Source of the DNA: an uncultured Bacteroidales bacterium
GTDB lineage: Bacteria; Bacteroidota; Bacteroidia; Bacteroidales; P3
Reading direction: 5' to 3'
NCBI GenBank assembly: GCA_900315335.1
Contig: OMYR01000030.1
Span: 1 to 64,000 of the forward strand
Length of the DNA stretch: 64,000 bases
This document shows positions 1 to 64,000 of this stretch, piece after piece. Positions within the stretch are counted from its first letter, which is position 1; every line of letters starts with the position of its first letter. The position numbers were made by a program, and so were the translations under genes. Under the pieces are notes generated by a model. That model saw nothing but the letters and a program-made list of their open reading frames with translations, did not search any database and had not been told where the DNA came from.

Positions 1-144
1 AGCACATTTGTCGGAATAAAATATCGTGTCGTCACAATCTTTTGGTTAGCCGAGTTGTAAACGCCACGGAATTTTTCACCTGCGCCACTATTTCAATAAC
101 CAAAGCAACTAATAAAATAATTAGCGTAACTATTTTAATAAAAA
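1..144. other. Window edge, no recognisable gene
   Basis: A plus-strand frame is open from the window edge to a TAA at 58-60 (19 codons). It could be the tail of an upstream gene, but I recognise nothing in it. The minus strand also has a short open stretch without a start codon. I make no gene call. Confidence 0.3.
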
Positions 145-180
145 ACAGACCGATGAGATTTATTCTCTCAATCGGTCTGT
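145..180 (-). terminator. Rho-independent terminator of the adhesin-like gene
   Basis: ACAGACCGAT (145-154) pairs with ATCGGTCTGT (171-180), and GAGA/TCTC extends the stem with one bulge. Read on the minus strand, the stem is followed by a run of six T. It lies 25 bases past the stop of the 2074-residue gene. Confidence 0.85.
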
Positions 181-205
181 GAATACAATATTTGCGTATT
201 AGAAA

Positions 206-3200
206 TTACTTCTTAATCAAAGTTGAAGTCTTGTTGATTTGGTCATTTACAACGCGAATGTAATAAACGCCCTGAGCAAAACTTTCGCTATTGATAGTCA
301 GAACTTGTTGTCCAGCTTGCAAAATATCGCTTGCTACAACTCTACCCATAACATCAGTAACTATTACTCTTGCTGCTTGCGTTAAGCCTTTAACTTCCAA
401 TGTTGCGTTAGTTGTTGTAGGGTTTGGATATGTTGCAATAACTATGCTGTTATCTATATCAATCAATCCACTTTCATCGTCTAATGTCTTGAATGTTGTA
501 GGAACGAACTCAGATTGTTTTTCTTCGCTACAAATCGAACGAACTTTTACCGTGTAAGTACTACTAGCCGTCAAACCTTCGATAGAATAACTATTTGTTG
601 TTACTTTTACAGGTTCTGAAATACCTACTTGAACTTCGTAACTATTAGCAGTACCAGTCCAAGTTACAACGGCAGATGTCTGCGTAATTTGACCAACAGT
701 CAAATCGGTAGGAGCATAACAATCCTCAGCGGCCTCTGGGTCTGTCTTGAATGTTACACTTTGCCATTGGCTTGTCTTACCATTACCGCAATTTGAACGA
801 ACCATTGCCGTGTAGGTCGTATTGGCTGTCAAATCGGTAAACGTATATGTTGTTACGGATATATTTTGAATATTTCCGTTTTCGCCCAACTTAACATCAT
901 AACCACTTGCTGTTCCATTCCAAGTAATGGTTGCCGTTGTCTGTGTTGTTGCACTTACAGAAAGAGCCGTAACATCATCACAAGCAATATCCAAAGTTTT
1001 TGCCGTGAATACTGCTGACCAATCAGAAGTTTCTTCATCACAAACAGACTGTACTTTGAAATTGTAGGAAGTATTAGGAGTTAAGCCATTGAAAGTATAA
1101 GAATTTTGCGTTACTTCTATTGGAGTATCGTTATTCTTCTGTACTTTGTATTTAGATGCAGTACCCTCCCAAGAAATTGTCAAAGACGTCAAAGAAGAAT
1201 CTGTCAAAGTAAGATTTGTTGGAGTATTGCAAGGCATCGGTACATTGTCGTTATTGAATATTGTTACATCATCAATAGTAATGCCATTAGCATCATTCCC
1301 ATCAAAGAAGAAATTTATTTGATATGTTGCACTTGGATTAGGCAATGCCAAAGTATCAGCAATCATTTCATCTTCCGTTTCTGTTGTGTAAGAAGCCAAC
1401 TCCATCCATTCGTCTGTAATAGCAGCACGATATTTTACTATAAGGTTATCAATATAACCATAAAAAGCAGTAATATTATACTTGAATGCAAGATGTGGGC
1501 TGGTTACCGCAGTTATATCAAACATTGGCGTAATACCATTATCTTTATTACTACTATACATATGGAATAACTCTCCGTCAGTTACATTCCAACCAACATA
1601 AGTCCAACAATCCAAAGCATTATCATTTGAGAAATCTTCAACCCAAGGAGTTGTGTTGGTAACTGTTATAACCGGACACAAAGTTTTGAATGTTAAATTG
1701 GTTGTTTGCGGATTTTGTCCGCCTTCTTCCGAACAAATACCTTCAATATAATATTCATAAGAAGTACTCTGCGTTAAATTGGTTAAAGTTGTTTTAGAAC
1801 TATCAGCAACATCAACACTCAACCATTCATCAGTAGAACCTTCTTCTCTGTAATATAGTTTCCAAGAAGTAATACCATCTCCACCTTGATTCCAGGTTAT
1901 AGTGGCGGTAGTTTGTGCAGCCTCTACTTTCATACCCACTGCTGTTGGACAAGCAGGAGCCTTGTCCAAGGTAATATCATCAATAAATATTGTACTATAA
2001 TCAATACCCTTTAATGCGATATATTTATCCCCCTCAGGAGCATCCATTAAAGACATTTCTTTCTTTACATAACTATAACTGTTTTCGCTTATCGTTGATA
2101 GAACAGTGAAAGTACTTGCATCGGAAGGGTCTGTTAATGTTCCTACTTGTATTTCTGCACTACCAGAAGCATTTCGCATATAGAAACTTAATTGCAAATC
2201 GCTAATAGATAAACTATCGGTATTGATTTCTTGAAGAACTACCATATCTACATCAACATATCCGGAGAAAGCCAAAAAGTGAGAACCACTATTTGCATAA
2301 TTAGAATTATCAGATACGCTCGGGCTATCGCTACTCATTCTTTGCCAACAAACAGGGAGAGGATATGTCTCTGTTCCTGCTGTATTGTTAGTTTCAAAAT
2401 CCCAAATCTTTGGCAAATCGCTTGGATTAATAGGATTGCAAGAAGTTTGGAAATTAAATATTGAACTTATTGCACTATCTTCCTCATCGCAAAGCGTTAC
2501 AATATAATAATCATAATTTGTAGCAGGAGTTAATTCTGAAATAGAAACCTTGTTCTGTGCATCAAACATTATCGCCTCTCCATAATTTGTAGAATTTGAT
2601 GTCTTGTAGTAGAATTTATATGATTTACCTTCTTTGGCATCAATAGTAACCTCAGCAGTAGTAGTTGTAATTGTTTCAGATGTTATATCTGCCGGCAATA
2701 TTTCTTGACAATCAGGAACAATCCCCAATGTAAGGCTATCTATATACGCAGAAAAATCACTATTAGTAACATATTTCAAAACAATATATCCGGCATCACC
2801 TGTATAACCTAAAAATCTAACTGTATATAAAGTATAAGTACCGTTAATTTCAATAGTTGTTATTGTTTCGTAAGTAGTAATATCCGTAGGGTCTGACATA
2901 ACTCCAATTTCCATATTTGAAGTACTACCATAATACGAACTATTCTTTGCATAAAAAGTTAACTGCAATGTATCCAAAGGAATTTCAGAATTAATTAAAG
3001 GCATTATTGCATATCCGTCATAATATGAATGAAAATACAATGAGTTTGTCCCCTCATAAGCATAATAATCATACGTTGATACATAAGGATTGTCATTACC
3101 ATTATCAACTCTTTGCCAACAAGTAGGCATTGGGCTTGCAGGATTACCGCCATAATTATTCTGTTCAAAATTCCAAGTAATAGGCAAATCTTCAATATCA

Positions 3201-6200
3201 ATAGTAACACACGATGTTAATATAGTTTTAACATCCGAAGTCAATGTATCTTCGCCGCAAATAGTAGCAACATAATATTGATAAGCAGTACTATGCTGCA
3301 AATCACTTATCTCTGCCTGCAAATCGGAAACTTCTGCACTTGTCCATTCTTCTGCATCAACTTGCTTGTAATATACAACATAAGAAGCATCTGCCTTACC
3401 TTTCAAGGTAATGTTTGCAGAATTAGTTGTCGTAGTAGCCGTAGATGATACAGAGACACACTCTGGAGCAAAAGACAATTCCATATTATCAATGTATATC
3501 TCTGACATGTTATTTTCAGGTGTTCTTATAACTATATATGCACCACCTTGGTCATAGTTAGTAAAGTTAAATGTGTATTTTTTGTATGTTGTTGAAAAAT
3601 CATCAACAACGTCCCATAAAACAAATTCATCGGCACTTGCAGGATTTGTAGAAATTCCAATCTCCAATTTTGAATAGTCATCATAATTTTTCTTTGCATA
3701 AAATGATAGTTGCAAATGATCCATCGTAACACTTTCAGTATCTATTTGAGGAAGCGCAATATATGTAGGATCATAATAAGTTGTACTATGAAAATTCAAA
3801 AATTTATCACCTTGATAAGCATCCTCCGATGAACTATAAATACGAGCCATATCGGAAGATTGAGAAAAACTCCAACAAGGAGGCAATGGATTACTTGATG
3901 TTCCACCAGTAGCAGTACCTTCAAAATTCCAAGTATAAGGCAAATCTTCGGCAGTTATATTAGCACAAGTAGTTGTAAATACCTTTTTCAAGCCTTCTAC
4001 TTCACTTTCATCACTACATACACTTACTATCATATAATCATAAACCGTAGAATGTTTCAAACCACTTTCTATTTGAGCAACACCATCAACAAACATTACA
4101 GGTTCTTCCCAAGAAGCAGCATTATTTTCTTTGTAATAAAGTTGGTATGCAACACCATCTTCAATTTCATCTTCTGCTATTGTAACAGTTGCACTATTGA
4201 TTGTCGTTTCAACAGTAGAATTTTGAATTTTTGCACATGAAGATTTGTGTTCAAGAGTTAAGTTATCCATATAGAAGCTACCTGACGAAGTACCCGGTTT
4301 AATAGCAATCCACTTACCTGTTCCGACGTATCCTTCAAATTGTACTTCATAATAAGCGTACGAATCATTAATATCTATCGTATCAACCGCCTCAAATGAA
4401 GAAGAATTAGTAGGATCTGTCATCACTCCAAATATCAGAGAAGATGTATTCGAATAGTAATAATCATAAAATGCAAACAGAGAAATTTGCAAATCCGAAA
4501 TACTAATAGAATCTGTATCTATTTCAGGCATTATGGCTATATCATTCGTATAGTTAATTTCCAAACTGTTTGTACCTTGATAAGCATCATAACTTGATGT
4601 GCTTACATATATACTGTAAGCGGAGTTACTTATATGCTGCCAACATTTAGGTATTTTATTACTACTACTGCTGGATAGAGGTACATTACCACTTTCAAAA
4701 TCCCAAAATCTTGGCAAATCAGATGCTGTTATAGAAGCACATTCTGTTGTAAATTTGAATATTTTTGAAAAAGCTGTATCCTCATCGCAAACAGTAGCAA
4801 AATAATATTGATACTCAGTTGCTGATGTTAGTCCTGTTAAATTCAATGTTAAATTATTAACCTCAACAGGGTCGCTCCAATCAGCCTCATTTACCTTTTT
4901 GTAATAAGCAACATAACTTGATTCTTGATCTCCCACGACCGTGATTGTTGCCGTAGTTGGCGTAACCGTACTTGTCGCTTGTGAAATCTTAACACAAGAA
5001 GGTATTTCCTCAACAGTTACATCGTCAAGGTATAAATAATATCCATCATAAGGAGCATATTTTCTCACAAAAGCAATTTGACGATTACCCGAGTACCCTG
5101 CCAAAGAAATAATGTATTCCTCCCATGCTGCCGGTATAGTTCCGAAGTTTGCTATTTCAGTAAAACCGACAAGAGCAGATGTATCATTAGGATTAGTAGG
5201 TGCTGTTAAAGTTACATCACTGTCTGAAATCCAAACCGAAATCTCATCTAACTCTGATGAAGTACGGCTTCTTGCGTAAAACGTTATTTGTTGGTTACCC
5301 GTCAATGCAAGTTTTGGTGTAATCAACCAATCGTTATGACTACTTGTTGCATAATCACTATACATTGTAGCCGAAGAGGTTCCACTATTAGAATAGTCTT
5401 TTGTTTGTTTCCATTTGCAACTATTAGATGAATTTACATAACCACCACTAAAATTAGACCAACAAAGAGGTGCTGTAACATTATCACTCAAAGTAGTATT
5501 GATTAACCAATCGTCTTCAAATCCCTCTGTCCAAGGAAACTCAGTTATAGCTTCACATGCTGTTATAAATGTTTTAACAGCAGTTTGCAACGTATCATCT
5601 TCTTCGCCGCAAAATATTTCTACATAATAATCATAAATAGTTCCTGCTTCCAAATCCTCTATCGTATAAGACAATACATCGTCTGTTGCACTTATAGTGA
5701 TCGGTTCATTGTATTCAGTATCGGTAGATTTTTTGTAATACAGATTATACGTATTAACTTCATACGTATTTGTTGTTAGTGTTATTGTAGCAGTCGTATT
5801 TGTCGTACTTGCTACTGTACCTGGCACAAGACAAGTTGGTGTAATATAATCAACGCCCGATACATCGTCTAACCAAACAACACCACAATTTCCGCTACTA
5901 CTTTTTTTGAATGCAAGATATATTTCTTCGCCAACATAGTCTTCCAAAGAAATGGCTACGTATGTCCAAACTTCTTCGGTAAAGGTGTAATCTCCCGTTG
6001 TTTCACCATTCCAAACGGTTTCCAATGCAGTAAAGTTTTCCAGTTCTGTATTTGTTGTGGAAATCATTACAGCAAAAGTATCGCACAAACTAAAATTAGT
6101 AGGACTTTCTAGCATCAACCAAAACTTAATGCTATCTCCACTTTGGGGAGACAATTTCGGTGTTACAAGCCAACTATCTTTTTGATTTTGATAACCAATA

Positions 6201-6430
6201 GCTGCAGAATAACTTCCACTATGAGAATAAGAGTCGTCAATTTCCCAATCAACAGAACCCGAAGGGGTAATAAATGCCCAAGGGAACGGAATACTTTCGC
6301 TTTCAAAACTTTCATTCAAAGGCACTGTTGTTTGCGCGAAACTACTTGTGAAAGCAAGGAATATTGCCACAAGTAAAAATTTTCTAAAAGATGCTCCAAG
6401 CCATGGCTGAGCAAGAACGTTTTTTTTCAT
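206..6430 (-). CDS. Giant modular adhesin-like surface protein with T9SS type A sorting domain
   Basis: Secreted or cell-surface protein of 2074 residues. Residues 1-32 are a signal peptide ending in SFAQ. Seven beta-sandwich modules of the cleaved-adhesin/MAM type follow, with W-x-F-E/D-type starts near residues 40, 303, 577, 833, 1088, 1343 and 1598; the later ones recur every 255 residues or so. Each is followed by a fibronectin type III domain. Three more FN3 domains (about 1734-1985) precede a C-terminal sorting domain (about 1987-2074) with the usual YPNPTT start, a V(I/M)GR-like strand and a final TLIKK. Cargo of this type crosses the outer membrane by T9SS and loses its C-terminal domain; that is family knowledge. 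Asp, Ser, Thr and Tyr are abundant and Lys is scarce. The ligand is unknown; binding to host or substrate glycans or proteins is inference. The gene stands alone between its own promoter and terminator, next to porQ. Confidence 0.85.
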   Translation of the reverse strand: MKKNVLAQPWLGASFRKFLLVAIFLAFTSSFAQTTVPLNESFESESIPFPWAFITPSGSVDWEIDDSYSHSGSYSAAIGYQNQKDSWLVTPKLSPQSGDSIKFWLMLESPTNFSLCDTFAVMISTTNTELENFTALETVWNGETTGDYTFTEEVWTYVAISLEDYVGEEIYLAFKKSSSGNCGVVWLDDVSGVDYITPTCLVPGTVASTTNTTATITLTTNTYEVNTYNLYYKKSTDTEYNEPITISATDDVLSYTIEDLEAGTIYDYYVEIFCGEEDDTLQTAVKTFITACEAITEFPWTEGFEDDWLINTTLSDNVTAPLCWSNFSGGYVNSSNSCKWKQTKDYSNSGTSSATMYSDYATSSHNDWLITPKLALTGNQQITFYARSRTSSELDEISVWISDSDVTLTAPTNPNDTSALVGFTEIANFGTIPAAWEEYIISLAGYSGNRQIAFVRKYAPYDGYYLYLDDVTVEEIPSCVKISQATSTVTPTTATITVVGDQESSYVAYYKKVNEADWSDPVEVNNLTLNLTGLTSATEYQYYFATVCDEDTAFSKIFKFTTECASITASDLPRFWDFESGNVPLSSSSSNKIPKCWQHISNSAYSIYVSTSSYDAYQGTNSLEINYTNDIAIMPEIDTDSISISDLQISLFAFYDYYYSNTSSLIFGVMTDPTNSSSFEAVDTIDINDSYAYYEVQFEGYVGTGKWIAIKPGTSSGSFYMDNLTLEHKSSCAKIQNSTVETTINSATVTIAEDEIEDGVAYQLYYKENNAASWEEPVMFVDGVAQIESGLKHSTVYDYMIVSVCSDESEVEGLKKVFTTTCANITAEDLPYTWNFEGTATGGTSSNPLPPCWSFSQSSDMARIYSSSEDAYQGDKFLNFHSTTYYDPTYIALPQIDTESVTMDHLQLSFYAKKNYDDYSKLEIGISTNPASADEFVLWDVVDDFSTTYKKYTFNFTNYDQGGAYIVIRTPENNMSEIYIDNMELSFAPECVSVSSTATTTTNSANITLKGKADASYVVYYKQVDAEEWTSAEVSDLQAEISDLQHSTAYQYYVATICGEDTLTSDVKTILTSCVTIDIEDLPITWNFEQNNYGGNPASPMPTCWQRVDNGNDNPYVSTYDYYAYEGTNSLYFHSYYDGYAIMPLINSEIPLDTLQLTFYAKNSSYYGSTSNMEIGVMSDPTDITTYETITTIEINGTYTLYTVRFLGYTGDAGYIVLKYVTNSDFSAYIDSLTLGIVPDCQEILPADITSETITTTTAEVTIDAKEGKSYKFYYKTSNSTNYGEAIMFDAQNKVSISELTPATNYDYYIVTLCDEEDSAISSIFNFQTSCNPINPSDLPKIWDFETNNTAGTETYPLPVCWQRMSSDSPSVSDNSNYANSGSHFLAFSGYVDVDMVVLQEINTDSLSISDLQLSFYMRNASGSAEIQVGTLTDPSDASTFTVLSTISENSYSYVKKEMSLMDAPEGDKYIALKGIDYSTIFIDDITLDKAPACPTAVGMKVEAAQTTATITWNQGGDGITSWKLYYREEGSTDEWLSVDVADSSKTTLTNLTQSTSYEYYIEGICSEEGGQNPQTTNLTFKTLCPVITVTNTTPWVEDFSNDNALDCWTYVGWNVTDGELFHMYSSNKDNGITPMFDITAVTSPHLAFKYNITAFYGYIDNLIVKYRAAITDEWMELASYTTETEDEMIADTLALPNPSATYQINFFFDGNDANGITIDDVTIFNNDNVPMPCNTPTNLTLTDSSLTSLTISWEGTASKYKVQKNNDTPIEVTQNSYTFNGLTPNTSYNFKVQSVCDEETSDWSAVFTAKTLDIACDDVTALSVSATTQTTATITWNGTASGYDVKLGENGNIQNISVTTYTFTDLTANTTYTAMVRSNCGNGKTSQWQSVTFKTDPEAAEDCYAPTDLTVGQITQTSAVVTWTGTANSYEVQVGISEPVKVTTNSYSIEGLTASSTYTVKVRSICSEEKQSEFVPTTFKTLDDESGLIDIDNSIVIATYPNPTTTNATLEVKGLTQAARVIVTDVMGRVVASDILQAGQQVLTINSESFAQGVYYIRVVNDQINKTSTLIKK

Positions 6431-6490
6431 TTTTGAAATAGTATTAATTATACATTTATGTTAATTTTAGTCTTTTCTATTTTTTAGGTT

Positions 6491-6524
6491 CAAAATTAGT
6501 ATAAGTCTATATCAGAGAAACAAA
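6491..6524 (-). promoter_or_regulatory. Bacteroidota-type promoter of the adhesin-like gene
   Basis: On the minus strand TTTG (6521-6524) is followed after 22 bases by TAATTTTG (6491-6498). This fits the TTTG/TAnnTTTG pattern of the primary sigma factor, with spacing slightly long. The predicted leader is about 55 bases. Confidence 0.6.
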
Positions 6525-6716
6525 CTCAACTGCGAAGTTGCAAATTTTTCAATAAAAAAACAAATTTTTCAAATCTTTTTTACTTTACCCTCCCCAAAAA
6601 AAAATTGTTCAAAACCCTATATATTATTAAATAACAATAGAATAAAATTTAGTTCTCTTAAAATAAAAAAATAAAATTTTCAAAAAATTTATTGAATAAA
6701 TTTATCGTTTTAACGA

Positions 6717-6895
6717 ATTTATTACTCATAAAAAACGATTTTTCAAAAAAATTTGTCAAAATGAGTATAATTTTATTAGTGTGTGAAGTAAATTTTTTAA
6801 TGGCTCTCACTATTTTATTGATGTTTAATAAAAATTTACTGATGTTTAACAGCAATTTGCTAATATTAAACATTATTTTTTTAATACCTCATAAA
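6717..6895. repeat. 21-bp unit array A (downstream of porQ)
   Basis: Six consecutive 21-bp units fill 6770-6895, and a more degenerate stretch reaches back to 6717. The best units read AATTTACTGATGTTTAAC plus three bases (6833-6853) and ATTTTATTGATGTTTAAT plus three bases (6812-6832). Others carry the variant cores GTGTGAAG and GGCTCTCAC. Both strands are free of stops over long stretches because 21 is a multiple of three. That gives a heptad-like peptide (LNISKFL...) on the minus strand, which I do not call a gene. Same family as the arrays at 8225, 17154, 41698, 44222, 46620 and 48661. The rest of 6525-6994 is AT-rich with no gene. Confidence 0.75.
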
Positions 6896-6994
6896 ATTTT
6901 ATCCCATGTATATATACATTTTTGAAAACATACACGATGCTTCTGAAAAATGTTTTTTCTTTTCGGATTAATAAAAAAATATGTGTTAAAAAGA

Positions 6995-8032
6995 TTATCT
7001 AAAAGAATAGCCTAAGGTAATATAATTTGGGGAGCCGTAGTTATGATATTCGTTTCTCGCATACGAAAGCGAGAAATTCTTCCACTTAATTCCTAATCCG
7101 TAGGACAAACCCGCAAGTGAGAAAGCATCATCGACTTTCATCTCTTGATGTCTCCGCCATGAATAACCAACACTCAAAAACCAATTATCAGATGGAACAA
7201 TATCCAAGGCAAATTGCAGATGTCTGAATCCTTTATCCAAAAATGCCGAAAAGCCACTTTCCTTTTCAATCGTGCCGTCCATAGAAACATTATCACGAGG
7301 GTTCAAAGCATCATTTTCTCTAATATTCCACCTTGTCAAATTGTCGGCAACTATATACAAAATAAGAGGAGCATGTGAAAATTTCTTGGAAAAACCCAAC
7401 TGTAAATCCGTAGGTAATGTATCTCTTACACTATTAAAAGACTTCACTTGCCTGCCTACGTTCTTCAAAATTAATGAAGCCTGCCAAGTTTTGTTAGGAT
7501 TATAATATGTTGCCGCAATATCAAACGCCAAAGAGAATGAAGAATACGTCTCATATTTTGAAAACAAAGGCTTAAACGTTGCACCCAAATAAAGATTTTT
7601 CTCTATCTGCATTCCATAAGATAAAGTCATCATAAACTCATTGACATAAAACGTTCCATTGACATCACCATTAATCTCGGTTTGTGCAAAACTGCCGTAA
7701 TTTATGTATTGCAAACCAAAACCGAAATTACCTATTTTATCGAACTTATGAGCGAACGCCAAAGCGGCTTGATAAGTGCTACCGAACAAATCGGTATAAG
7801 TCAAAGAGGCGTTATTGTTCAAAGAATCGTTAAGTATCGAAGGATTTGTCAAAGCCGATGCCACATCAGTGGTAAAACGAGGCATAAAACTCAATCCTTT
7901 CGCCGTCATCGGAGCAGAGTTATATAGATTAAGCACTGCAAAAGCATCATTGCCGACAGTACTTTGTGCCTTCGATGATAAAGATGCGATAAAAATTGTA
8001 GATAGTAATATTATTGTTTGTTTTAATGACAT
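6995..8032 (-). CDS. porQ: Type IX secretion system protein PorQ
   Basis: Outer-membrane beta-barrel accessory protein of T9SS. With PorU, PorV and PorZ it belongs to the cell-surface attachment complex that processes cargo and joins it to A-LPS; that role is family knowledge. I place the start at 8032: MSLKQ begins a normal signal peptide ending near SSKAQS. The frame stays open 90 codons further upstream only because it runs through a 21-bp repeat array. The 345-residue product starts with the PorQ-like stretch VGNDAFAVLNL. It then alternates amphipathic strands with features such as NPSILND, FGFGLQYINYG and GYSWRRHQEM, and ends in YITLGYSFR, a terminal barrel strand with aromatic residues. 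A possible -7 element lies at 8065-8073 but has one base too many. Both flanking genes are T9SS cargo. Confidence 0.85.
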   Translation of the reverse strand: MSLKQTIILLSTIFIASLSSKAQSTVGNDAFAVLNLYNSAPMTAKGLSFMPRFTTDVASALTNPSILNDSLNNNASLTYTDLFGSTYQAALAFAHKFDKIGNFGFGLQYINYGSFAQTEINGDVNGTFYVNEFMMTLSYGMQIEKNLYLGATFKPLFSKYETYSSFSLAFDIAATYYNPNKTWQASLILKNVGRQVKSFNSVRDTLPTDLQLGFSKKFSHAPLILYIVADNLTRWNIRENDALNPRDNVSMDGTIEKESGFSAFLDKGFRHLQFALDIVPSDNWFLSVGYSWRRHQEMKVDDAFSLAGLSYGLGIKWKNFSLSYARNEYHNYGSPNYITLGYSFR

Positions 8033-8224
8033 GTTCAAAAAAGTTTGCAACAACATAATAAACTCAAATTTTACAATTTTATTATAAAAAGATAAAGAAA
8101 TATTGATTAATGTGCATTCTTTTAACATAATATTTTTGATTGCAGACAGTGAAATAGCAGCATCAATACAAGTATTCATTATAATATTTAGGATAATAAA
8201 AACAATGACATCATTTTTCGAAAA

Positions 8225-8329
8225 AATATTTAGTGCAATAAGAAAAATAGTTTCAGTGATTAGTAAAATAGTGTTAGTGATTATTTTATTAGTTTTAAAC
8301 ATCAGTGAAGCGAATAGTAATCACAAAAT
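8225..8329. repeat. 21-bp unit array B (upstream of porQ)
   Basis: Five 21-bp units in phase: 8225-8245, 8246-8266, 8267-8287, 8288-8308 and 8309-8329. The most typical contain AGTGATTAGTAA and TTAAACATCAGTGA. A more degenerate AT-rich stretch with the same spacing continues toward 8120. Together with array A it brackets porQ. The array lets a 435-residue frame run through it on the minus strand, which gives a false N-terminal extension of PorQ. Confidence 0.75.
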
Positions 8330-8456
8330 AATTTAATAAGAAAGTATTTTTCAAACAAGTCATTTTACAATAATTAAAAATAAGAAAAAGAAGAAAAATT
8401 CATTTCTAAAAAATTCATCTACCTATTTCGTCGAATTTTCAAGTAACAAAACAAAA

Positions 8457-8484
8457 AAGAAGTGGCACTTTCGCACCACTTCTT
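8457..8484 (-). terminator. Terminator of the propeller-type T9SS cargo
   Basis: AAGAAGTGG (8457-8465) pairs with CCACTTCTT (8476-8484). On the minus strand the loop carries a GAAA tetraloop-like turn and the stem is followed by TTTTTT. It lies 23 bases beyond the stop codon. Confidence 0.9.
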
Positions 8485-8506
8485 TAAGTATTAATTAAGT
8501 TAAATC

Positions 8507-11500
8507 TTATTTTACAATCAATTTAACATTGCTTGAAGCCTTATCTGTAATCATCTGAATTACATAAATGCCTCTTTGCAGATTTTGAACATCAAGAATC
8601 TGAGTGTGTGTTCCTTTTGCTTGACGTCCGCCATCGAATTGAGAAACTTCTCTACCATTCAAATCAACCAAACGGAATGTTACGTTTGCTGCATCATTCA
8701 AAGTGTAAGCAATTGTAGCCTCATCAACAGCAGGGTTAGGATAAACTGCGATAGATATATTTGAAGAATTTCCATTTTCAACATCTACCAAAGCAACATT
8801 TGATTCGATAGGAATTGTATCTTGAAAATCGGTATTTCTCATTATACCTCTACCATAGGTAGCAGCATAGATAACACCAGTATTTTTTGTTGCCTCAAAG
8901 GTTGTAAATTCTGAATTTTGTCCAATATATGAGTAATAAGTCCATTTAGGAAGTTTTTTAGTCTGTTGCCACAAATCATAAACAGGAACACTTGGCATAT
9001 TTTCATTATCAGAAACCCATTGTCCATTTGCTCTGTAATATATACCATCATCACTACCTACATAAATTCTTCCACTTGGATTTGTTTTACCTGCATTAAC
9101 GCTTTCATACAAACCACTAAATACAGGTTTTTCTTTTGAAACTGTTTCGCCGTTTCTATTAATTGTCAAACTAATATCACTAAACGATACACTGCTTGCT
9201 TCGTCCAAAGCATTAACAGTCTGCATAACGTTAGCAGCATTTGAAGAGCCTTCAAAAGTTAGAAGAACGTTATTTATATTTTGAGGATCGCAAACAATTG
9301 CAGATATAGGACGATTGAAAGTTCCTATAACAGCTGTATTCGCTTCAAACGTATTAATATCATTATCATTACCTCTGAATATCTCATCATTATTTATAGC
9401 AACATCATTCAAACCTGTTATTCTTACAAGAGTTGTGTTAGTATAAGCTGTAAATGATGAATAATTATCAATTGCAAGATAAGCGGTGTTTCCGTCAGCA
9501 GACAACGCAACTGCATTGATACGTGTATTCATTGTTGAATAATCATCAGAAGAAGATTGAGCACCTGTTCTATAAACTTTTGCCCAAGTCAATTGTCCCC
9601 ATCTCTGTTCTGCGGCAGCAGTAGGGTCAATAGTCTTTGAAAAGTCCATGATTTTGCCACATATAAACGCTCCTCTATTGGTTGCTACCAATGCTCTTGC
9701 TTGAACAGGTTGAGGAATTTTCATTTCAAAATCAGATAATTTTTCAAACAAAGTGTCTCCCGTAGTTTGTCTGTAAGAATCAGGATCAACAGTAATCAAA
9801 TCGGAAGCATGCATAACGTGGAAGAATGGATAAGATAAATTACCACTCTCAACCAAAATTGTATCCCCGTCAAAAACAAAAGTTCCGTCTATCATTTCAA
9901 GATTACAAAGGCTATCCTTTTCGATTTCTTGCTCGCCTTGCATAACCTTAACTTTTCTCCAACCTCTAAGCAATGTATGTTCTCCCACAGAAACGACAAT
10001 ACTATCAATTGAATTAGTCATATCAAAAGATTCCCAATAAGCAATAGGAGTGTTGAATTGGTCAAAATTGTAATCAGAAATCATAGGGGCTATCAACAAT
10101 GATTGAGCAACAGCACCAGTATCTCCATAAGTCCAAGTTTGGTCATCTATTGCATCATAATCTCCACCATTGCTATATGTTCTTGCAATGTTCGTTCCCG
10201 GACGAGCAAGTAAAACTGGTTTTCTTATTAAAGGTGTTGTTTTGTATATTGCAGAAGCATTAACAGAACTACCGGAGTAAGTGTAGTCGTTAAAGTCGCC
10301 ACCATAGTATGTAGGCAAATTTGTTTTGCTACTTAATAAAGGATAGTTAGGATTATTTATAGACCAAACCTTAAAGCCTCTTTGAACCGTATCTTTTGCA
10401 GTTGGAATATAAACAATAGCATTGGATTGTGTTGCAGCAAACACTGAACCGTCAGCCGTTGCAGTTACATCATAAGTTTGTAGATTGTTCATACCCTGAG
10501 AACTTGGCCACCATCTATATACACCCAATATTGTGTCGTAAGAACGAACGAATACTCCCATATCAGAAGTTACAAGAGTGAATAATGAATCGTAAGCAGT
10601 CATTGCAGCAGATTTCTTTTCAGGCATAAACAATATATTATTTATATTAATACCTACGCCATTGCCTGCTGTATCCAAATCCGTAGCAGATGTCATCTGA
10701 GAAAAAGAAAACTTACCTTCTTTATTGTAGTCTTGTCCTGCATATACTTCATTACCTCCTAAATAAACGATTTCATCACCCTCTGTTCTGTCATCAACAA
10801 CTATACTCATGCCATATTGCAAAGAAGAACCTGCCAACAACGCCATTGAAGTAGTGGTTATGTTAAACCAATTGTTTGAAGTAGGAGCCAATGTATATAA
10901 AGAAGCATCATTTGCAACCGTTCCACCAATTTTTTCACGATATGGACGATAAACGCCATAAATAAGACCATTGTCCGTAGGTTTATATGGCTGTGTATTG
11001 TAATTTGCAGAAGCAAAAATAAACAAATCATTAGGATTTTTAGTTGCATATGCCAATTTAATCTTACCGAAACCTCTTGCATTGAAAGGATTTTCAGTAT
11101 CTGCATCTGAATTAAAAATAACTTTGAAATTTCCGTTTGCATCATCAACAGCAACCATACCGTCGTATGCAACAGCAATCTGATTCAATGAATTTACTTG
11201 TAAGTCATAAACGTTAAACTTCGTGTTACCGTCTATTGTAACATTAGTAAATGCAGCATCTTTATTTTCTACATCACTTGTTCTTTTCAAACCTCTATTT
11301 ACTGTTCCGACATACAAAGTATTATTTGCGTACAAAATAGTATTAATGTAAGCAAAATCTCCTTCATAATCATATTTTGAATCAGGAACAGTATTTGTCA
11401 TTGCTTCAAATTTGAAATTATCAACAATGCGAGCGTATTTTTCCGCATCACTCAAAGAAGCATCCCAAGCAGCATCCATACCTTCTGTTTGCATAAATAC

Positions 11501-11899
11501 GCCACCGCCAACTTGACTTGACACCTGATTGCTTCGGGATTGGCTCATTTCTCCACGATAAGTTCTGTAAGTACCGTCTCCCGTTGCAACATACAATCTA
11601 CCATTATCAGACTGAGTGATTGCAGTAACATTGTAAACAGCATCTCCAAGAGGTATTTCTCTCCAATTCTTACCGTAATTGACACTGACATATAAACCTC
11701 CAACTGTTCCTACATAAACAACGCCGTCTTTATTTTTATCAAACAAGGCTGCGCTTGCACGTCCTGCATAATTATTAGGACCAAGTTGAGTCCAACCCAC
11801 TACTTCTCCTTCCATATAAGGAGCTGACATTGCTGCACTTGTCATTATACCCATGACAGTGAAAAGCAACATACTTAAAAGTAACTTCCTGTTTTTCAT
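8507..11899 (-). CDS. Secreted propeller-like protein with T9SS type A sorting domain
   Basis: Exported protein of 1130 residues. A signal peptide (about 1-25) is followed by WTQLGPNNYAGR and GVVYVGTVGGLYVS-NYGKNW (about 36-80), the pattern of BNR/sortilin-like beta-propeller repeats. Related blade-like motifs recur, for example GRLYVATGDG near residue 105 and IYVGSDDGIYYR near residue 945. The middle is long and divergent and I cannot assign a catalytic domain. The last 95 residues or so (VYPNPAVDEATI, VDLNGREVS, GIYVIQM, VKLIVK) form a T9SS sorting domain. Propellers of this type occur in glycosidases, but the Asp-box series (S-x-D-x-G-x-T-W) is not convincing, so no enzyme activity is claimed. 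It has its own promoter and terminator. Confidence 0.75.
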   Translation of the reverse strand: MKNRKLLLSMLLFTVMGIMTSAAMSAPYMEGEVVGWTQLGPNNYAGRASAALFDKNKDGVVYVGTVGGLYVSVNYGKNWREIPLGDAVYNVTAITQSDNGRLYVATGDGTYRTYRGEMSQSRSNQVSSQVGGGVFMQTEGMDAAWDASLSDAEKYARIVDNFKFEAMTNTVPDSKYDYEGDFAYINTILYANNTLYVGTVNRGLKRTSDVENKDAAFTNVTIDGNTKFNVYDLQVNSLNQIAVAYDGMVAVDDANGNFKVIFNSDADTENPFNARGFGKIKLAYATKNPNDLFIFASANYNTQPYKPTDNGLIYGVYRPYREKIGGTVANDASLYTLAPTSNNWFNITTTSMALLAGSSLQYGMSIVVDDRTEGDEIVYLGGNEVYAGQDYNKEGKFSFSQMTSATDLDTAGNGVGININNILFMPEKKSAAMTAYDSLFTLVTSDMGVFVRSYDTILGVYRWWPSSQGMNNLQTYDVTATADGSVFAATQSNAIVYIPTAKDTVQRGFKVWSINNPNYPLLSSKTNLPTYYGGDFNDYTYSGSSVNASAIYKTTPLIRKPVLLARPGTNIARTYSNGGDYDAIDDQTWTYGDTGAVAQSLLIAPMISDYNFDQFNTPIAYWESFDMTNSIDSIVVSVGEHTLLRGWRKVKVMQGEQEIEKDSLCNLEMIDGTFVFDGDTILVESGNLSYPFFHVMHASDLITVDPDSYRQTTGDTLFEKLSDFEMKIPQPVQARALVATNRGAFICGKIMDFSKTIDPTAAAEQRWGQLTWAKVYRTGAQSSSDDYSTMNTRINAVALSADGNTAYLAIDNYSSFTAYTNTTLVRITGLNDVAINNDEIFRGNDNDINTFEANTAVIGTFNRPISAIVCDPQNINNVLLTFEGSSNAANVMQTVNALDEASSVSFSDISLTINRNGETVSKEKPVFSGLYESVNAGKTNPSGRIYVGSDDGIYYRANGQWVSDNENMPSVPVYDLWQQTKKLPKWTYYSYIGQNSEFTTFEATKNTGVIYAATYGRGIMRNTDFQDTIPIESNVALVDVENGNSSNISIAVYPNPAVDEATIAYTLNDAANVTFRLVDLNGREVSQFDGGRQAKGTHTQILDVQNLQRGIYVIQMITDKASSNVKLIVK

Positions 11900-11953
11900 A
11901 CTATTTATGTTATTCTTTTTTGTTTATATTCAAAAGACTACTTTTTGAAACGG

Positions 11954-11983
11954 CAAAAATACGCAAAAAAACTCACATAACAA
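11954..11983 (-). promoter_or_regulatory. Promoter of the propeller-type T9SS cargo
   Basis: On the minus strand TTG (11981-11983) is followed after 19 bases by TATTTTTG (11954-11961), giving a leader of roughly 50 bases. The moxR promoter diverges from it about 180 bases away. Nothing else is apparent in 11900-12199. Confidence 0.6.
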
Positions 11984-12143
11984 GATTTTCAATAAAAAAA
12001 TACGTTTTACGTAAATAAAACCGACTAAATATTGTTGATAAATAATAAATTAAGGAAATGGCATAAGAACTCTTGAAATATAGATATTTTTAATAAAAAG
12101 TTACTAAAACGACTCACAAGAAACTTAATTTGCGAATTTATTG

Positions 12144-12151
12144 TACTTTTG
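12144..12151 (+). promoter_or_regulatory. -7 element of the moxR-bat operon
   Basis: TACTTTTG followed by CA fits TAnnTTTG exactly. No good TTTG lies 19-21 bases upstream. Transcription would begin near 12158, so the upstream TTG start at 12149 cannot be the translation start and the ATG at 12200 must be used. Confidence 0.6.
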
Positions 12152-12199
12152 CAATATTTTAATAAAACAAGCGTTTTTAGAACTAAAAAACACTACACT

Positions 12200-13183
12200 A
12201 TGGATATAACAGAATTAAATAAAAAGATTGAAAGCGAAAGTGCTTTTGTAGATGCCATCACAAATGAAATAGGCAAAACCATTATAGGACAAAAACCTAT
12301 GATTGAACGATTGATGATAGGTTTGTTATCTAATGGACATATATTATTGGAAGGAGTACCCGGACTTGCTAAAACACTTACCATTTCTGCACTTGCAAAA
12401 ACTATTGATGCAGGTTTTTCAAGAATCCAATTCACGCCAGATTTGTTGCCTGCCGATGTTATCGGTACAATGATTTATAATCAAAAAAGTGCAGGCTTTG
12501 AAGTAAAACAAGGACCTATCTTTTCCAATTTCGTACTTGCTGACGAAATAAACAGAGCCCCTGCCAAAGTTCAATCCGCATTATTGGAAGCCATGCAGGA
12601 AAAACAAGTAACAATAGGCGAAAAGACTTATAAATTAGATAACCCTTTCTTGGTTCTTGCAACACAAAACCCTATCGAACAAGAAGGCACTTACCCTTTG
12701 CCGGAAGCTCAACTTGACCGTTTTATGCTAAAAGTCGTTGTTACTTATCCAAGCATTGAGGAGGAAAGACAAATACTTCATCAAAAATTGCAGATGAGTG
12801 AGCCGACCACATCAAAAGTAGTAAATATTGAACAAATCAACAGAGCCAAAGAAGTAGTAAAGCAAGTTTATTTGGATTCTAAAATTGAAAACTATATTAC
12901 CGATATTGTTTTTGCTTCTCGATTCCCTGGAAACTACAAATTGGAAAAAATTGTTCCGTATATTTCTTACGGCGCATCTCCACGTGCTTCGATTAATTTG
13001 GCATTGGCTTCAAGAGCATACGCATTCATTCATCGCAGAGGTTATGTAATTCCAGAAGATGTTATTGCAATCTGCCCTGATGTTTTACGCCACAGAATCG
13101 GATTGACTTACGAAGCAGAAGCTGAGAATGTAACAAGCATCGATATTGTTAATGAAATCATCAATCGCGTAGATGTTCCATAA
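12200..13183 (+). CDS. moxR: MoxR-family AAA+ ATPase
   Basis: Cytoplasmic AAA+ ATPase of 327 residues, thought to act as a chaperone that works with von Willebrand factor A (VWA) partners. Walker A is GVPGLAKT (residues 52-59) and Walker B is VLADE (112-116), followed by the MoxR-typical INRAPAKVQSALLEAM. Further on are TQNPIEQEGTYPLPEAQLDRF (sensor 1 region) and GASPRAS (sensor 2). The start at ATG 12200 leaves a leader of about 40 bases from the predicted promoter. It is the first gene of the bat operon, and in this family moxR, DUF58 and VWA genes nearly always travel together. The frame upstream to 12149 is open but lies within the promoter. Confidence 0.95.
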   Translation: MDITELNKKIESESAFVDAITNEIGKTIIGQKPMIERLMIGLLSNGHILLEGVPGLAKTLTISALAKTIDAGFSRIQFTPDLLPADVIGTMIYNQKSAGFEVKQGPIFSNFVLADEINRAPAKVQSALLEAMQEKQVTIGEKTYKLDNPFLVLATQNPIEQEGTYPLPEAQLDRFMLKVVVTYPSIEEERQILHQKLQMSEPTTSKVVNIEQINRAKEVVKQVYLDSKIENYITDIVFASRFPGNYKLEKIVPYISYGASPRASINLALASRAYAFIHRRGYVIPEDVIAICPDVLRHRIGLTYEAEAENVTSIDIVNEIINRVDVP

Positions 13184-13249
13184 TTTAGGTTATCTTCGGC
13201 GGCAATCGCAACTACTGATAAACTAAGAACATTTGTAATAATATTGTTT

Positions 13250-14119
13250 ATGGAATATTCCGAATTAATAAAAAAGGTTCATAAAATAGAAATCAAAGCC
13301 AAAGGACTTTCTCGTAATGTCTTCGCCGGACAATATAAAAGTGCTTTCAAAGGAAGAGGTATGACTTTTTCGGAAGTACGAGAATATACTTATGGCGATG
13401 AAGTCCGCTCGATAGACTGGAATGTTACGGCAAGATACAACAAGCCTTTTGTAAAAGTCTTTGAAGAAGAAAGGGAGTTGGCATTAATGTTAATGATTGA
13501 CGTTAGCGGTTCCACCGGATTTGGTAGTAAAAACTGCTTAAAAGTTGATACTATAACCGAAATTGCCGCTATATTGGCTTTTTCAGCAATATCCAACAAT
13601 GACAAAGTAGGTGCACTGCTTTTTTCGGATAAAGTAGAGATGTATATTCCACCAAAGAAAGGCTCTGCCCATTGTCTAAGAATCATAAGGGAGTTACTAT
13701 CTTTCAAGCCGAAAGATACCACCACTTCTTTTTCTGAACCATTCGTATATATAAACAATATAATCAAAAAACATTGTACTTGTTTCCTTATAACGGACGG
13801 CTTTGCAACTTTCGACAAGAGTCTTTCCATTTTTGCTCGCAAGCACGATGTCTGTTCCATATTGGTAAATGATTCTATGGAATACAATCTGCCTGATTTG
13901 GGTGTTGTTCTTATGGAGGACTTGGAAACAAAAGAAAATATTTGGATAGACACTCACGACGAAGCCACACGTAAAAATTTCAAGGAATACATACTTAACT
14001 CTCAGAAAACAACTACTGACGAGTTTAAGAAGTTGGGTATCGATTACGTCAATATTTACACGGATTCCGATTACACAAAAGAATTGATTAAACTATTTGC
14101 AAATAGAGAAAGATTATGA
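13250..14119 (+). CDS. DUF58 domain protein with VWA-like fold
   Basis: Protein of 289 residues, usual partner of MoxR ATPases. The family signature YTYGDEVRSIDWNVTARYNKPFVK (residues about 47-70, shown here in parts: YGDEVRSIDW and ARYNKPFVKVFEEERE) precedes a metal-binding DVSGST motif (84-89), the first line of a MIDAS site. No membrane segment is obvious, so it is probably cytoplasmic. The start is taken at ATG 13250, two codons inside the longest frame. It overlaps the next gene by four bases (ATGA), consistent with coupled translation. The exact cellular role of DUF58 proteins is not known; link to stress tolerance is by operon association. Confidence 0.9.
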   Translation: MEYSELIKKVHKIEIKAKGLSRNVFAGQYKSAFKGRGMTFSEVREYTYGDEVRSIDWNVTARYNKPFVKVFEEERELALMLMIDVSGSTGFGSKNCLKVDTITEIAAILAFSAISNNDKVGALLFSDKVEMYIPPKKGSAHCLRIIRELLSFKPKDTTTSFSEPFVYINNIIKKHCTCFLITDGFATFDKSLSIFARKHDVCSILVNDSMEYNLPDLGVVLMEDLETKENIWIDTHDEATRKNFKEYILNSQKTTTDEFKKLGIDYVNIYTDSDYTKELIKLFANRERL

Positions 14120-15054
14120 ACAAGCTGCTTTATATACTGATATGTTTAGGAATTGCAGGTAATGTCTTTGCCCAAAGTATAGTTGGCAAAACAGATAAAA
14201 AAGAATATATGATAGGCGATCCTATCGAATATTCTTTTTCCATACCTTTAACGAACAAAAATCTAAACTTCACTTCCGACTTTCAATTCTCCGACACCAT
14301 ACAAATGTTGCAAACTTCGATAGATACTTCAAAGGACAAAATAAACTATAAATACGTTTTTGCTTCATTTATTGAAGGCGTTCATAAATTACCGGAGTTT
14401 CAGTTTTATTTAGCAAATCAAACATCGCCTGCTTATGTCGTTCAATCGCCTAATGTGGAAATTCTTTCGCCTGTAATTGACACAACAAAGATTGAAGTAA
14501 AACCTATCAAGGGTGTTATGAAAATTCCTTTCACGTTTAAGGAAATTTTGCCTTTTGCTATTGGCGGTATCGTCTTGACAGGAATTATCATAGCCATTAT
14601 TTACTTTGTTCGCCGCACTAAGAACAAAACAAAATCCCCACAAACCATTAAAGAAGCCGCTATACCGGAAGACGAAGAAGCATTAAACAACCTTAAACGT
14701 TTGAAGCAAGCCCGTCTGTTGGAAACAGGTCAAGAAAAACAGCACTATATTGCCCTTAGCGAGATATTATGGCAATATATTTACCGTAGGTTTAATGTCA
14801 ATGCTTTTGAAAAGACAACAAATCAGATTATGGAAGAAATGCTCAGCAAAGACGTAAGTCAAGAAGACAACAAAAGACTTGAAAACATCTTTACCACATC
14901 GGATTTGGTTAAATTCGCAAAATACATTCCTGACACAAGAACAAATCTAAATTTGTTGCAAGATAGCGAAGACTTTATCAATAACAACAAACGCTTAGAG
15001 CCTATTAAGGACGACACAGGCACCAAAGAAGAAAAGGAGGTAATCAATGAATAA
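14116..15054 (+). CDS. Bat-operon membrane protein, BatD-like small domain
   Basis: Protein of 312 residues. An N-terminal signal peptide ends near VFAQS. A beta-rich periplasmic part (about 20-135) contains DKKEYMIGDPIEYSFSI, similar in style to the first domain of BatD. A single membrane helix follows (about 147-170, IGGIVLTGIIIAIIYFV). The C-terminal cytoplasmic part is helical (LLETGQEKQHYIALSEILWQY, reminiscent of DUF4381 and the BatD tail). Such a gene regularly sits between the DUF58 and batA genes in Bacteroidota. It overlaps DUF58 by 4 bases and batA by 8. Function unknown; it probably joins the membrane-bound Bat complex. Confidence 0.75.
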   Translation: MNKLLYILICLGIAGNVFAQSIVGKTDKKEYMIGDPIEYSFSIPLTNKNLNFTSDFQFSDTIQMLQTSIDTSKDKINYKYVFASFIEGVHKLPEFQFYLANQTSPAYVVQSPNVEILSPVIDTTKIEVKPIKGVMKIPFTFKEILPFAIGGIVLTGIIIAIIYFVRRTKNKTKSPQTIKEAAIPEDEEALNNLKRLKQARLLETGQEKQHYIALSEILWQYIYRRFNVNAFEKTTNQIMEEMLSKDVSQEDNKRLENIFTTSDLVKFAKYIPDTRTNLNLLQDSEDFINNNKRLEPIKDDTGTKEEKEVINE

Positions 15055-16039
15055 CATATCGTTTTCTTATCCTATATTCTTGTGGGCATTGATTGTCGTA
15101 ATTCCACTAATGATTTTCATCTTACGTAAAGACAAAAAACGCTTTGCCCCTATCAAATACTCCAATCTTCAACAATTGGCTCTCTCCACCAAAACGTGGA
15201 GAATAAGGTTTAAGAACGTTCCCGATTATTTACGAATAATTGCGGTTGTGCTATTACTCGTTGCCGCATCGCGACCACATATTTCTTTATCCAAAGACGA
15301 CAAAAACATTGAAGGCATTGACATCGTTTTGGCATTGGACGTTTCTCCGTCAATGCTTGCAATAGATTTCAAACCTAATCGCTTAGAGAGTGCAAAAACC
15401 GTTGCCACCGAATTTATCAATAATAGAAAAAATGACGAAATAGGTTTAATCGTTTTCTCTGGTGAAGCCTTTACTCAATGTCCTCCAACCATTGACCACA
15501 ATGTTCTTTTGGAACTTTTGGCTCAAACAAAGAGCGGCGAATTACAAGACGGTACAGCCATAGGCGATGGTCTTGTAACGGCAATAAACAGAATAAAAGA
15601 CACCAAAGCAAAAAGCAAAGCCATAATCCTTATAACCGACGGCGACAATAACGCCGGTCAGATTGACCCATTACAAGCCGCCGGCTTCGCAAAGGAATTC
15701 GGTATTCGTGTATATACAATAGGTATAGGCTCAACAGGTATGACACAAATACCTGTTCAAACGCCTTTCGGCAAACAATACCAGCCTATCGAGAGTAGGA
15801 TTGACGAATCGCTTTTGAATAATATCGCTAAAACGACGGGAGGAAAATATTTCCGCTCGACTAAAAAATCTTCTTTGGAGCAAGTGTTTAAGGATATAGA
15901 TTCAATGGAAAAATCCATTATCAACGTATCCATATACAACCAAAAAGAAGACGTGGGCTTCAAACTTGCACTCATTGCAATGTTTATTCTTCTTGCCGAA
16001 ATTATCTTAAAATACACTGTTTTGAAACGTAATTACTAA
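15047..16039 (+). CDS. batA: BatA, VWA domain membrane protein
   Basis: Inner-membrane protein of 330 residues. Two N-terminal helices (about 8-25 and 60-76) are followed by a VWA domain opening with DIVLALDVSPSM. Its MIDAS DxSxS lies at 98-102, and later come the conserved T in QDGTAIGDGL and the TDGDNNAG motif. A last helix near 307-325 anchors the C-terminus. This is the BatA/Aer layout: the VWA domain faces the periplasm or cytoplasm between anchors and binds a divalent metal. Bat proteins were linked to aerotolerance in Bacteroides, but the molecular function is unsettled. The N-terminus overlaps the preceding gene by 8 bases. Confidence 0.92.
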   Translation: MNNISFSYPIFLWALIVVIPLMIFILRKDKKRFAPIKYSNLQQLALSTKTWRIRFKNVPDYLRIIAVVLLLVAASRPHISLSKDDKNIEGIDIVLALDVSPSMLAIDFKPNRLESAKTVATEFINNRKNDEIGLIVFSGEAFTQCPPTIDHNVLLELLAQTKSGELQDGTAIGDGLVTAINRIKDTKAKSKAIILITDGDNNAGQIDPLQAAGFAKEFGIRVYTIGIGSTGMTQIPVQTPFGKQYQPIESRIDESLLNNIAKTTGGKYFRSTKKSSLEQVFKDIDSMEKSIINVSIYNQKEDVGFKLALIAMFILLAEIILKYTVLKRNY

Positions 16040-16054
16040 AAGAAAGGTTGCAAA

Positions 16055-17092
16055 ATGTTTAGATTTGAATTTCCATATATTCTTTGGCTGTTATTGTTTA
16101 TCCCACTGATAAGCGTTTGGTTTATCGTTTCGCAAAGAATCAAGAAAAAGAAACTTTCGTCTGCCATTGACACACCATTACACAATGATATATTGCCACT
16201 ATTGTCTTTTGGCAAACAACAATTGAAGTTTATTTTGCTTATGTTGGCTTTTGCCTTTATTGTTTTGGCGGCAGCCAATCCACAAAAAGCAACTACGATA
16301 GGTAACAAGGAAAGAAAGGCGGCTGATATTATGATTTGTCTTGATGTCTCCAACTCAATGCTCGCACAAGACCTTTCACCCAATCGTTTGGAAAGAGCCA
16401 AACTTGCAATAAACCAACTGATAACACAATTAGACGGAGACCGTATAGGTATTGTGGTTTTTGCAGGTTCAAGTTTTAATTTCCTACCGCTCACAAGCGA
16501 TTACGCCACAGCTAAAATGTTTACCGATGTTATAGACACCAAACTTATAGACAATCAAGGCACCAATATTCAGGAGGCTTTGCAAACGGCAGCACGTGGT
16601 TTCGGAGAGCAGAAAGCTAAAAACAGAAGCCGCACCATAATTTTGATTTCCGACGGAGAAGATTTGGAGAAACAGAGTGAAGATTTGGCTTCCGAGATTG
16701 CAAAAGACGACATCATTATCAATTGTATCGGTATAGGCAGTATTGAAGGCACAAAGATACCTATAAAAGAAAACGGCATAGAAACATTCAAAAAAGATTC
16801 ACAAGGCAATATTGTTATAACCAAGTTAGACGAGACAACGCTGAAAAACATTGCCGCGAAAACCAACGGTAAATACATTAAAGCAACCAACTCAACTCTT
16901 GGCTTGGACGTTATTATGAAATCCATCGACTCACTTGACAAAAACTCTACGCAAGGAATAAATTTCAAGGACTACCAAACCTTGTTTTATATTCCTACAA
17001 TCATCGCTTTGTTGCTGCTTATTTTGGATTTTACAATATTCAACGCCAAAAACAAGTTTATAAATCGTAAATTTTTCTTCGGAAAAGACTGA
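16055..17092 (+). CDS. batB: BatB, VWA domain membrane protein
   Basis: Paralogue of BatA, 345 residues. Membrane helices are at about 8-26 and 58-76. The VWA domain has a complete MIDAS: DVSNS at 97-101, the threonine of NQGTNIQEAL, and ISDGEDLEKQ. A C-terminal helix near 312-330 (FYIPTIIALLLLILDF) is followed by a short basic tail. It starts 15 bases after batA. Only 15 bases separate it from the batC start, and the first 21-bp repeat unit lies 62 bases past its stop, inside batC. Confidence 0.92.
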   Translation: MFRFEFPYILWLLLFIPLISVWFIVSQRIKKKKLSSAIDTPLHNDILPLLSFGKQQLKFILLMLAFAFIVLAAANPQKATTIGNKERKAADIMICLDVSNSMLAQDLSPNRLERAKLAINQLITQLDGDRIGIVVFAGSSFNFLPLTSDYATAKMFTDVIDTKLIDNQGTNIQEALQTAARGFGEQKAKNRSRTIILISDGEDLEKQSEDLASEIAKDDIIINCIGIGSIEGTKIPIKENGIETFKKDSQGNIVITKLDETTLKNIAAKTNGKYIKATNSTLGLDVIMKSIDSLDKNSTQGINFKDYQTLFYIPTIIALLLLILDFTIFNAKNKFINRKFFFGKD

Positions 17093-17107
17093 TAAAAATA
17101 ACATGTT

Positions 17108-17857
17108 ATGAATGCTTTTAATCATACAAAAAAAATAAGAGGGCTTTTCACAAAATTAGTTTTAAACATCAGTGAAATAGTGTTAAACATCAGTAAATTC
17201 TTTTCACATATTATTTCAGCCCCATCAAAGTGCCTTATTTTATTATGCCTGCCGCTGCTTTTGGTTTCTTGCGACAAAACCAACCAATATGCAAGGAAAG
17301 GCAACAGGAAATACAATAAAAAGGAGTATTCCGAAGCAATAAAAAACTATGAACAGGCTTTGAAAAACGATTCGACATTTGATAAAGCCAACTACAATCT
17401 TGGCAATGCTCTTATGCAAGACAATGGTAAGGATTACTCCAAAGCCGTTGAGCATTACAACAAATACTTAACAAACAAGACGCCTAAGACTTCCAAGGAA
17501 AAGCGAGACGTTGCCAACGCCTTATACAATCGCGGCAATGCCTTATTCGGATTATCGCAAACCAACAAAGAAAGCGAGGAAGGTATGAAGTATTTGAGCC
17601 AAGCCGCCAACGACTATAAGCAATCCATGATTCTAAATCCTAAGGACACCAACGCCAAATACAATTACGCACTTTGTCTTTGGCTTATGAAGAACAATAA
17701 CAATCCTGACGACCAAAACGACAATCAAAACAATAACAACAACAGCGAAATCAACCAAATGTTGAACGCTATAAAGAACAACGAAAAGCAAACCATTTCA
17801 AGGGTAAAGAAGAACAACGAAAATGTACAAGACAAACACAATGAAAAAGATTGGTAG
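17108..17857 (+). CDS. batC: BatC, TPR lipoprotein with a repeat array inserted in its signal region
   Basis: TPR protein of 249 residues. The lipobox LLLVSC puts the lipidated cysteine near residue 55. TPR helices follow (ARKGNRKYNKKEYSEAIKNY, SKAVEHYNKYL, KDTNAKYNYALCLWLM), then an Asn-rich low-complexity linker (about 200-220) and a charged tail. The N-terminus is unusual. Normal lipoprotein signals are 18-25 residues, but here the only in-frame ATG lies 55 codons before the lipobox, and three 21-bp repeat units (17154-17216) encode residues about 16-36 (VLNISEIVLNISKFF). The array keeps the frame because 21 is a multiple of three. It overlaps batD by 17 bases if batD starts at 17841. Whether the long N-region still allows export is unknown. 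Confidence 0.85.
   Translation: MNAFNHTKKIRGLFTKLVLNISEIVLNISKFFSHIISAPSKCLILLCLPLLLVSCDKTNQYARKGNRKYNKKEYSEAIKNYEQALKNDSTFDKANYNLGNALMQDNGKDYSKAVEHYNKYLTNKTPKTSKEKRDVANALYNRGNALFGLSQTNKESEEGMKYLSQAANDYKQSMILNPKDTNAKYNYALCLWLMKNNNNPDDQNDNQNNNNNSEINQMLNAIKNNEKQTISRVKKNNENVQDKHNEKDW
17154..17216. repeat. 21-bp unit array C inside batC
   Basis: Three units of exactly 21 bp: 17154-17174, 17175-17195 and 17196-17216. The first two contain TTAAACATCAGTG and GTTAAACATCAGTA; the third has the variant core TTTTCACATATT. This is the only array of the family that lies inside a clear coding sequence. Confidence 0.8.
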
Positions 17858-20423
17858 TAGTTTGATATTTATCGTTTGCCTCATAAGTTCGTTTTTGTCT
17901 TTGTCGCAAACAACATTCACCGCCAAAACATCTTCGACTGTTGTCGGCGTTGGCGAGGGTTTTCGTGTGGATTTCACAATCAACGCAAGGGACGTCAAAT
18001 ATTTCCGTAACCCGACAGTCAAAGGGGCACGTATTGTTGCAGGGCCGATGACCTCAACATCGTATTCATCTTCCAACATCAACGGTAAGATTACCTCATC
18101 TTCCAAGACTACATTCTCTTTTACTTTGGTTGCCGACAAAGAGGGAACAATAACCGTCTCACCTGCCAAAGTAGATGTCAATGGAAAGACTTATACATCC
18201 AACTCGCTAACTCTTACAGCCTCAAAAAACCATACCTCTAACCGCCAAAACAATTCCTCACAACACAGAAATAATTACAATAATTATTCTCCGCAAGTCC
18301 CTACTCAGCAAAACAACACTAATCAACAGATACAAATAGACGACAAAGCGATGTTCGTTCGTGCTATTCCGAGTACCACCACTCCTGTCAAGGGCGAACA
18401 AGTCATCATAACGTATAAACTTTATTCGTTGATTGATGTAAGCGAATACAGTATGTCCAACATTCCTTCCACATCGGGCTTCTGGATTGAGGAACTCGAC
18501 CACGAACCACGCCCGCAACTGACTTGGGAAACATACAACGGACAACGTTATCAGACAGCCATACTTAAAACCATTATCGTCTATCCTCAGAAGAGTGGCG
18601 TGCTTACTATCAAACCAATGCCCGTAAATCTTAGCGGCCGCATCCTATCAAGACAACGCCAAACCTTTGCCGACCCATTCTTTAATAACTTCTTCCCGGC
18701 CTATACTACTTCCGTACGTAATGTTCAAAAGGAAGTACGTTCCAATGCCGTGAAATTAAACGTTAGCGACCTTACCCAAAAGCCTGACAACTTCTTTGGC
18801 GGTGTCGGACAGTTCCAAATCTCGGGAGATGTGTCGTCCAAACAAGCCAAAGCCTACGAACCTTTTTATCTTACCTATACCCTTTCGGGAAGCGGTAACT
18901 TAACGTTGATTAACAACCTGCCGTTGGAACTTCCCGACGAGTTCCAATTGTCCGACCCCGAGATTAACGACAATATCCAACGCACAACTTCGGGTCTTAG
19001 CGGTACGAGAACATTCCGCTACTTGGTAATTCCACGTATCGAGGGCAAATTCAATATACCCGACTTAAATATCTCTTATTTCAACACGAAAACACGTTCA
19101 TATGACACCATTTCCGTAGAAGGCTACGCCCTGCAAGTGGCAAAAGGAGACGTCAATCCCGATTTCGCCGACCAATTGGACGCACGTTTGAAGTACAGAA
19201 ATATGAAGATTATCAACAAACCTCGTATTTCTTCTTTGGCAAAAGAATACCATTTATTCGATTCCGCACTTGTCGTCCTTATACCTATTATATTAATAGC
19301 CTTATTGGTGGTCTCTATATTTATGTACTCACGTTACTTGCGTCTTTGTTCCGATGTAGCAGGTATGAAGATGAAGAAAGCCACTCGCATTGCTATCAAA
19401 CGATTGAAGAAAGCCAAATCCTTTTTGGACAAAAACGAAATGGAGACCTTTGAAGACGAAACCGCTATTGCTCTTTGGACTTATTTGGAGGACAGATTCA
19501 AGATGGATAGGACGCAGTTGAGTATTCAGGGCTGCAAAGACGAACTGCTATCCTTAAATATCAACTCCACGACCGTCGAAACATTGGGAACAATCCTCGA
19601 AAGATGTCAATACCTCAGATTTTCGCAAGACAAGACCGCAACGGCAGATATAACTCTCTACAACGACACCGTAGAAGTAATATCTTCAATAGAAGAACAG
19701 ATGAAAACACTTAAAAAAATCAAAAAACAACCACCCACTCGCCCCGAACACGAGATACATATTCCCGACGGTCTATCCATTGCCTTGATATTATTGGCTT
19801 CGTGCTTTATGTTCCATACCGCCCAAGCCCAAGATGCGAAGCAATATTGCCATAAAGCCGACTCATGCTTTAAGCAAAGCAACTATGCCGAGGCAATACT
19901 TTACTATGAGAAGGCATTAAAGTTTGCTCCGTCTAACAAAGATATCAAACAAAACATCAATATAACTCGCGCCCACTTGGTCGGCGACACATACATTATG
20001 CCTGAGTTTATCCTTGTGCAATGGGCAAAATACGTCTCGGGCTTGCTTGCCATTCCTGTTTGGTTTGCTTTGTTTGTCGCTTGTTTTTTGGCTGCGTGCG
20101 TTGTATTTTTCTTTTACATATTCAAAAACGAACATAAGGTCTTGCGGTTTTACATCTCAATAACCTTACTCATTGTTTCTCTATCCTCAATGGGCTTTGG
20201 CATTATCAGACAAAACATTCAAAACGACTTATCCCACGCTATTGTAATCAAAAGCAATATTCATTTACGCCAAAGCAAGAACAACGGAGCCAAAGACGTA
20301 TCCATATTATACAAAGGTCAAAAGATTAAAATCCTTGACAACGACGGCTCTGCTTGGATTAAAGCCCGCACCGAAGACAACAAGGTCGGCTATATGGAGA
20401 ACAAATACTTTATTCACATTTAA
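17841..20423 (+). CDS. batD: BatD-BatE fusion protein
   Basis: Protein of 860 residues from ATG 17841, whose MKKIGSS start gives a clean signal peptide; an ATG six codons earlier is also in frame. The first 640 residues are BatD: beta-rich periplasmic domains (VGVGEGFRVDFTINA near 35; KGEQVIITYKLYS), a Ser/Asn/Gln-rich linker (about 128-165), a membrane helix (about 473-497) and a helical cytoplasmic tail. A second signal-like hydrophobic stretch ending in AQA (about 643-662) then opens a BatE unit: TPR (about 664-700), two helices (730-760, 766-790) and an SH3-like domain (about 798-860, HLRQSKNNGAKDVSILYKGQ). In other Bacteroidota BatD and BatE are usually separate genes. No stop or frameshift is visible between them here. 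Topology of the joined protein is inferred only. Confidence 0.85.
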   Translation: MKKIGSSLIFIVCLISSFLSLSQTTFTAKTSSTVVGVGEGFRVDFTINARDVKYFRNPTVKGARIVAGPMTSTSYSSSNINGKITSSSKTTFSFTLVADKEGTITVSPAKVDVNGKTYTSNSLTLTASKNHTSNRQNNSSQHRNNYNNYSPQVPTQQNNTNQQIQIDDKAMFVRAIPSTTTPVKGEQVIITYKLYSLIDVSEYSMSNIPSTSGFWIEELDHEPRPQLTWETYNGQRYQTAILKTIIVYPQKSGVLTIKPMPVNLSGRILSRQRQTFADPFFNNFFPAYTTSVRNVQKEVRSNAVKLNVSDLTQKPDNFFGGVGQFQISGDVSSKQAKAYEPFYLTYTLSGSGNLTLINNLPLELPDEFQLSDPEINDNIQRTTSGLSGTRTFRYLVIPRIEGKFNIPDLNISYFNTKTRSYDTISVEGYALQVAKGDVNPDFADQLDARLKYRNMKIINKPRISSLAKEYHLFDSALVVLIPIILIALLVVSIFMYSRYLRLCSDVAGMKMKKATRIAIKRLKKAKSFLDKNEMETFEDETAIALWTYLEDRFKMDRTQLSIQGCKDELLSLNINSTTVETLGTILERCQYLRFSQDKTATADITLYNDTVEVISSIEEQMKTLKKIKKQPPTRPEHEIHIPDGLSIALILLASCFMFHTAQAQDAKQYCHKADSCFKQSNYAEAILYYEKALKFAPSNKDIKQNINITRAHLVGDTYIMPEFILVQWAKYVSGLLAIPVWFALFVACFLAACVVFFFYIFKNEHKVLRFYISITLLIVSLSSMGFGIIRQNIQNDLSHAIVIKSNIHLRQSKNNGAKDVSILYKGQKIKILDNDGSAWIKARTEDNKVGYMENKYFIHI

Positions 20424-20472
20424 TTAAAGTTTTTTAACCTTACACAAAAAAACATTTCACACGCAAACAACG

Positions 20473-20901
20473 ATGAAAAACACAGACTGCAATAAAGACG
20501 AGGGCATAATAACAACCATTGACGGCAATAAGATTTCTTTGCACGTTACCCCAAAATCCGAATGCTCCGGTTGTTCTGCGGCTTTCTTATGTGAGAAGTC
20601 GGGCAAGACCGGTAAGGATTTCACTATAACGCAAAACAATGCCGAAGACTTTACCGTCGGGGAAAAGGTAAGCATATTGACCCCGCAAAACAAGGTACTT
20701 AAAGCCATTGGCCTTGCATTTTTCTATCCCACCCTTTTAGTTATATTGTTTTGCGTTGTCGAGTATCATTTCTTTGCTTTGGACGAAGGTTTGACAGCCC
20801 TTATATGCCTTGCCATACTATGTATTTACTTTATTGTGCTGTACATAAACCGCCACAAACCCTTATTCAATTTCTCCATATTCATTGAAAAGATTGTATA
20901 A
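20473..20901 (+). CDS. RseC/MucC-family membrane protein
   Basis: Protein of 142 residues with a cysteine cluster SECSGCSAAFLCEKSG (residues about 32-47) and two adjacent membrane helices (about 77-95 and 101-119). This is the layout of the SoxR-reducing system/RseC family, which in many bacteria is associated with Rnf electron transport. In Bacteroidota it often lies just before rnfB; here it does not, and no rnf gene is in the window. No promoter motif lies in the 49 bases after batD, so it probably ends the bat operon. The cysteines could bind metal or an iron-sulfur cluster; that is inference. The start at 20473 follows a short AC-rich leader. Confidence 0.8.
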   Translation: MKNTDCNKDEGIITTIDGNKISLHVTPKSECSGCSAAFLCEKSGKTGKDFTITQNNAEDFTVGEKVSILTPQNKVLKAIGLAFFYPTLLVILFCVVEYHFFALDEGLTALICLAILCIYFIVLYINRHKPLFNFSIFIEKIV

Positions 20902-20916
20902 TCATCTAAACAACAA

Positions 20917-20948
20917 GCGGGGAACAACTTATTATCATTGTTCCCCGC
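20917..20948 (+). terminator. Terminator of the bat operon
   Basis: GCGGGGAACAA (20917-20927) pairs perfectly with TTGTTCCCCGC (20938-20948) and is followed by CTTTTT. The strong stem lies between convergent genes and may serve both strands, although the T-run favours plus. Confidence 0.92.
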
Positions 20949-20969
20949 CTTTTTCTTTTATTTCTTCGC

Positions 20970-21164
20970 CTAATATTCTTCGCCTATAATGTCCAATACT
21001 TCTTTCGCTATCTTAAAACCTTGTTTGGCTGCCTTGCTATACCATTTAATTGCTTCGGTATAATCTTCCTCTACTCCTTGACCATTATAATAGCACTCAG
21101 CTAACTGATATTGTGTCTCCGCATCACCTTTTTCCGCAGCCTTACGATAACCGTTCAAATTCAT
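20970..21164 (-). CDS. Small Sel1-repeat protein, probably a remnant
   Basis: Protein of 64 residues with one and a half Sel1 (SEL1-like TPR) units: GYRKAAEKGDAETQYQLAEC and YTEAIKWYSKAAKQG. It ends in LDIIGEEY, as the 246-residue paralogue ends in LDGLGEEY. I take ATG 21164 because MNLNGYRKAAEKG mirrors the paralogue's first residues; a longer frame to 21209 is possible. It overlaps the preceding gene's end by 23 bases in another frame, at a run of seven A. It is either a short gene left by unequal recombination between repeats or part of a longer gene split by a one-base insertion in that run. Sel1 proteins are usually adaptor scaffolds. Confidence 0.55.
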   Translation of the reverse strand: MNLNGYRKAAEKGDAETQYQLAECYYNGQGVEEDYTEAIKWYSKAAKQGFKIAKEVLDIIGEEY

Positions 21165-21576
21165 TTTTTTCTTTTGTAAGTATGTCCAATGTTGTTTTCG
21201 CCTCTGCAAAACCTTGTTCGGCTGCCTTGCGATACCATTTCACTGCTTCGGTATAATCTTGCTCTACCCCTTCACCATCTTCATAGCACACGCCTAAATT
21301 ATATTGTGCCTCTGCATAACCTTGTTCGGCTGACTTGCGGAACAGTTCAATCGCTTTGGTACAATCCTGCTCCACCCCATAACCATTGACATACCACAAG
21401 CCTAAACGATTTTGTGCCTCTGCATCACCTTGTTCTGCGTCTTTGCTATACCATTTTGCGGCTTCGGCATAATCTTGCTCTACTCCGTTACCAAGGGCAT
21501 AGCACTCTCCTAATTTATGTTGTGCCTCTGCATCGCCTTGTTCGGCCTTTCGCAAATCTTCAAAACTATCATTCAT
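21142..21576 (-). CDS. Sel1-repeat protein
   Basis: Protein of 144 residues made almost wholly of Sel1 units of 36 residues: GDAEAQHKLGECYALGNGVEQDYAEAAKWY and three more with the AEQGxAEAQ and GVEQDYTEAVKWYRKAA patterns. No signal peptide or membrane helix is seen, so it is probably cytoplasmic. The DNA of the units is also alike (108-bp repeats), which suggests recent unit duplication. The C-terminus, LTKEKNEFERLS, reads across the start of the next small gene. Partners unknown. Confidence 0.8.
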   Translation of the reverse strand: MNDSFEDLRKAEQGDAEAQHKLGECYALGNGVEQDYAEAAKWYSKDAEQGDAEAQNRLGLWYVNGYGVEQDCTKAIELFRKSAEQGYAEAQYNLGVCYEDGEGVEQDYTEAVKWYRKAAEQGFAEAKTTLDILTKEKNEFERLS

Positions 21577-21673
21577 TTATTGAATTGTTTTTAATTATTA
21601 TCAATTCCCCTAACTTTCCGTCTTCTCTATACCTTATTAATATTGTATATCCCTTTATTTCTTATTTCTTCGC

Positions 21674-22414
21674 CTAATATTCTTCGCCTAATCCGTCCAA
21701 TTTTTCTTTCGCATCTGCATTACCTTGTTCGGCTGCCTTACGAAACCATTTCACCGCTTCGGTGCAATCTTGAAGAACTCCTTTACCCTTGAAATAACAC
21801 TCGCCTAACATATATTGTGCCTTTATATGACCTTGCTCGGCGGCTTTGTGATACCATATCACAGCTTCGATATAATTTGGCGTTACCCCGAACCCAAGAC
21901 AATAGCAATCGCCTAATATATATTGTGCCTTTGCATTACCTTGTTCGGCGGCTTTGCGCCACCATTTCACGGCTTCAGCATAACTTTTCTCTACTCCTTT
22001 ACCCTTGACATAGCACGCACATAATTTATTTTGTGCCCTTACATAACCTTGTTCGGCGGCCTTGCGATACCATTTCACTGCTTCGGTATAACTTTTCGTT
22101 ACTTCTTTACCCTTGAAATAGCACTCGCCTAACATATATTGTGCCTTTACATGACCTTGTTCGGCGGCCTTGCGATACCATTTCACTGCTTCGGTATAAT
22201 CTCGCTCTACTCCGTTACCATAGTAATAGCTCTCGCCCAACATACATTGTGCCATTGCATTACCTTGTTCGGCTGTTTTGCGATACCATTTCAAGGCTTC
22301 AGTATAATCTTGCGTTACTCCTTTACCAAAGTAATAGCACCAGCCTAAACTATTTTGTGCCATTACATTACCTTGTTCGGCTGCCTTACGATATTTTTCA
22401 ATCTTGTTCTTCAT
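21674..22414 (-). CDS. Sel1-repeat protein, six or seven units
   Basis: Protein of 246 residues, entirely Sel1 repeats: repeated YRKAAEQG-N/H-AxAQYMLGECY and GVxxDYTEAVKWYRKAAEQG. Units 3, 4 and the last are nearly identical in DNA (108-bp period). No signal peptide. The last bases and 3' flank (TTTCTTCGCCTAATATTCTT at about 21660-21680) recur after the small gene at 20970, so the two loci are duplicates of one ancestral gene. No promoter of the TAnnTTTG type is visible in the AT-rich 85 bases upstream. Role unknown. Confidence 0.85.
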   Translation of the reverse strand: MKNKIEKYRKAAEQGNVMAQNSLGWCYYFGKGVTQDYTEALKWYRKTAEQGNAMAQCMLGESYYYGNGVERDYTEAVKWYRKAAEQGHVKAQYMLGECYFKGKEVTKSYTEAVKWYRKAAEQGYVRAQNKLCACYVKGKGVEKSYAEAVKWWRKAAEQGNAKAQYILGDCYCLGFGVTPNYIEAVIWYHKAAEQGHIKAQYMLGECYFKGKGVLQDCTEAVKWFRKAAEQGNADAKEKLDGLGEEY

Positions 22415-22501
22415 GTTATTATTTATTTTTTAATTGTTATTAATCTATCTTAATTACTATTTTCTATCCTATATATAATAATGTGTATCCCTTTATTTCC
22501 C

Positions 22502-22950
22502 GTCCATTTGCTTTTCTATCAAGTTCATTTCCCTTTGCTTCCAATCCGTTTGCCTTTATTTTCCGTTTGTCCGCCTTTACTTATTATTTCAAAACCTGAT
22601 GTTATCGTCCAAAAACCTCTAACTATCGTCTGAAAACCTCTGATTCTCGTACCTATATTGCGGAATATAGCGATGGTATATTGCGGAATATACGAAAAGT
22701 AAAGGTTTTGGAACGAAAACCAAAGGTTTTCAAATGATAACCAGAGGTTTTCAAACGCTCGTAAAAGGCATCGAAATATATATTAAAAAGTATCGCACCC
22801 AAAACAAAAGATTTTATAGCACAATTCAAGATTTTTATACTTAAAGGCAAAGTCATCACAGCCAAATTCAACGGATTGAAATTAAAATCAAAGACAAATA
22901 AACTGAAATAAAAGGCGGATAAAACCGAAATAAAAACAAATAATAAAAAT
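22502..22950. repeat. Mirror-symmetric array of 21-bp units
   Basis: Left side: four units of GTCC/TTTGC type (22502-22585), then three with AAAACCT at 22591, 22612 and 22633, exactly 21 bp apart. The centre holds two copies of TATATTGCGGAATATA (22654-22669 and 22677-22692), itself a palindrome with a GCGG loop; the first copy stays in the 21-bp phase. The right side is the inverse: AAAGGTTTT-type units at 22701, 22722 and 22743, then further 21-bp units to about 22950, one of which (AAATAAAAGGCGGATAAAAC) is the inverse of the unit at 22565. The whole could fold into a long imperfect hairpin. The rest of 22415-22501 and 23059-23113 shows nothing else. Confidence 0.8.
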
Positions 22951-23024
22951 ATCGGGATTTCGGGACGTGGAATAGGCGGCAAAGAAATCGTATTGAAGGT
23001 TGGAAATTTGGTATTTGTTTTCAT
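22653..23024 (-). CDS. Doubtful small membrane-type protein overlapping the mirror array
   Basis: A possible gene of 123 residues, unlike any family I know. For it: a good -7 element (TACCTTTG, 23051-23058) lies 26 bases ahead of ATG 23024. The first residues are MKTNTKFPTFNT. Two hydrophobic stretches follow (about 26-50 and 55-95), then a seven-residue pattern (LKTSGYH, LKTFGFR, SKTFTFR) which is simply the translation of the 21-bp units. Against it: most of the frame is open because the DNA is repeated every seven codons, and no homologue is evident to me. It could be a real gene whose 3' half was replaced by the array. Confidence 0.3.
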   Translation of the reverse strand: MKTNTKFPTFNTISLPPIPRPEIPIFLLFVFISVLSAFYFSLFVFDFNFNPLNLAVMTLPLSIKILNCAIKSFVLGAILFNIYFDAFYERLKTSGYHLKTFGFRSKTFTFRIFRNIPSLYSAI

Positions 23025-23050
23025 TTGTATTGTTATTGGCTTATTTGGTG

Positions 23051-23058
23051 CAAAGGTA
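23051..23058 (-). promoter_or_regulatory. -7 element ahead of the doubtful small gene or array transcript
   Basis: On the minus strand TACCTTTG followed by CA fits TAnnTTTG. It could drive the 123-residue frame or a non-coding RNA covering the mirror array. No clear TTTG lies about 20 bases upstream. Confidence 0.45.
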
Positions 23059-23113
23059 TGAAAGTTTTGAAAAATGACAAGCACACGGCAACGAAAAAAT
23101 TAAAGGAAAACAA

Positions 23114-23144
23114 AAAAGGTCTCGCCTGAACGGCAAGACCTTTT
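23114..23144 (-). terminator. Terminator of the ribosomal protein cluster
   Basis: A stem with AAAAGGTCT and GCC on the left and GGC and AGACCTTTT on the right (one mismatch) is followed on the minus strand by TTTTTTG. It lies 27 bases after the rplQ stop. Confidence 0.85.
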
Positions 23145-23170
23145 CATGAAAAAATATGAACAATTATAAA

Positions 23171-23680
23171 TTATTCTGCTTTTTCTGTTGGCTCTGCTTT
23201 TGCTTCTGCTTGTGGCTCTATTGTCTCAGCAGTTTGTGGTGCTACTGTCTCAGCAGCTTTTTTCTTTCCACCTCTACGAGTCGATTTAGCCTTCTTGGTT
23301 GCAGAATCTTTAAGCATATTCTCGTTGTAATCAACCAACTCCATCATCGCCATCTCGGCTCCGTCGCCTTGACGTCTTCCAAGTTTAAGGATACGTGTGT
23401 AACCTCCGTTACGATTAGCAATCTTTTGAGAAACTTCTCTGAACAACTCAGTTACAGCTTCCTTGTCTCTCAAAGCAGAGAAAACTATACGTCTTTGGTG
23501 TGTCGAATCCTCTTTGCTCTTGTTGATTATTGGCTCAACATATTTTCTTAACGCTTTCGCTTTTGCCAACGTTGTCTCTATTCTCTTCTCTTTTATCAAA
23601 GAAACTGCCATATTTGAAAGCATAGCACTTCTGTGTGCAGCAGTTCTTGACAAATGATTTACTTTACAACCGTGTCTCAT
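23171..23680 (-). CDS. rplQ: 50S ribosomal protein L17
   Basis: Large-subunit protein of 169 residues. The conserved start [20 protein letters not shown] and the [19 protein letters not shown] region are clear, as is [25 protein letters not shown]. The C-terminus carries a Lys- then Ala/Glu/Pro-rich tail (about 135-169), typical of Bacteroidota L17 and probably disordered. Last gene of the cluster, four bases after rpoA and just before its terminator. Confidence 0.97.
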
Positions 23681-23684
23681 ATCT

Positions 23685-24695
23685 TTATTCCTTTTCTTCT
23701 AATTTGTACTTTGAAATATCCATACCGAATTCCAATCCTCTTGCCTTTACCAAGTTCTCCAACTCCGACAAAGACTTGCGTCCGAAGTTTCTGAACTTTA
23801 ACAAATCAGCCTTAGATATGGAAACCAATTCTCCCAATGTCTCGATTTCAGCCGATTTCAAGCAATTGTAGGCTCTGACAGATAAGTCCATATCGACAAG
23901 TTTAGATTTAAGCAACTGTCTGATGTGCAACGTCTCTTCGTCAAATTCCTCTGTCTCGTTCTTGATGTCGGTTTGTATATCGATTTTCTCGTCGGAGAAC
24001 AACATAAAATGCTTGATAAGAATCATTGCAGCCTCTTTCAAAGCATTCTTTGGCGTGATAGACCCGTCCGTTTCTATTTCAAACGTAAGTTTTTCGTAGT
24101 CCGTCTTCTGCTCTACACGATAGTTATCAACGTAATAATTGACGTTCTTTATCGGAGTGAAGATAGAATCTATCGCTATTGTTCCGATAGGATCATTCTG
24201 TTTAACATTCTCTTCTGACGGCACATATCCTCTACCCTTTTCAATCCTTAGCGTAACTGACAATGAAGGAAGTTCCTTGTTCTCATCAGGAGTCATGTGA
24301 CAGATCTCAACATCTGTATTCAAAACCTGAAAAGCGTTAAGATGTTTGTTTATATCGCCTGCCTTAAAGACAGTCTTACCATCTATTTTGAAAGATATTT
24401 CTTCGCTTTCTTGATCTTCAATTTGACGTTTGATACGTAGTCGCTTCAAATTTAGAATGATCTCTGTCATATCCTCCATAACACCGTGAATGGTATCAAA
24501 CTCATGACTTACACCGTCAATGCGAATTGAAGTGATAGCGAAACCCTCCAATGAAGACAAAAGTACTCTTCTCAATGCATTACCTATGGTAACTCCGTAG
24601 CCTCGCTCCAAAGGACGAAACTCAAACTTACCTTTGTAATCATCGGACTCTATCATTATAACCTTGTCAGGTTGTTGAAAAGCTAATATGGCCAT
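23685..24695 (-). CDS. rpoA: RNA polymerase alpha subunit
   Basis: Alpha subunit of 336 residues. The N-terminal assembly domain (about 1-235) contains [21 protein letters not shown] and the [14 protein letters not shown] motif. A short linker leads to the C-terminal DNA-binding domain (about 255-325) with [16 protein letters not shown] and [15 protein letters not shown], which contacts UP elements and activators. It lies between rpsD and rplQ, the usual alpha-operon position. Confidence 0.98.
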
Positions 24696-24717
24696 TTTTT
24701 GTCTTAGTTATTAATTA

Positions 24718-25317
24718 TTATTTAGAATACAACTCAACGATAGCTTGTTCATTAATATTCTCTGGAATATCTGCTCTTTGAGGATAGTTGTTGAACTTAC
24801 CTTCCATCTTAGCATTATCCCAATCAAGCCAAGAATAAGACACTCTTGATGCCAAAGCATCATTTACAACTTCCAAAGATTTTGAACGTTCTCTAACTCC
24901 GACGCTATCACCTTCTCTTAATAGGTATGAAGGGATATTAACAACACTACCATTAACTGTAATATGTCTATGAGATACCAATTGACGTGCTTGTGAGCGT
25001 GTTTTTGCTATACCCAAACGATAAACAACGTTATCCAATCTTGATTCTATTAATTGTAACAACACTTCACCGGTTACACCACCCTTACGAGAAGCCTTAT
25101 CGAACAAATTACGGAACTGTCTTTCCAATATGCCGTAAGTGTATTTAGCCTTTTGTTTCTCCATTAACTGGATTCCGTACTCTGATTGTTTTTTTCTTCT
25201 GTTTGCTCCGTGTTGTCCGGGAGGGTATGCTTTTTTGTCATAAGACTTATCTGCTCCGAAGATAGGGTCTCTGAATTTTCTTGCAATTCTTGTTTTTGGT
25301 CCTGTATATCTTGCCAT
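24718..25317 (-). CDS. rpsD: 30S ribosomal protein S4
   Basis: Primary rRNA-binding protein of the small subunit, 199 residues. It starts [21 protein letters not shown] and has the S4 RNA-binding motif [21 protein letters not shown] near residues 95-120. The N-terminus lacks the Cys cluster of zinc-binding S4 forms. In many bacteria S4 represses its own operon; no pseudoknot was tested for here. Confidence 0.98.
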
Positions 25318-25344
25318 TTTTTTCTTCCTCTTTTTTAATTAAAC

Positions 25345-25734
25345 TTATACACGTCTTCTTTTTGGAGGTCTGCAACCATTATGTGGTAATGGGGTTACAT
25401 CGGTTATTTCCATAACCTCTATTCCGGTAGTATTTATCTCTCTGATGGCTGCCTCACGACCTGCACCAGGACCTTTTACAAATACTTTTACTTTTCTTAA
25501 ACCGTAATCGTATGCAGCCTTTGCAGCGTCAGCAGCAGCAGTCTGTGATGCATACGGTGTGTTTTTCTTTGAACCCTTGAAACCCATCTTTCCAGCCGAA
25601 GACCATGAAATAACTTGTCCTGCATTATTGGTCAAGGAAATAATGCAATTGTTGAAAGATGCAAAGATAAATGCTTTGCCTTGTGGTTCAACCTTTACTA
25701 CTCTTTTCTTTACTGGTTTTGAATTTTTTGCCAT
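25345..25734 (-). CDS. rpsK: 30S ribosomal protein S11
   Basis: Platform protein of 129 residues. Diagnostic segments are [52 protein letters not shown] and the C-terminal [17 protein letters not shown] gap of 78 bases to rpsM is one of the wider ones in the cluster and shows nothing recognisable. Confidence 0.98.
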
Positions 25735-25812
25735 TTAATTTCTGCAATTTTTTGTTAAACTACACCAAATTATTGTTTAATACTATGCGTCCGTAGTTTA
25801 TAATTAATTTAA

Positions 25813-26190
25813 TTACTTAGTTGCTTTTTTCTTGTTTGCAACTGTCTTCTTCTTACCCTTACGTGTTCTTGCGTTGTTCTTCGTGCTTTGACCACGTACA
25901 GGCAATCCCATACGATGACGAATACCTCTATAACAACCAACGTCCATCAAACGCTTGATGTTCATCTGAACTTCACTTCTAAGGTCGCCCTCAACCTTAT
26001 ACTTCTCGCTGATGACGTTACGTATAGCATTCTGCTCATCGTCATTCCACTCACCTACCTTCTTTGTCTCGTCAATACCGGCTTCTGCCAATATCTTGGA
26101 AGCAGTGCTACGACCTATACCATATATATAAGTCAAACCAATAACACCGTGTTTGTTTTTAGGTAAGTCAATACCTGCAATTCTTGCCAT
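25813..26190 (-). CDS. rpsM: 30S ribosomal protein S13
   Basis: Head protein of 125 residues that contacts the P-site tRNA and the subunit bridge. [20 protein letters not shown] and the [28 protein letters not shown]-type motif (here in parts, about 85-112) are conserved. The tail is Lys-rich. It follows rpmJ, the standard order. Confidence 0.98.
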
Positions 26191-26242
26191 AAATTATTAC
26201 TTTGTTTTTTGTTTATTATTAGTGTTAATACTCAATAACAAA

Positions 26243-26359
26243 TCAACCTTGTCTTTGTTTGAACTTTGGATTCTTTTTGTTGATTACATAAACTACTCCT
26301 TTTCGTCTCACAACGATACACTCAGGAGATCTCTTTTTTACAGAAGTTCTAACTTTCAT
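26243..26359 (-). CDS. rpmJ: 50S ribosomal protein L36
   Basis: A 38-codon gene: it starts [20 protein letters not shown] and ends PKFKQRQG. It has a single cysteine, so it is the zinc-free form. It sits in its standard place between infA and rpsM, with an AT-rich spacer of 52 bases to rpsM. Confidence 0.97.
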
Positions 26360-26374
26360 TTCTCTTAAACTTTA

Positions 26375-26593
26375 TTATTTGTGTCTATAAGTAATTCTTC
26401 CTCTTGTCAAATCGTATGGAGTCATTTCTATCTGAACCTTATCACCGGGCAAAATCTTTATGTAGTGCATTCTCATCTTGCCGGAAATAGACGCCGTTAT
26501 TACGTGTCCGTTCTCCAACTCAACTCTAAACATCGCATTACCCAAAGATTCTGTTACGATACCATCTAACTGTATAGGTTCTTGTTTTGCCAT
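26375..26593 (-). CDS. infA: Translation initiation factor IF-1
   Basis: OB-fold factor of 72 residues that binds the ribosomal A site during initiation. It has the conserved [38 protein letters not shown] and [18 protein letters not shown] segments and ends with RGRITYRHK. It lies 12 bases after map, the Bacteroidota order secY-map-infA-rpmJ. Confidence 0.98.
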
Positions 26594-26605
26594 ATTATCC
26601 TTAAT

Positions 26606-27400
26606 TTAAATTATTTCCAAATTGCTATTCAACTTTATAGCAGACTCTATTTCTTCAAAAGAAGATAAGATAACCGGGCCGTCTTTTGTGATTGCCACAT
26701 CGTGTTCAAAGTGTGCCGCCGTAGAATTATCAACCGTTGTACAAGTCCAACCATCATTATGAAAAACAACTTCCTTGTTGCCCAAGGTAATCATAGGCTC
26801 TATTGCGATAGTCATACCCTCACGCAATTTAGCACCAGTACCTTTTCTTCCATAATTCAAAACCTGTGGGTCTTCATGCATAACATGACCGAGGCCATGA
26901 CCACACAAATCTCTCACAACACCATAACCAAACGACTCACAATAAGACTGAATCGCATAACCAATATCACCTAAACGATGACCTAATTGGCAAGCCTCAA
27001 TCCCATTATATAGCGACTGTCTTGTTACTCTTAACAACTGCATATCCTCATCTTTTATACCTTTAACAGCAAAAGTATATGCAGAATCACCAACCCAACC
27101 ATTTAGAGTGCACCCGCAATCTATCGAAACGACATCACCTTCTTTGATTGCACGCTTCGAAGGTATTCCATGAACAACATTCTCGTTAATGGAGATACAC
27201 AAAGATGCAGGAAAACCGCCATAACCCTTAAAAGTGGGCTCGGCATTATGCGAACGAATAAAATCTTCAGCAATTGAATCAAGTGTCTTTGTTGAGACAC
27301 CTGGTTCAATATGCTTAGAAACTTCGGCAAGAGTCTTGCCGACCAACAATGCGGCCGGCTTCATCTGCTCTATTTCTTCGTATGTTTTTATACGTATCAT
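26606..27400 (-). CDS. map: Type I methionine aminopeptidase
   Basis: Removes the N-terminal methionine from new proteins. At 264 residues it is the short type I form. The five metal ligands can be placed: Asp in VSIDCGCTLNGW and in GDSAYTF, His in CGHGLGHVMHEDP, and Glu in MTIAIEPM and in FEHDVAIT. It follows secY by 28 bases. Confidence 0.97.
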   Translation of the reverse strand: MIRIKTYEEIEQMKPAALLVGKTLAEVSKHIEPGVSTKTLDSIAEDFIRSHNAEPTFKGYGGFPASLCISINENVVHGIPSKRAIKEGDVVSIDCGCTLNGWVGDSAYTFAVKGIKDEDMQLLRVTRQSLYNGIEACQLGHRLGDIGYAIQSYCESFGYGVVRDLCGHGLGHVMHEDPQVLNYGRKGTGAKLREGMTIAIEPMITLGNKEVVFHNDGWTCTTVDNSTAAHFEHDVAITKDGPVILSSFEEIESAIKLNSNLEII

Positions 27401-27428
27401 TTATCCTCTAAACGTTTTTCACTATATC

Positions 27429-28781
27429 CTAATAATTACCACCTCTACCTTTGATTCTTCCTGTTTTCGTCAAGCCGTCATAATGACGCATCAACAAACG
27501 GCTCTCTATCTGTTGCAATGTATCAAGAACAACACCTACAAGAATCAATAAAGATGTTCCGCCATAAAATTGTGCGAATTGTGAATTAACTCCGAATAAA
27601 CGTATAAATGCAGGTAATATTGCAACAATAGCAAGGAAAATCGAACCCGGTAAAGTAACTCTTGACAAAATATTATCAAAAAATTCTTCTGTTTTCTTAC
27701 CTGGCTTAACACCCGGTATAAAACCTCCGTTACGTTTCATATCATCTGCCATTTGTTTTGGATTGACAGCCACTGCGGTATAAAAATACGTAAATGCTAT
27801 AACCATAACAGCAAATATAAAGTTATACCAAAAACCATCAAAATTAGTTAAGGCAGCTCTTACTCCTTGCAATGAAGATGAATCAGAAAAACCGAACAAA
27901 GTTGCAGGGATAAACATTATAGCCTGAGCAAAAATTATAGGCATAACACCAGCAGCATTAACCTTGATAGGGATATACTGTCTTGCTCCACCATATTGTT
28001 TATTTCCTACTATTCTCTTTGCATATTGTACCGGTATTCTTCTTGTGCCTTGTACCAAAAGAATACAAAGCATAATTACGATAAGTAATACCAACAACTC
28101 AACAAAGAAAATTACCAATTGTCCGCCGTCATCTTCCATTCTTGATGCAAATTCTGCAAATAACGCAAAAGGTAAACGTGCTATAATACCAATCATAATC
28201 AACAAGGAAATACCATTACCTATACCCCTGTCTGTGATTTTCTCACCAAGCCACATAACGAACAATGTTCCACAAGTAAGCAAAATAGAAATAGGCAATA
28301 CCCAATTGAAGAATGTTAAACTATCTCCTCCGAAGATATTGTAAATTTCTGCACCACCAACTTGAACTCTTAGATTTGCCAAATAAGCAAAAGATTGGAA
28401 AATTGTAACAACTACGGTAAGCCATCTTGTAATTTGATTAATCTTGTTTCTACCGCTTTCGCCCTCTCTTTGCATTTTAATAAAATAAGGCACAACCATA
28501 GTCAATAACTGAACTACGATTGAAGCAGTAATGTATGGCATAATTCCCAAAGCGAAAACTGACGCATTAGAAAAAGCACCACCCGAAAACATATTAAGCA
28601 AACCAAGCACACCATCACTTGTCTGGCTTTGTAAAGCACCCAAATCAGCAGGGTTAATACCTGGAATTACAACATAAGAACCGATTCTATAAACAAGGAC
28701 TAATCCCAAAGTAAACAGAATACGATCTCTTAAATCTTTAATTGACCAGATATTTTTTATTGTATTGATAAACCTTTTCAT
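27429..28781 (-). CDS. secY: SecY, protein translocase channel subunit
   Basis: Integral membrane protein of 450 residues with ten predicted helices. Typical segments include GSYVVIPGINPADL after helix 1, the plug region with GLLNMFSGGAF, GIMPYITASIVVQLL, NGISLLIMIGI, and the cytoplasmic loop QGTRRIPVQYAKR. It forms the Sec channel with SecE and SecG, through which the T9SS cargo of this window must first cross the inner membrane. Usual position after rplO. Confidence 0.98.
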   Translation of the reverse strand: MKRFINTIKNIWSIKDLRDRILFTLGLVLVYRIGSYVVIPGINPADLGALQSQTSDGVLGLLNMFSGGAFSNASVFALGIMPYITASIVVQLLTMVVPYFIKMQREGESGRNKINQITRWLTVVVTIFQSFAYLANLRVQVGGAEIYNIFGGDSLTFFNWVLPISILLTCGTLFVMWLGEKITDRGIGNGISLLIMIGIIARLPFALFAEFASRMEDDGGQLVIFFVELLVLLIVIMLCILLVQGTRRIPVQYAKRIVGNKQYGGARQYIPIKVNAAGVMPIIFAQAIMFIPATLFGFSDSSSLQGVRAALTNFDGFWYNFIFAVMVIAFTYFYTAVAVNPKQMADDMKRNGGFIPGVKPGKKTEEFFDNILSRVTLPGSIFLAIVAILPAFIRLFGVNSQFAQFYGGTSLLILVGVVLDTLQQIESRLLMRHYDGLTKTGRIKGRGGNY

Positions 28782-28791
28782 TATTATGGTA

Positions 28792-29226
28792 TTAGATTAT
28801 TGTTATGACACCACCTTTTGCTTCGATAGCTTCTTTTGCACTTTTAGAGATTGCATTAACAGTTACTTTCAAAGCATCTTTAACTTCACCTCTTCCAAGT
28901 ACTTTAATTTTTTCGTTTTTATTGTTCTGCAAAAGATCCAAAGTCAATTCTTTGGTATTTAATTTTTCGGATATTGCCTGTAAAGTATCAAGATTAACAC
29001 CCGTATATTCAACACGATTTATGTTTTTGAAACCAAATTTAGGGATTAATCTATACAATGGCATCTGACCGCCTTCAAAACCAACCTTACGATGATATCC
29101 TGAACGAGATTTTGCACCTTTATGTCCTCTTGTAGAAGTTCCGCCATATCCTGAACCCTGACCTCTACCTATTCTCTTACGACTTTTTGTTGAACCTTGT
29201 GCAGGTTTTAAATTGCTTAAATCCAT
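28792..29226 (-). CDS. rplO: 50S ribosomal protein L15
   Basis: Protein of 144 residues. The N-terminus is basic and Gly-rich (GSTKSRKRIGRGQGSGYGGTS) and threads into the 23S rRNA; the globular part has FEGGQMPLYRLIPKFGF. Between rpmD and secY as expected. Confidence 0.97.
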   Translation of the reverse strand: MDLSNLKPAQGSTKSRKRIGRGQGSGYGGTSTRGHKGAKSRSGYHRKVGFEGGQMPLYRLIPKFGFKNINRVEYTGVNLDTLQAISEKLNTKELTLDLLQNNKNEKIKVLGRGEVKDALKVTVNAISKSAKEAIEAKGGVITII

Positions 29227-29250
29227 ATTATTTTCTTTTTAATGGTTCTT

Positions 29251-29433
29251 CTATTCGAATTCTTCAAATTTTACAAGATGTCTAACCTTTGCAATCATTC
29301 CCATTATTTGGGGATTAGCATCATGTTCTACGGTTTGATGCATCTTTCTTAAACCCAATGAACGCAACGTCATTTTTTCACGTAACGGATAGCCAATACC
29401 GCTCTTTACTTGTGTGATTCTAACTTTCTTCAT
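29251..29433 (-). CDS. rpmD: 50S ribosomal protein L30
   Basis: Small protein of 60 residues: KKVRITQVKSGIGYPLREK and LRSLGLRKMHQTVEH are the conserved parts, and HLVKFEEFE is the end. Found next to rplO in bacteria that have L30. Confidence 0.97.
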   Translation of the reverse strand: MKKVRITQVKSGIGYPLREKMTLRSLGLRKMHQTVEHDANPQIMGMIAKVRHLVKFEEFE

Positions 29434-29445
29434 TTTCTTTAATTT

Positions 29446-29964
29446 TTAACCGTTGAACACTCTATCCATTTCAATGCCTCTCAATTTAGCAACTGTGTAT
29501 GGATCTTTCATCTTTAATAAAGCAGCAATTGTAGCTTTTACAACGCTATGTGGATTTGAAGAACCTTTTGATTTTGCAAGCACGTCTTTAATACCAACGC
29601 TTTCCAAAACTGCACGCATAGCACCACCGGCTTTGATACCGGTACCATGTGCAGCAGGACGCAAAAATACTCTTGCACCAGAATACTTACCTTCTTGTTC
29701 GTGAGGTATAGTTCCTTTTAATACAGGTATTTTTATAAGGTTTTTCTTTGCATCCTCAGAACCCTTAGCAATAGCGGCTGTAACTTCTTTTGCTTTACCA
29801 AGTCCATAACCAACAATACCATTACCATTGCCAACAACCACAATAGCAGAAAAACTAAACGTTCTACCACCTTTTGTAACTTTGGTAACTCTGTTTATGC
29901 TGACCAATTTGTCATTGAACTCTATTTCGCTTGACTTCACTCTTTTTATGTTTAAATCTGCCAT
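29446..29964 (-). CDS. rpsE: 30S ribosomal protein S5
   Basis: Protein of 172 residues. The double-stranded RNA-binding-like N-terminal domain includes [20 protein letters not shown], and the C-terminal domain has [21 protein letters not shown] and [13 protein letters not shown]. It takes part in decoding fidelity at the mRNA entry. Confidence 0.97.
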
Positions 29965-29970
29965 GATACC

Positions 29971-30324
29971 TTAGAATTTTAAACCATTTTCTCTTGCTGC
30001 CTCTGCCAAAGATTTAACTCTGCCATGATACAAATAACCATTTCTATCAAAAACAACTGTGTCAATTCCAGCCGTCTTTGCTCTCTGAGCAATATTTTTA
30101 CCAACAACTGATGCAACCTCAGATTTTGTACCTTGTTTTTCAAAGCCTTTCTCTTTTGAAGATGCAGAAACTAATGTTTTGCCATCTACATCGTTGATCA
30201 ATTGTGCATAAATTTCCTTATTGCTTCTAAACACTGTAAGACGAGGTTTTTGTTCCGTTCCATTAACTTTTTTACGGATTCTCATCTTAATCTTCTGTCT
30301 TCTAATATCTTTCTTCGTTGCCAT
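29971..30324 (-). CDS. rplR: 50S ribosomal protein L18
   Basis: 5S rRNA-binding protein of 117 residues with [10 protein letters not shown]-like [18 protein letters not shown] and the C-terminal [23 protein letters not shown]. Six bases separate it from rpsE. Confidence 0.97.
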
Positions 30325-30356
30325 ATTATAAATCCTCAGATTAAATTATACGAACA

Positions 30357-30911
30357 CTATTTTGCAGCAGCTTTACCTGCTTTCTTTCTAACGACTTCAC
30401 CTGCAAAACGAATACCTTTACCCTTGTAAGGCTCTGGCTTACGTAATGAACGAATCTTTGCAGCAACTTGACCTAACAATTGTTTATCACAACAAGTCAT
30501 TTTGATAAGAGGATTCTTTCCTTTTTCGGTGATAGTCTCAACTTTAATCTCTTCTGGTAATTCAAAAAATATACTGTGAGAATAACCCAACGCAAGTTCC
30601 AAAACTTGTCCCTGTGCTTGTGCTTTGTAACCGACTCCGATAACTTCCTGAGTTGTATGAAAACCATCAGAAACTCCAACGACCATATTATGAACCAAAG
30701 CTCTATACAATCCATGTAAAGCCTTATCATGTTTGGAATCATTTCCACGTTCCAAATGCAAAACACCTTCATCAATAGTCATCTTGATACAAGGATCTAC
30801 CTTCTGTTCCAAAGTTCCTAATTTACCTTTAACGGTAACTGAGTTATCGTCAGATATCTTTACTTCAACTCCCTGAGGAATATTTATTGGTAATTTACCT
30901 ATTCTTGACAT
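30357..30911 (-). CDS. rplF: 50S ribosomal protein L6
   Basis: Protein of 184 residues near the sarcin-ricin loop. The start is set at ATG 30911 (MSRIGKLPINIPQGV), the standard L6 start; the frame is open 10 codons more. The second domain carries VIGVGYKAQAQGQVLELALGYS and the C-terminal RKPEPYKGKGIRFAGEVVRKK. Confidence 0.97.
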   Translation of the reverse strand: MSRIGKLPINIPQGVEVKISDDNSVTVKGKLGTLEQKVDPCIKMTIDEGVLHLERGNDSKHDKALHGLYRALVHNMVVGVSDGFHTTQEVIGVGYKAQAQGQVLELALGYSHSIFFELPEEIKVETITEKGKNPLIKMTCCDKQLLGQVAAKIRSLRKPEPYKGKGIRFAGEVVRKKAGKAAAK

Positions 30912-30930
30912 AATTTCTTCCTCCTCTTTA

Positions 30931-31329
30931 TTAACTAACAAAACAAATTACTTCTCCACCAACTTTCAAAACTCTTGCCTCCTTATCTGTCATCAAACCT
31001 CTTGATGTAGATATTATGGCAACGCCTAAACCATTAGCTACTCTTGGTAATTCATCAACGCTGGCATATTTTCTCAAACCAGGAGTTGATATTCTTTTCA
31101 AAGAGGTAATAGCTGATTCTTTTGTTTGCGGGTGATACTTCAAAGCTATTTTAATAGTCCTTGGAAAAGTGTCATCTTCAAACTTGTAGTTTAAGATATA
31201 CCCCTTATCAAAAAGTATCTTTGTTATTTCTTTTTTCATTTTAGAAGAGGGTATCTCTACCATTCTGTGCTTTGCTAAAGCAGCATTTCTCAATCGAGTT
31301 AAATAATCTGCAATTGGATCTGTTAACAT
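30931..31329 (-). CDS. rpsH: 30S ribosomal protein S8
   Basis: Central-domain rRNA-binding protein of 132 residues: [18 protein letters not shown] at the start, and the conserved C-terminal block [20 protein letters not shown]. In many bacteria S8 represses the spc operon; no site was evaluated here. Confidence 0.97.
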
Positions 31330-31381
31330 TTCTTTTTTTATTTTTCTAAATTCTTACTAAAATTTTTACTGGTGGTTTTCT

Positions 31382-31651
31382 CTACCAAGAAGCCTTTTTA
31401 ACTCCCGGTATCAAACCTGCCAATGCCATTTCTCTGAAGTTAATTCTTGAAATGCCAAATTGTCTCATATATCCCTTAGGACGACCTGTCAATTTGCAAC
31501 GGTTATGAAGTCTTACCGGAGATGCATTTTTAGGTAATTTTTGTAAACCTTCATAATCTCCTGCTTCTAAAAGAGCCTGACGTTTAGCAGCATATTTTGC
31601 TACTAATCTTTCTCTATTTCTTTCACGTGCTTTTATCGATTCTTTTGCCAT
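31382..31651 (-). CDS. rpsN: 30S ribosomal protein S14, zinc-free form
   Basis: Protein of 89 residues, the long form. Only one cysteine is present ([17 protein letters not shown]), so it is not the four-cysteine zinc type. It ends with [17 protein letters not shown]. Confidence 0.97.
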
Positions 31652-31662
31652 TTTTCTATTGT

Positions 31663-32226
31663 CTATTTTATTTCTTCATTCTTGAAAGGGAAACCAAAAG
31701 CTTTCAATAAAGCATAAGCTTCTTTATCTGTATTGGCAGATGTAACAAACGTTATATCCATACCATTCATATTATTGATTTTGTCAATATCTATTTCAGG
31801 AAAGATAATCTGCTCTTGAATACCAAAAGAATAGTTTCCTCTACCGTCAAAACCTTTAACATCAATTCCGCGAAAATCTCTGATACGAGGTATTGCAGTT
31901 GCAATAAGTCTGTCTAAAAACTCGTACATTCTGTCACCTCTAAGAGTAACTCTTACTCCGACAGGCATACCTTTTCTCAACTTAAAGTTAGAAATATCTT
32001 TTCTTGAAATTGTTGCAACGGCTTTTTGTCCTGCAATCATAGACATCTCTTCAACACCCTTGTCTATAACTTTCTTATCATTCAAGGCCAATTTACCCAA
32101 ACCTTGGTTCAAAGATATTTTCAAGAGACGAGGAACCTGCATCACGGTCTTGTATTGAAACTCTTTTGTAAGAGAAGAAACTATTTCCTCTTTATATTTC
32201 TGTCTTAATCTTGGAGTGTATCCCAT
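31663..32226 (-). CDS. rplE: 50S ribosomal protein L5
   Basis: 5S rRNA-binding protein of 187 residues in the central protuberance. Conserved parts: [53 protein letters not shown]. Two bases from rplX. Confidence 0.98.
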
Positions 32227-32228
32227 AA

Positions 32229-32546
32229 CTATTTAATCACCTCCCCTGATTTTTTTGAATAACGAATTAATTTATTAGTCTTTTCGTCCAAACGTCTGCC
32301 AATTCTTGTAGCATTACCCTTAGAATCTACAACCATAAGATTGGAAATATGAATAGGCGCTTCCTTCTCAATAATACCACCTTGTGTATTCTTAGGATTA
32401 GGTTTAGTGTGTTTTTTTATTTTATTAACACCTTCTACAATGGCACGATTATCTTGAGGATAAACAACCAATACCTTACCCGTGCTACCTTTGGAATTTC
32501 CTGCGATAACCTTTACTGTATCTCCTTTTTTTATGTGCAATTTCAT
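32229..32546 (-). CDS. rplX: 50S ribosomal protein L24
   Basis: Assembly-initiating protein of 105 residues with a KOW motif near the start ([21 protein letters not shown]) and the [19 protein letters not shown] loop. Confidence 0.97.
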
Positions 32547-32565
32547 AACTTTACCTTTTTACTAA

Positions 32566-32934
32566 TTAAAGTACTTCTGGAGCCAATGAAACAATTTTCA
32601 TAAACTGTTTTTCACGCAACTCTCTTGCAACAGGTCCAAAAATACGGGTTCCTCTAAGTTCGTCAGTGGCTGTTAATAATACACAGGCATTGTCATCAAA
32701 ACGGATATAAGAACCATCAGCTCTTCTAACTTCTTTTTTAGTTCTTACAACAACCGCCTTTGATACAGATCCCTTTTTAACATTACCAGAAGGTAATGCA
32801 TCTTTTACAGCGATAACGATTTTGTCTCCAACGGAAGCATATCTTGCCTTTGTGCCACCAAGTACTCTGATGCAAAGGGCACTTTTCGCTCCGCTATTAT
32901 CTGCGACAACTAATCTTGATTCTTGTTGTACCAT
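32566..32934 (-). CDS. rplN: 50S ribosomal protein L14
   Basis: Protein of 122 residues: [20 protein letters not shown], the signature CIRVLGG, and [20 protein letters not shown] near the C-terminus. It contacts L19 and 16S rRNA. Confidence 0.98.
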
Positions 32935-32937
32935 CTT

Positions 32938-33192
32938 TTATTTAGCTTTTTCTATGATTTCAACTAATCTCCAACATTTGTTTTTACTCAATGGTCTTGT
33001 CTCCATAATACGTACGGTATCTCCCATACCAGCTTCACCTTTTTCGTCATGAGCCATAAACTTAGTACTTTTTTTCAAAAACTTACCGTACTTAGGGTGT
33101 TTAACCTTTCTTTCGACCATAACGCTAATGGTTTTGTCCATCTTATTACTAACGACAATACCTACTTTTTCTTTTCTTAAATTTCTTTCCAT
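32938..33192 (-). CDS. rpsQ: 30S ribosomal protein S17
   Basis: OB-fold protein of 84 residues. I take ATG 33192 ([20 protein letters not shown]), the usual S17 start. A frame seven codons longer begins inside the rpmC stop region at 33213 and is less likely. It has [13 protein letters not shown] and the [15 protein letters not shown] motif. Confidence 0.95.
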
Positions 33193-33212
33193 TGCTTTAC
33201 AAGATTTCAGCA

Positions 33213-33428
33213 TTATTCAACTTTTGAAGCCTCTGAATTTAACTGACGCATTCTTATTTCTGTATGAATACGAGCAATATTCTTTCTCGCTGTTCTCAAT
33301 ACGTTAGAATTTTCCAACGGAGACACTGCATGGTTTATTTTCATTTTAACCAATTGCATTTGTTCCACTTCAAGTCTTTCCTGTAATTCCTTATCAGATA
33401 ATTCCTTTAAACCTAAATTATTTTTCAT
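33213..33428 (-). CDS. rpmC: 50S ribosomal protein L29
   Basis: Two-helix protein of 71 residues near the exit tunnel. It has [20 protein letters not shown] and [20 protein letters not shown], and a slightly extended Glu/Ser-containing tail. Confidence 0.96.
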
Positions 33429-33449
33429 AACAAATATCTCCTATCTCTT

Positions 33450-33869
33450 TTATTCTACGTAATCTCTACGAACAACAAACTTCGTGATAACAGGTAATTT
33501 TTGAGCTCCTAAACGCATAGCCTCTTTTGCAACAGCAACAGGAACACCTTCTGCTTCAAACAAAACTGTTCCAGGTTTTACTCTTGCAACGAAATATTCC
33601 GGAGCACCCTTACCTTTACCCATACGAACCTCATTAGGCTTCTTTGTAATAGGCTTATCTGGAAAAATTCTAATCCACAACTGACCTTCACGCTTCATAT
33701 AACGCGTAATAGCCTGACGAGCTGCTTCAATCTGACGTCCTGTAATAAAAGCAGTATTAAGACTCTTTATGCCAAAAGTACCAAAAGCCAATTCATGTCC
33801 TCTGTTGGCCAAGCCTTTCATCTTGCCCTTCTGCTGTTTTCTATATTTTGTCTTTTTGGGTTGTAACAT
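33450..33869 (-). CDS. rplP: 50S ribosomal protein L16
   Basis: A-site tRNA-contacting protein of 139 residues: [19 protein letters not shown], then [20 protein letters not shown] and [19 protein letters not shown]. Twelve bases upstream of rpmC in the transcript lies only an AT-rich spacer. Confidence 0.98.
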
Positions 33870-33880
33870 TTCCTTTACTC

Positions 33881-34618
33881 CTATTTATTACTGTTTTTAC
33901 TATTATTTCTACGAGGACGCATTCCCATTGAAGAACGCTGGTTATTTCTACCCTCTTTCATTCCACCAACCGTAGAAGGAACTATTTCCACTTTATTATA
34001 AACCAAACCTCTACATATCCAAACTTTAACACCTATACGACCATAAGTTGTATGTGCTTCTGCTTGTGCATAGTCTATGTCTGCTCTTAAAGTATGCAAT
34101 GGAGTCCTTCCTTCTTTGTAGTGTTCTGTTCTTGCCATTTCTGCACCACCAATACGACCAGAAACCGTAACTTTGATACCCTCAGCATTTGCTCTCATAG
34201 TTGAAGAAATAGCCATTTTGATAGCTTTACGATAAGAAACTCTTCCCTCAATTTGTCTTGCTATGCTTTGAGCAACTAAAGTAGCTTCCATTTCAGGTCT
34301 CTTAACCTCAGAAATGTTAATCTGAACTTCCTTCTCTGTAAGTTTCTTTAACTCTTCTTTGATTTTATCAACCTCAGAACCACCTTTACCGATAATATAA
34401 CCCGGTTTTGCAGTATTGATCGTAACAGTTATTCTCTTCAATGTACGTTCAATATATATTTTTGCTATATCGGCTTTTGATAAACGTGCATTAAGATACT
34501 TTCTTATTTTATCATCTTCTACTAATTTGGCGTCAAATCTTCTACCACCATACCAGTTAGAATCCCAACCTCTGATGATACCAAGTCTGTTTCCTATTGG
34601 ATTTGTTTTTTGTCCCAT
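33881..34618 (-). CDS. rpsC: 30S ribosomal protein S3
   Basis: mRNA-entry protein of 245 residues. The KH domain contains [20 protein letters not shown] (about 75-95). The C-terminal domain has [20 protein letters not shown] and [15 protein letters not shown]. The tail is rich in Asn, Arg and Ser, as in relatives. Confidence 0.98.
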
Positions 34619-34647
34619 CCTTTTAATTATTTTTCACGTTAAACAAA

Positions 34648-35085
34648 CTATTTACTTTCGTTCTCTTCTACTGGTTTAGCAACATTTTCATTTGCTCGGC
34701 TTCCAAGTTCAAGGATAACATGATTCGAACGCTTTCTAATTCTGTAACCACGACCCTGAGGTGCAGTACGAAGACGCTTTAATTGTCTGCCTCCATTTAC
34801 ACAAATTTGTTTTATGTATAGATTACTGTCTTCTACAGATTGTCCTACATTCTTAGCCTGCCAATTAGCAATAGCAGATAACAACAACTTTCTCAACTTT
34901 GGAGCAGATTCTCTATGAGAATACTGCAAAACTCCCAAAGCCTTATCAACATCTAAACCTCTGATAGCATTTGCCATCAAACGAGTTTTTCTTGGAGAAG
35001 TCGGATTATCATTTAATCTAGCAATATATCTACTCTTACGTGCTTCTTTATATGCTTGTGCACAATTATGTTTTCTCGATCCCAT
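34648..35085 (-). CDS. rplV: 50S ribosomal protein L22
   Basis: Exit-tunnel protein of 145 residues. The conserved core starts at about residue 19 (ARLNDNPTSPRKTRLMANAI); the long hairpin toward the tunnel has RTAPQGRGYRIRKRSNHVIL. The N-terminal extension (MGSRKHNCAQAYKEARKSRY) and the Glu/Asn-rich tail are Bacteroidota features. Confidence 0.97.
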   Translation of the reverse strand: MGSRKHNCAQAYKEARKSRYIARLNDNPTSPRKTRLMANAIRGLDVDKALGVLQYSHRESAPKLRKLLLSAIANWQAKNVGQSVEDSNLYIKQICVNGGRQLKRLRTAPQGRGYRIRKRSNHVILELGSRANENVAKPVEENESK

Positions 35086-35099
35086 CTCTACTAAACTTT

Positions 35100-35378
35100 T
35101 TATTTCTTAGCCTTATCCTTTTGGCCCGCATGTCCTCTAAAAATTCTTGTAGGAGCAAATTCACCCAATTTATGTCCAACCATATTTTCTGTAACATAAA
35201 CAGGAATAAATTTGTTACCATTATGAACAGCTATAGTTAAACCTACAAAATCCGGAGAAATCATAGAAGCTCTTGACCAAGTTTTAATAGTTGTTTTACT
35301 CTTCTTGTTTTGGGCCTCCAAAACTTTCTTTTCTAACTTATAAAAAATATAAGGTCCTTTTTTTAACGAACGGCTCAT
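35100..35378 (-). CDS. rpsS: 30S ribosomal protein S19
   Basis: Head protein of 92 residues: [20 protein letters not shown] at the start and the signature [20 protein letters not shown]-type block (here [20 protein letters not shown]), ending [13 protein letters not shown]. Confidence 0.98.
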
Positions 35379-35395
35379 GTCTTTCTACGTTTTAA

Positions 35396-36223
35396 TTATT
35401 TCTTCTTACGTCTTTCAACTATAAACTTATTTGATATCTTCTTAGGAGCTCTTGTCTTATATCCCTTAGCAGGTATGCCTTTACGAGTACGAGGATGTCC
35501 TCCGGATGCACGACCTTCACCACCACCCATTGGGTGATCAACAGGATTCATCACAACGCCTCTAACTCTTGGTCTTCTACCCAACCAACGAGAACGACCA
35601 GCCTTACCAGAAACTTCCAAATTATGCTCTGTATTAGAAACAACGCCAACCGTAGCTCTACAAGTTTGAAGTATCATTCTTGTCTCGCCAGAAGGCATTT
35701 TAATGATAGCATATTTTCCATCTCTTGACATCAACTGAGCATAGGTACCTGCACTTCTCACAAGTTTAGCACCTTCTCCCGGACGAAGTTCAATATTATG
35801 TATCATTGTTCCGAAAGGTATTTCACTTAGGAACAATGTGTTGCCTATTTCAGGAGCAACTCCTTTACCTGACATAATCGTCTGACCGACTTTTAATCCA
35901 TTTGGAGAAACGATATATCTCTTTTCACCATCAGCATAACAAACTAATGCTATTCGTGCTGAACGGTTAGGATCATATTCAATAGTTTTTACAACAGCAG
36001 GAATATCATCTTTATCTCTGAAAAAATCAATAACACGATACAATCTCTTATGACCACCTCCAATATATCTCATGGTCATTTTACCTTGATTGTTTCTTCC
36101 TCCACTTTTACGAACACCAAAAACAAGACTCTTTTCAGGCTTACTTGCTGTAATCTCCTCAAAAGTACTTGCTATTTTATGTCTTTGACCAGGTGTTGTC
36201 GGTTTTAATTTCTTTAAAGCCAT
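35396..36223 (-). CDS. rplB: 50S ribosomal protein L2
   Basis: Core 23S rRNA-binding protein of 275 residues close to the peptidyl-transferase centre. The C-terminal signature with the functionally important histidine is present: [20 protein letters not shown]. The N-terminus has [13 protein letters not shown], and the end is basic. Confidence 0.98.
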
Positions 36224-36231
36224 CTCTTTAT

Positions 36232-36525
36232 CTAAATATTGCTAAAAAAGTCTATTGTTTCACCTTCGGCTAATGTAACCATTGCCTTTTTATACGCATT
36301 TGTTCTACCTTGTATAAAACCAGCCTTTGTATATCTGGCTTTTCTCTTACCGCTATAATTGATAGTATTTACGCTATCAACTTTAACGCTATACAAATCT
36401 TCAATTGCTTTTTTTATCTCTATTTTATTTGCGCGCCTATCAACGATGAAGCCACAGCGAGTAGCATCTTTCTCACTGATTTTCGTCATCTTCTCTGTAA
36501 TAATCGGCTTTACTATAATACTCAT
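36232..36525 (-). CDS. rplW: 50S ribosomal protein L23
   Basis: Exit-site protein of 97 residues that docks trigger factor and SRP. It has [39 protein letters not shown] and [20 protein letters not shown]. Confidence 0.97.
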
Positions 36526-36560
36526 TGTCTTTACGTTTTTAATGTTTCCGACTTACTTAT

Positions 36561-37196
36561 CTATGCTCTGGCGTTATTGCTATCCAATTCTTTTAATGCA
36601 GTTTCACTGAATACCAAAGTGTTTGCATACAAAATTTCGTATGTATTCAAACTTTGAGCACTCATTACTCTGACATTTCTCAAATTTCTGGCTGACAAAG
36701 TTACAAAATTTTCTTGATTTGAAGGCATTACAAATAAAGATTTTTTATCATTTAATTGTAAGTTCTTCAAAACCTGCACCATATTTTTAGTTTTTGGTGC
36801 TTCAAATGAAAAATCTTCAACAACTTTTATCTGCTCATCCTTAGCTTTATAACTCAATGCTGATAGTCTTGCAAGAGATTTTACCTTTTTATTAAGTTTA
36901 AATCTATAATCTCTTGGTCTTGGTCCGAATGCACGACCACCACCTATCATTACAGGGCTATTGATATCACCACATCTTGCTCCACCTGTTCCTTTTTGTC
37001 TCTTAAGTTTTCTTGTTGAACCAGAAACTTCTGAACGTTCTTTTGCTTTATGGGTTCCCTGTCTTTGGTCTGCCAAATATTGTTTAACAGCTAACCATAT
37101 CACATGGTCATTAGGCTCTGTCTGAAACAATGAATCACTGACAACTATTGTTTTACCAGTATCCTCTCCCTTTATGTTATAAATTTTTAGCTCCAT
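36561..37196 (-). CDS. rplD: 50S ribosomal protein L4
   Basis: Tunnel-constriction protein of 211 residues. The extended loop has [20 protein letters not shown] and [20 protein letters not shown]. In gamma-proteobacteria L4 represses the S10 operon; no equivalent is assumed here. It overlaps rplC by 10 bases. Confidence 0.97.
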
Positions 37197-37816
37197 CTCT
37201 CAAGTTTTAAAATTGAACCCTTTGGACCTGGAACAGATCCTTTAACTAATATCAAATTCTTTTCTGCAAAAATCTTAAGTATTCTAAGATTTTGAACCTT
37301 TACTCTGTGGTTACCCATTTGACCAGCCATTCTCATACCTTTGAATACTCTTGAAGGGTATGAAGATGCACCTACCGAACCAGGAGCACGTAATCTATCG
37401 TCTTGTCCGTGTGTTTGGTCTCCAACTCCACCAAATCCATGACGACGAACAACACCCTGAAATCCCTTACCTTTTGAGATACCAACAACATCAACAAACT
37501 CTCCTTCTGCAAAAATGCTACAATCTAAAACTTCTCCAAAAGTTTTTTTGCTACCTTCCTCAAAACGAGTAAATTCTGCTAAATGTCTTTTAGGTGTAGT
37601 TGATGCTTTTGCAAAATGACCCTTCATAGGCTTTGTAGCCTTACTTTCTTTCATTTCATCAAAAGCAAGCTGAATGGCACTATAACCATCTTTTTCAGGT
37701 GTCTTGATTTGTGTTACTACACAAGGACCAGCTTCTATAACCGTGCATGGCTGTTGTTTGCCAGAGGCATCAAAAATACTGGTCATTCCAATCTTTTTTC
37801 CAATTAATCCTGACAT
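37187..37816 (-). CDS. rplC: 50S ribosomal protein L3
   Basis: Protein of 209 residues whose central extension reaches the peptidyl-transferase centre: [19 protein letters not shown] and [20 protein letters not shown]. It starts [20 protein letters not shown]. The 111-base gap to rpsJ is the widest inside the S10 part and shows no motif I recognise. Confidence 0.98.
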
Positions 37817-37927
37817 TTTTTGTCTTTTTTTTCTTTACTAACTTCCCAGCTTGTATTCTTCACAGAATCTCAGCGGCTGGATAATACTAAATTTACGTTC
37901 AAATCTTTTTCTTACAATCTCAACTTA

Positions 37928-38242
37928 TCAGACTTTGATTTCAACCTCAACTCCCGAAGGCAATTCCAACTTCATAAGAGCGTCTATTGTCTGTGCAGAA
38001 GTACTGTCAATATCAAGCAAACGTTTGTATGAACTCAATTCAAACTGTTCTCTTGATTTCTTATTGACAAAAGTTGAACGGTTTACTGTGAAGATTTTCT
38101 TGTTAGTTGGCAATGGGATTGGTCCCTGAACGTGTGCTCCCGTCAACTTAACAGTCTTAACAATCTTCTCAGCTGATTTGTCAACTAAATTGTGGTCGTA
38201 AGACTTCAATTTGATTCTGATTTTTTGTTTTTCCTGGCTCAC
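37928..38242 (-). CDS. rpsJ: 30S ribosomal protein S10
   Basis: Protein of 104 residues (S10/NusE), also an antitermination factor partner of NusB. It has [40 protein letters not shown] and the C-terminal [12 protein letters not shown]. Confidence 0.98.
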
Positions 38243-38277
38243 AATTACTAAATTTTATTTGTTAAACCTATTTATTA

Positions 38278-40362
38278 TTAATTATTTTCTTTAAGAACTT
38301 CGTCAGTTACGTCTTTCGGTGCCTGAGAATAATGAGAAAACTCCATTGTAGAGTTTGCTCTACCAGAAGTAATTGTTCTCAATGCTGTAACATAACCGAA
38401 CATCTGTCCTAATGGAACTTTTGCTTTAACGCTTTGTATACCAACCTTAGCCGTGATGTTTTCCAAGATAGCTCTTCTTCTATTCAAATCACCCGTAACA
38501 TCTCCCAAATAAGCATCAGGAGTATTAACCTCGACTGACATTATTGGCTCCATAAGTACAGGTTTTGCTCTCTTGGCTGCTGCTTTGAATGCTATCTTAG
38601 CACACAACTCAAACGACAAGGCATCTGAATCCACAGGATGGAATGAACCATCTTTCAAAACGACTTTCATACTTTCCATAGGGAATCCAGCCATAACGCC
38701 ATTACGCATAGCATCTTTGAAACCTTTTTCCACAGAAGGAATAAATTCTTTTGGAATATCGCCACCTTTAACCTCATTAACGAACTGCAATCCTTTAACA
38801 CCTTCATCAGCAGGTCCGATAGAAAAGATAATATCAGCAAACTTACCTCTACCACCTGTTTGTTTCTTATAGACTTCTCTATGTTCAACTTCACCTGTGA
38901 TAGCTTCTTTATATGCAACCTGCGGTTTGCCTTCATTAACCTCTACATTGAATTCACGACGCATTCTATCAGTTACAATATCCAAATGCAACTCACCCAT
39001 ACCTCTGATAATTGTCTGTCCTGAAATTTCATCAGTTTCAACACATAACGTAGGATCCTCCTCTGCAAGTTTTGTTAAAGCGTTATTAAACTTATCTAAA
39101 TCTGCTTGTTGTTTAGGTTCTATTGCAATAGAAATAACCGGATCAGGGAATGTTATCGACTCCAATATAATAGGGTTTGCCTCCTCACAAAGAGTATTGC
39201 CCGTCTTAATATCCTTAAAGCCGACAGCCGCTGCTATATCGCCTGCTTCAATTTTATCCACAGGATTTTGACGATTAGCATGCATCTGCATAATTCTCGA
39301 AATACGTTCTTTTTTACCTGTATTTGCATTATAGACATACGAACCTGCCTCCAATGATCCACTATAAACACGGAAGAAGCATAATCTTCCTACATAAGGA
39401 TCTGTTGCAATCTTGAATGCTAACGCTGAAAACGGTGCTTTAACACTGACAGGTCGTGATACATCTTCACCAGTTTTAGGATTTATTCCGTCAATCTCAG
39501 GAACATCCATAGGAGAAGGTAAATACGCACAAACTGCATCAATAAGATTTTGTATTCCCTTATTCTTAAAGGCTGAGCCACAAAGAACAGGACAAATACG
39601 CATCTCACAAGTAGCCTTACGGACATATTTCATAACTTCTTCCTCAGTTATGGAATTTTCGTCCTCCATATATCTTTCCAACAAAGCATCATCTTCTTCG
39701 GCAACACCTTCTATAAGTCTTTTACGATAGTCTGCGGCAATTTCTTTCAAATCCTCAGGCATCGGAATTTCATAAGTAGTTGTTCCCTTGCTTTCTTCAT
39801 CATATATGAAAGCCTTATTCTTTACCAAGTCAATAACACCCTTGAACATATCCTCTTGTCCAATTGGAATTTCCAATGGAACTGGATTTGCACCAAGTTT
39901 CTCTTTTATTTCCGTAAGAACATTAAAAAAGTCAGCACCTGCACGATCCATTTTATTAACGAAACATATACGCGGCACTTTATATTTATCAGCTTGTCTC
40001 CAAACAGTTTCACTCTGCGGTTCAACTCCACCCACTGCACAGAATAATGCAATCGCACCATCTAATATACGCAATGAACGTTCCACCTCAGCGGTAAAAT
40101 CCACGTGTCCCGGAGTGTCTATAATATTAATCTTATGTTGTTGATTCTTATAATCCCAAAATACGGTAGTTGCAGCAGAAGTGATTGTAATACCTCTCTC
40201 CTGCTCTTGCGCCATCCAGTCCATTGTTGCCGTACCGTCGTGAGTTTCACCAATCTTGTGATTCTTTCCGGTATAGAACAATATACGCTCGGTAGTCGTA
40301 GTCTTACCGGCGTCTATATGCGCCATAATACCAATATTTCTTATTAAACGTAAATCTGCCAT
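38278..40362 (-). CDS. fusA: Elongation factor G
   Basis: Ribosomal translocase of 694 residues. GTP-binding motifs: [15 protein letters not shown] (G1, residues about 14-28), [10 protein letters not shown] (G2), DTPGHVDFT (G3) and [10 protein letters not shown] (G4). Domains II-V follow with [14 protein letters not shown] in domain III-IV and [15 protein letters not shown] near the end. The str arrangement is rpsL-rpsG-fusA without tuf; in Bacteroidota tuf usually lies elsewhere. Confidence 0.98.
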
Positions 40363-40402
40363 TAACTTTTACTTTCCCTAAACTATTTTATCTACCACTG
40401 TA

Positions 40403-40870
40403 TTACATTCTAAAATGTGAGAATGCTTTATTTGCCTCAGCCATTCTATGAATATCTTCCTTTCTCTTGAAAGCAGCACCTTCTTCTTTCGATGCAGCGA
40501 TAATCTCTGATGCTAGCCGTGCAGCCATCGTCTTTTCGCTTCTCTTTCTTGCAAAACCAATAAGGTTCTTCATACCCATCGATTGCTTTCTCTCAGGACG
40601 AATTTCAGTAGGAATTTGGAAAGTCGCACCACCTATTCTACGAGAACGAACCTCTACATTAGGTGTAACATTTGACAAACCTTTCTTCCATACTTCAAGA
40701 CCATCTTCTTTTGTCTTTTCGCTTACAATGTCAATTGCATCATAGAAAATTTCGTATGCTATCGTCTTCTTTCCTTTCAACATGATGTTATTTACAAACT
40801 TAGTAACCATTACATCATTATATTTAGGATCTGGAAGAATTATTCTTTTTCTTGGTCTAGATTTTCTCAT
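40403..40870 (-). CDS. rpsG: 30S ribosomal protein S7
   Basis: Head-nucleating protein of 155 residues. It has [40 protein letters not shown] and the C-terminal [18 protein letters not shown]. Confidence 0.98.
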
Positions 40871-40905
40871 TTTATCTCTAATGCCTCTCTAATAAGTTCT
40901 ACAAA

Positions 40906-41289
40906 TTATTTCTTTGCATCCTTTGGTCTTTTAGCACCATACTTGGAACGTCTCTGTTTTCTACCATCAACGCCTGCCGTATCCAAAGCACCACGAATGA
41001 TGTGGTATCTTACACCTGGAAGATCCTTTACTCTACCACCACGAATCATTACGATTGAGTGCTCTTGTAAGTTATGACCTTCTCCCGGTATGTAAGCATT
41101 AACTTCCTTACCGTTCGTCAATTTAACTCTGGCTACTTTTCTCATTGCAGAGTTTGGCTTTTTAGGTGTGGTTGTATATACTCTTGTACAAACACCTCTT
41201 CTCTGCGGACAAGAATCCATTGCAGGAGCCTTGCTTTTGTATTCCATTTTCTGACGTCCTTTACGAACTAACTGCTGAATTGTTGGCAT
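40906..41289 (-). CDS. rpsL: 30S ribosomal protein S12
   Basis: Decoding-centre protein of 127 residues: [40 protein letters not shown] (streptomycin-resistance region with Lys in TPKKPN) and the [17 protein letters not shown] block. First gene of the cluster, about 310 bases behind the only clear promoter. Confidence 0.98.
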
Positions 41290-41600
41290 ATCAAAAAATT
41301 TTTCTCTTTGTTTTTTTTAATTTAACATTTAACTTTTACAGCCCTACACACCTTTTACAAGGCGAAAGACCATTCAACAAAACCGCGCATGCCACAACAA
41401 AAATCAATACTAACACAATATTATTATATATAAATGCTTGTATCACTTAGGTGTAACATAACACTATTTTTGAAAACCAAACCGTCATTTCAATTGCAGC
41501 CAACAATCTACTCTGAGAAATCTCCCAAGTATGCAACCCTCGCAAAATCAACTATTTTCATTTACGCTTTCATACTTCTTAGAGAACGCTTCTATTTTCA
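41290..41600 (-). promoter_or_regulatory. Long transcribed leader of the rpsL cluster
   Basis: From the predicted start near 41600 to the rpsL ATG lie about 310 bases without a second TAnnTTTG box. The segment holds a possible 17-codon frame (41508-41561, minus strand: MKIVDFARVAYLGDFSE). Leaders of this size often carry ribosomal-protein or attenuation control. No known leader fold is recognised, so a regulatory role is inferred from length and position. Confidence 0.4.
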
Positions 41601-41605
41601 ATTTG

Positions 41606-41637
41606 CAAAATTACAACAATTTATCATACCCGCCAAA
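41606..41637 (-). promoter_or_regulatory. Promoter of the rpsL-rplQ cluster
   Basis: On the minus strand TTTG (41634-41637) is followed after 20 bases by TAATTTTG (41606-41613), then CA. The TTTG is extended as TTTGGCGGGTA, which resembles the sufC promoter (TTTGGCAGGTA). It is an almost ideal primary-sigma promoter for this phylum. Confidence 0.85.
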
Positions 41638-41697
41638 TATTTCCTTAAAAAAAACATTGCCGAGGTCAAAAATTTTCCTCTCACTATCAGTACCTTT

Positions 41698-41789
41698 ACT
41701 AATGTTTAACATCAGTAAATTTTTATGAGACATTAAAAAATTAGTGTTAATGATTAGTAAATTTTTAAGTCGTAAAAAATTTACGACTT
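41698..41789. repeat. 21-bp unit array D with hairpin
   Basis: Units at 41698-41718, 41719-41739 and 41740-41760. The first contains ACTAATGTTTAACATCAGT, a palindrome with one mismatch. Directly after comes a perfect hairpin, AAGTCGTAAA (41767-41776) with TTTACGACTT (41780-41789), followed by TTTTTT on the plus strand. The array lies between the PiT gene end and the rpsL promoter. The copy at 46620 has nearly the same third unit and a decayed form of the hairpin. Confidence 0.8.
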
Positions 41790-41841
41790 ATTTTTTGACC
41801 CTTTCTTTAAGTTAAAATCACATTTCAGCTGCCAATTCCTT

Positions 41842-44097
41842 TTATATCACAATATCACTGCTTCTCATCTTTCCAAACGAACGGACATATTTACGAATAC
41901 TCGAAACCATTTCTCGCGTTTCTTGCAGCATATTCAAATACACGTACAACACAGTCATTGAAGACGGATTATCATCTCGAATTGAAGCATATAACTTATG
42001 ATACGTGTCGGAAATTTTATCTTTTATCCCATCACATTGACTACGCAAAAGACTTATTTTTTCAACATTGCCCGAATTTATCATATCTATCGTTTCATCG
42101 AACAAAGCATTCACCTGACTGCGAATCAACTTAAAATCATCGGTATATTCCAAAGGAAGAGGACGGAAATTGTTTTCGGTATGCTCTTTACATATCTCGT
42201 TTATGCGATGTAGATTGTACAAAATGGACATACAACAATTATTGCCAAGATAAAACCACGTGCTTTTCTCTATCGCAAGTTCTTTGTTGAGTTGTCTAAG
42301 GCATAGAGTTTCTTTACGTCTGTCGTTTTTTAACATACGTTTCTCATATTTGAGTTTATGTTCCGCTCTATCCAACACACGAAGATTTTCAGCAACAAAA
42401 GCATCGGTTACATTGCAATAAGTTTGCTTTGCAAAGACAATAAAGTTCTGTTGCTTGCCTGTTAGATACATAAGAAACATTGGCCACACATTGTCCTTGT
42501 TTTGACCTGAAATAATATTTTGAAACAATACATCGCCTTCGTCTTCAACACTTTTTTTGCGAAATCGTTTATTGCTTTGGAAAATTATAATCAACGTAAC
42601 AATGGCAAGAAGAATCATCACGACCTTACCACCATAATACATTGCGAACACCATTATCCCTGCTCCGATAAATGCTGCCCCTGCGGTAAGGAACCAACCT
42701 CCAATCACGGATATAACTCCCGTAATTCTAAATACTGCACTCTCTCTATTCCAAGCACGATCCGCCAATGAGGTTCCCATAGCCACCATAAAAGTTACAA
42801 ATGTCGTCGATAACGGTAGTTTTAACGATGTGCCTATTGCTATCAACACTCCCGCCAAAACCAAATTCACCGAACCACGAACAAGATCAAACGCCGCTCC
42901 TTGTTCCATTATGGTTTGATTGACATCAAAACGTCTATTGAACCATAGTCTTATTTTCTTGGGAGTAATCATCTTTATGAAATCCAATAAAGACATTGCC
43001 ATTCTTACAAACTTTCGAGCTATTCTCGATGAACCGAACATTTCGTCTGTTCCATTCTGACTTCCCAATCCTACTTCCGTTTGCGAAACTTTCCTTGCTT
43101 TTTTAGAAGTAGCAAGAGCGACAACCATTATAACTCCCGAACCTACAAGAAACCATATCGGCGTATTGGCGGGGGCATTCAACGAAGACATCATAAATGT
43201 ATTTGCGTTGCCATTGCCATTAGCCATATAATCTTGGTATGATGCAAGTCCGGTAAGTGGCACACCTATGAAATTCACCAAGTCATTTCCTGCAAATGCC
43301 ATCGCAAGAGAAAATGTTCCCATAAGCACAACAACTTTCAAAACATTGACTTTAACAGCATAAAGAAACTGCATAATCAACGTAAATCCCACAAGACAAA
43401 CTCCGATAATCATTCCCGTATTGTCAGCAATCCAATCCTTAACCTCAGGTGTCATAAAAGACAAATCTTTCATACCTTTGATAAGCAAGAAATATATTAT
43501 GGCAGTTGCACACACACCTGAGAATATCCCAATCTTCCATTTCAGTTTGCTTTTGTAATTGAACGAAAAAACAGTTCGTGTAATGAATTGCACCAATGTA
43601 CCGAAAACAAATGCAATAGCCACCGAAAGAAAAATACCTATAACAACCGACAATGCTTTTTCGGTATTGAGCAAATCGTTTAACGCCAAGGTCGAACTAT
43701 CGCCCATAATCTTAATAATGGATACCACAAACGCTGCTCCAAGCAATTCAAAAACCATGGAAACGGTGGTAGATGTCGGCATACCGAGACTGTTAAAAAT
43801 ATCCAATAGTATAATATCCGTTACCATTACTGCCATAAAAATACAGATAAGGTCATAAAAAGAAAAATGCTCCGGTCGGAATATGCCGTGCCGTGCAATA
43901 TCCATCATACCGTTACTCATCGATGCCCCGATAAATATTCCTATTGCGGCAACGATTAATATCCTTTTGAACGATGCTGCTTTGGAGCCTATCGCAGAGT
44001 TTAGAAAATTAACCGCATCATTACTTACTCCGACAGAAAGGTCAAATACTGCCAACAACAATAGAAAAATGATGACACATAAGAAAATTATATCCAT
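41842..44097 (-). CDS. PiT-family inorganic phosphate transporter with PhoU-like C-terminal domain
   Basis: Inner-membrane protein of 751 residues. The two inverted PHO4 signatures are GVSNDAVNFLNSAIG (about 23-37) and AFAGNDLVNFIG (about 270), and each half also has PTSTTVSMVFELLGAAF and LPLSTTFVTFMVAMGTSLAD motifs. About a dozen helices occupy residues 1-505. The soluble tail (about 515-751) is helical and resembles PhoU-type domains (VLDRAEHKLKYEKRML, NEICKEHTENN). Family knowledge: Pi uptake coupled to H+ or Na+. The PhoU-like tail may gate the channel or sense Pi state; that is inference. No promoter motif of standard form is seen upstream; the best is GAACTTTG near 44120-44127. Confidence 0.9.
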   Translation of the reverse strand: MDIIFLCVIIFLLLLAVFDLSVGVSNDAVNFLNSAIGSKAASFKRILIVAAIGIFIGASMSNGMMDIARHGIFRPEHFSFYDLICIFMAVMVTDIILLDIFNSLGMPTSTTVSMVFELLGAAFVVSIIKIMGDSSTLALNDLLNTEKALSVVIGIFLSVAIAFVFGTLVQFITRTVFSFNYKSKLKWKIGIFSGVCATAIIYFLLIKGMKDLSFMTPEVKDWIADNTGMIIGVCLVGFTLIMQFLYAVKVNVLKVVVLMGTFSLAMAFAGNDLVNFIGVPLTGLASYQDYMANGNGNANTFMMSSLNAPANTPIWFLVGSGVIMVVALATSKKARKVSQTEVGLGSQNGTDEMFGSSRIARKFVRMAMSLLDFIKMITPKKIRLWFNRRFDVNQTIMEQGAAFDLVRGSVNLVLAGVLIAIGTSLKLPLSTTFVTFMVAMGTSLADRAWNRESAVFRITGVISVIGGWFLTAGAAFIGAGIMVFAMYYGGKVVMILLAIVTLIIIFQSNKRFRKKSVEDEGDVLFQNIISGQNKDNVWPMFLMYLTGKQQNFIVFAKQTYCNVTDAFVAENLRVLDRAEHKLKYEKRMLKNDRRKETLCLRQLNKELAIEKSTWFYLGNNCCMSILYNLHRINEICKEHTENNFRPLPLEYTDDFKLIRSQVNALFDETIDMINSGNVEKISLLRSQCDGIKDKISDTYHKLYASIRDDNPSSMTVLYVYLNMLQETREMVSSIRKYVRSFGKMRSSDIVI

Positions 44098-44221
44098 AGT
44101 ACTTTGTTTTAATTTTTTGCAAAGTTCGTTTATGGATATTACATAATTGTTTCATAAATTTTAAGTTTTTGTTACAAAAAACTTCTATGCTTTCACAAAA
44201 TCAATCAATGAAAAGAATTTT

Positions 44222-44284
44222 CTAATGTTTAACACTATTTTATTAATGTTAAACATAATTTTACTGGTGTTTAACATCACTAAA
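44222..44284. repeat. 21-bp unit array E
   Basis: Three units of 21 bp: 44222-44242, 44243-44263 and 44264-44284, with cores AATGTTTAACAC, AATGTTAAACAT and GGTGTTTAACATC. It lies in the 220-base gap between the histidine kinase end and the PiT start. The remaining bases show no other motif. Confidence 0.8.
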
Positions 44285-44317
44285 GCGAAAACACCTCTTA
44301 TTATAATTTTATTGATA

Positions 44318-45745
44318 CTACCTTTTTTTCAAAGTGAAAAAGAATAACAATCCACCTTGTTTGCGATTTTTAACTTCTATTTCTCCGCCGTGCCAAATGA
44401 CAGCGTTTTTGACAATGGACAACCCCAAACCCGTTCCTCCCAATTGGCGAGAACGACCTTTATCAATCCTATAAAATCTTTCAAATATCTTTCCCAAATG
44501 CTGTTCTCCAACGCCTTTTCCATTATCGACAAAAGAAAAAGATACTGTATCGAAAGTTTCTTTTTCGGTGTTTATTTCAATCAAACTACCCTCTGAATAC
44601 GCGATTGCATTATCCATAAGATTGCGAAATATAGATGAGAAAATAGAAACATTACTATTAATAATGATTGGAGAATTTACGTTATTATGAATTACAATCC
44701 CTTTTTGCTTTGCTGCTTGCTCGTACTCGGTACATATTTGTGAAATAATCAATGAAGCATCTATTCTTTCTTTACATATATTCGCTGCTCCGTCTTCAAT
44801 ACGCGTCAAAGTGGAGACATCAACCAAAAGGGTTTGCAGTCGTTTGTTGGCTTCGTAGCAACGATTGAGAAATTCCTCTCGTTTATCCGACGGCATGTCT
44901 TTATGAGTTAGCAAAGTTTCCAAGCAAACCTGCATTGCAGCGACAGGAGTTTTTAATTCGTGATTTATATTGTTTGTCAGTTGGCATTTAATTCTTGTTT
45001 TTTCTTGTTGAGCGAGTATCGCCTGACGATGTTCCTTGTCTCTTTCGGCTGTTGTCTGTTGAAGTTTTGCATAAAGCATAACAATATGATTGGATATATC
45101 TCCAAGCTCATCACGAGAAAAAGACTCTACATCTACAATACTCTCGCCCTTTTCGGCTTTCTTTGCAAAATCTCTTAGTCTTCTGATATGCTTTCCTTCT
45201 TTTCGTGTTACGAAAAAACCTATCACGCACATAACCACCGCAGCCCCTATCATAAACCATAGAAAACCATAATTTGCAGAAAGAATTCTATCCAAAGGTA
45301 ATGAATACGGAACAGCCGTTCGTACAATATAACTCTTGCCACGTTTTGCCGAATAAAAATACGTTCCTCCCGTACTTTCGCTATGACGTCTCACTGCATA
45401 GCCTTCACCCGTGCTTAAAGCCTTTGCTATTTCCTCTCTATCCAAGTGCGAAGAACCGGGCAATGTATCAAGAGAATTATCATAGATAACTCTTCCGCCG
45501 TAATCGATAACACTTATACGAAGTCCGTTTATATCATTCTTTGGAATTTCTATACTTCCCGTTAAATCAAGGTGTGATATTATTTGCTCGTTTAGTGCTT
45601 GCAGACGAGTGTTGAATATTTCCGCTTTGAATTGTTTCTCTCTGTGGTATTGGAATAATGCAACAACACCCACAAGCAACCACGAATATATTACCAATCC
45701 GAGAAAAAGCCTTTTGTGATACGTAAGTCTAATCCGTGAAAACAT
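44318..45745 (-). CDS. Sensor histidine kinase
   Basis: Membrane sensor kinase of 475 residues. Helix 1 (about 12-32) and helix 2 (about 155-177) flank a periplasmic sensor of some 120 residues, followed by a HAMP-like linker. The H-box NINHELKTPVAAM has its phospho-accepting His near residue 261. N-box NLMDNAIAYSEG, G1 VDNGKGVG and G2 GGTGLGLSIVKN complete the ATP-binding domain. The start overlaps the response regulator stop by 17 bases, so the pair is co-translated. The layout is PhoR-like, but the signal is unknown. Confidence 0.92.
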   Translation of the reverse strand: MFSRIRLTYHKRLFLGLVIYSWLLVGVVALFQYHREKQFKAEIFNTRLQALNEQIISHLDLTGSIEIPKNDINGLRISVIDYGGRVIYDNSLDTLPGSSHLDREEIAKALSTGEGYAVRRHSESTGGTYFYSAKRGKSYIVRTAVPYSLPLDRILSANYGFLWFMIGAAVVMCVIGFFVTRKEGKHIRRLRDFAKKAEKGESIVDVESFSRDELGDISNHIVMLYAKLQQTTAERDKEHRQAILAQQEKTRIKCQLTNNINHELKTPVAAMQVCLETLLTHKDMPSDKREEFLNRCYEANKRLQTLLVDVSTLTRIEDGAANICKERIDASLIISQICTEYEQAAKQKGIVIHNNVNSPIIINSNVSIFSSIFRNLMDNAIAYSEGSLIEINTEKETFDTVSFSFVDNGKGVGEQHLGKIFERFYRIDKGRSRQLGGTGLGLSIVKNAVIWHGGEIEVKNRKQGGLLFFFTLKKR

Positions 45746-46424
45746 ATCCGTAACCCGTTTTTGTTACAATGTGTTTGCCGTAGTCCCCAAGTTTGGTGCG
45801 AAGACGTGTTATATTTACATCTACAACTCTATACAAAACCACAACCTCATCACTCCAAACCCTATTAAGTATTTCCTGACGAGAAAAAAGCCTGCCCCTA
45901 TTCGACAATAGTAATACGAGAAGTTCAAATTCCTTTTTCGGCATTTTTATTTCATTATCGTCAATCGTGCATACTTTATTTGGTAGCGAAATTTTCAATT
46001 TCTCAAAAGTTATTACATCGTTTTCGTTCTCGGTATTTGTTTTCGCTGCCGCCACTCTACGCAACACGGTTTTAACTCTTGCAATGATGTTTTTGACAGA
46101 GTAAGGTTTTGTTATATAATCATCTGCTCCCAATTCCAATCCTTGAACCATATCATCGACAGAGTCTTTGGCCGTACAGAATATAATAGGTATATCCGCA
46201 GTGTCTTTTCTTTTTTTCATTATCGATGCCAACTGAATACCGCTAACTTCTCCCATCATTATATCAAGCAACACAAGATTGAAAGAAGATAAATCCATTG
46301 TCAAGGCATCTTCTGCCGAATTTGCAGTATGTACTTCGTAACCTTCGGCTTCAAGATTAAATCGAAGCACCTCGCACAAAGTCGGCTCGTCATCTACAAT
46401 CAATATTCGTTTTCTATCAGTCAT
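45729..46424 (-). CDS. OmpR/PhoB-type response regulator
   Basis: Two-domain regulator of 231 residues. The receiver (about 5-118) has the acidic pair D11/D12, the phospho-acceptor D54 (VLLDIMM), T84 and K106 (TKPYS). The C-terminal winged-helix domain (about 135-231) has KEFELLVLLLSNRGRLFSRQ and the recognition-helix region VVDVNITRLRTKLG. I chose ATG 46424 (MTDRKRILIVDDE); the frame is open 14 codons further but has no receiver features there. It is first in the operon with the kinase. Its neighbour is a phosphate transporter, which makes a role in phosphate control possible but unproved. Confidence 0.93.
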   Translation of the reverse strand: MTDRKRILIVDDEPTLCEVLRFNLEAEGYEVHTANSAEDALTMDLSSFNLVLLDIMMGEVSGIQLASIMKKRKDTADIPIIFCTAKDSVDDMVQGLELGADDYITKPYSVKNIIARVKTVLRRVAAAKTNTENENDVITFEKLKISLPNKVCTIDDNEIKMPKKEFELLVLLLSNRGRLFSRQEILNRVWSDEVVVLYRVVDVNITRLRTKLGDYGKHIVTKTGYGYVFTD

Positions 46425-46532
46425 ACACCTATATTTATATATAGCCAAAACGCAAAGCCAAAACAAAACACTCTTTTCATCGTTTCTTTACTCTCAAACT
46501 ATGTTTCAAAGAATACTATGCCTTTCGCAGTG

Positions 46533-46563
46533 CAAAACTACAACAAATTGCAATACCCACAAA
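46533..46563 (-). promoter_or_regulatory. Promoter of the two-component operon
   Basis: On the minus strand TTTG (near 46560-46563) and TAGTTTTG (46533-46540) are 19 bases apart. The stretch between, GGGTAT and TTGTTG, is very like that of the rpsL promoter. The leader is about 100 bases. Confidence 0.8.
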
Positions 46564-46619
46564 ACATTTCAAAAAAATCTTAATACTTGGAATTTTGCAA
46601 TTTATTTAAGTCCTTAAAA

Positions 46620-46682
46620 TAATGTTTAACATTAGTAAATTAATCATTAACATTAAAAAATTAGTGTTAATGATTAATAAAT
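46620..46682. repeat. 21-bp unit array F
   Basis: Units at 46620-46640, 46641-46661 and 46662-46682, with cores AATGTTTAACATTAGTAAAT, ATCATTAACATTA and AGTGTTAATGATTAATAAAT. Past the array, TTTTTAAGCCGTAAAAATTT matches the hairpin segment after array D with changes that break the stem. It lies between the divergent promoters of the two-component operon and lpxK. Confidence 0.8.
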
Positions 46683-46787
46683 TTTTAAGCCGTAAAAATT
46701 TTGCCGTTTGTTTTATGACTTTTTCATCAAAGTATAAAATTGAAGCGAAATAAGATTTCATTACCATCAATTACGATTTTTTTGTTT

Positions 46788-46795
46788 TATCTTTG
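46788..46795 (+). promoter_or_regulatory. -7 element of lpxK
   Basis: TATCTTTG followed by C fits TAnnTTTG. No clear TTTG lies upstream at the right distance. The leader is about 25 bases. Confidence 0.6.
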
Positions 46796-46826
46796 CGTTT
46801 CAAATCAATCATAACAACAAAGAGCA

Positions 46827-47780
46827 ATGTATTTTCTTATAACGTTTATACGAAACCTGCTATTCAAACATCATATAATGAAGAGCCGAAAATATGATGA
46901 TGTGTTCGTTCTTTGTGTAGGCAATCTGCGTGTTGGAGGAACGGGAAAAACTCCTATGATTGAGTATCTAATAAAGCATCTAATGACGGAATTTCCTTTG
47001 GCAGTGATATCGCTCGGATATAAACGAAAGACCAAAGGCCTCAAAGAAGTCTTACTTAATGATACAACGGAAGAAGTCGGAGATGAACCCAAACAAATGA
47101 AAGAAAAATTCCCCGAGATAAAATTTTTTGTAAATAAGGACAGAAACGAAGCAATCAATAATATAAGGAGTAATCATAAGGAAATAAAACTTATACTTTT
47201 GGACGATGCGTATCAATATCGCAAGACAACGCCTAATGCCACCATTTTGCTAACTGAATACAACAGACCTTATTTCCAAGACTTCGTTTTGCCCTACGGA
47301 CGACTGAGAGAAAGCAAAGCTCAAAGCAAAAGAGCCGATTATATTGTTGTAACAAAAACTCCTAATAACGTTTCGGCGGAGAGCAAACAAAATTTCATAA
47401 AACACCTAAAAGCAACAAGCAAACAACAAGTCTTTTTCTCGAAAATAATTTACAATCTACCGAAAATTGAAAACAAAAATCTGTTGTTCGTTGCGGGAAT
47501 TGACAATCCTTATCCTGCCGTAAGATTTTTGGAAGAGAATGGATTTAATGTACTATTAGAGAAATTTTCCGACCATTATCAGTTTAAGGATTCGGATATA
47601 AGTCGCATAGTCTCCATATCCAAACAAGAGAATAGACAAATCATAACGACCGAAAAAGATTTTATGCGATTGAAAAGGTTTAAGGGAATAAGTTTTGAGG
47701 TATTGAAAATAGAAAACGAAATAGATAATAATTTCTTAAATATATTAAAAAATGACTTACGAGCAAATATCAGAAGCTAA
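46827..47780 (+). CDS. lpxK: Tetraacyldisaccharide 4'-kinase LpxK
   Basis: Phosphorylates the 4' position of the lipid A disaccharide at the inner membrane. Of 317 residues, the first 20 (FLITFIRNLLF) form a short membrane anchor. The P-loop VGGTGKTP is at about 36-43 and LLDDAYQYR provides the second acidic site. The N-terminus is some 10-15 residues shorter than in most relatives I know, although the basic motif MKSRKYDDVFVLCVGN is intact. It overlaps the next gene by 29 bases. This implies an LPS-bearing cell, as expected for T9SS attachment of cargo to A-LPS. Confidence 0.93.
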   Translation: MYFLITFIRNLLFKHHIMKSRKYDDVFVLCVGNLRVGGTGKTPMIEYLIKHLMTEFPLAVISLGYKRKTKGLKEVLLNDTTEEVGDEPKQMKEKFPEIKFFVNKDRNEAINNIRSNHKEIKLILLDDAYQYRKTTPNATILLTEYNRPYFQDFVLPYGRLRESKAQSKRADYIVVTKTPNNVSAESKQNFIKHLKATSKQQVFFSKIIYNLPKIENKNLLFVAGIDNPYPAVRFLEENGFNVLLEKFSDHYQFKDSDISRIVSISKQENRQIITTEKDFMRLKRFKGISFEVLKIENEIDNNFLNILKNDLRANIRS

Positions 47781-48564
47781 GGCTTTCATCGAATCGAAGA
47801 TTTCACAAACGCCCGAAATCGCTATTGTGTTGGGCAGCGGTTTAAGTCCATTAGCAACAGAGATTGAAGACCAAATCATAATTGCATATAAAGATATTCC
47901 CCATTTTCCTGTTTCCACCGTTAAGGGACATGCAGGCAATTTGATTTTCGGTCGCCTCAACAACAAGAATGTTATTTGTATGCAAGGTAGATTTCATTTC
48001 TATGAAGGTTATCGTATGGACGAAGTAACCATTGCGCAAAGGGTTTTCTCTCTTATGGGTATCAAAACGTTGATAGTAACAAATGCGGCAGGCGGAGTTA
48101 ATAAGAATTTTTCGGTTGGAGATATTATGCTTATAACCGACCACATAAATTTTATGCCTAATCCATTAATCGGCAGAAATGATGAACGCTTCGGCAAGAG
48201 ATTTCCTTCTATGAACGAGGCGTATGATAAGGATTTACGAAATAAAGCAATAGCAACGGCAAAGGAACTGAACATCACTTTACAACAAGGTGTCTATGCA
48301 GCAGGCACTGGTCCAAGTTTCGAGACACCTGCCGAATATATGATGTATCGGACATTGGGGGTAAGTGCTGTTGGAATGAGTACCGTACCCGAAGTAATCG
48401 TTGCCGTTCATGGCGGTATGAAGGTTTTGGGACTATCTGTAATAAGCAATGTGTTCGACGAAAACAGCAATGAAGAGCAAACACATAAAGAAGTATTGGA
48501 AAACGTTGATGCGGCAACCAGGAAAATGGTTTGTTTGGTTAAAAACATAATTGCGAAGATTTAA
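47752..48564 (+). CDS. punA: Purine nucleoside phosphorylase
   Basis: Splits purine nucleosides with phosphate. The 270 residues match the trimeric (class II, inosine/guanosine) type: IVLGSGLSPLATEI (phosphate loop), HFPVSTVKGHAGNLIFG, VTNAAGGVN, the base-binding GPSFETPAEYMM region and SVISNVFDEN with the Asn that reads the purine. In Bacteroidota it is commonly next to lpxK. It starts 29 bases inside lpxK. Confidence 0.95.
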   Translation: MTYEQISEAKAFIESKISQTPEIAIVLGSGLSPLATEIEDQIIIAYKDIPHFPVSTVKGHAGNLIFGRLNNKNVICMQGRFHFYEGYRMDEVTIAQRVFSLMGIKTLIVTNAAGGVNKNFSVGDIMLITDHINFMPNPLIGRNDERFGKRFPSMNEAYDKDLRNKAIATAKELNITLQQGVYAAGTGPSFETPAEYMMYRTLGVSAVGMSTVPEVIVAVHGGMKVLGLSVISNVFDENSNEEQTHKEVLENVDAATRKMVCLVKNIIAKI

Positions 48565-48660
48565 GTTTTTGATTTTGCCTATAATCCAAATAACGCAAAT
48601 AATAGATTGGATAACGCTGCAAATCAACTGAATTCATTTGCTCGTATTATTGTTTTTATA

Positions 48661-48765
48661 ATCACTCATATTAGAAAATTAATCTCTCACACTAATTTTT
48701 TAATCTCTCACACTAAAAAATTAGTTTCATTGATTAGTAAAGTCGTATCACATATTATTATTTGC
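48661..48765. repeat. 21-bp unit array G
   Basis: Five units: 48661-48681, 48682-48702, 48703-48723, 48724-48744 and 48745-48765. The second and third share ATCTCTCACACTAA exactly. The fourth carries CATTGATTAGTAAA of the main family. It shows that the TCTCACAC and GTTTAAC cores belong to one phased array. It lies in the 264-base gap between the phosphorylase and dxr, ending about 40 bases before the dxr -7 element. Confidence 0.8.
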
Positions 48766-48802
48766 GATTGTGTATGCCGAAAGGTATATGGATAATTTTT
48801 CG

Positions 48803-48810
48803 TAATTTTG
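48803..48810 (+). promoter_or_regulatory. -7 element of dxr
   Basis: TAATTTTG followed by CA. Transcription would start near 48816, so the frame start at 48808 is inside the promoter and ATG 48829 is the likely first codon. Confidence 0.65.
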
Positions 48811-48828
48811 CACCTCATTACAAAGAAG

Positions 48829-49989
48829 ATGATGAAAGATAGGAAAAAGAATATAGCCATACTCGGTTCGACCGGTTCTATCGGAACACAGACTTTGGAC
48901 GTTATTCGCTCCAATAAAGATTTGTTTGAAGTGGAAGTACTGACGGCCGGCTCCAATGCCGAATTGCTTATTGCCCAAGCAAAGGAGTTTATGCCGAACG
49001 CTGTTGTCATTGCAGACGAAAGTAAGTACGAAATGGTCAAACAAGCCTTGGAGCAAAGCGATATAAAAGTCTTTGCAGGCAGTGAGGCTATGGGCGAAGT
49101 GGTTACTTTCAAAAACATAGATATTGTACTGACGGCTTTGGTGGGGTTTGCAGGTTTGAAACCGACAATTGAAGCCATAAAAGCGAAAAAGACCATAGCC
49201 CTTGCCAATAAAGAGACCATGGTTGTGGCAGGTGAATTGATAACACAGATGGCGTTAGATAACAATGTCGCAATACTACCTGTGGATAGCGAACATTCGG
49301 CCATTTTTCAGTGCCTACAAGGGGAATATCACAACAGAGTAAAGAGGATTTTGCTTACTGCATCGGGTGGTGCGTTTAGAGGTAAGAAGCATAGCGAATT
49401 AGGAAATATAACAGTCAAAGATGCCTTACGCAATCCTAATTGGAATATGGGCAAAAAAGTTACAATAGACTCGGCAACGCTTATGAACAAAGGCTTGGAG
49501 GTTATTGAAGCCAAATGGTTGTTCGGTGTCGATGCAAAAAAGATAACACCTGTAATTCACGCCCAAAGTATAATACATTCCATGGTTGAATTTGAGGACG
49601 GAACGATTAAAGCACAGATGTCAAGACCCGATATGCGGTTGCCGATTTTGTATGCGTTGAGTTTTCCGAAAAGAGTGGCTATGCCGTCGTTTGCAATGGA
49701 TATTTTTGAGGTTGGCAGTCTTACATTTGAAAAACCTGACACTCAAACATTCCCTTGTCTATCGCTTGCTTTCGATGCTATCGAAAAGGGCGGCAATATG
49801 CCTTGCATAATGAACGCAGCAAACGAAGTGGCAGTGGAAAAGTTTTTGAACGAAAAGATTGGTTTCTTGCAAATTCCAGAGATAATAAGCAAGGCTATGA
49901 ATGAATTTCAATTTATCAAGAATTGTTCATTGGACGACTATTTATCAACCGACAAAGAAGTGAAAGCCAAACTTGTTAAAGATATTTAA
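48829..49989 (+). CDS. dxr: 1-deoxy-D-xylulose 5-phosphate reductoisomerase
   Basis: Second enzyme of the MEP isoprenoid pathway: DXP plus NADPH gives MEP. The product has 386 residues from ATG 48829 (ATG 48832 is equally possible). NADPH-binding GSTGSIGTQTLD lies at 13-24. The metal and substrate motif VDSEHSAIFQ and the LLTASGGAF loop follow, and MNKGLEVIEAKWLF is the conserved mid-domain. The presence of dxr indicates that isoprenoids are made by the MEP route. Confidence 0.96.
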   Translation: MMKDRKKNIAILGSTGSIGTQTLDVIRSNKDLFEVEVLTAGSNAELLIAQAKEFMPNAVVIADESKYEMVKQALEQSDIKVFAGSEAMGEVVTFKNIDIVLTALVGFAGLKPTIEAIKAKKTIALANKETMVVAGELITQMALDNNVAILPVDSEHSAIFQCLQGEYHNRVKRILLTASGGAFRGKKHSELGNITVKDALRNPNWNMGKKVTIDSATLMNKGLEVIEAKWLFGVDAKKITPVIHAQSIIHSMVEFEDGTIKAQMSRPDMRLPILYALSFPKRVAMPSFAMDIFEVGSLTFEKPDTQTFPCLSLAFDAIEKGGNMPCIMNAANEVAVEKFLNEKIGFLQIPEIISKAMNEFQFIKNCSLDDYLSTDKEVKAKLVKDI

Positions 49990-50013
49990 CATTTGCTTTT
50001 GTTCGTTTATGCT

Positions 50014-50589
50014 ATGGAAATCAAGAACAGGCTTTTTATAACAACGAGGCAAGAGTTCCGCTCTTGGTTAAGTGCCAACGCAGAAACGCAGAGCGAATGT
50101 TGGGTAGAGTCGAAACGTGGTAAGAACGCTCCGAGTGATAAGTTATGGTATCTTGATGCTGTGGAGGAAGCCTTATGCTTCGGTTGGATTGATTCCACAT
50201 ATCGCAATGTTGAGGGTATTGCATTGCAAAGGTTCAGTCGTCGCGCTAAAAAATCCGAATGGTCGGAACTTAACAAAGAAAGATGTAGGAGATTGATAAA
50301 ACTTGGGCTTATGACAACGGCAGGCGAAAAAGTTTTACCCGATCTTGATAAACAAATGGAGATTGATAGCGAAATAATCGCCGCATTACAAAAAGACAAA
50401 CAAGTTTGGGAGAATTTCAATTCCTTTCCGCCCTTGTACAGGCGTGTTAGGATAGACAAAATACAAAATGAACGCAGGCGTAAAAGAATAGATGGCTACA
50501 ATAAAATGTTATCCAAATTCATTGAAGCCACAAAGCAAGGTATTATGATTAATGAGTGGAATGACAACGGCAGACTCCTTAACTACTAA
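50014..50589 (+). CDS. YdeI/OmpD-associated family protein
   Basis: Protein of 191 residues. The N-terminal region (TRQEFRSWLSANAETQSECW) and the block LWYLDAVEEALCFGWIDSTY are the signature of the YdeI family. The rest is basic and helical (QRFSRRAKKSEWSELNKERC). No signal peptide. The family has been linked to resistance to antimicrobial peptides and bacteriocins in some species, but the biochemical role is not established. Start at ATG 50014. It lies 24 bases after dxr, between dxr and rseP, which in many Bacteroidota are direct neighbours; it may be a later insertion. Confidence 0.8.
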   Translation: MEIKNRLFITTRQEFRSWLSANAETQSECWVESKRGKNAPSDKLWYLDAVEEALCFGWIDSTYRNVEGIALQRFSRRAKKSEWSELNKERCRRLIKLGLMTTAGEKVLPDLDKQMEIDSEIIAALQKDKQVWENFNSFPPLYRRVRIDKIQNERRRKRIDGYNKMLSKFIEATKQGIMINEWNDNGRLLNY

Positions 50590-50691
50590 ATTAATCAATG
50601 ACATCATTTTTTTAGTTTTTATAAACAAAATTCTCTAATCGTGAGCAAACGAAATAAACGGTTTATAAATCAAATCTAATACTATATTGTA

Positions 50692-50720
50692 TTGCATTAT
50701 ATATTTTTGTTGTATCTTTG
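50692..50720 (+). promoter_or_regulatory. Promoter of rseP-tyrS
   Basis: TTG (50692-50694), 18 bases, TATCTTTG (50713-50720), then CA. The leader is about 35 bases. It separates rseP from the dxr transcript. Confidence 0.75.
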
Positions 50721-50761
50721 CAACCCTAATTTGATGATTAAATAACAAAAAACATAAACAA

Positions 50762-52144
50762 ATGAAATTATTGGCTCTTATGCTCAGTTTGTCTTTCCTT
50801 GTGTTGATACACGAGGGCGGACATTTTCTTTTTGCACGTTTGTTCAAAACTCGTGTGGATAAATTTTACTTGTTTTTCAATCCTTGGTTTTCACTGTTAA
50901 GAGCAAAGAAATATGACGGCAAATGGCATTTTTCATTTTTCTCTACCAAATCTCCCGAAGAGTTTGCCAAACATCCTGACAACACCGAATGGGGAATAGG
51001 CTGGCTGCCTTTCGGAGGATTTTGCGAAATAGCAGGAATGATTGACGAAAACAACACTGATGCAAGCAAACTCTCTTCCGAACCTCAGCCGTGGGAGTAT
51101 CGTACCAAGAAGGCTTGGCAAAGATTGTTGATTATATCGGGTGGAGTGTTGGTAAATTTCATTGGTGCTCTTGTAATTTATTCTGCAATAATGTTTGCTT
51201 GGGGTACTGACGAATTGCCGCTTAGAAATGTTCCTTACGGCTACGATTATAACCAAACGGCACAAAAGTACGGCTTCAAAAACGGCGATTATATCCTATC
51301 CATTGACGGCAAGCAGATGAATCAAATGAAAGATGTTGTCTCGGATATATTGCTTGACGGCGGAAAAGATGTTAAAGTATTGAGAGGCTCGGATACCGTT
51401 GCTATAAAACTGCCTGATAGTTTCGCAAAAGAAATGGTGGGAGCCGGCGAAAAGCAGTTTGCTATGGCTCGTTTTCCGTTTGTCATTGGCGGCTTTACCG
51501 ATAACGCCATAGGCAAGAAAGCAGGCTTAATGGTCGGCGATTCATTGGTGGCTGTCAATTCACAACAGACATCTTCGTTCTCGGAGTTCGCAAGCAAAAT
51601 ATCTCGTTATGCCGGCTCAAAGGTTACGGTCGCTTATTACAGAAACAATAAATTGGATAGCCTTTCGATGGTATTGGACAAAGACGGAAAGATAGGTGCG
51701 TATTGCAAAGACTTTACTGCCGACATAAAGACCGAACACACATCTTACGGCTTCTTAGAGTCGATACCGAAAGGTATATCCGTAGGATTTTCGACATTGG
51801 TATCATACGTAAAACAATTCAAGATAGTATTTTCAAAAGAAGGTGCTTCACAATTAGGTGGCTTCGGCACAATAGGAAGTTTATTTCCTTCCACTTGGGA
51901 TTGGCAAATATTTTGGAATATGACCGCATTCCTTTCAATAATATTAGCCTTTATGAACATTTTGCCTATACCTGCGTTGGACGGAGGGCATGTTTTATTC
52001 ACTTTATGGGAAATGATTACGGGCAGAAAGCCGAGCGATAAATTCTTGGAAAGAGCCCAAGTGATAGGTATGATACTGTTGTTTGCATTGCTTATCTACG
52101 CCAACGGCAATGATTTGATACGTTGGATAAGCGGCAAATTGTAA
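50762..52144 (+). CDS. rseP: Site-2 membrane protease RseP
   Basis: Intramembrane zinc metalloprotease of 460 residues. HEGGH at residues 17-21 lies in the first helix. The second zinc-ligand motif is PIPALDGGHVLF near 402-413. Between them come a conserved membrane helix (about 120-140), and one or two PDZ-like segments (GDYILSIDGKQM near 178, GDSLVAVNSQQ near 262). Family knowledge: cleaves anti-sigma factors and remnant signal peptides within the membrane. No anti-sigma gene is nearby. Confidence 0.95.
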   Translation: MKLLALMLSLSFLVLIHEGGHFLFARLFKTRVDKFYLFFNPWFSLLRAKKYDGKWHFSFFSTKSPEEFAKHPDNTEWGIGWLPFGGFCEIAGMIDENNTDASKLSSEPQPWEYRTKKAWQRLLIISGGVLVNFIGALVIYSAIMFAWGTDELPLRNVPYGYDYNQTAQKYGFKNGDYILSIDGKQMNQMKDVVSDILLDGGKDVKVLRGSDTVAIKLPDSFAKEMVGAGEKQFAMARFPFVIGGFTDNAIGKKAGLMVGDSLVAVNSQQTSSFSEFASKISRYAGSKVTVAYYRNNKLDSLSMVLDKDGKIGAYCKDFTADIKTEHTSYGFLESIPKGISVGFSTLVSYVKQFKIVFSKEGASQLGGFGTIGSLFPSTWDWQIFWNMTAFLSIILAFMNILPIPALDGGHVLFTLWEMITGRKPSDKFLERAQVIGMILLFALLIYANGNDLIRWISGKL

Positions 52145-52192
52145 TACAAAACACAAAAAGAAATTAATAACAATCAATAAACAATAATTCTG

Positions 52193-53473
52193 ATGAAAGA
52201 TTTTGTAGAAGAATTAAGGTGGAGAAATATGATTCACACCATTATGCCCGGAACGGAAGACCAACTTAAAAAAGGTATGCAGACGGCATACGTCGGCATT
52301 GACCCTACTGCCGATTCTCTTCATATCGGACACTTGGTAAGTATTATGATTATGGCACATTTTCAGGCTTGCGGACACAGACCTTTGATTGTTGTGGGCG
52401 GTGCTACGGGTATGATTGGCGATCCTTCTTTCAAATCTTCGGAGCGTGTGCTTCTGACTCCCGAGACTATCAACCACAATTTACAATGTATCAAAAAACA
52501 AGTCTCCAAGTTCTTGAATTTCGACGAAAACACACCAAATCACGCTCAAATCCTAAACAACTACGATTGGACAAAAGAGTGGTCGTTCATTGACTTTATC
52601 CGTGAGATAGGCAAGCATATCACCGTCAATTATATGATGGCAAAAGACAGCGTAAAAAAGAGAATCGAGACAGGTATTTCCTTTACCGAGTTTTCTTATC
52701 AGTTACTACAAGGTTACGACTACTATTATTTATACAAGAATTATGACTGCCGTTTGCAACTCGGCGGCTCCGACCAATGGGGTAACATCACAACGGGTAC
52801 GGAACTTATCAAGCGTATGGACAATGGCGAGGCTTTCGCTATCACATGTCCGCTTATCACCAAGTCTGACGGCAAAAAGTTCGGAAAGACCGAGAAAGGA
52901 AATATTTGGTTGGATAGAGAAAAGACCTCTCCTTATCAATTCTATCAGTTTTGGCTAAATCTATCTGACGAAGATGCCAAACGTTTTATACGTATTTTCA
53001 CTCTTATGAGCCAAGAAGAGATTGAGGCATTGGAAAGCGAACACGACAAACAGCCGGAGGCAAGACTATTACAAAAGGCTTTGGCAAAAGACATCACAAT
53101 TCGTGTTCATAGCCAAGAGGACTACGACAACGCTATCGAAGCCTCACAAATTCTTTTCGGCAAGGGTACCAAAGAGTCTTTATCCAAACTTGACGAGATG
53201 ACGTTTTTGAGTGTCTTTGACGGCGTGCCGCAATTCACGGTATCGAAGTCTGAGATAGAAAACGGCATCGGCATCATTGATTTGTTGGCTGACAAAACGC
53301 AGATACTTTCTTCAAAAGGCGAGGTTCGTCGTGAGTTAAAAGGCAACTCTTTATCGATAAATAAAGAAAAGATTACCGAAACTTTCGTTACCGATAAATC
53401 CTGTCTTTTGAACGACAAGTATATTTTGGTACAAAAGGGCAAGAAAAACTATTTTATCATCATCGCCCAATAA
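52193..53473 (+). CDS. tyrS: Tyrosyl-tRNA synthetase
   Basis: Class I synthetase of 426 residues. HIGH is at 44-47 and the KMSKS-like KFGKT at 229-233, the usual form in bacterial TyrRS. Substrate-binding motifs include [12 protein letters not shown] and [11 protein letters not shown]. The C-terminal S4-like RNA-binding domain (about 355-426) has [20 protein letters not shown]. It follows rseP by 48 bases with no separate promoter or T-box seen. Confidence 0.96.
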
Positions 53474-53526
53474 GTTTTAATACTATACTTTTCTGCGAAT
53501 TTGATTTGATAAAAGTTCAATGGTCG

Positions 53527-53534
53527 CAAAAGTA
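53527..53534 (-). promoter_or_regulatory. Orphan -7-like element pointing into the tyrS end
   Basis: On the minus strand TACTTTTG followed by CG, 54 bases past the tyrS stop. It would give a transcript antisense to the end of tyrS. No gene follows it. It may be chance or a relic. Confidence 0.3.
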
Positions 53535-53541
53535 CAACGAG

Positions 53542-53568
53542 TGGGGAGCAATTTTCAATTGTTCCCCA
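53542..53568 (+). terminator. Terminator of rseP-tyrS
   Basis: TGGGGA-CAATT (53542-53552) pairs with AATTG-TCCCCA (53558-53568) with one mismatch and is followed by TTTCTTTG. Confidence 0.75.
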
Positions 53569-53730
53569 TTTCTTTGTTTAATGTTGTCCAAACATAAAAC
53601 ATATTTGTTTTACCACACCTCTGTCTATGTTTTTCAAAATCTCTTACGCAGACTGATTTTCTTTTCTTACAGCCTTACTTTTCTCTCCTCTCGCCTACTC
53701 TTTTTTGTCCAAACCATTGAATTTATCGTC

Positions 53731-53882
53731 ACGAATAGCACTAACTCGCGTCACGAGTAGCACAGACTAATTTCCGGAGTAGCACTAACTCTTGATGTGG
53801 ATATCGCAATCCACAGCAAGAGTTAGTGCTACTCCGGACGAGAGTCTGTGCTATTCGGAACAAGAGTTAGTACTATTCGGGA
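53731..53882. repeat. Mirror-symmetric array of 22-bp units (giant hairpin)
   Basis: Three 22-bp units start at 53733, 53755 and 53777, each with GARTAGCACTAACT- or GAGTAGCACAGACT-like sequence. A palindromic centre follows (GTGGAT 53797-53802, ATCCAC 53809-53814). Then three units are inverted: AGTTAGTGCTACTC, AGTCTGTGCTATTC, AGTTAGTACTATTC. The inner arms 53774-53794 and 53817-53837 are perfect inverse copies over 21 bases; the outer arms match with few changes. It sits between convergent tyrS and nadK. In the rest of the 457-base gap I see only the tyrS terminator and T/C-rich sequence, perhaps decayed 22-bp units at about 53665-53730. Confidence 0.85.
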
Positions 53883-53930
53883 CAAAAATGTCCGTAATTG
53901 ATATAAAAAGTCGCCTACGAAAAATAAAAT

Positions 53931-54827
53931 TTACAGATTGCCGGTTAGAAATTTGGGAGTCTGTCCCCACATCAATTTATTGCGTATCGAAAAGAAAAAG
54001 TCTTGGTTCTTTAATCTCACAAGATTCCAACTGTATCGGCTTTTGCGTATGGTTATCTCGCCTTGCGTCCTATCGAAAATCGCATAGCCATCGACTAACA
54101 TCTTACAAGGGTCTTCCGTGTCAGGTATTCTGACTTTGACCACATCATCATCCGAAATAATTATAGGACGAAAGGTAAGGTTATGCGGAGCAATAGGTGT
54201 AACACATAGGCAACGGCTGTCGGGGGTAATGATAGGGCCGCCCGCACTCATAGAATATGCCGTCGAACCGGTAGGCGTTGCGATTATCAAACCGTCTCCA
54301 CAGAATGTGGAAGCGTATTTGTCATTGATAAACACCTCTAAATCCACAACGCTGCCCCTATTGGTCGAAAGAAAACATACCTCGTTAAACGCAAACTCCC
54401 TGCCCGAACAATCGAAAGAGTACTCGGGCTTTAATACCGGTCGCTTCTCTATCGTGTAGTTCTCGGCAACGATTTCCTTGACAATGGTCTTGATGTCCGA
54501 ACGCCCCGCCGTTGTAAGAAAACCTAAATGTCCAAGATTAATTCCGATAACCGCAATATCGGTTCCTATAACGTAATCCAAAGTGTCCAACATCGTTCCG
54601 TCGCCACCTAAGGAAAACAAAATCTTGCTGTGCTTGTCAATCTCACTTTTTTTGGTGAAAGTTTCTATGCCTTTGATATGGGTTATTAGGTCTTTGATAG
54701 CATCGTAAAAAGGCTTCCACACAAGCACGTCAATACCCTGTGCGGATAAATCTTCCAACAATAAAACTATTAAATCTTTGTCCTGTGGATTGGTCGGAAC
54801 CTTGCCGTAAATGGAAATTATCATCAA
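53931..54827 (-). CDS. nadK: NAD kinase
   Basis: Makes NADP from NAD with ATP. Among 298 residues, the conserved GGDGT is at 74-78 and is followed by INLGHLGFLT. The NE/D motif is FAFNEVCFLS, and the glycine-rich CGDGLIIATPTGSTAYSMSAGGP completes the site (cited in part as ATPTGSTAYS). The length is normal. The product supplies NADPH for dxr among others. No good promoter motif lies in the 80 bases between it and sufD. The start is MMIIS at 54827 or one codon later. Confidence 0.95.
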   Translation of the reverse strand: MMIISIYGKVPTNPQDKDLIVLLLEDLSAQGIDVLVWKPFYDAIKDLITHIKGIETFTKKSEIDKHSKILFSLGGDGTMLDTLDYVIGTDIAVIGINLGHLGFLTTAGRSDIKTIVKEIVAENYTIEKRPVLKPEYSFDCSGREFAFNEVCFLSTNRGSVVDLEVFINDKYASTFCGDGLIIATPTGSTAYSMSAGGPIITPDSRCLCVTPIAPHNLTFRPIIISDDDVVKVRIPDTEDPCKMLVDGYAIFDRTQGEITIRKSRYSWNLVRLKNQDFFFSIRNKLMWGQTPKFLTGNL

Positions 54828-54907
54828 AATATAGTTTTTATTTAACGCCTATTTTTATTCTTGCTATGCGGTTATCAAAACTTTTTTATTACAAAACAAA
54901 ATCTTGA

Positions 54908-55945
54908 TTATAAATTTATTTTGAAAGGATTTTCAACGGATAACTCGCCTTCCAAACGCTTTTTAATCATCTCTGCAAAGCCGTTTCTAAGTTCTTCTAT
55001 CTCGCTTTTCAACAGCACGCTCTGACAAAACGCATTCATAAGAAGCATCTTGGCTTGCTTGGAAGAAATACCCCTTGTGCGAAGATAATACAGGGCTTGT
55101 TCGTCCAATTGTCCCGTTGTTGCACCGTGAGAACACTGAACGTCATCGTTATATATCTCCAAGACAGGACGTGTATTGACTTTGGCTTTATCGGTTAAAA
55201 GGATATTGTTGTTGGTTTGACGAGCATCGTTGTTTTTAGCATCGTAATCGACTAATATATGTCCCAAGAAGTTGGCTTTGGCTTCGTCGTCCAAGATACC
55301 TTTGAACAATTGGTTGCTTCGACAAGAGTTGGTGTAATGGCAAACATCGACAACAGTCTCAACACTCTGCTGACGATCCATAAGATACAAGCCGTTCAAA
55401 TCGGCAGATGCCCTATCGCCCTTGAAAATAACCTTTATATTGTTGGATAGCTTGCCGCCGTTCAATGTTATGAAAAAGGTCTGCAATTCGCTATTCGCCT
55501 GCAATTCAAAATTCAATTTGGTGTTTATCGATGTTTGGTTATTGACGTTCTCCATTTTGTAGAAAGAGACTTTGGAGTACGGCATCATATCCACATTCAA
55601 CGTGTTTTCAACGCAAACTTCGGTCTTAGGCAATGTGTCATCGCAATACAAAACGGTTATCTTGGAATTCTCACCTGCTATGATTGTCGTTTTGCTTTGG
55701 ATATTGGAGTTTTCTTCACCGTCCAACATATTAATGATTTGTATAGGACGCAATATCTCGGCGTTGTCGTTGATACGGATTATGCAATCGGTGTCGGTAT
55801 TTTCTATTGTCAATTCATTTTTAAGACAATTGAACGCAGCACTGCCTTGCGGAGTAAATCTGCCGTTTTGTTTTTTAATCTTTATCGTATCCAAATTGGG
55901 AATGCTACAAGCGAAACATTCGCAAACATTATCTTGTGTATTCAT
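54908..55945 (-). CDS. sufD: SufD, Fe-S cluster assembly scaffold subunit, short form
   Basis: Partner of SufB and SufC in the SUF system. The beta-helix core and the C-terminal block are clear: NTRPVLEIYNDDVQCSHGAT (with the conserved His and Cys region) and QALYYLRTRGISSKQAKMLL. At 345 residues it is about 80-100 shorter than most SufD; the N-terminal helical domain that usually starts the protein is missing, and the frame begins with MNTQDNVCECFACSIPN. An upstream in-frame stretch of that domain is not seen. It follows sufC by 56 bases. Confidence 0.88.
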   Translation of the reverse strand: MNTQDNVCECFACSIPNLDTIKIKKQNGRFTPQGSAAFNCLKNELTIENTDTDCIIRINDNAEILRPIQIINMLDGEENSNIQSKTTIIAGENSKITVLYCDDTLPKTEVCVENTLNVDMMPYSKVSFYKMENVNNQTSINTKLNFELQANSELQTFFITLNGGKLSNNIKVIFKGDRASADLNGLYLMDRQQSVETVVDVCHYTNSCRSNQLFKGILDDEAKANFLGHILVDYDAKNNDARQTNNNILLTDKAKVNTRPVLEIYNDDVQCSHGATTGQLDEQALYYLRTRGISSKQAKMLLMNAFCQSVLLKSEIEELRNGFAEMIKKRLEGELSVENPFKINL

Positions 55946-56001
55946 CGTTCTGTCGCTACGCAGTTAATGGCTTTATATGTTCTCGTTCTCAGATTATGCG
56001 G

Positions 56002-56763
56002 TTATTGAGCCGATAGTTCTTGTTTAATCCAATCATAACCCTTTTGCTCCAAGACTTTGGCTAAATCCTTATCGCCGCTCTTAACTATTCGTCCCTCGTA
56101 CAAAATATCCACCACATCAGGTATAATATAATCCAAAAGTCGTTGATAGTGCGTGATTACCATAATAGCATCGTCCTTTGTATGAACTTTATTGACGCCA
56201 CCTGCCACGATTCTTAAAGCATCTATATCCAAACCAGAGTCCGTCTCGTCCAAAATGCTTAACGTAGGTTGCAACATAGCCATTTGGAATATCTCGTTAC
56301 GCTTCTTTTCTCCACCCGAAAAACCTTCATTGACGCTTCTGCCGGCAAGAGTGGAAGACAATTCGACATATTTCTCTTTTTCTTTCATCAAAGCCAAGAA
56401 ATCCTTTGCCGATATAGGGTCTAAGCCTTTGTATTTGCGTTGTTCATTGATTGCGGTTTTCATAAAATTGGTAATAGAAACACCAGGTATCTCCACCGGA
56501 TACTGAAAACCTAAGAATATGCCCTCACAAGCACGCTGTTCAATACTCATCGAAAGCAAATCCATACCCTTATAATATATCTCACCCTTTGTTACCTTGA
56601 ACTTGTCGCTACCTGCTATAACTGCTGCAAGAGTACTTTTGCCGTTGCCGTTAGGTCCCATTATGGCGTGTATCTCACCTTTCTCAATTGTAAGGTTCAA
56701 ACCCTTCAATATCTCTTTTTCGCCAATGGAAACGTGCAAATCTTTTATTTCTAATAATGACAT
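56002..56763 (-). CDS. sufC: SufC, Fe-S assembly ATPase
   Basis: ABC-type ATPase of 253 residues without membrane domain. Walker A GPNGNGKST is at 36-44, the ABC signature FSGGEKKRNEI near 150, and Walker B LSILDETDSGLD near 170. The H-motif is in VITHYQRLLDYI. It powers conformational change in SufBCD. In Bacteroidota the usual order is sufB-sufC-sufD; here the gene before sufC is a patatin-family gene and sufB is absent from the window. Confidence 0.95.
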   Translation of the reverse strand: MSLLEIKDLHVSIGEKEILKGLNLTIEKGEIHAIMGPNGNGKSTLAAVIAGSDKFKVTKGEIYYKGMDLLSMSIEQRACEGIFLGFQYPVEIPGVSITNFMKTAINEQRKYKGLDPISAKDFLALMKEKEKYVELSSTLAGRSVNEGFSGGEKKRNEIFQMAMLQPTLSILDETDSGLDIDALRIVAGGVNKVHTKDDAIMVITHYQRLLDYIIPDVVDILYEGRIVKSGDKDLAKVLEQKGYDWIKQELSAQ

Positions 56764-56791
56764 TAGCTTTTGTGTTTTATCGTTTGGCGTG

Positions 56792-56823
56792 CAAAGTTAT
56801 AAAAATTATTCCTACCTGCCAAA
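56792..56823 (-). promoter_or_regulatory. Promoter of sufC-sufD
   Basis: On the minus strand TTTG (56820-56823), 20 bases, TAACTTTG (56792-56799), then CA. The extended form TTTGGCAGGTA matches the rpsL promoter. It proves that sufCD has its own start and does not depend on an upstream sufB. Confidence 0.85.
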
Positions 56824-56827
56824 TTTT

Positions 56828-59080
56828 TTAGAACTCATAGCCTATATTGACAAACAAGTATGGCGAGTCGGTCCTTGTGCTGTAACCGACCGATGCACCC
56901 AAAGGTCCTATGATTGAGTTGTAAGAATACGAGGCTCTAACGCCCAAAATCGGCGAAGAAGAGAATATGTTTTTCAATGCTTTGCTCATCTCTCCTGCTG
57001 CAAAAGCCAAAGAAACATAGTTGTTTTTCAATATTCTGTATCGTAAATTCAATTCCACCGCAGCGAAGTTGTCCTCAACCTGTTCAATGTTGCCAATACC
57101 TGCAAAAGGCATCTGCTGTTCGACATAATGAGCAAAATAATGGCCTCCTATGGCGTTAGACAAAATAGTAGGAACATTATCGTCAAACACACTTCTACCA
57201 TACACCTTTGGCTCTATAACCAAATTACCATGAGGGAAAAGTCTCGAAAAATTATAAGACAAAGCATGCAATGGACTTCCGCCTTCGTATTGATAAAAAT
57301 TGTCGGTATATAATGAGTAATGAATTTCGTATTTCTGTCCTTGCGAAGCGAAGTATCTGTTTATTCTATCGTCATAATGTATTCTTGCGTGGTAGGAATA
57401 CATGTGTGATACCGGAACGTACTTAGTCCATTGTCTTGTGCCTACAAGCAATTGACTATACCTATAATAATCCCACTGAGCGAATATATCGCACAAGAAG
57501 TTCTTAAAGCCGTAGTTCATAAATCCCAACGATAATCGATGTTGATGATAATCGGGATTAAGGTTTCTGTCGCCTTTATGATACAAATTCATATCATTGT
57601 GATTGTATGTGTATGACACGGTAAAAGAAGCAAAAGACGATGGATTGAATGTCGCATCTAACTGCACCATACTTCTTTTGCCGAAACGAAGAGTACCCTG
57701 CAAAACCGTAGGCACAATAAACTGAACGGGTAATGTTCCATTGAACTGCATAGAAACTTTTTCTTCGTTGTCGTATCTTGCTCCCATAAACACTTCGGCA
57801 CTTTTCTTACCCTCACTCTGTATGATGATGCCATAGCCGTCGCTTCTGTACCTTATCTGATATGAAGCATCGTTGTAAAACAAATTGGTGCGAATGGCAG
57901 ACAATGCTTTTTCTATTTGGTCTATGGTCGTCGTCTGACCTGTTTTAAGATTAAATTTTTCTTGCAAATACTTTATATCGTTTTTCTCGAAATGTACAAA
58001 TTCAACATCGCTTATCTTCATTCTCACATTATGACTTGCCATATGATAGAGTTTTCTCTTTTCTATGTTGTTGGTGTCTATTCCCAAAGACTCTCTTATC
58101 TTTACAAGTGCTTCCCATTGCTCCATAGCAGCATCTTCTCCCCTGCGTATAAGAGTATCTATTGCCGTCAGATTGAAACTTGCAGCCGAATAGCCCTCGA
58201 CATCTACTTTGATAAAAACATCCGTCATAGCCAAGTTATCATAGAATTTAGCCTCTGTATTTACATCTAACAATTGATTGAGTACCGAACCCATTGAAGA
58301 GAAATATTCGGGCGTTTTAGATTGAAGACTTTGAACCGTTACACCTATAACTATATCCGCTCCCATTTGCTTTGCGACATCAACAGGATAATTATTCATA
58401 AGCCCGCCATCAACCAACACCATAGAATCCAAATATACGGGAGCAAATACAGCAGGAATACTCATCGAACTACGCATCGCCGTTGCCAAATTACCGCTAT
58501 GAAAATCTACCTCTTGGTACTTTACCATATCCGTTGCAACACACGCAAAAGGTATGGGCAATTTATTAAAATCCAAACTATCGTGATAACCAAGAGTCAG
58601 TTTTGAGAATAAGTTTGCAAGATTTTTCCCTTTAACAAAACCTGTCTTGGAAAGCCTTAACTTGCTTATGTCATTAACAGCCAAAGACAGTGCATAAACA
58701 TCTTGTTTCTGTCTTTGCAACAAACTTTGATCTAATGGATTTACTCTATCCGATAAAAGAAACGGCCAATCCTGAATCCTTACCAATGAATCGAGCATAG
58801 TTGCGTCATAACCTATCGAATACAAACCTCCCATCAACGCACCCATAGACGTACCTACAATCATATCTATCGGTATGCCCGCTTTTTCCAACACCTTCAA
58901 CGCCCCTATATGTGCCGTACCTTTTGCTCCTCCTCCCGAAAGAACAACGGCAACTTTCTTTCGACCTTTATGCTCTTGGTTACTTGCAAGTGTATTCTTC
59001 GTTTGTGCAGAAACGCTAAAACAAAATACTGCAAAGACGAAAAACACAACAATCTTATATACCTTTTTATTCCATCTCAT
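56828..59080 (-). CDS. Patatin-like phospholipase with outer-membrane beta-barrel
   Basis: Protein of 750 residues. A signal peptide (about 1-26) is followed by a patatin domain: oxyanion loop GGGAKG at 49-54, nucleophile GTSMG with Ser78, and catalytic Asp in VDGGLMNNYP near 217. A POTRA-like segment (about 320-390) leads to a C-terminal barrel (about 400-750) ending in the strand SPYLFVNIGYEF. This is the PlpD/type Vd-like layout: an enzyme joined to a BamA/Omp85-type barrel. Family knowledge: phospholipase A activity; whether the enzyme domain is released or stays periplasmic in Bacteroidota is not settled. Its stop codon lies four bases from the sufC -33 box. Confidence 0.92.
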   Translation of the reverse strand: MRWNKKVYKIVVFFVFAVFCFSVSAQTKNTLASNQEHKGRKKVAVVLSGGGAKGTAHIGALKVLEKAGIPIDMIVGTSMGALMGGLYSIGYDATMLDSLVRIQDWPFLLSDRVNPLDQSLLQRQKQDVYALSLAVNDISKLRLSKTGFVKGKNLANLFSKLTLGYHDSLDFNKLPIPFACVATDMVKYQEVDFHSGNLATAMRSSMSIPAVFAPVYLDSMVLVDGGLMNNYPVDVAKQMGADIVIGVTVQSLQSKTPEYFSSMGSVLNQLLDVNTEAKFYDNLAMTDVFIKVDVEGYSAASFNLTAIDTLIRRGEDAAMEQWEALVKIRESLGIDTNNIEKRKLYHMASHNVRMKISDVEFVHFEKNDIKYLQEKFNLKTGQTTTIDQIEKALSAIRTNLFYNDASYQIRYRSDGYGIIIQSEGKKSAEVFMGARYDNEEKVSMQFNGTLPVQFIVPTVLQGTLRFGKRSMVQLDATFNPSSFASFTVSYTYNHNDMNLYHKGDRNLNPDYHQHRLSLGFMNYGFKNFLCDIFAQWDYYRYSQLLVGTRQWTKYVPVSHMYSYHARIHYDDRINRYFASQGQKYEIHYSLYTDNFYQYEGGSPLHALSYNFSRLFPHGNLVIEPKVYGRSVFDDNVPTILSNAIGGHYFAHYVEQQMPFAGIGNIEQVEDNFAAVELNLRYRILKNNYVSLAFAAGEMSKALKNIFSSSPILGVRASYSYNSIIGPLGASVGYSTRTDSPYLFVNIGYEF

Positions 59081-59163
59081 AATTCATAATCCTACACTGT
59101 TAAAACTCAAAATAACGCCTTTTATTATATGATTATCCAATAGTTTTTACAAAAAAAATAAAA

Positions 59164-59185
59164 ACCCTGCCAAAATCGACAGGGT
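59164..59185 (-). terminator. Terminator of the acetyl-CoA hydrolase/transferase gene
   Basis: ACCCTG (59164-59169) pairs with CAGGGT (59180-59185), and on the minus strand is followed by TTTTTATTTTTTTT. It lies 46 bases after the stop. Confidence 0.85.
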
Positions 59186-59231
59186 CTAAACGTGATTGCC
59201 ACGCATATAATGAATTTAATACATGAATAAT

Positions 59232-60542
59232 CTAAAAAACCTGAACGTAATTGAAATGCGAACCGTAACGCTCAAATGCCGCTTTTTCCAATTCTTCTCT
59301 GTGATCTGGGTGTGCAATGGAAATAAGCAATTTGGCTCTTTGCTGCAAACTCTTGCCATATACATTAACTGCACCATATTCGGTTACAATCCAATGTATC
59401 ATACTTCTTGGAGCTCCACCTATAGCACCAGCTTTCAATGTAGGCACAATCTTGCTTATACCACTCGTCGTGGCAGACGGCATAGCCATAATATTTTTAC
59501 CACGATTTGCCAAAGACGCTCCTATTACGAAATCCAATTGTCCGCCGATACCACTGAAAAACTTAGTACCTATACTTTCAGCACATACTTGACCTGTAAT
59601 ATCTATCTCCAACGCCGAATTGATTGAAGTCATCTTGTTTTGCATTGCGATATTCTTAGGGTTGTTGGTAAATCCTACATCACGCATACTTACGATAGGG
59701 TTCTCGTTGATAAAATCGTACAATCTCTTCGTTCCCATTGTGAAAGTAGTAACCACTTTACCTTTGTTCAAAGTCTTTTTGCTGCCGTTGATTATACCTT
59801 TCTCAATCAAATTCAATGCTCCGTCGGAAAACATTTCGGTATGAATACCCAAATCCTTATGATTTGTTAAATTGGATAGTACTGCGTTAGGTATTGCACC
59901 TATACCCATTTGAAGACAAGCACCGTCTTCAATAAGTTCTGCTACATTACGTCCTATGGCGTCTTGCACGCTGTCAGGTACAGCCACAGGGGCTTCAATG
60001 ATAGGTGTATCGTCATCGACAAAAATATCTATATCCGACATAGGTATGATTGCATCGCCGAATGTTCTCGGTACGTTTGGATTAACCACAGCGATAACCG
60101 TTTTGGCTTTCTCAACGGCTGCCAAAGTAGCATCTACGCTTGTTCCCAATGACACAAAACCATGTTTATCGGGAGGACAAACCTGAATCAAAGCAACATC
60201 ACAAGGCAGGATTTCTTCACGATAAAAACGCTGTGTATCCACCAAATTGACAGGAATATAATCTGCATAACCTGCTTGTACGGCCTTACGAACATTCTTA
60301 CCTACAAAGAAAGCATCGTGTTGAAAAACTCCCTCAAACTCTTCGCTTGCATAAGGAGCCGGACCTTCTGTATGAAGATGATGAATATATACGTTCTTTA
60401 ACTCGCCATTTCTACCTCTGTTGCACATGGCTTGAATCAGACATTGAGGAGCCGCTGAAACCGATGATATATGTACGTGATCACCCGATTTGATAACTTT
60501 TACCGCTTCCTCTGCTGTTACGGATTTGTATGTGTTGTTCAT
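59232..60542 (-). CDS. Acetyl-CoA hydrolase/transferase family protein (4-hydroxybutyrate or butyrate CoA-transferase type)
   Basis: Class I CoA-transferase of 436 residues. Segments characteristic of the Cat1/Cat2 group are VHISSVSAAPQCLIQAM, LQMGIGAIPNAVLSNL, GIHTEMFSDG (with the Glu expected to form the CoA thioester) and the C-terminal GVARALLISIAHP-like KLLISIAHPDHREELEKAA. Family knowledge: moves CoA between acetyl-CoA and a carboxylic acid in fermentation. Exact substrate cannot be read from sequence; 4-hydroxybutyrate, butyrate, propionate or succinate are possible. It is monocistronic with its own promoter and terminator. Confidence 0.85.
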   Translation of the reverse strand: MNNTYKSVTAEEAVKVIKSGDHVHISSVSAAPQCLIQAMCNRGRNGELKNVYIHHLHTEGPAPYASEEFEGVFQHDAFFVGKNVRKAVQAGYADYIPVNLVDTQRFYREEILPCDVALIQVCPPDKHGFVSLGTSVDATLAAVEKAKTVIAVVNPNVPRTFGDAIIPMSDIDIFVDDDTPIIEAPVAVPDSVQDAIGRNVAELIEDGACLQMGIGAIPNAVLSNLTNHKDLGIHTEMFSDGALNLIEKGIINGSKKTLNKGKVVTTFTMGTKRLYDFINENPIVSMRDVGFTNNPKNIAMQNKMTSINSALEIDITGQVCAESIGTKFFSGIGGQLDFVIGASLANRGKNIMAMPSATTSGISKIVPTLKAGAIGGAPRSMIHWIVTEYGAVNVYGKSLQQRAKLLISIAHPDHREELEKAAFERYGSHFNYVQVF

Positions 60543-60655
60543 TTTTATATTTTATTAAAATTATTTTTCAATTATTATTACTTACGCTTATCTTTTGTTC
60601 GCATTTTTCATTGAACATCGATACTGCATAAATATTCTTACTAATTTTATTGGCA

Positions 60656-60687
60656 CAAAATTAGAAATTTAATTTAAGACTGCCAAA
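60656..60687 (-). promoter_or_regulatory. Promoter of the acetyl-CoA hydrolase/transferase gene
   Basis: On the minus strand TTTG (60684-60687), 20 bases, TAATTTTG (60656-60663). The extension TTTGGCAG recalls the rpsL and sufC promoters. The leader is about 110 bases. Confidence 0.8.
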
Positions 60688-60707
60688 TTTTTAGCTCTAT
60701 TTTTGAA

Positions 60708-60791
60708 AAAATCAGTATTTAACACTTATTAAGTGTTACTTAATATCAAAAAATTCTTATCTCACATAAATTAATTTATTTCACTATAACT
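60708..60791. repeat. Possible degenerate 21-bp array H
   Basis: Four 21-base blocks (60708, 60729, 60750, 60771) show ATTTAACA, AAGTGTTA and TCTCACAT cores like arrays A and G. They are AT-rich and weak. AACACTTA (60721-60728) and TAAGTGTT (60730-60737) form a perfect small palindrome. It lies in the 418-base gap upstream of the CoA-transferase promoter, again at an operon boundary. Confidence 0.4.
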
Positions 60792-60880
60792 TAATAAATT
60801 AACCAAGTTTAGTATTTTTATTCATTTATTTAGTTCATATATAAAACTGACTAAATAAATAAGACTAACATAACAGGTAA

Positions 60881-60916
60881 GGTACAGTATATACTTTGTA
60901 TGTATATACTGTATCC
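60881..60916 (-). terminator. Hairpin after the YicC-family gene
   Basis: GGTACAGTATATAC (60881-60894) pairs with GTATATACTGTATCC (60902-60916) with one bulged base. No strong T-run follows on the minus strand, so it may act as a terminator or as an RNA-stabilising 3' end. Confidence 0.6.
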
Positions 60917-60960
60917 TTTCCTTTCGGTGATATGTTACTTTTTTGCTTAATATTGTTTGA

Positions 60961-61830
60961 TTAAAGAATATTCGCAGATTGTTCTTTGATTTTTTCCAAC
61001 TCGTCTTTCATTCGTACAACGATTTTTTGCATATCGGCATCGTTGCTTTTGCTTCCCAATGTATTGATTTCTCTACCCATCTCCTGCGCAATAAAACCTA
61101 ACTTTTTACCGATACTTTCACTTAAAAGCATAGTCTGTCTAAAATAATTGATATGCTGATTAAGTCTTACTCTCTCTTCCGTAATATCAAGTTTCTCTAA
61201 ATAAAATATCAATTCCTGCTCCAATCGGTTCTCTTCAACGCCCTCGATATTCAGTTCCTTAAAACGATTAAGAAGTTTTTCTTTTATCATCGGAACTCTG
61301 TTCTTTTCAAAAGGTTCTACTTCCTTTGCACAAGATTCTATAACGCTTATATGCTGCTCAAAGGCCTTGTGCATAGCCTCGCCCTCAGTTATTCGGTACG
61401 CATCTACCATATCCAACACTTGGTTTAGACAATCGAATAAGGCTTGTTTTTCTTGTTGTGAGAAATTCTCATCAATCGGCTGATTAATATCATCTCTATT
61501 CAAAAGATAATACGTCAAAAGGCTTTTATCTGCGTCAGGTACAGAGTTTGTCAAAGATGAAAGTTGAGCGTAATAATCCTTAAACAACTGCTCGTTAATA
61601 TTCATAACCGCTCCGCCTTTCATATATGTAACGGTTATAAAACAATCTATCTTTCCTCGTTCAAGTTTTTGTTTTATTGCGTTTTGTATTTCTATCTCTG
61701 CACTTCTATAAGCGTTCGGTATGCGAACATTTACATCGGCTTGTTTTGAGTTCAAAGTGCGGATTTCTATGCTTATGGTCTTATTTTCATAATCTACGGA
61801 AGCCTTGCCGTAACCTGTCATTGATTTCAT
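60961..61830 (-). CDS. YicC/YloC-family endoribonuclease
   Basis: Protein of 289 residues. It starts with the family signature MKSMTGYGKASVDYENKTIS and continues with IEIRTLNSKQADVNVRIPNA. The C-terminus has the DUF1732 block, RLNQHINYFRQTMLLSESIGKKLGFIAQEMGREINTLGSKSND (cited in part: GKKLGFIAQEMGREINT). Members were shown to be RNA endonucleases affecting small-RNA turnover; the role in this organism is inferred. In many genomes it is followed by gmk; here the next gene downstream is the CoA-transferase. Confidence 0.92.
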   Translation of the reverse strand: MKSMTGYGKASVDYENKTISIEIRTLNSKQADVNVRIPNAYRSAEIEIQNAIKQKLERGKIDCFITVTYMKGGAVMNINEQLFKDYYAQLSSLTNSVPDADKSLLTYYLLNRDDINQPIDENFSQQEKQALFDCLNQVLDMVDAYRITEGEAMHKAFEQHISVIESCAKEVEPFEKNRVPMIKEKLLNRFKELNIEGVEENRLEQELIFYLEKLDITEERVRLNQHINYFRQTMLLSESIGKKLGFIAQEMGREINTLGSKSNDADMQKIVVRMKDELEKIKEQSANIL

Positions 61831-61855
61831 ATATATTCTCGTTTTTTGAAGTGGA

Positions 61856-61863
61856 CAAATTTA
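61856..61863 (-). promoter_or_regulatory. -7 element of the YicC-family gene
   Basis: On the minus strand TAAATTTG, preceded by TAATTTTG eight bases earlier; either may act as the -7 box. The PASTA gene promoter diverges about 65 bases away. Confidence 0.5.
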
Positions 61864-61924
61864 CAAAATTATTTCCAATCCAAAACATTAATTCCTTCAA
61901 ATCGTTTTATTCAATAAATTTTCA

Positions 61925-61932
61925 TATCTTTG
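61925..61932 (+). promoter_or_regulatory. -7 element of the PASTA gene
   Basis: TATCTTTG followed by C. The leader to ATG 61959 is about 20 bases; the TTG start at 61950 is too close to the transcription start to be used. Confidence 0.65.
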
Positions 61933-61958
61933 CGGTTTGATAATATATTTTGTTTAGT

Positions 61959-62813
61959 ATGGCAGTGAAAGAATTTTTGAAAAGCAAAGTGTTTTTGAAG
62001 CATTTGCTAATTATCATAGGCTCGTTTTTCGTACTTTTATTCCTTGTGTCGATGATATTGAAGTTATACACCAGGCACGGAGAAGAATACGAAATACCGC
62101 AGATTGTAAATAAAAACGTTAGCCAAGTTATTGAAAATTCAGAATATAAAAATTTTGAAATAATTGCGTTAGACTCTGTCTTTAAGGACGGAGTGCCGAG
62201 CGGAACAATTCTTACACAAGACCCAAGAGCAGGCAGTATAGTCAAAAAAGGACGTAAGATTTATATCACCGTTGCAAGCAATTCATGTAAAATGATAAGT
62301 ATGCCGTTATGCACGGATAAAGGGCTTAAAAGTGCTATACAAACGCTTGTAGATGCAGGGCTAAGAGTTGAAAACATTATGTACCGAACAGGCGAAGTGG
62401 ATAATGTTGTAGTTAGTCAGACATACAAAAACAAGCCTATTTCAAAGGGTAGCGACATTGTGAGCGGTCAAGCCGTAGGCTTAGTAGTAGAAGTTAGAGA
62501 CATCACAAAAAAGGTTCGCATACCGGATATAACGGGCAAAACGCAAAAAGATGCCGAGATTATGCTATGGAAAGCAGGTTTGAACGTAGGCAAAAAAATC
62601 TGTCAAGGTGCAATAGATGATGCTCATACAAGAGTTGTAAGTTTTTCACCGTCAAACGACGAAGCAAATATAGGCACAGCGATAAACCTAACGCTTATGA
62701 ACGACACCGAAAAAGCATATCGCAGACAATTGGAAGATTTCAGACAGGAAAGAGAGATTGAACGTCAAATAGAACAAAACGACTCTCTTGAAGAAGAACC
62801 TATCGAAGAATAA
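61959..62813 (+). CDS. PASTA-domain membrane protein
   Basis: Bitopic protein of 284 residues. One membrane helix (about 17-37, HLLIIIGSFFVLLFLVSMIL) is followed by three PASTA-like domains. Their typical pieces are SGTILTQDPRAGSIVKKGRK (about 77-97), LKSAIQTLVDAGLRVENIMY (about 116-136) and IPDITGKTQKDAEIMLWKAG (about 187-207). The tail is charged (about 250-284). PASTA modules bind muropeptides or beta-lactams in kinases and penicillin-binding proteins. There is no kinase domain here, so this is the stand-alone form common in Bacteroidota, where it usually precedes rluD; here an exported protein gene follows instead. Confidence 0.88.
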   Translation: MAVKEFLKSKVFLKHLLIIIGSFFVLLFLVSMILKLYTRHGEEYEIPQIVNKNVSQVIENSEYKNFEIIALDSVFKDGVPSGTILTQDPRAGSIVKKGRKIYITVASNSCKMISMPLCTDKGLKSAIQTLVDAGLRVENIMYRTGEVDNVVVSQTYKNKPISKGSDIVSGQAVGLVVEVRDITKKVRIPDITGKTQKDAEIMLWKAGLNVGKKICQGAIDDAHTRVVSFSPSNDEANIGTAINLTLMNDTEKAYRRQLEDFRQEREIERQIEQNDSLEEEPIEE

Positions 62814-62888
62814 CACAAAATACTATCGACAATAGTTTCGGAAAGCACAAGGAAAACAAAGGCAATATAAATCAAAAGCAATAAAAGA

Positions 62889-64000
62889 ATGAGGATGACA
62901 AGCAGAAAAACAATAGTCAAAAAGAGTTTTAAGGCAATAGATACATTACGTTGTTTTCTGTGCTTTACAATATTGTTTGTAACGTTTTCGCAAAAGGCTA
63001 CGGCTCAAAGAGACGTATTTTTGCCGTTTTTGGACGACTTTTCAGCATATTCTGGCAAGGTAGATGCCAATCTTTGGACTAACTCGGGGGCTGTGGTCAA
63101 TAGCAACTACGCATATAACTCCACAACGATAGGCGTTGTAACGTTGGATATTTTGGATATAAACGGGAAGATTTACGACAATGCGAGCATTTACGGATTT
63201 GCAGCCGACACTTTATGTTCTCAAAGCATACGTTTGGATAGTATCAAAGAACCTATTTTGAAACGTTTAATGGCAAGCGACAGCGTATATCTTTCGTTTT
63301 TCATTCAACCCGGTGGAGGTATGGGCAATCCTTGGGAGAGATTAGGTTCTGCTCCTTCGTCAAAAGATTCTATAATCTTGCAGTTTTATAACTCCACTGC
63401 CGACAGTTGGGCTACGGTTTGGAGTATGAGAGGAACGAGTTTAGAAAAAATATATGATAGTTTTTCGGTATATGCGTTAAATGTGTTAATACCAATAACT
63501 CAAGAGGAGTATTTCAACCCAGACTTTCGTTTTAGATTTATCAATTACGGCTCATTAGACAACAATCCATCATATACTTATGTGTCAAATAAAGGTCAAT
63601 GGAATATTGATTACGTTTATTTGAATATCAATCGTTCTTATCAAGATTCAACAATTAGGGACGTGGCTTTTGTTCAGACGTGTAAGACTTTTTTGAAGAA
63701 TTTTACAGCCATTCCGTCCAAGCATTTCAAAGAAGAGTATATGATAGACACTATTTTCAACACGATAGTAAATCTTCATTCCTCAACACTTAACAGTCAT
63801 TATTCATATACCATTCAAGACGAAAACAACTCTGTTGTGCATTCTTACAACGGAGGTTATGAAAACATAGTATCTTATCCGCAGACGCACCAATTTCAAG
63901 ATGCCAAAAATCATACACGTGTGGCTTTGGATTATACTTTTTCACTTAGCGACAACGATTGGAAAAAATTCATTATAACGCATATTGTAAGCGAAGGTGT
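62889..64000 (+). CDS. Exported large protein, probably T9SS cargo (3' end outside the window)
   Basis: The frame is open from ATG 62889 to the window end (at least 370 residues), 75 bases after the PASTA gene, and so is probably co-transcribed. A long N-region with basic residues (about 1-22) and a hydrophobic core lead to a signal peptidase site near KATAQ (about residue 40). The mature part starts RDVFLPFLDDFSAYSGKVDANLW and has beta-rich, jelly-roll-like segments (SVYLSFFIQPGGGMGNPWER, WNIDYVYLNI), as found in large T9SS cargo of Bacteroidota. The sorting domain, if present, is outside the window. Function unknown. Confidence 0.8.
   Translation, partial: MRMTSRKTIVKKSFKAIDTLRCFLCFTILFVTFSQKATAQRDVFLPFLDDFSAYSGKVDANLWTNSGAVVNSNYAYNSTTIGVVTLDILDINGKIYDNASIYGFAADTLCSQSIRLDSIKEPILKRLMASDSVYLSFFIQPGGGMGNPWERLGSAPSSKDSIILQFYNSTADSWATVWSMRGTSLEKIYDSFSVYALNVLIPITQEEYFNPDFRFRFINYGSLDNNPSYTYVSNKGQWNIDYVYLNINRSYQDSTIRDVAFVQTCKTFLKNFTAIPSKHFKEEYMIDTIFNTIVNLHSSTLNSHYSYTIQDENNSVVHSYNGGYENIVSYPQTHQFQDAKNHTRVALDYTFSLSDNDWKKFIITHIVSEG

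Follow-up and report, generated by a model that had tools for sequence, protein, structure and literature searches.

The 64,000-nt stretch of DNA analysed here (the window) belongs to contig 43 (C43) of a Bacteroidales-like genome with a size of 2.13 Mb in 66 contigs. At positions 22485-22950, it harbors a mirror-symmetric element, which is located between Sel1-repeat ORFs on the left and rplQ, rpoA, and ribosomal genes on the right, as already placed by the initial annotation. Two Sel1-repeat ORFs with 108-bp repeats (20970-22414) share a variable block with the element (20933-23108), and the transcription terminator hairpin of the neighboring rplQ (23114-23144, minus strand) lies outside the element. 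The inner left arm (22591-22653, plus strand) consists of three 21-bp units beginning with AAAACCT, which start at 22591, 22612, and 22633 and thus show strict spacings of 21 and 21 bp; this arm could be aligned with paralogous copies on contigs C34 and C39. It is faced by an inner right arm (22694-22757, minus strand; period 21, 3.1 copies), in which the left-arm unit is inverted, with AAAGGTTTT at 22701 and 22722 and AGAGGTTTT at 22743. While the spacings of these three facing units (again 21 and 21 bp) agreed with the initial annotation, its text for the third unit was off by one base, since AGAGGTTTT carries one changed base compared to AAAGGTTTT. Two identical copies of TATATTGCGGAATATA form the center (core unit 1, 22654-22669; core unit 2, 22677-22692; both on the plus strand), 23 bp apart and each with a 5-bp stem around TGCGGA. 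A second layer of degenerate 21-bp units, also described before as recurring in inverted form, was found at 22485-22590 on the left (..TTTGCCTTTATTTTCCG / TTTGTCCGCCTTTACTTATTA..), with inverted partners at 22876-22940, and at 22758-22950 on the right, where 22885-22943 displays a period of 21. Complementarity reached 73% over 41 nt between the outer arms 22552-22592 and 22876-22916, and 77% between 22549-22578 and 22911-22940. The outer left block is common to the C34 and C39 copies, and the outer right layer also occurs beside the C34 copy. Overall, core and inner units are most alike and outer units most decayed.

Self-identity of region 22500-22960 at lag 21 was 0.518 compared to 0.281+-0.021 in 300 dinucleotide shuffles, which gave a top value of 0.368 at any lag between 10 and 39. 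Inverted symmetry, determined ungapped with 105-bp arms, amounted to 0.543 and was above every shuffle (maximum 0.495), so that the 21-bp ladder and the inverted symmetry withstood the self-comparison that had been proposed for them. Folding of both strands, proposed as a further check, was predicted to be better than that of shuffles (z -4.9 for the plus strand, z -8.0 for the minus strand). It is unlikely that the mirror element is an assembly artefact, given that arm complementarity is limited to 73-79% and that this copy lies inside a 138-kb contig, whose rplQ side is collinear with a sister species from 23108 onwards.

Copies in the same genome and in a sister species

The proposed search of the genome for similar elements revealed about a dozen of them, all with inverted 21-bp arms flanking 23-bp core units. 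BLASTn identified paralogues at C34:11936-12362 and C39:20375-20645 and a diverged one at C27:30259-30529, a search with the core motif led to further mirror elements at C13, C17, C18, and C54, and a search using one core-motif copy added those at C26, C57, and C30 as well as one at the start of C18. They follow a common plan, in which outer 21-bp units of type A (TCTGAAAACCTCTACTTTTCG) or type B (TCTAAATCACGCTACTTTTCG) point to the center, while the 23-bp core units occur in one or both orientations and consist of a 5-nt stem around TGCGAT or TGCGGA. Changes in the core stem are compensated among the copies (TATAT/ATATA, AACTT/AAGTT, and AGGTT/AACCT). The copies are located between ordinary genes in all orientations, and no transposase was found among the ORFs adjoining them. 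Neither sharp terminal repeats nor a clean target duplication was detected at the copies, as the outer units fade. BLASTn of the element against phage and plasmid sequences gave no match, the exact core pattern retrieved only AT-rich chance matches from GTDB and IMG/VR, and no copies were found among 13 genus-mate genomes. Several contigs (C13, C17, C30, C54, C18, and C62) terminate within or next to a mirror element or an HU_rel gene, and the contig-end copies at C13, C17, C54, C30, and C18 are incomplete. Mirror elements and HU_rel repeats probably break assemblies, and the copy numbers given here are probably underestimates.

The genome of the sister species (G002) is about 96% identical in its coding DNA. 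BLASTn gave no match in it for the element in the window. At the C27 site, the element (30291-30523) is missing in the sister, while at the C26 and C57 sites it is present in strongly rewritten form; the C26 element is 78% identical to that of the sister compared to about 94% for its flank, and the C57 core stem reads AGGTT/AACCT here and AAGTT/AACTT there. Collinearity is interrupted at the variable block 20933-23108, in place of which the sister carries 7.1 kb of other DNA including an HU_rel-array-HU_rel-HU_rel cassette, i.e., a different mirror element among three small genes. Another mirror element, with the core TATATAGTACTATATA and adjoining a gene of the HU_rel kind, occupies the C39 site in the sister. 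Thus, one and the same gap can be occupied by unrelated mirror elements in two closely related species. At the Sel1 position of the variable block, the sister possesses a 1602-codon leucine-rich-repeat-like gene.

21/22-bp arrays and their association with HU_rel genes

Sequence sampled at random from five other genus members and from two further genera of the family displayed a pronounced, narrow maximum of intergenic self-similarity at 21/22 bp, with species-specific unit sequences. Overall, 68 of 270 intergenic segments of the family carried a 21-22-bp array, compared to 0.8 at other lags and 0.4 in shuffled sequence; several further, thinly sampled genera of the family showed none, and in other families of the order arrays were found in 2 of 79 segments. 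A typical array has about four units, with inverted copies enriched at a distance of one and two units. Units in both orientations are the rule across the whole class of arrays. The initial annotation was right about the mirror symmetry, and also that a simple tandem duplication does not account for it. Arrays were equally frequent in convergent (10/34), codirectional (34/114), and divergent (11/38) gaps. AAA/TTT power at half the unit length (10.5-11 bp) was 8.4 compared to 3.4, 3.2, and 2.5 at other harmonics, and the recurrence of A/T tracts at every half unit is what helically phased, curved DNA would be expected to show.

Another 21-bp unit, TTAGTGTTAAACATCAGTAAA, which is partly palindromic, was counted at least 237 times in the genome when up to 2 mismatches were allowed, as opposed to a single control match; the sister has a similar number at 3 mismatches, and only background was seen elsewhere. 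Most arrays of this unit are found at orthologous places in the sister with ordinary divergence, which argues for vertical inheritance. In the window, such arrays lie at 6814-6872, 8222-8297, 17157-17198, 44216-44277, and 46615-46683. ORF 17108-17857 carries one such array at its 5' end (region 17108-17260), where the array precedes a lipoprotein-like signal and extends the predicted N-terminus by VLNIS repeats; the actual start of this ORF may lie further downstream.

In the sister cassette, the mirror array lies among three genes for proteins of 134-136 residues of the HU_rel type (TIGR01201, PF18291). HU1 (77.7 bits) and HU2 (73.8 bits) scored above and HU3 (54.4 bits) below the TIGR01201 cut-off of 68.6 bits, and all three were above the PF18291 cut-off. 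The cassette occurs twice in the sister in near-identical form (C53 and C14 sites), and its array at C53 is related to the solo type-B elements C26 (BLASTn, 83% over 193 bp, E 2e-51) and C57 (E 2e-12). A cassette of two HU_rel genes, an array, and a truncated HU_rel gene was also identified on C43 itself at 119.4-121.0 kb (119396-120983), with a third core type (ACATCGCTCTGATAT) and a spacing of 23 bp. HU_rel proteins abound in Bacteroidota, with 2-40 matches per genome in the search of 13 genomes from which the HU_rel loci were drawn. A genome of another genus of the family (G014) revealed 40 matches in 2.7 Mb, with several tandem clusters. Among the family genomes, 15 of 20 HU_rel genes had an array upstream and 0 of 11 downstream, compared to 75 of 251 controls. 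This association is significant when pooled (P 9e-5) and moderately significant after stratification by genome (P 0.006, Stouffer), where it is weaker because arrays are so common within the family. Orthologous HU_rel genes of different species share a common unit type, which is also dispersed in the same genomes. For the type-A units of the element at 22485-22950, no cognate HU_rel was found, and no HU_rel gene adjoins it. An HU_rel triplet on C8 has AAAACCT/AGGTTTT units upstream, which match the type-A element at the level of the motif only, as BLASTn gave no significant similarity between the element and this array.

For an independent check, genes of the HU_rel type were taken from a plasmid collection, covering named Bacteroides, Phocaeicola, Parabacteroides, and Prevotella. 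Here, a 20-23-bp array was present within 450 bp upstream of 13 of 17 HU_rel-type genes, many of them from a few strains, compared to 1 of 37 control genes (P 2.7e-8); three loci had no array and one more was below the threshold. The arrays usually comprise four hairpin-like units, several of the form CAC-N4-GTG, and in 8 of the 13 a TANNTTTG box, which is the Bacteroidetes promoter element, precedes the array by 21-32 bp (background 3%). In 6 arrays, the spacers of units within the array were mutually reverse-complementary, compared to 0.75 expected, which is the mirror rule in miniature. In Bacteroides and Parabacteroides loci L287, L297, L298, and L299, the leaders of HU genes contain, directly past this box, four hairpins of 22 nt each with the form CAC-N4-GTG (or AC-N4-GT), which could also function at the RNA level. 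Found in one data set, the link between HU_rel genes and arrays was thus reproduced in a second one, with the upstream position that marks an HU-like operator array seen at 13 of 17 named and 15 of 20 family genes.

Possible origin and function of the mirror element

Based on these data, we favor, at a probability of roughly 55%, that the element is a solo, mirror-symmetric putative binding array of a class belonging with HU_rel (TIGR01201/HU-HIG) proteins. One HU_rel dimer would bind per 21-22-bp unit, and the spacing of two helical turns would bring all the sites to a single face of the DNA, which would be helically phased and probably curved, and the bound dimers might thus be aligned into a stiff or wrapped complex. 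An array beside an HU_rel gene could act as an autoregulatory operator in its promoter or leader, while solo copies, such as that between rplQ and the Sel1 genes, might serve local nucleoid organisation or be by-products of spreading array cassettes. The mirror layout would then represent two opposed arrays of sites around a hairpin-capable core. It counts against this explanation that HU proteins are usually only weakly sequence-specific. The association described above suggests that each HU-like protein has a private DNA landing strip. We know of no explanation for the function of HU_rel proteins, and a literature search, with most subscription journals outside its coverage, found nothing on these proteins or on their link to arrays.

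In a wider sense, the sequence comparisons may tentatively be read as an unrecognised protein-DNA system of the Bacteroidales, in which each HU_rel paralogue would recognise and regulate itself via its own phased palindromic 21/22-bp array, these arrays would spread in solo and mirror form, and fast turnover of the pairs would rewrite intergenic DNA in each species. Should every HU_rel protein have a phased array of its own, both before its gene and at other places, HU_rel proteins would count as HU-type proteins directed by sequence, with targets readable from sequence. A sizeable share of the intergenic DNA of one family would be explained if this holds true, and the turnover of HU_rel genes and arrays would parallel the co-evolution of eukaryotic satellite DNA and its binding proteins. 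Such fast co-evolution of a DNA-packing protein with repeats would be testable in ordinary Bacteroides laboratory strains.

Another explanation, which we consider rather unlikely, is a non-autonomous MITE-like mobile element with ends and core bound by some transposase, its mirror form being the inverted-repeat form of the element and the HU_rel genes being hitchhikers or host factors; it is compatible with the binding-array reading. The dispersal of about a dozen copies in one genome and none in 13 genus mates, the absence of the C27 element in the sister, the two near-identical cassettes there, and the different mirror elements of two species at the same site are all in line with mobility, for which BrickBuilt of Porphyromonas gingivalis provides a precedent (PMC4596501). 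However, apart from the dispersed copies and the one absence in the sister, generic MITE features such as sharp ends and a clean target duplication were not seen, and no transposase is encoded beside the copies. A Y1/RAYT transposase (PF01797) was detected in 0 of 14 genomes of the genus, while control genomes were positive, and most T-type arrays are orthologous in the sister, pointing to vertical inheritance.

A structured RNA or bidirectional terminator, i.e., a long hairpin acting in the transcript, for instance by stopping transcription or by shielding the rplQ or Sel1 mRNA at its 3' end, appears improbable. It is favored by the strong predicted folding (z -8 for the strand that carries the flanking genes), the compensated core stems, and the position of arrays often just past the promoter box at named HU_rel genes, where they are probably transcribed. 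RNA-level selection on the arms was nevertheless rejected, as mismatches over 8 copies revealed no strand-specific G:U (wobble) bias (about 49 vs. 37), and a role as terminator or mRNA end was rejected, as arrays do not depend on gene orientation and are not depleted in divergent gaps. Moreover, rplQ has its separate terminator, and an Rfam scan gave nothing above the gathering score. With the arms at orthologous sites being largely rewritten as well, the suggestion of the initial annotation that a long RNA hairpin is under selection could not be upheld.

We regard it as very improbable that the element is a neutral product of replication, in which a quasi-palindrome grows outwards from its center through slippage and hairpin-driven template switching and one arm corrects the other, resulting in symmetry without function. 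The decay from the core outwards and the rewritten arms of orthologous elements would fit such a process, and compensated stems are also expected from template switching. Yet slippage predicts neither the common four-unit 21/22-bp arrays with helical phasing, nor their absence or rarity in other families of the order, nor the specific position upstream of HU_rel genes in named genera. A coding role was rejected as highly unlikely: though a minus-strand ORF of 143 codons with heptad repeats (22653-23084) runs through the right arm without a stop and a comparable one of 93 codons exists at C39, 21 is a multiple of three, so that a stop-free unit is open in all its copies, while frames break in the 23-bp core, frames and strands differ among the copies, and at C34 the open frame crosses the element in the other relative direction.

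Comparison with known repeat systems

As a putative HU_rel-linked binding array, the element has its nearest known counterparts in the following systems. BrickBuilt, a MITE of P. gingivalis, consists of 23-nt direct tandem units and has IS5-like terminal repeats (GAGACCTTTGCA..) (PMC4596501). It resembles the present elements in its occurrence in intergenic regions of Bacteroidales, its units being spacer-less, with about 19 copies, a limited host range, and promoters in the element ends (PMC4596501). In contrast, the present elements are mirror-symmetric with 21-bp arms and 23-bp cores, lack sharp ends, and are linked to HU_rel; inspection of the printed copies by eye revealed no ends of the GAGACCTTTGCA type. 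REP/BIME and CGTC-tagged REPs are likewise short palindromic extragenic units in opposite orientation with many species-specific copies (PMC3733652), and CGTC is also found at the start of many type A and B units. While a CGTC-tagged REP has an 8-9 bp stem directly after the tag and a short CCA-like tail (PMC3733652), units such as CGTCTAAATCACGCTACTTTT carry CGTC without an 8-9 bp stem. Furthermore, the present units form ordered mirror arrays with a phasing of 21-22 bp, and no RAYT was found.

An HU-type protein is linked to a large inverted repeat in two other cases, namely P. gingivalis PG0121 with a 77-bp repeat before the capsule operon and the E. coli hupA promoter, for which control of transcription via a cruciform or supercoiling was proposed (PMC3969353). 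PG0121 is HU-like, similar to E. coli HU, and shows little sequence preference (PMC3969353). The present HU_rel paralogues differ from it in that each has its own phased multi-unit array and that arrays lie scattered over the genome. At plasmid origins, iteron arrays consist of helix-phased direct repeats of 20-22 bp, to which a self-repressing protein encoded next door binds cooperatively. Compared to these, the present units occur in both orientations and near chromosomal housekeeping genes, and the proposed partner has an HU fold. Altogether, none of BrickBuilt, REP/BIME, CGTC-tagged REPs, and the PG0121 and hupA repeats joins phased mirror arrays with HU_rel genes.
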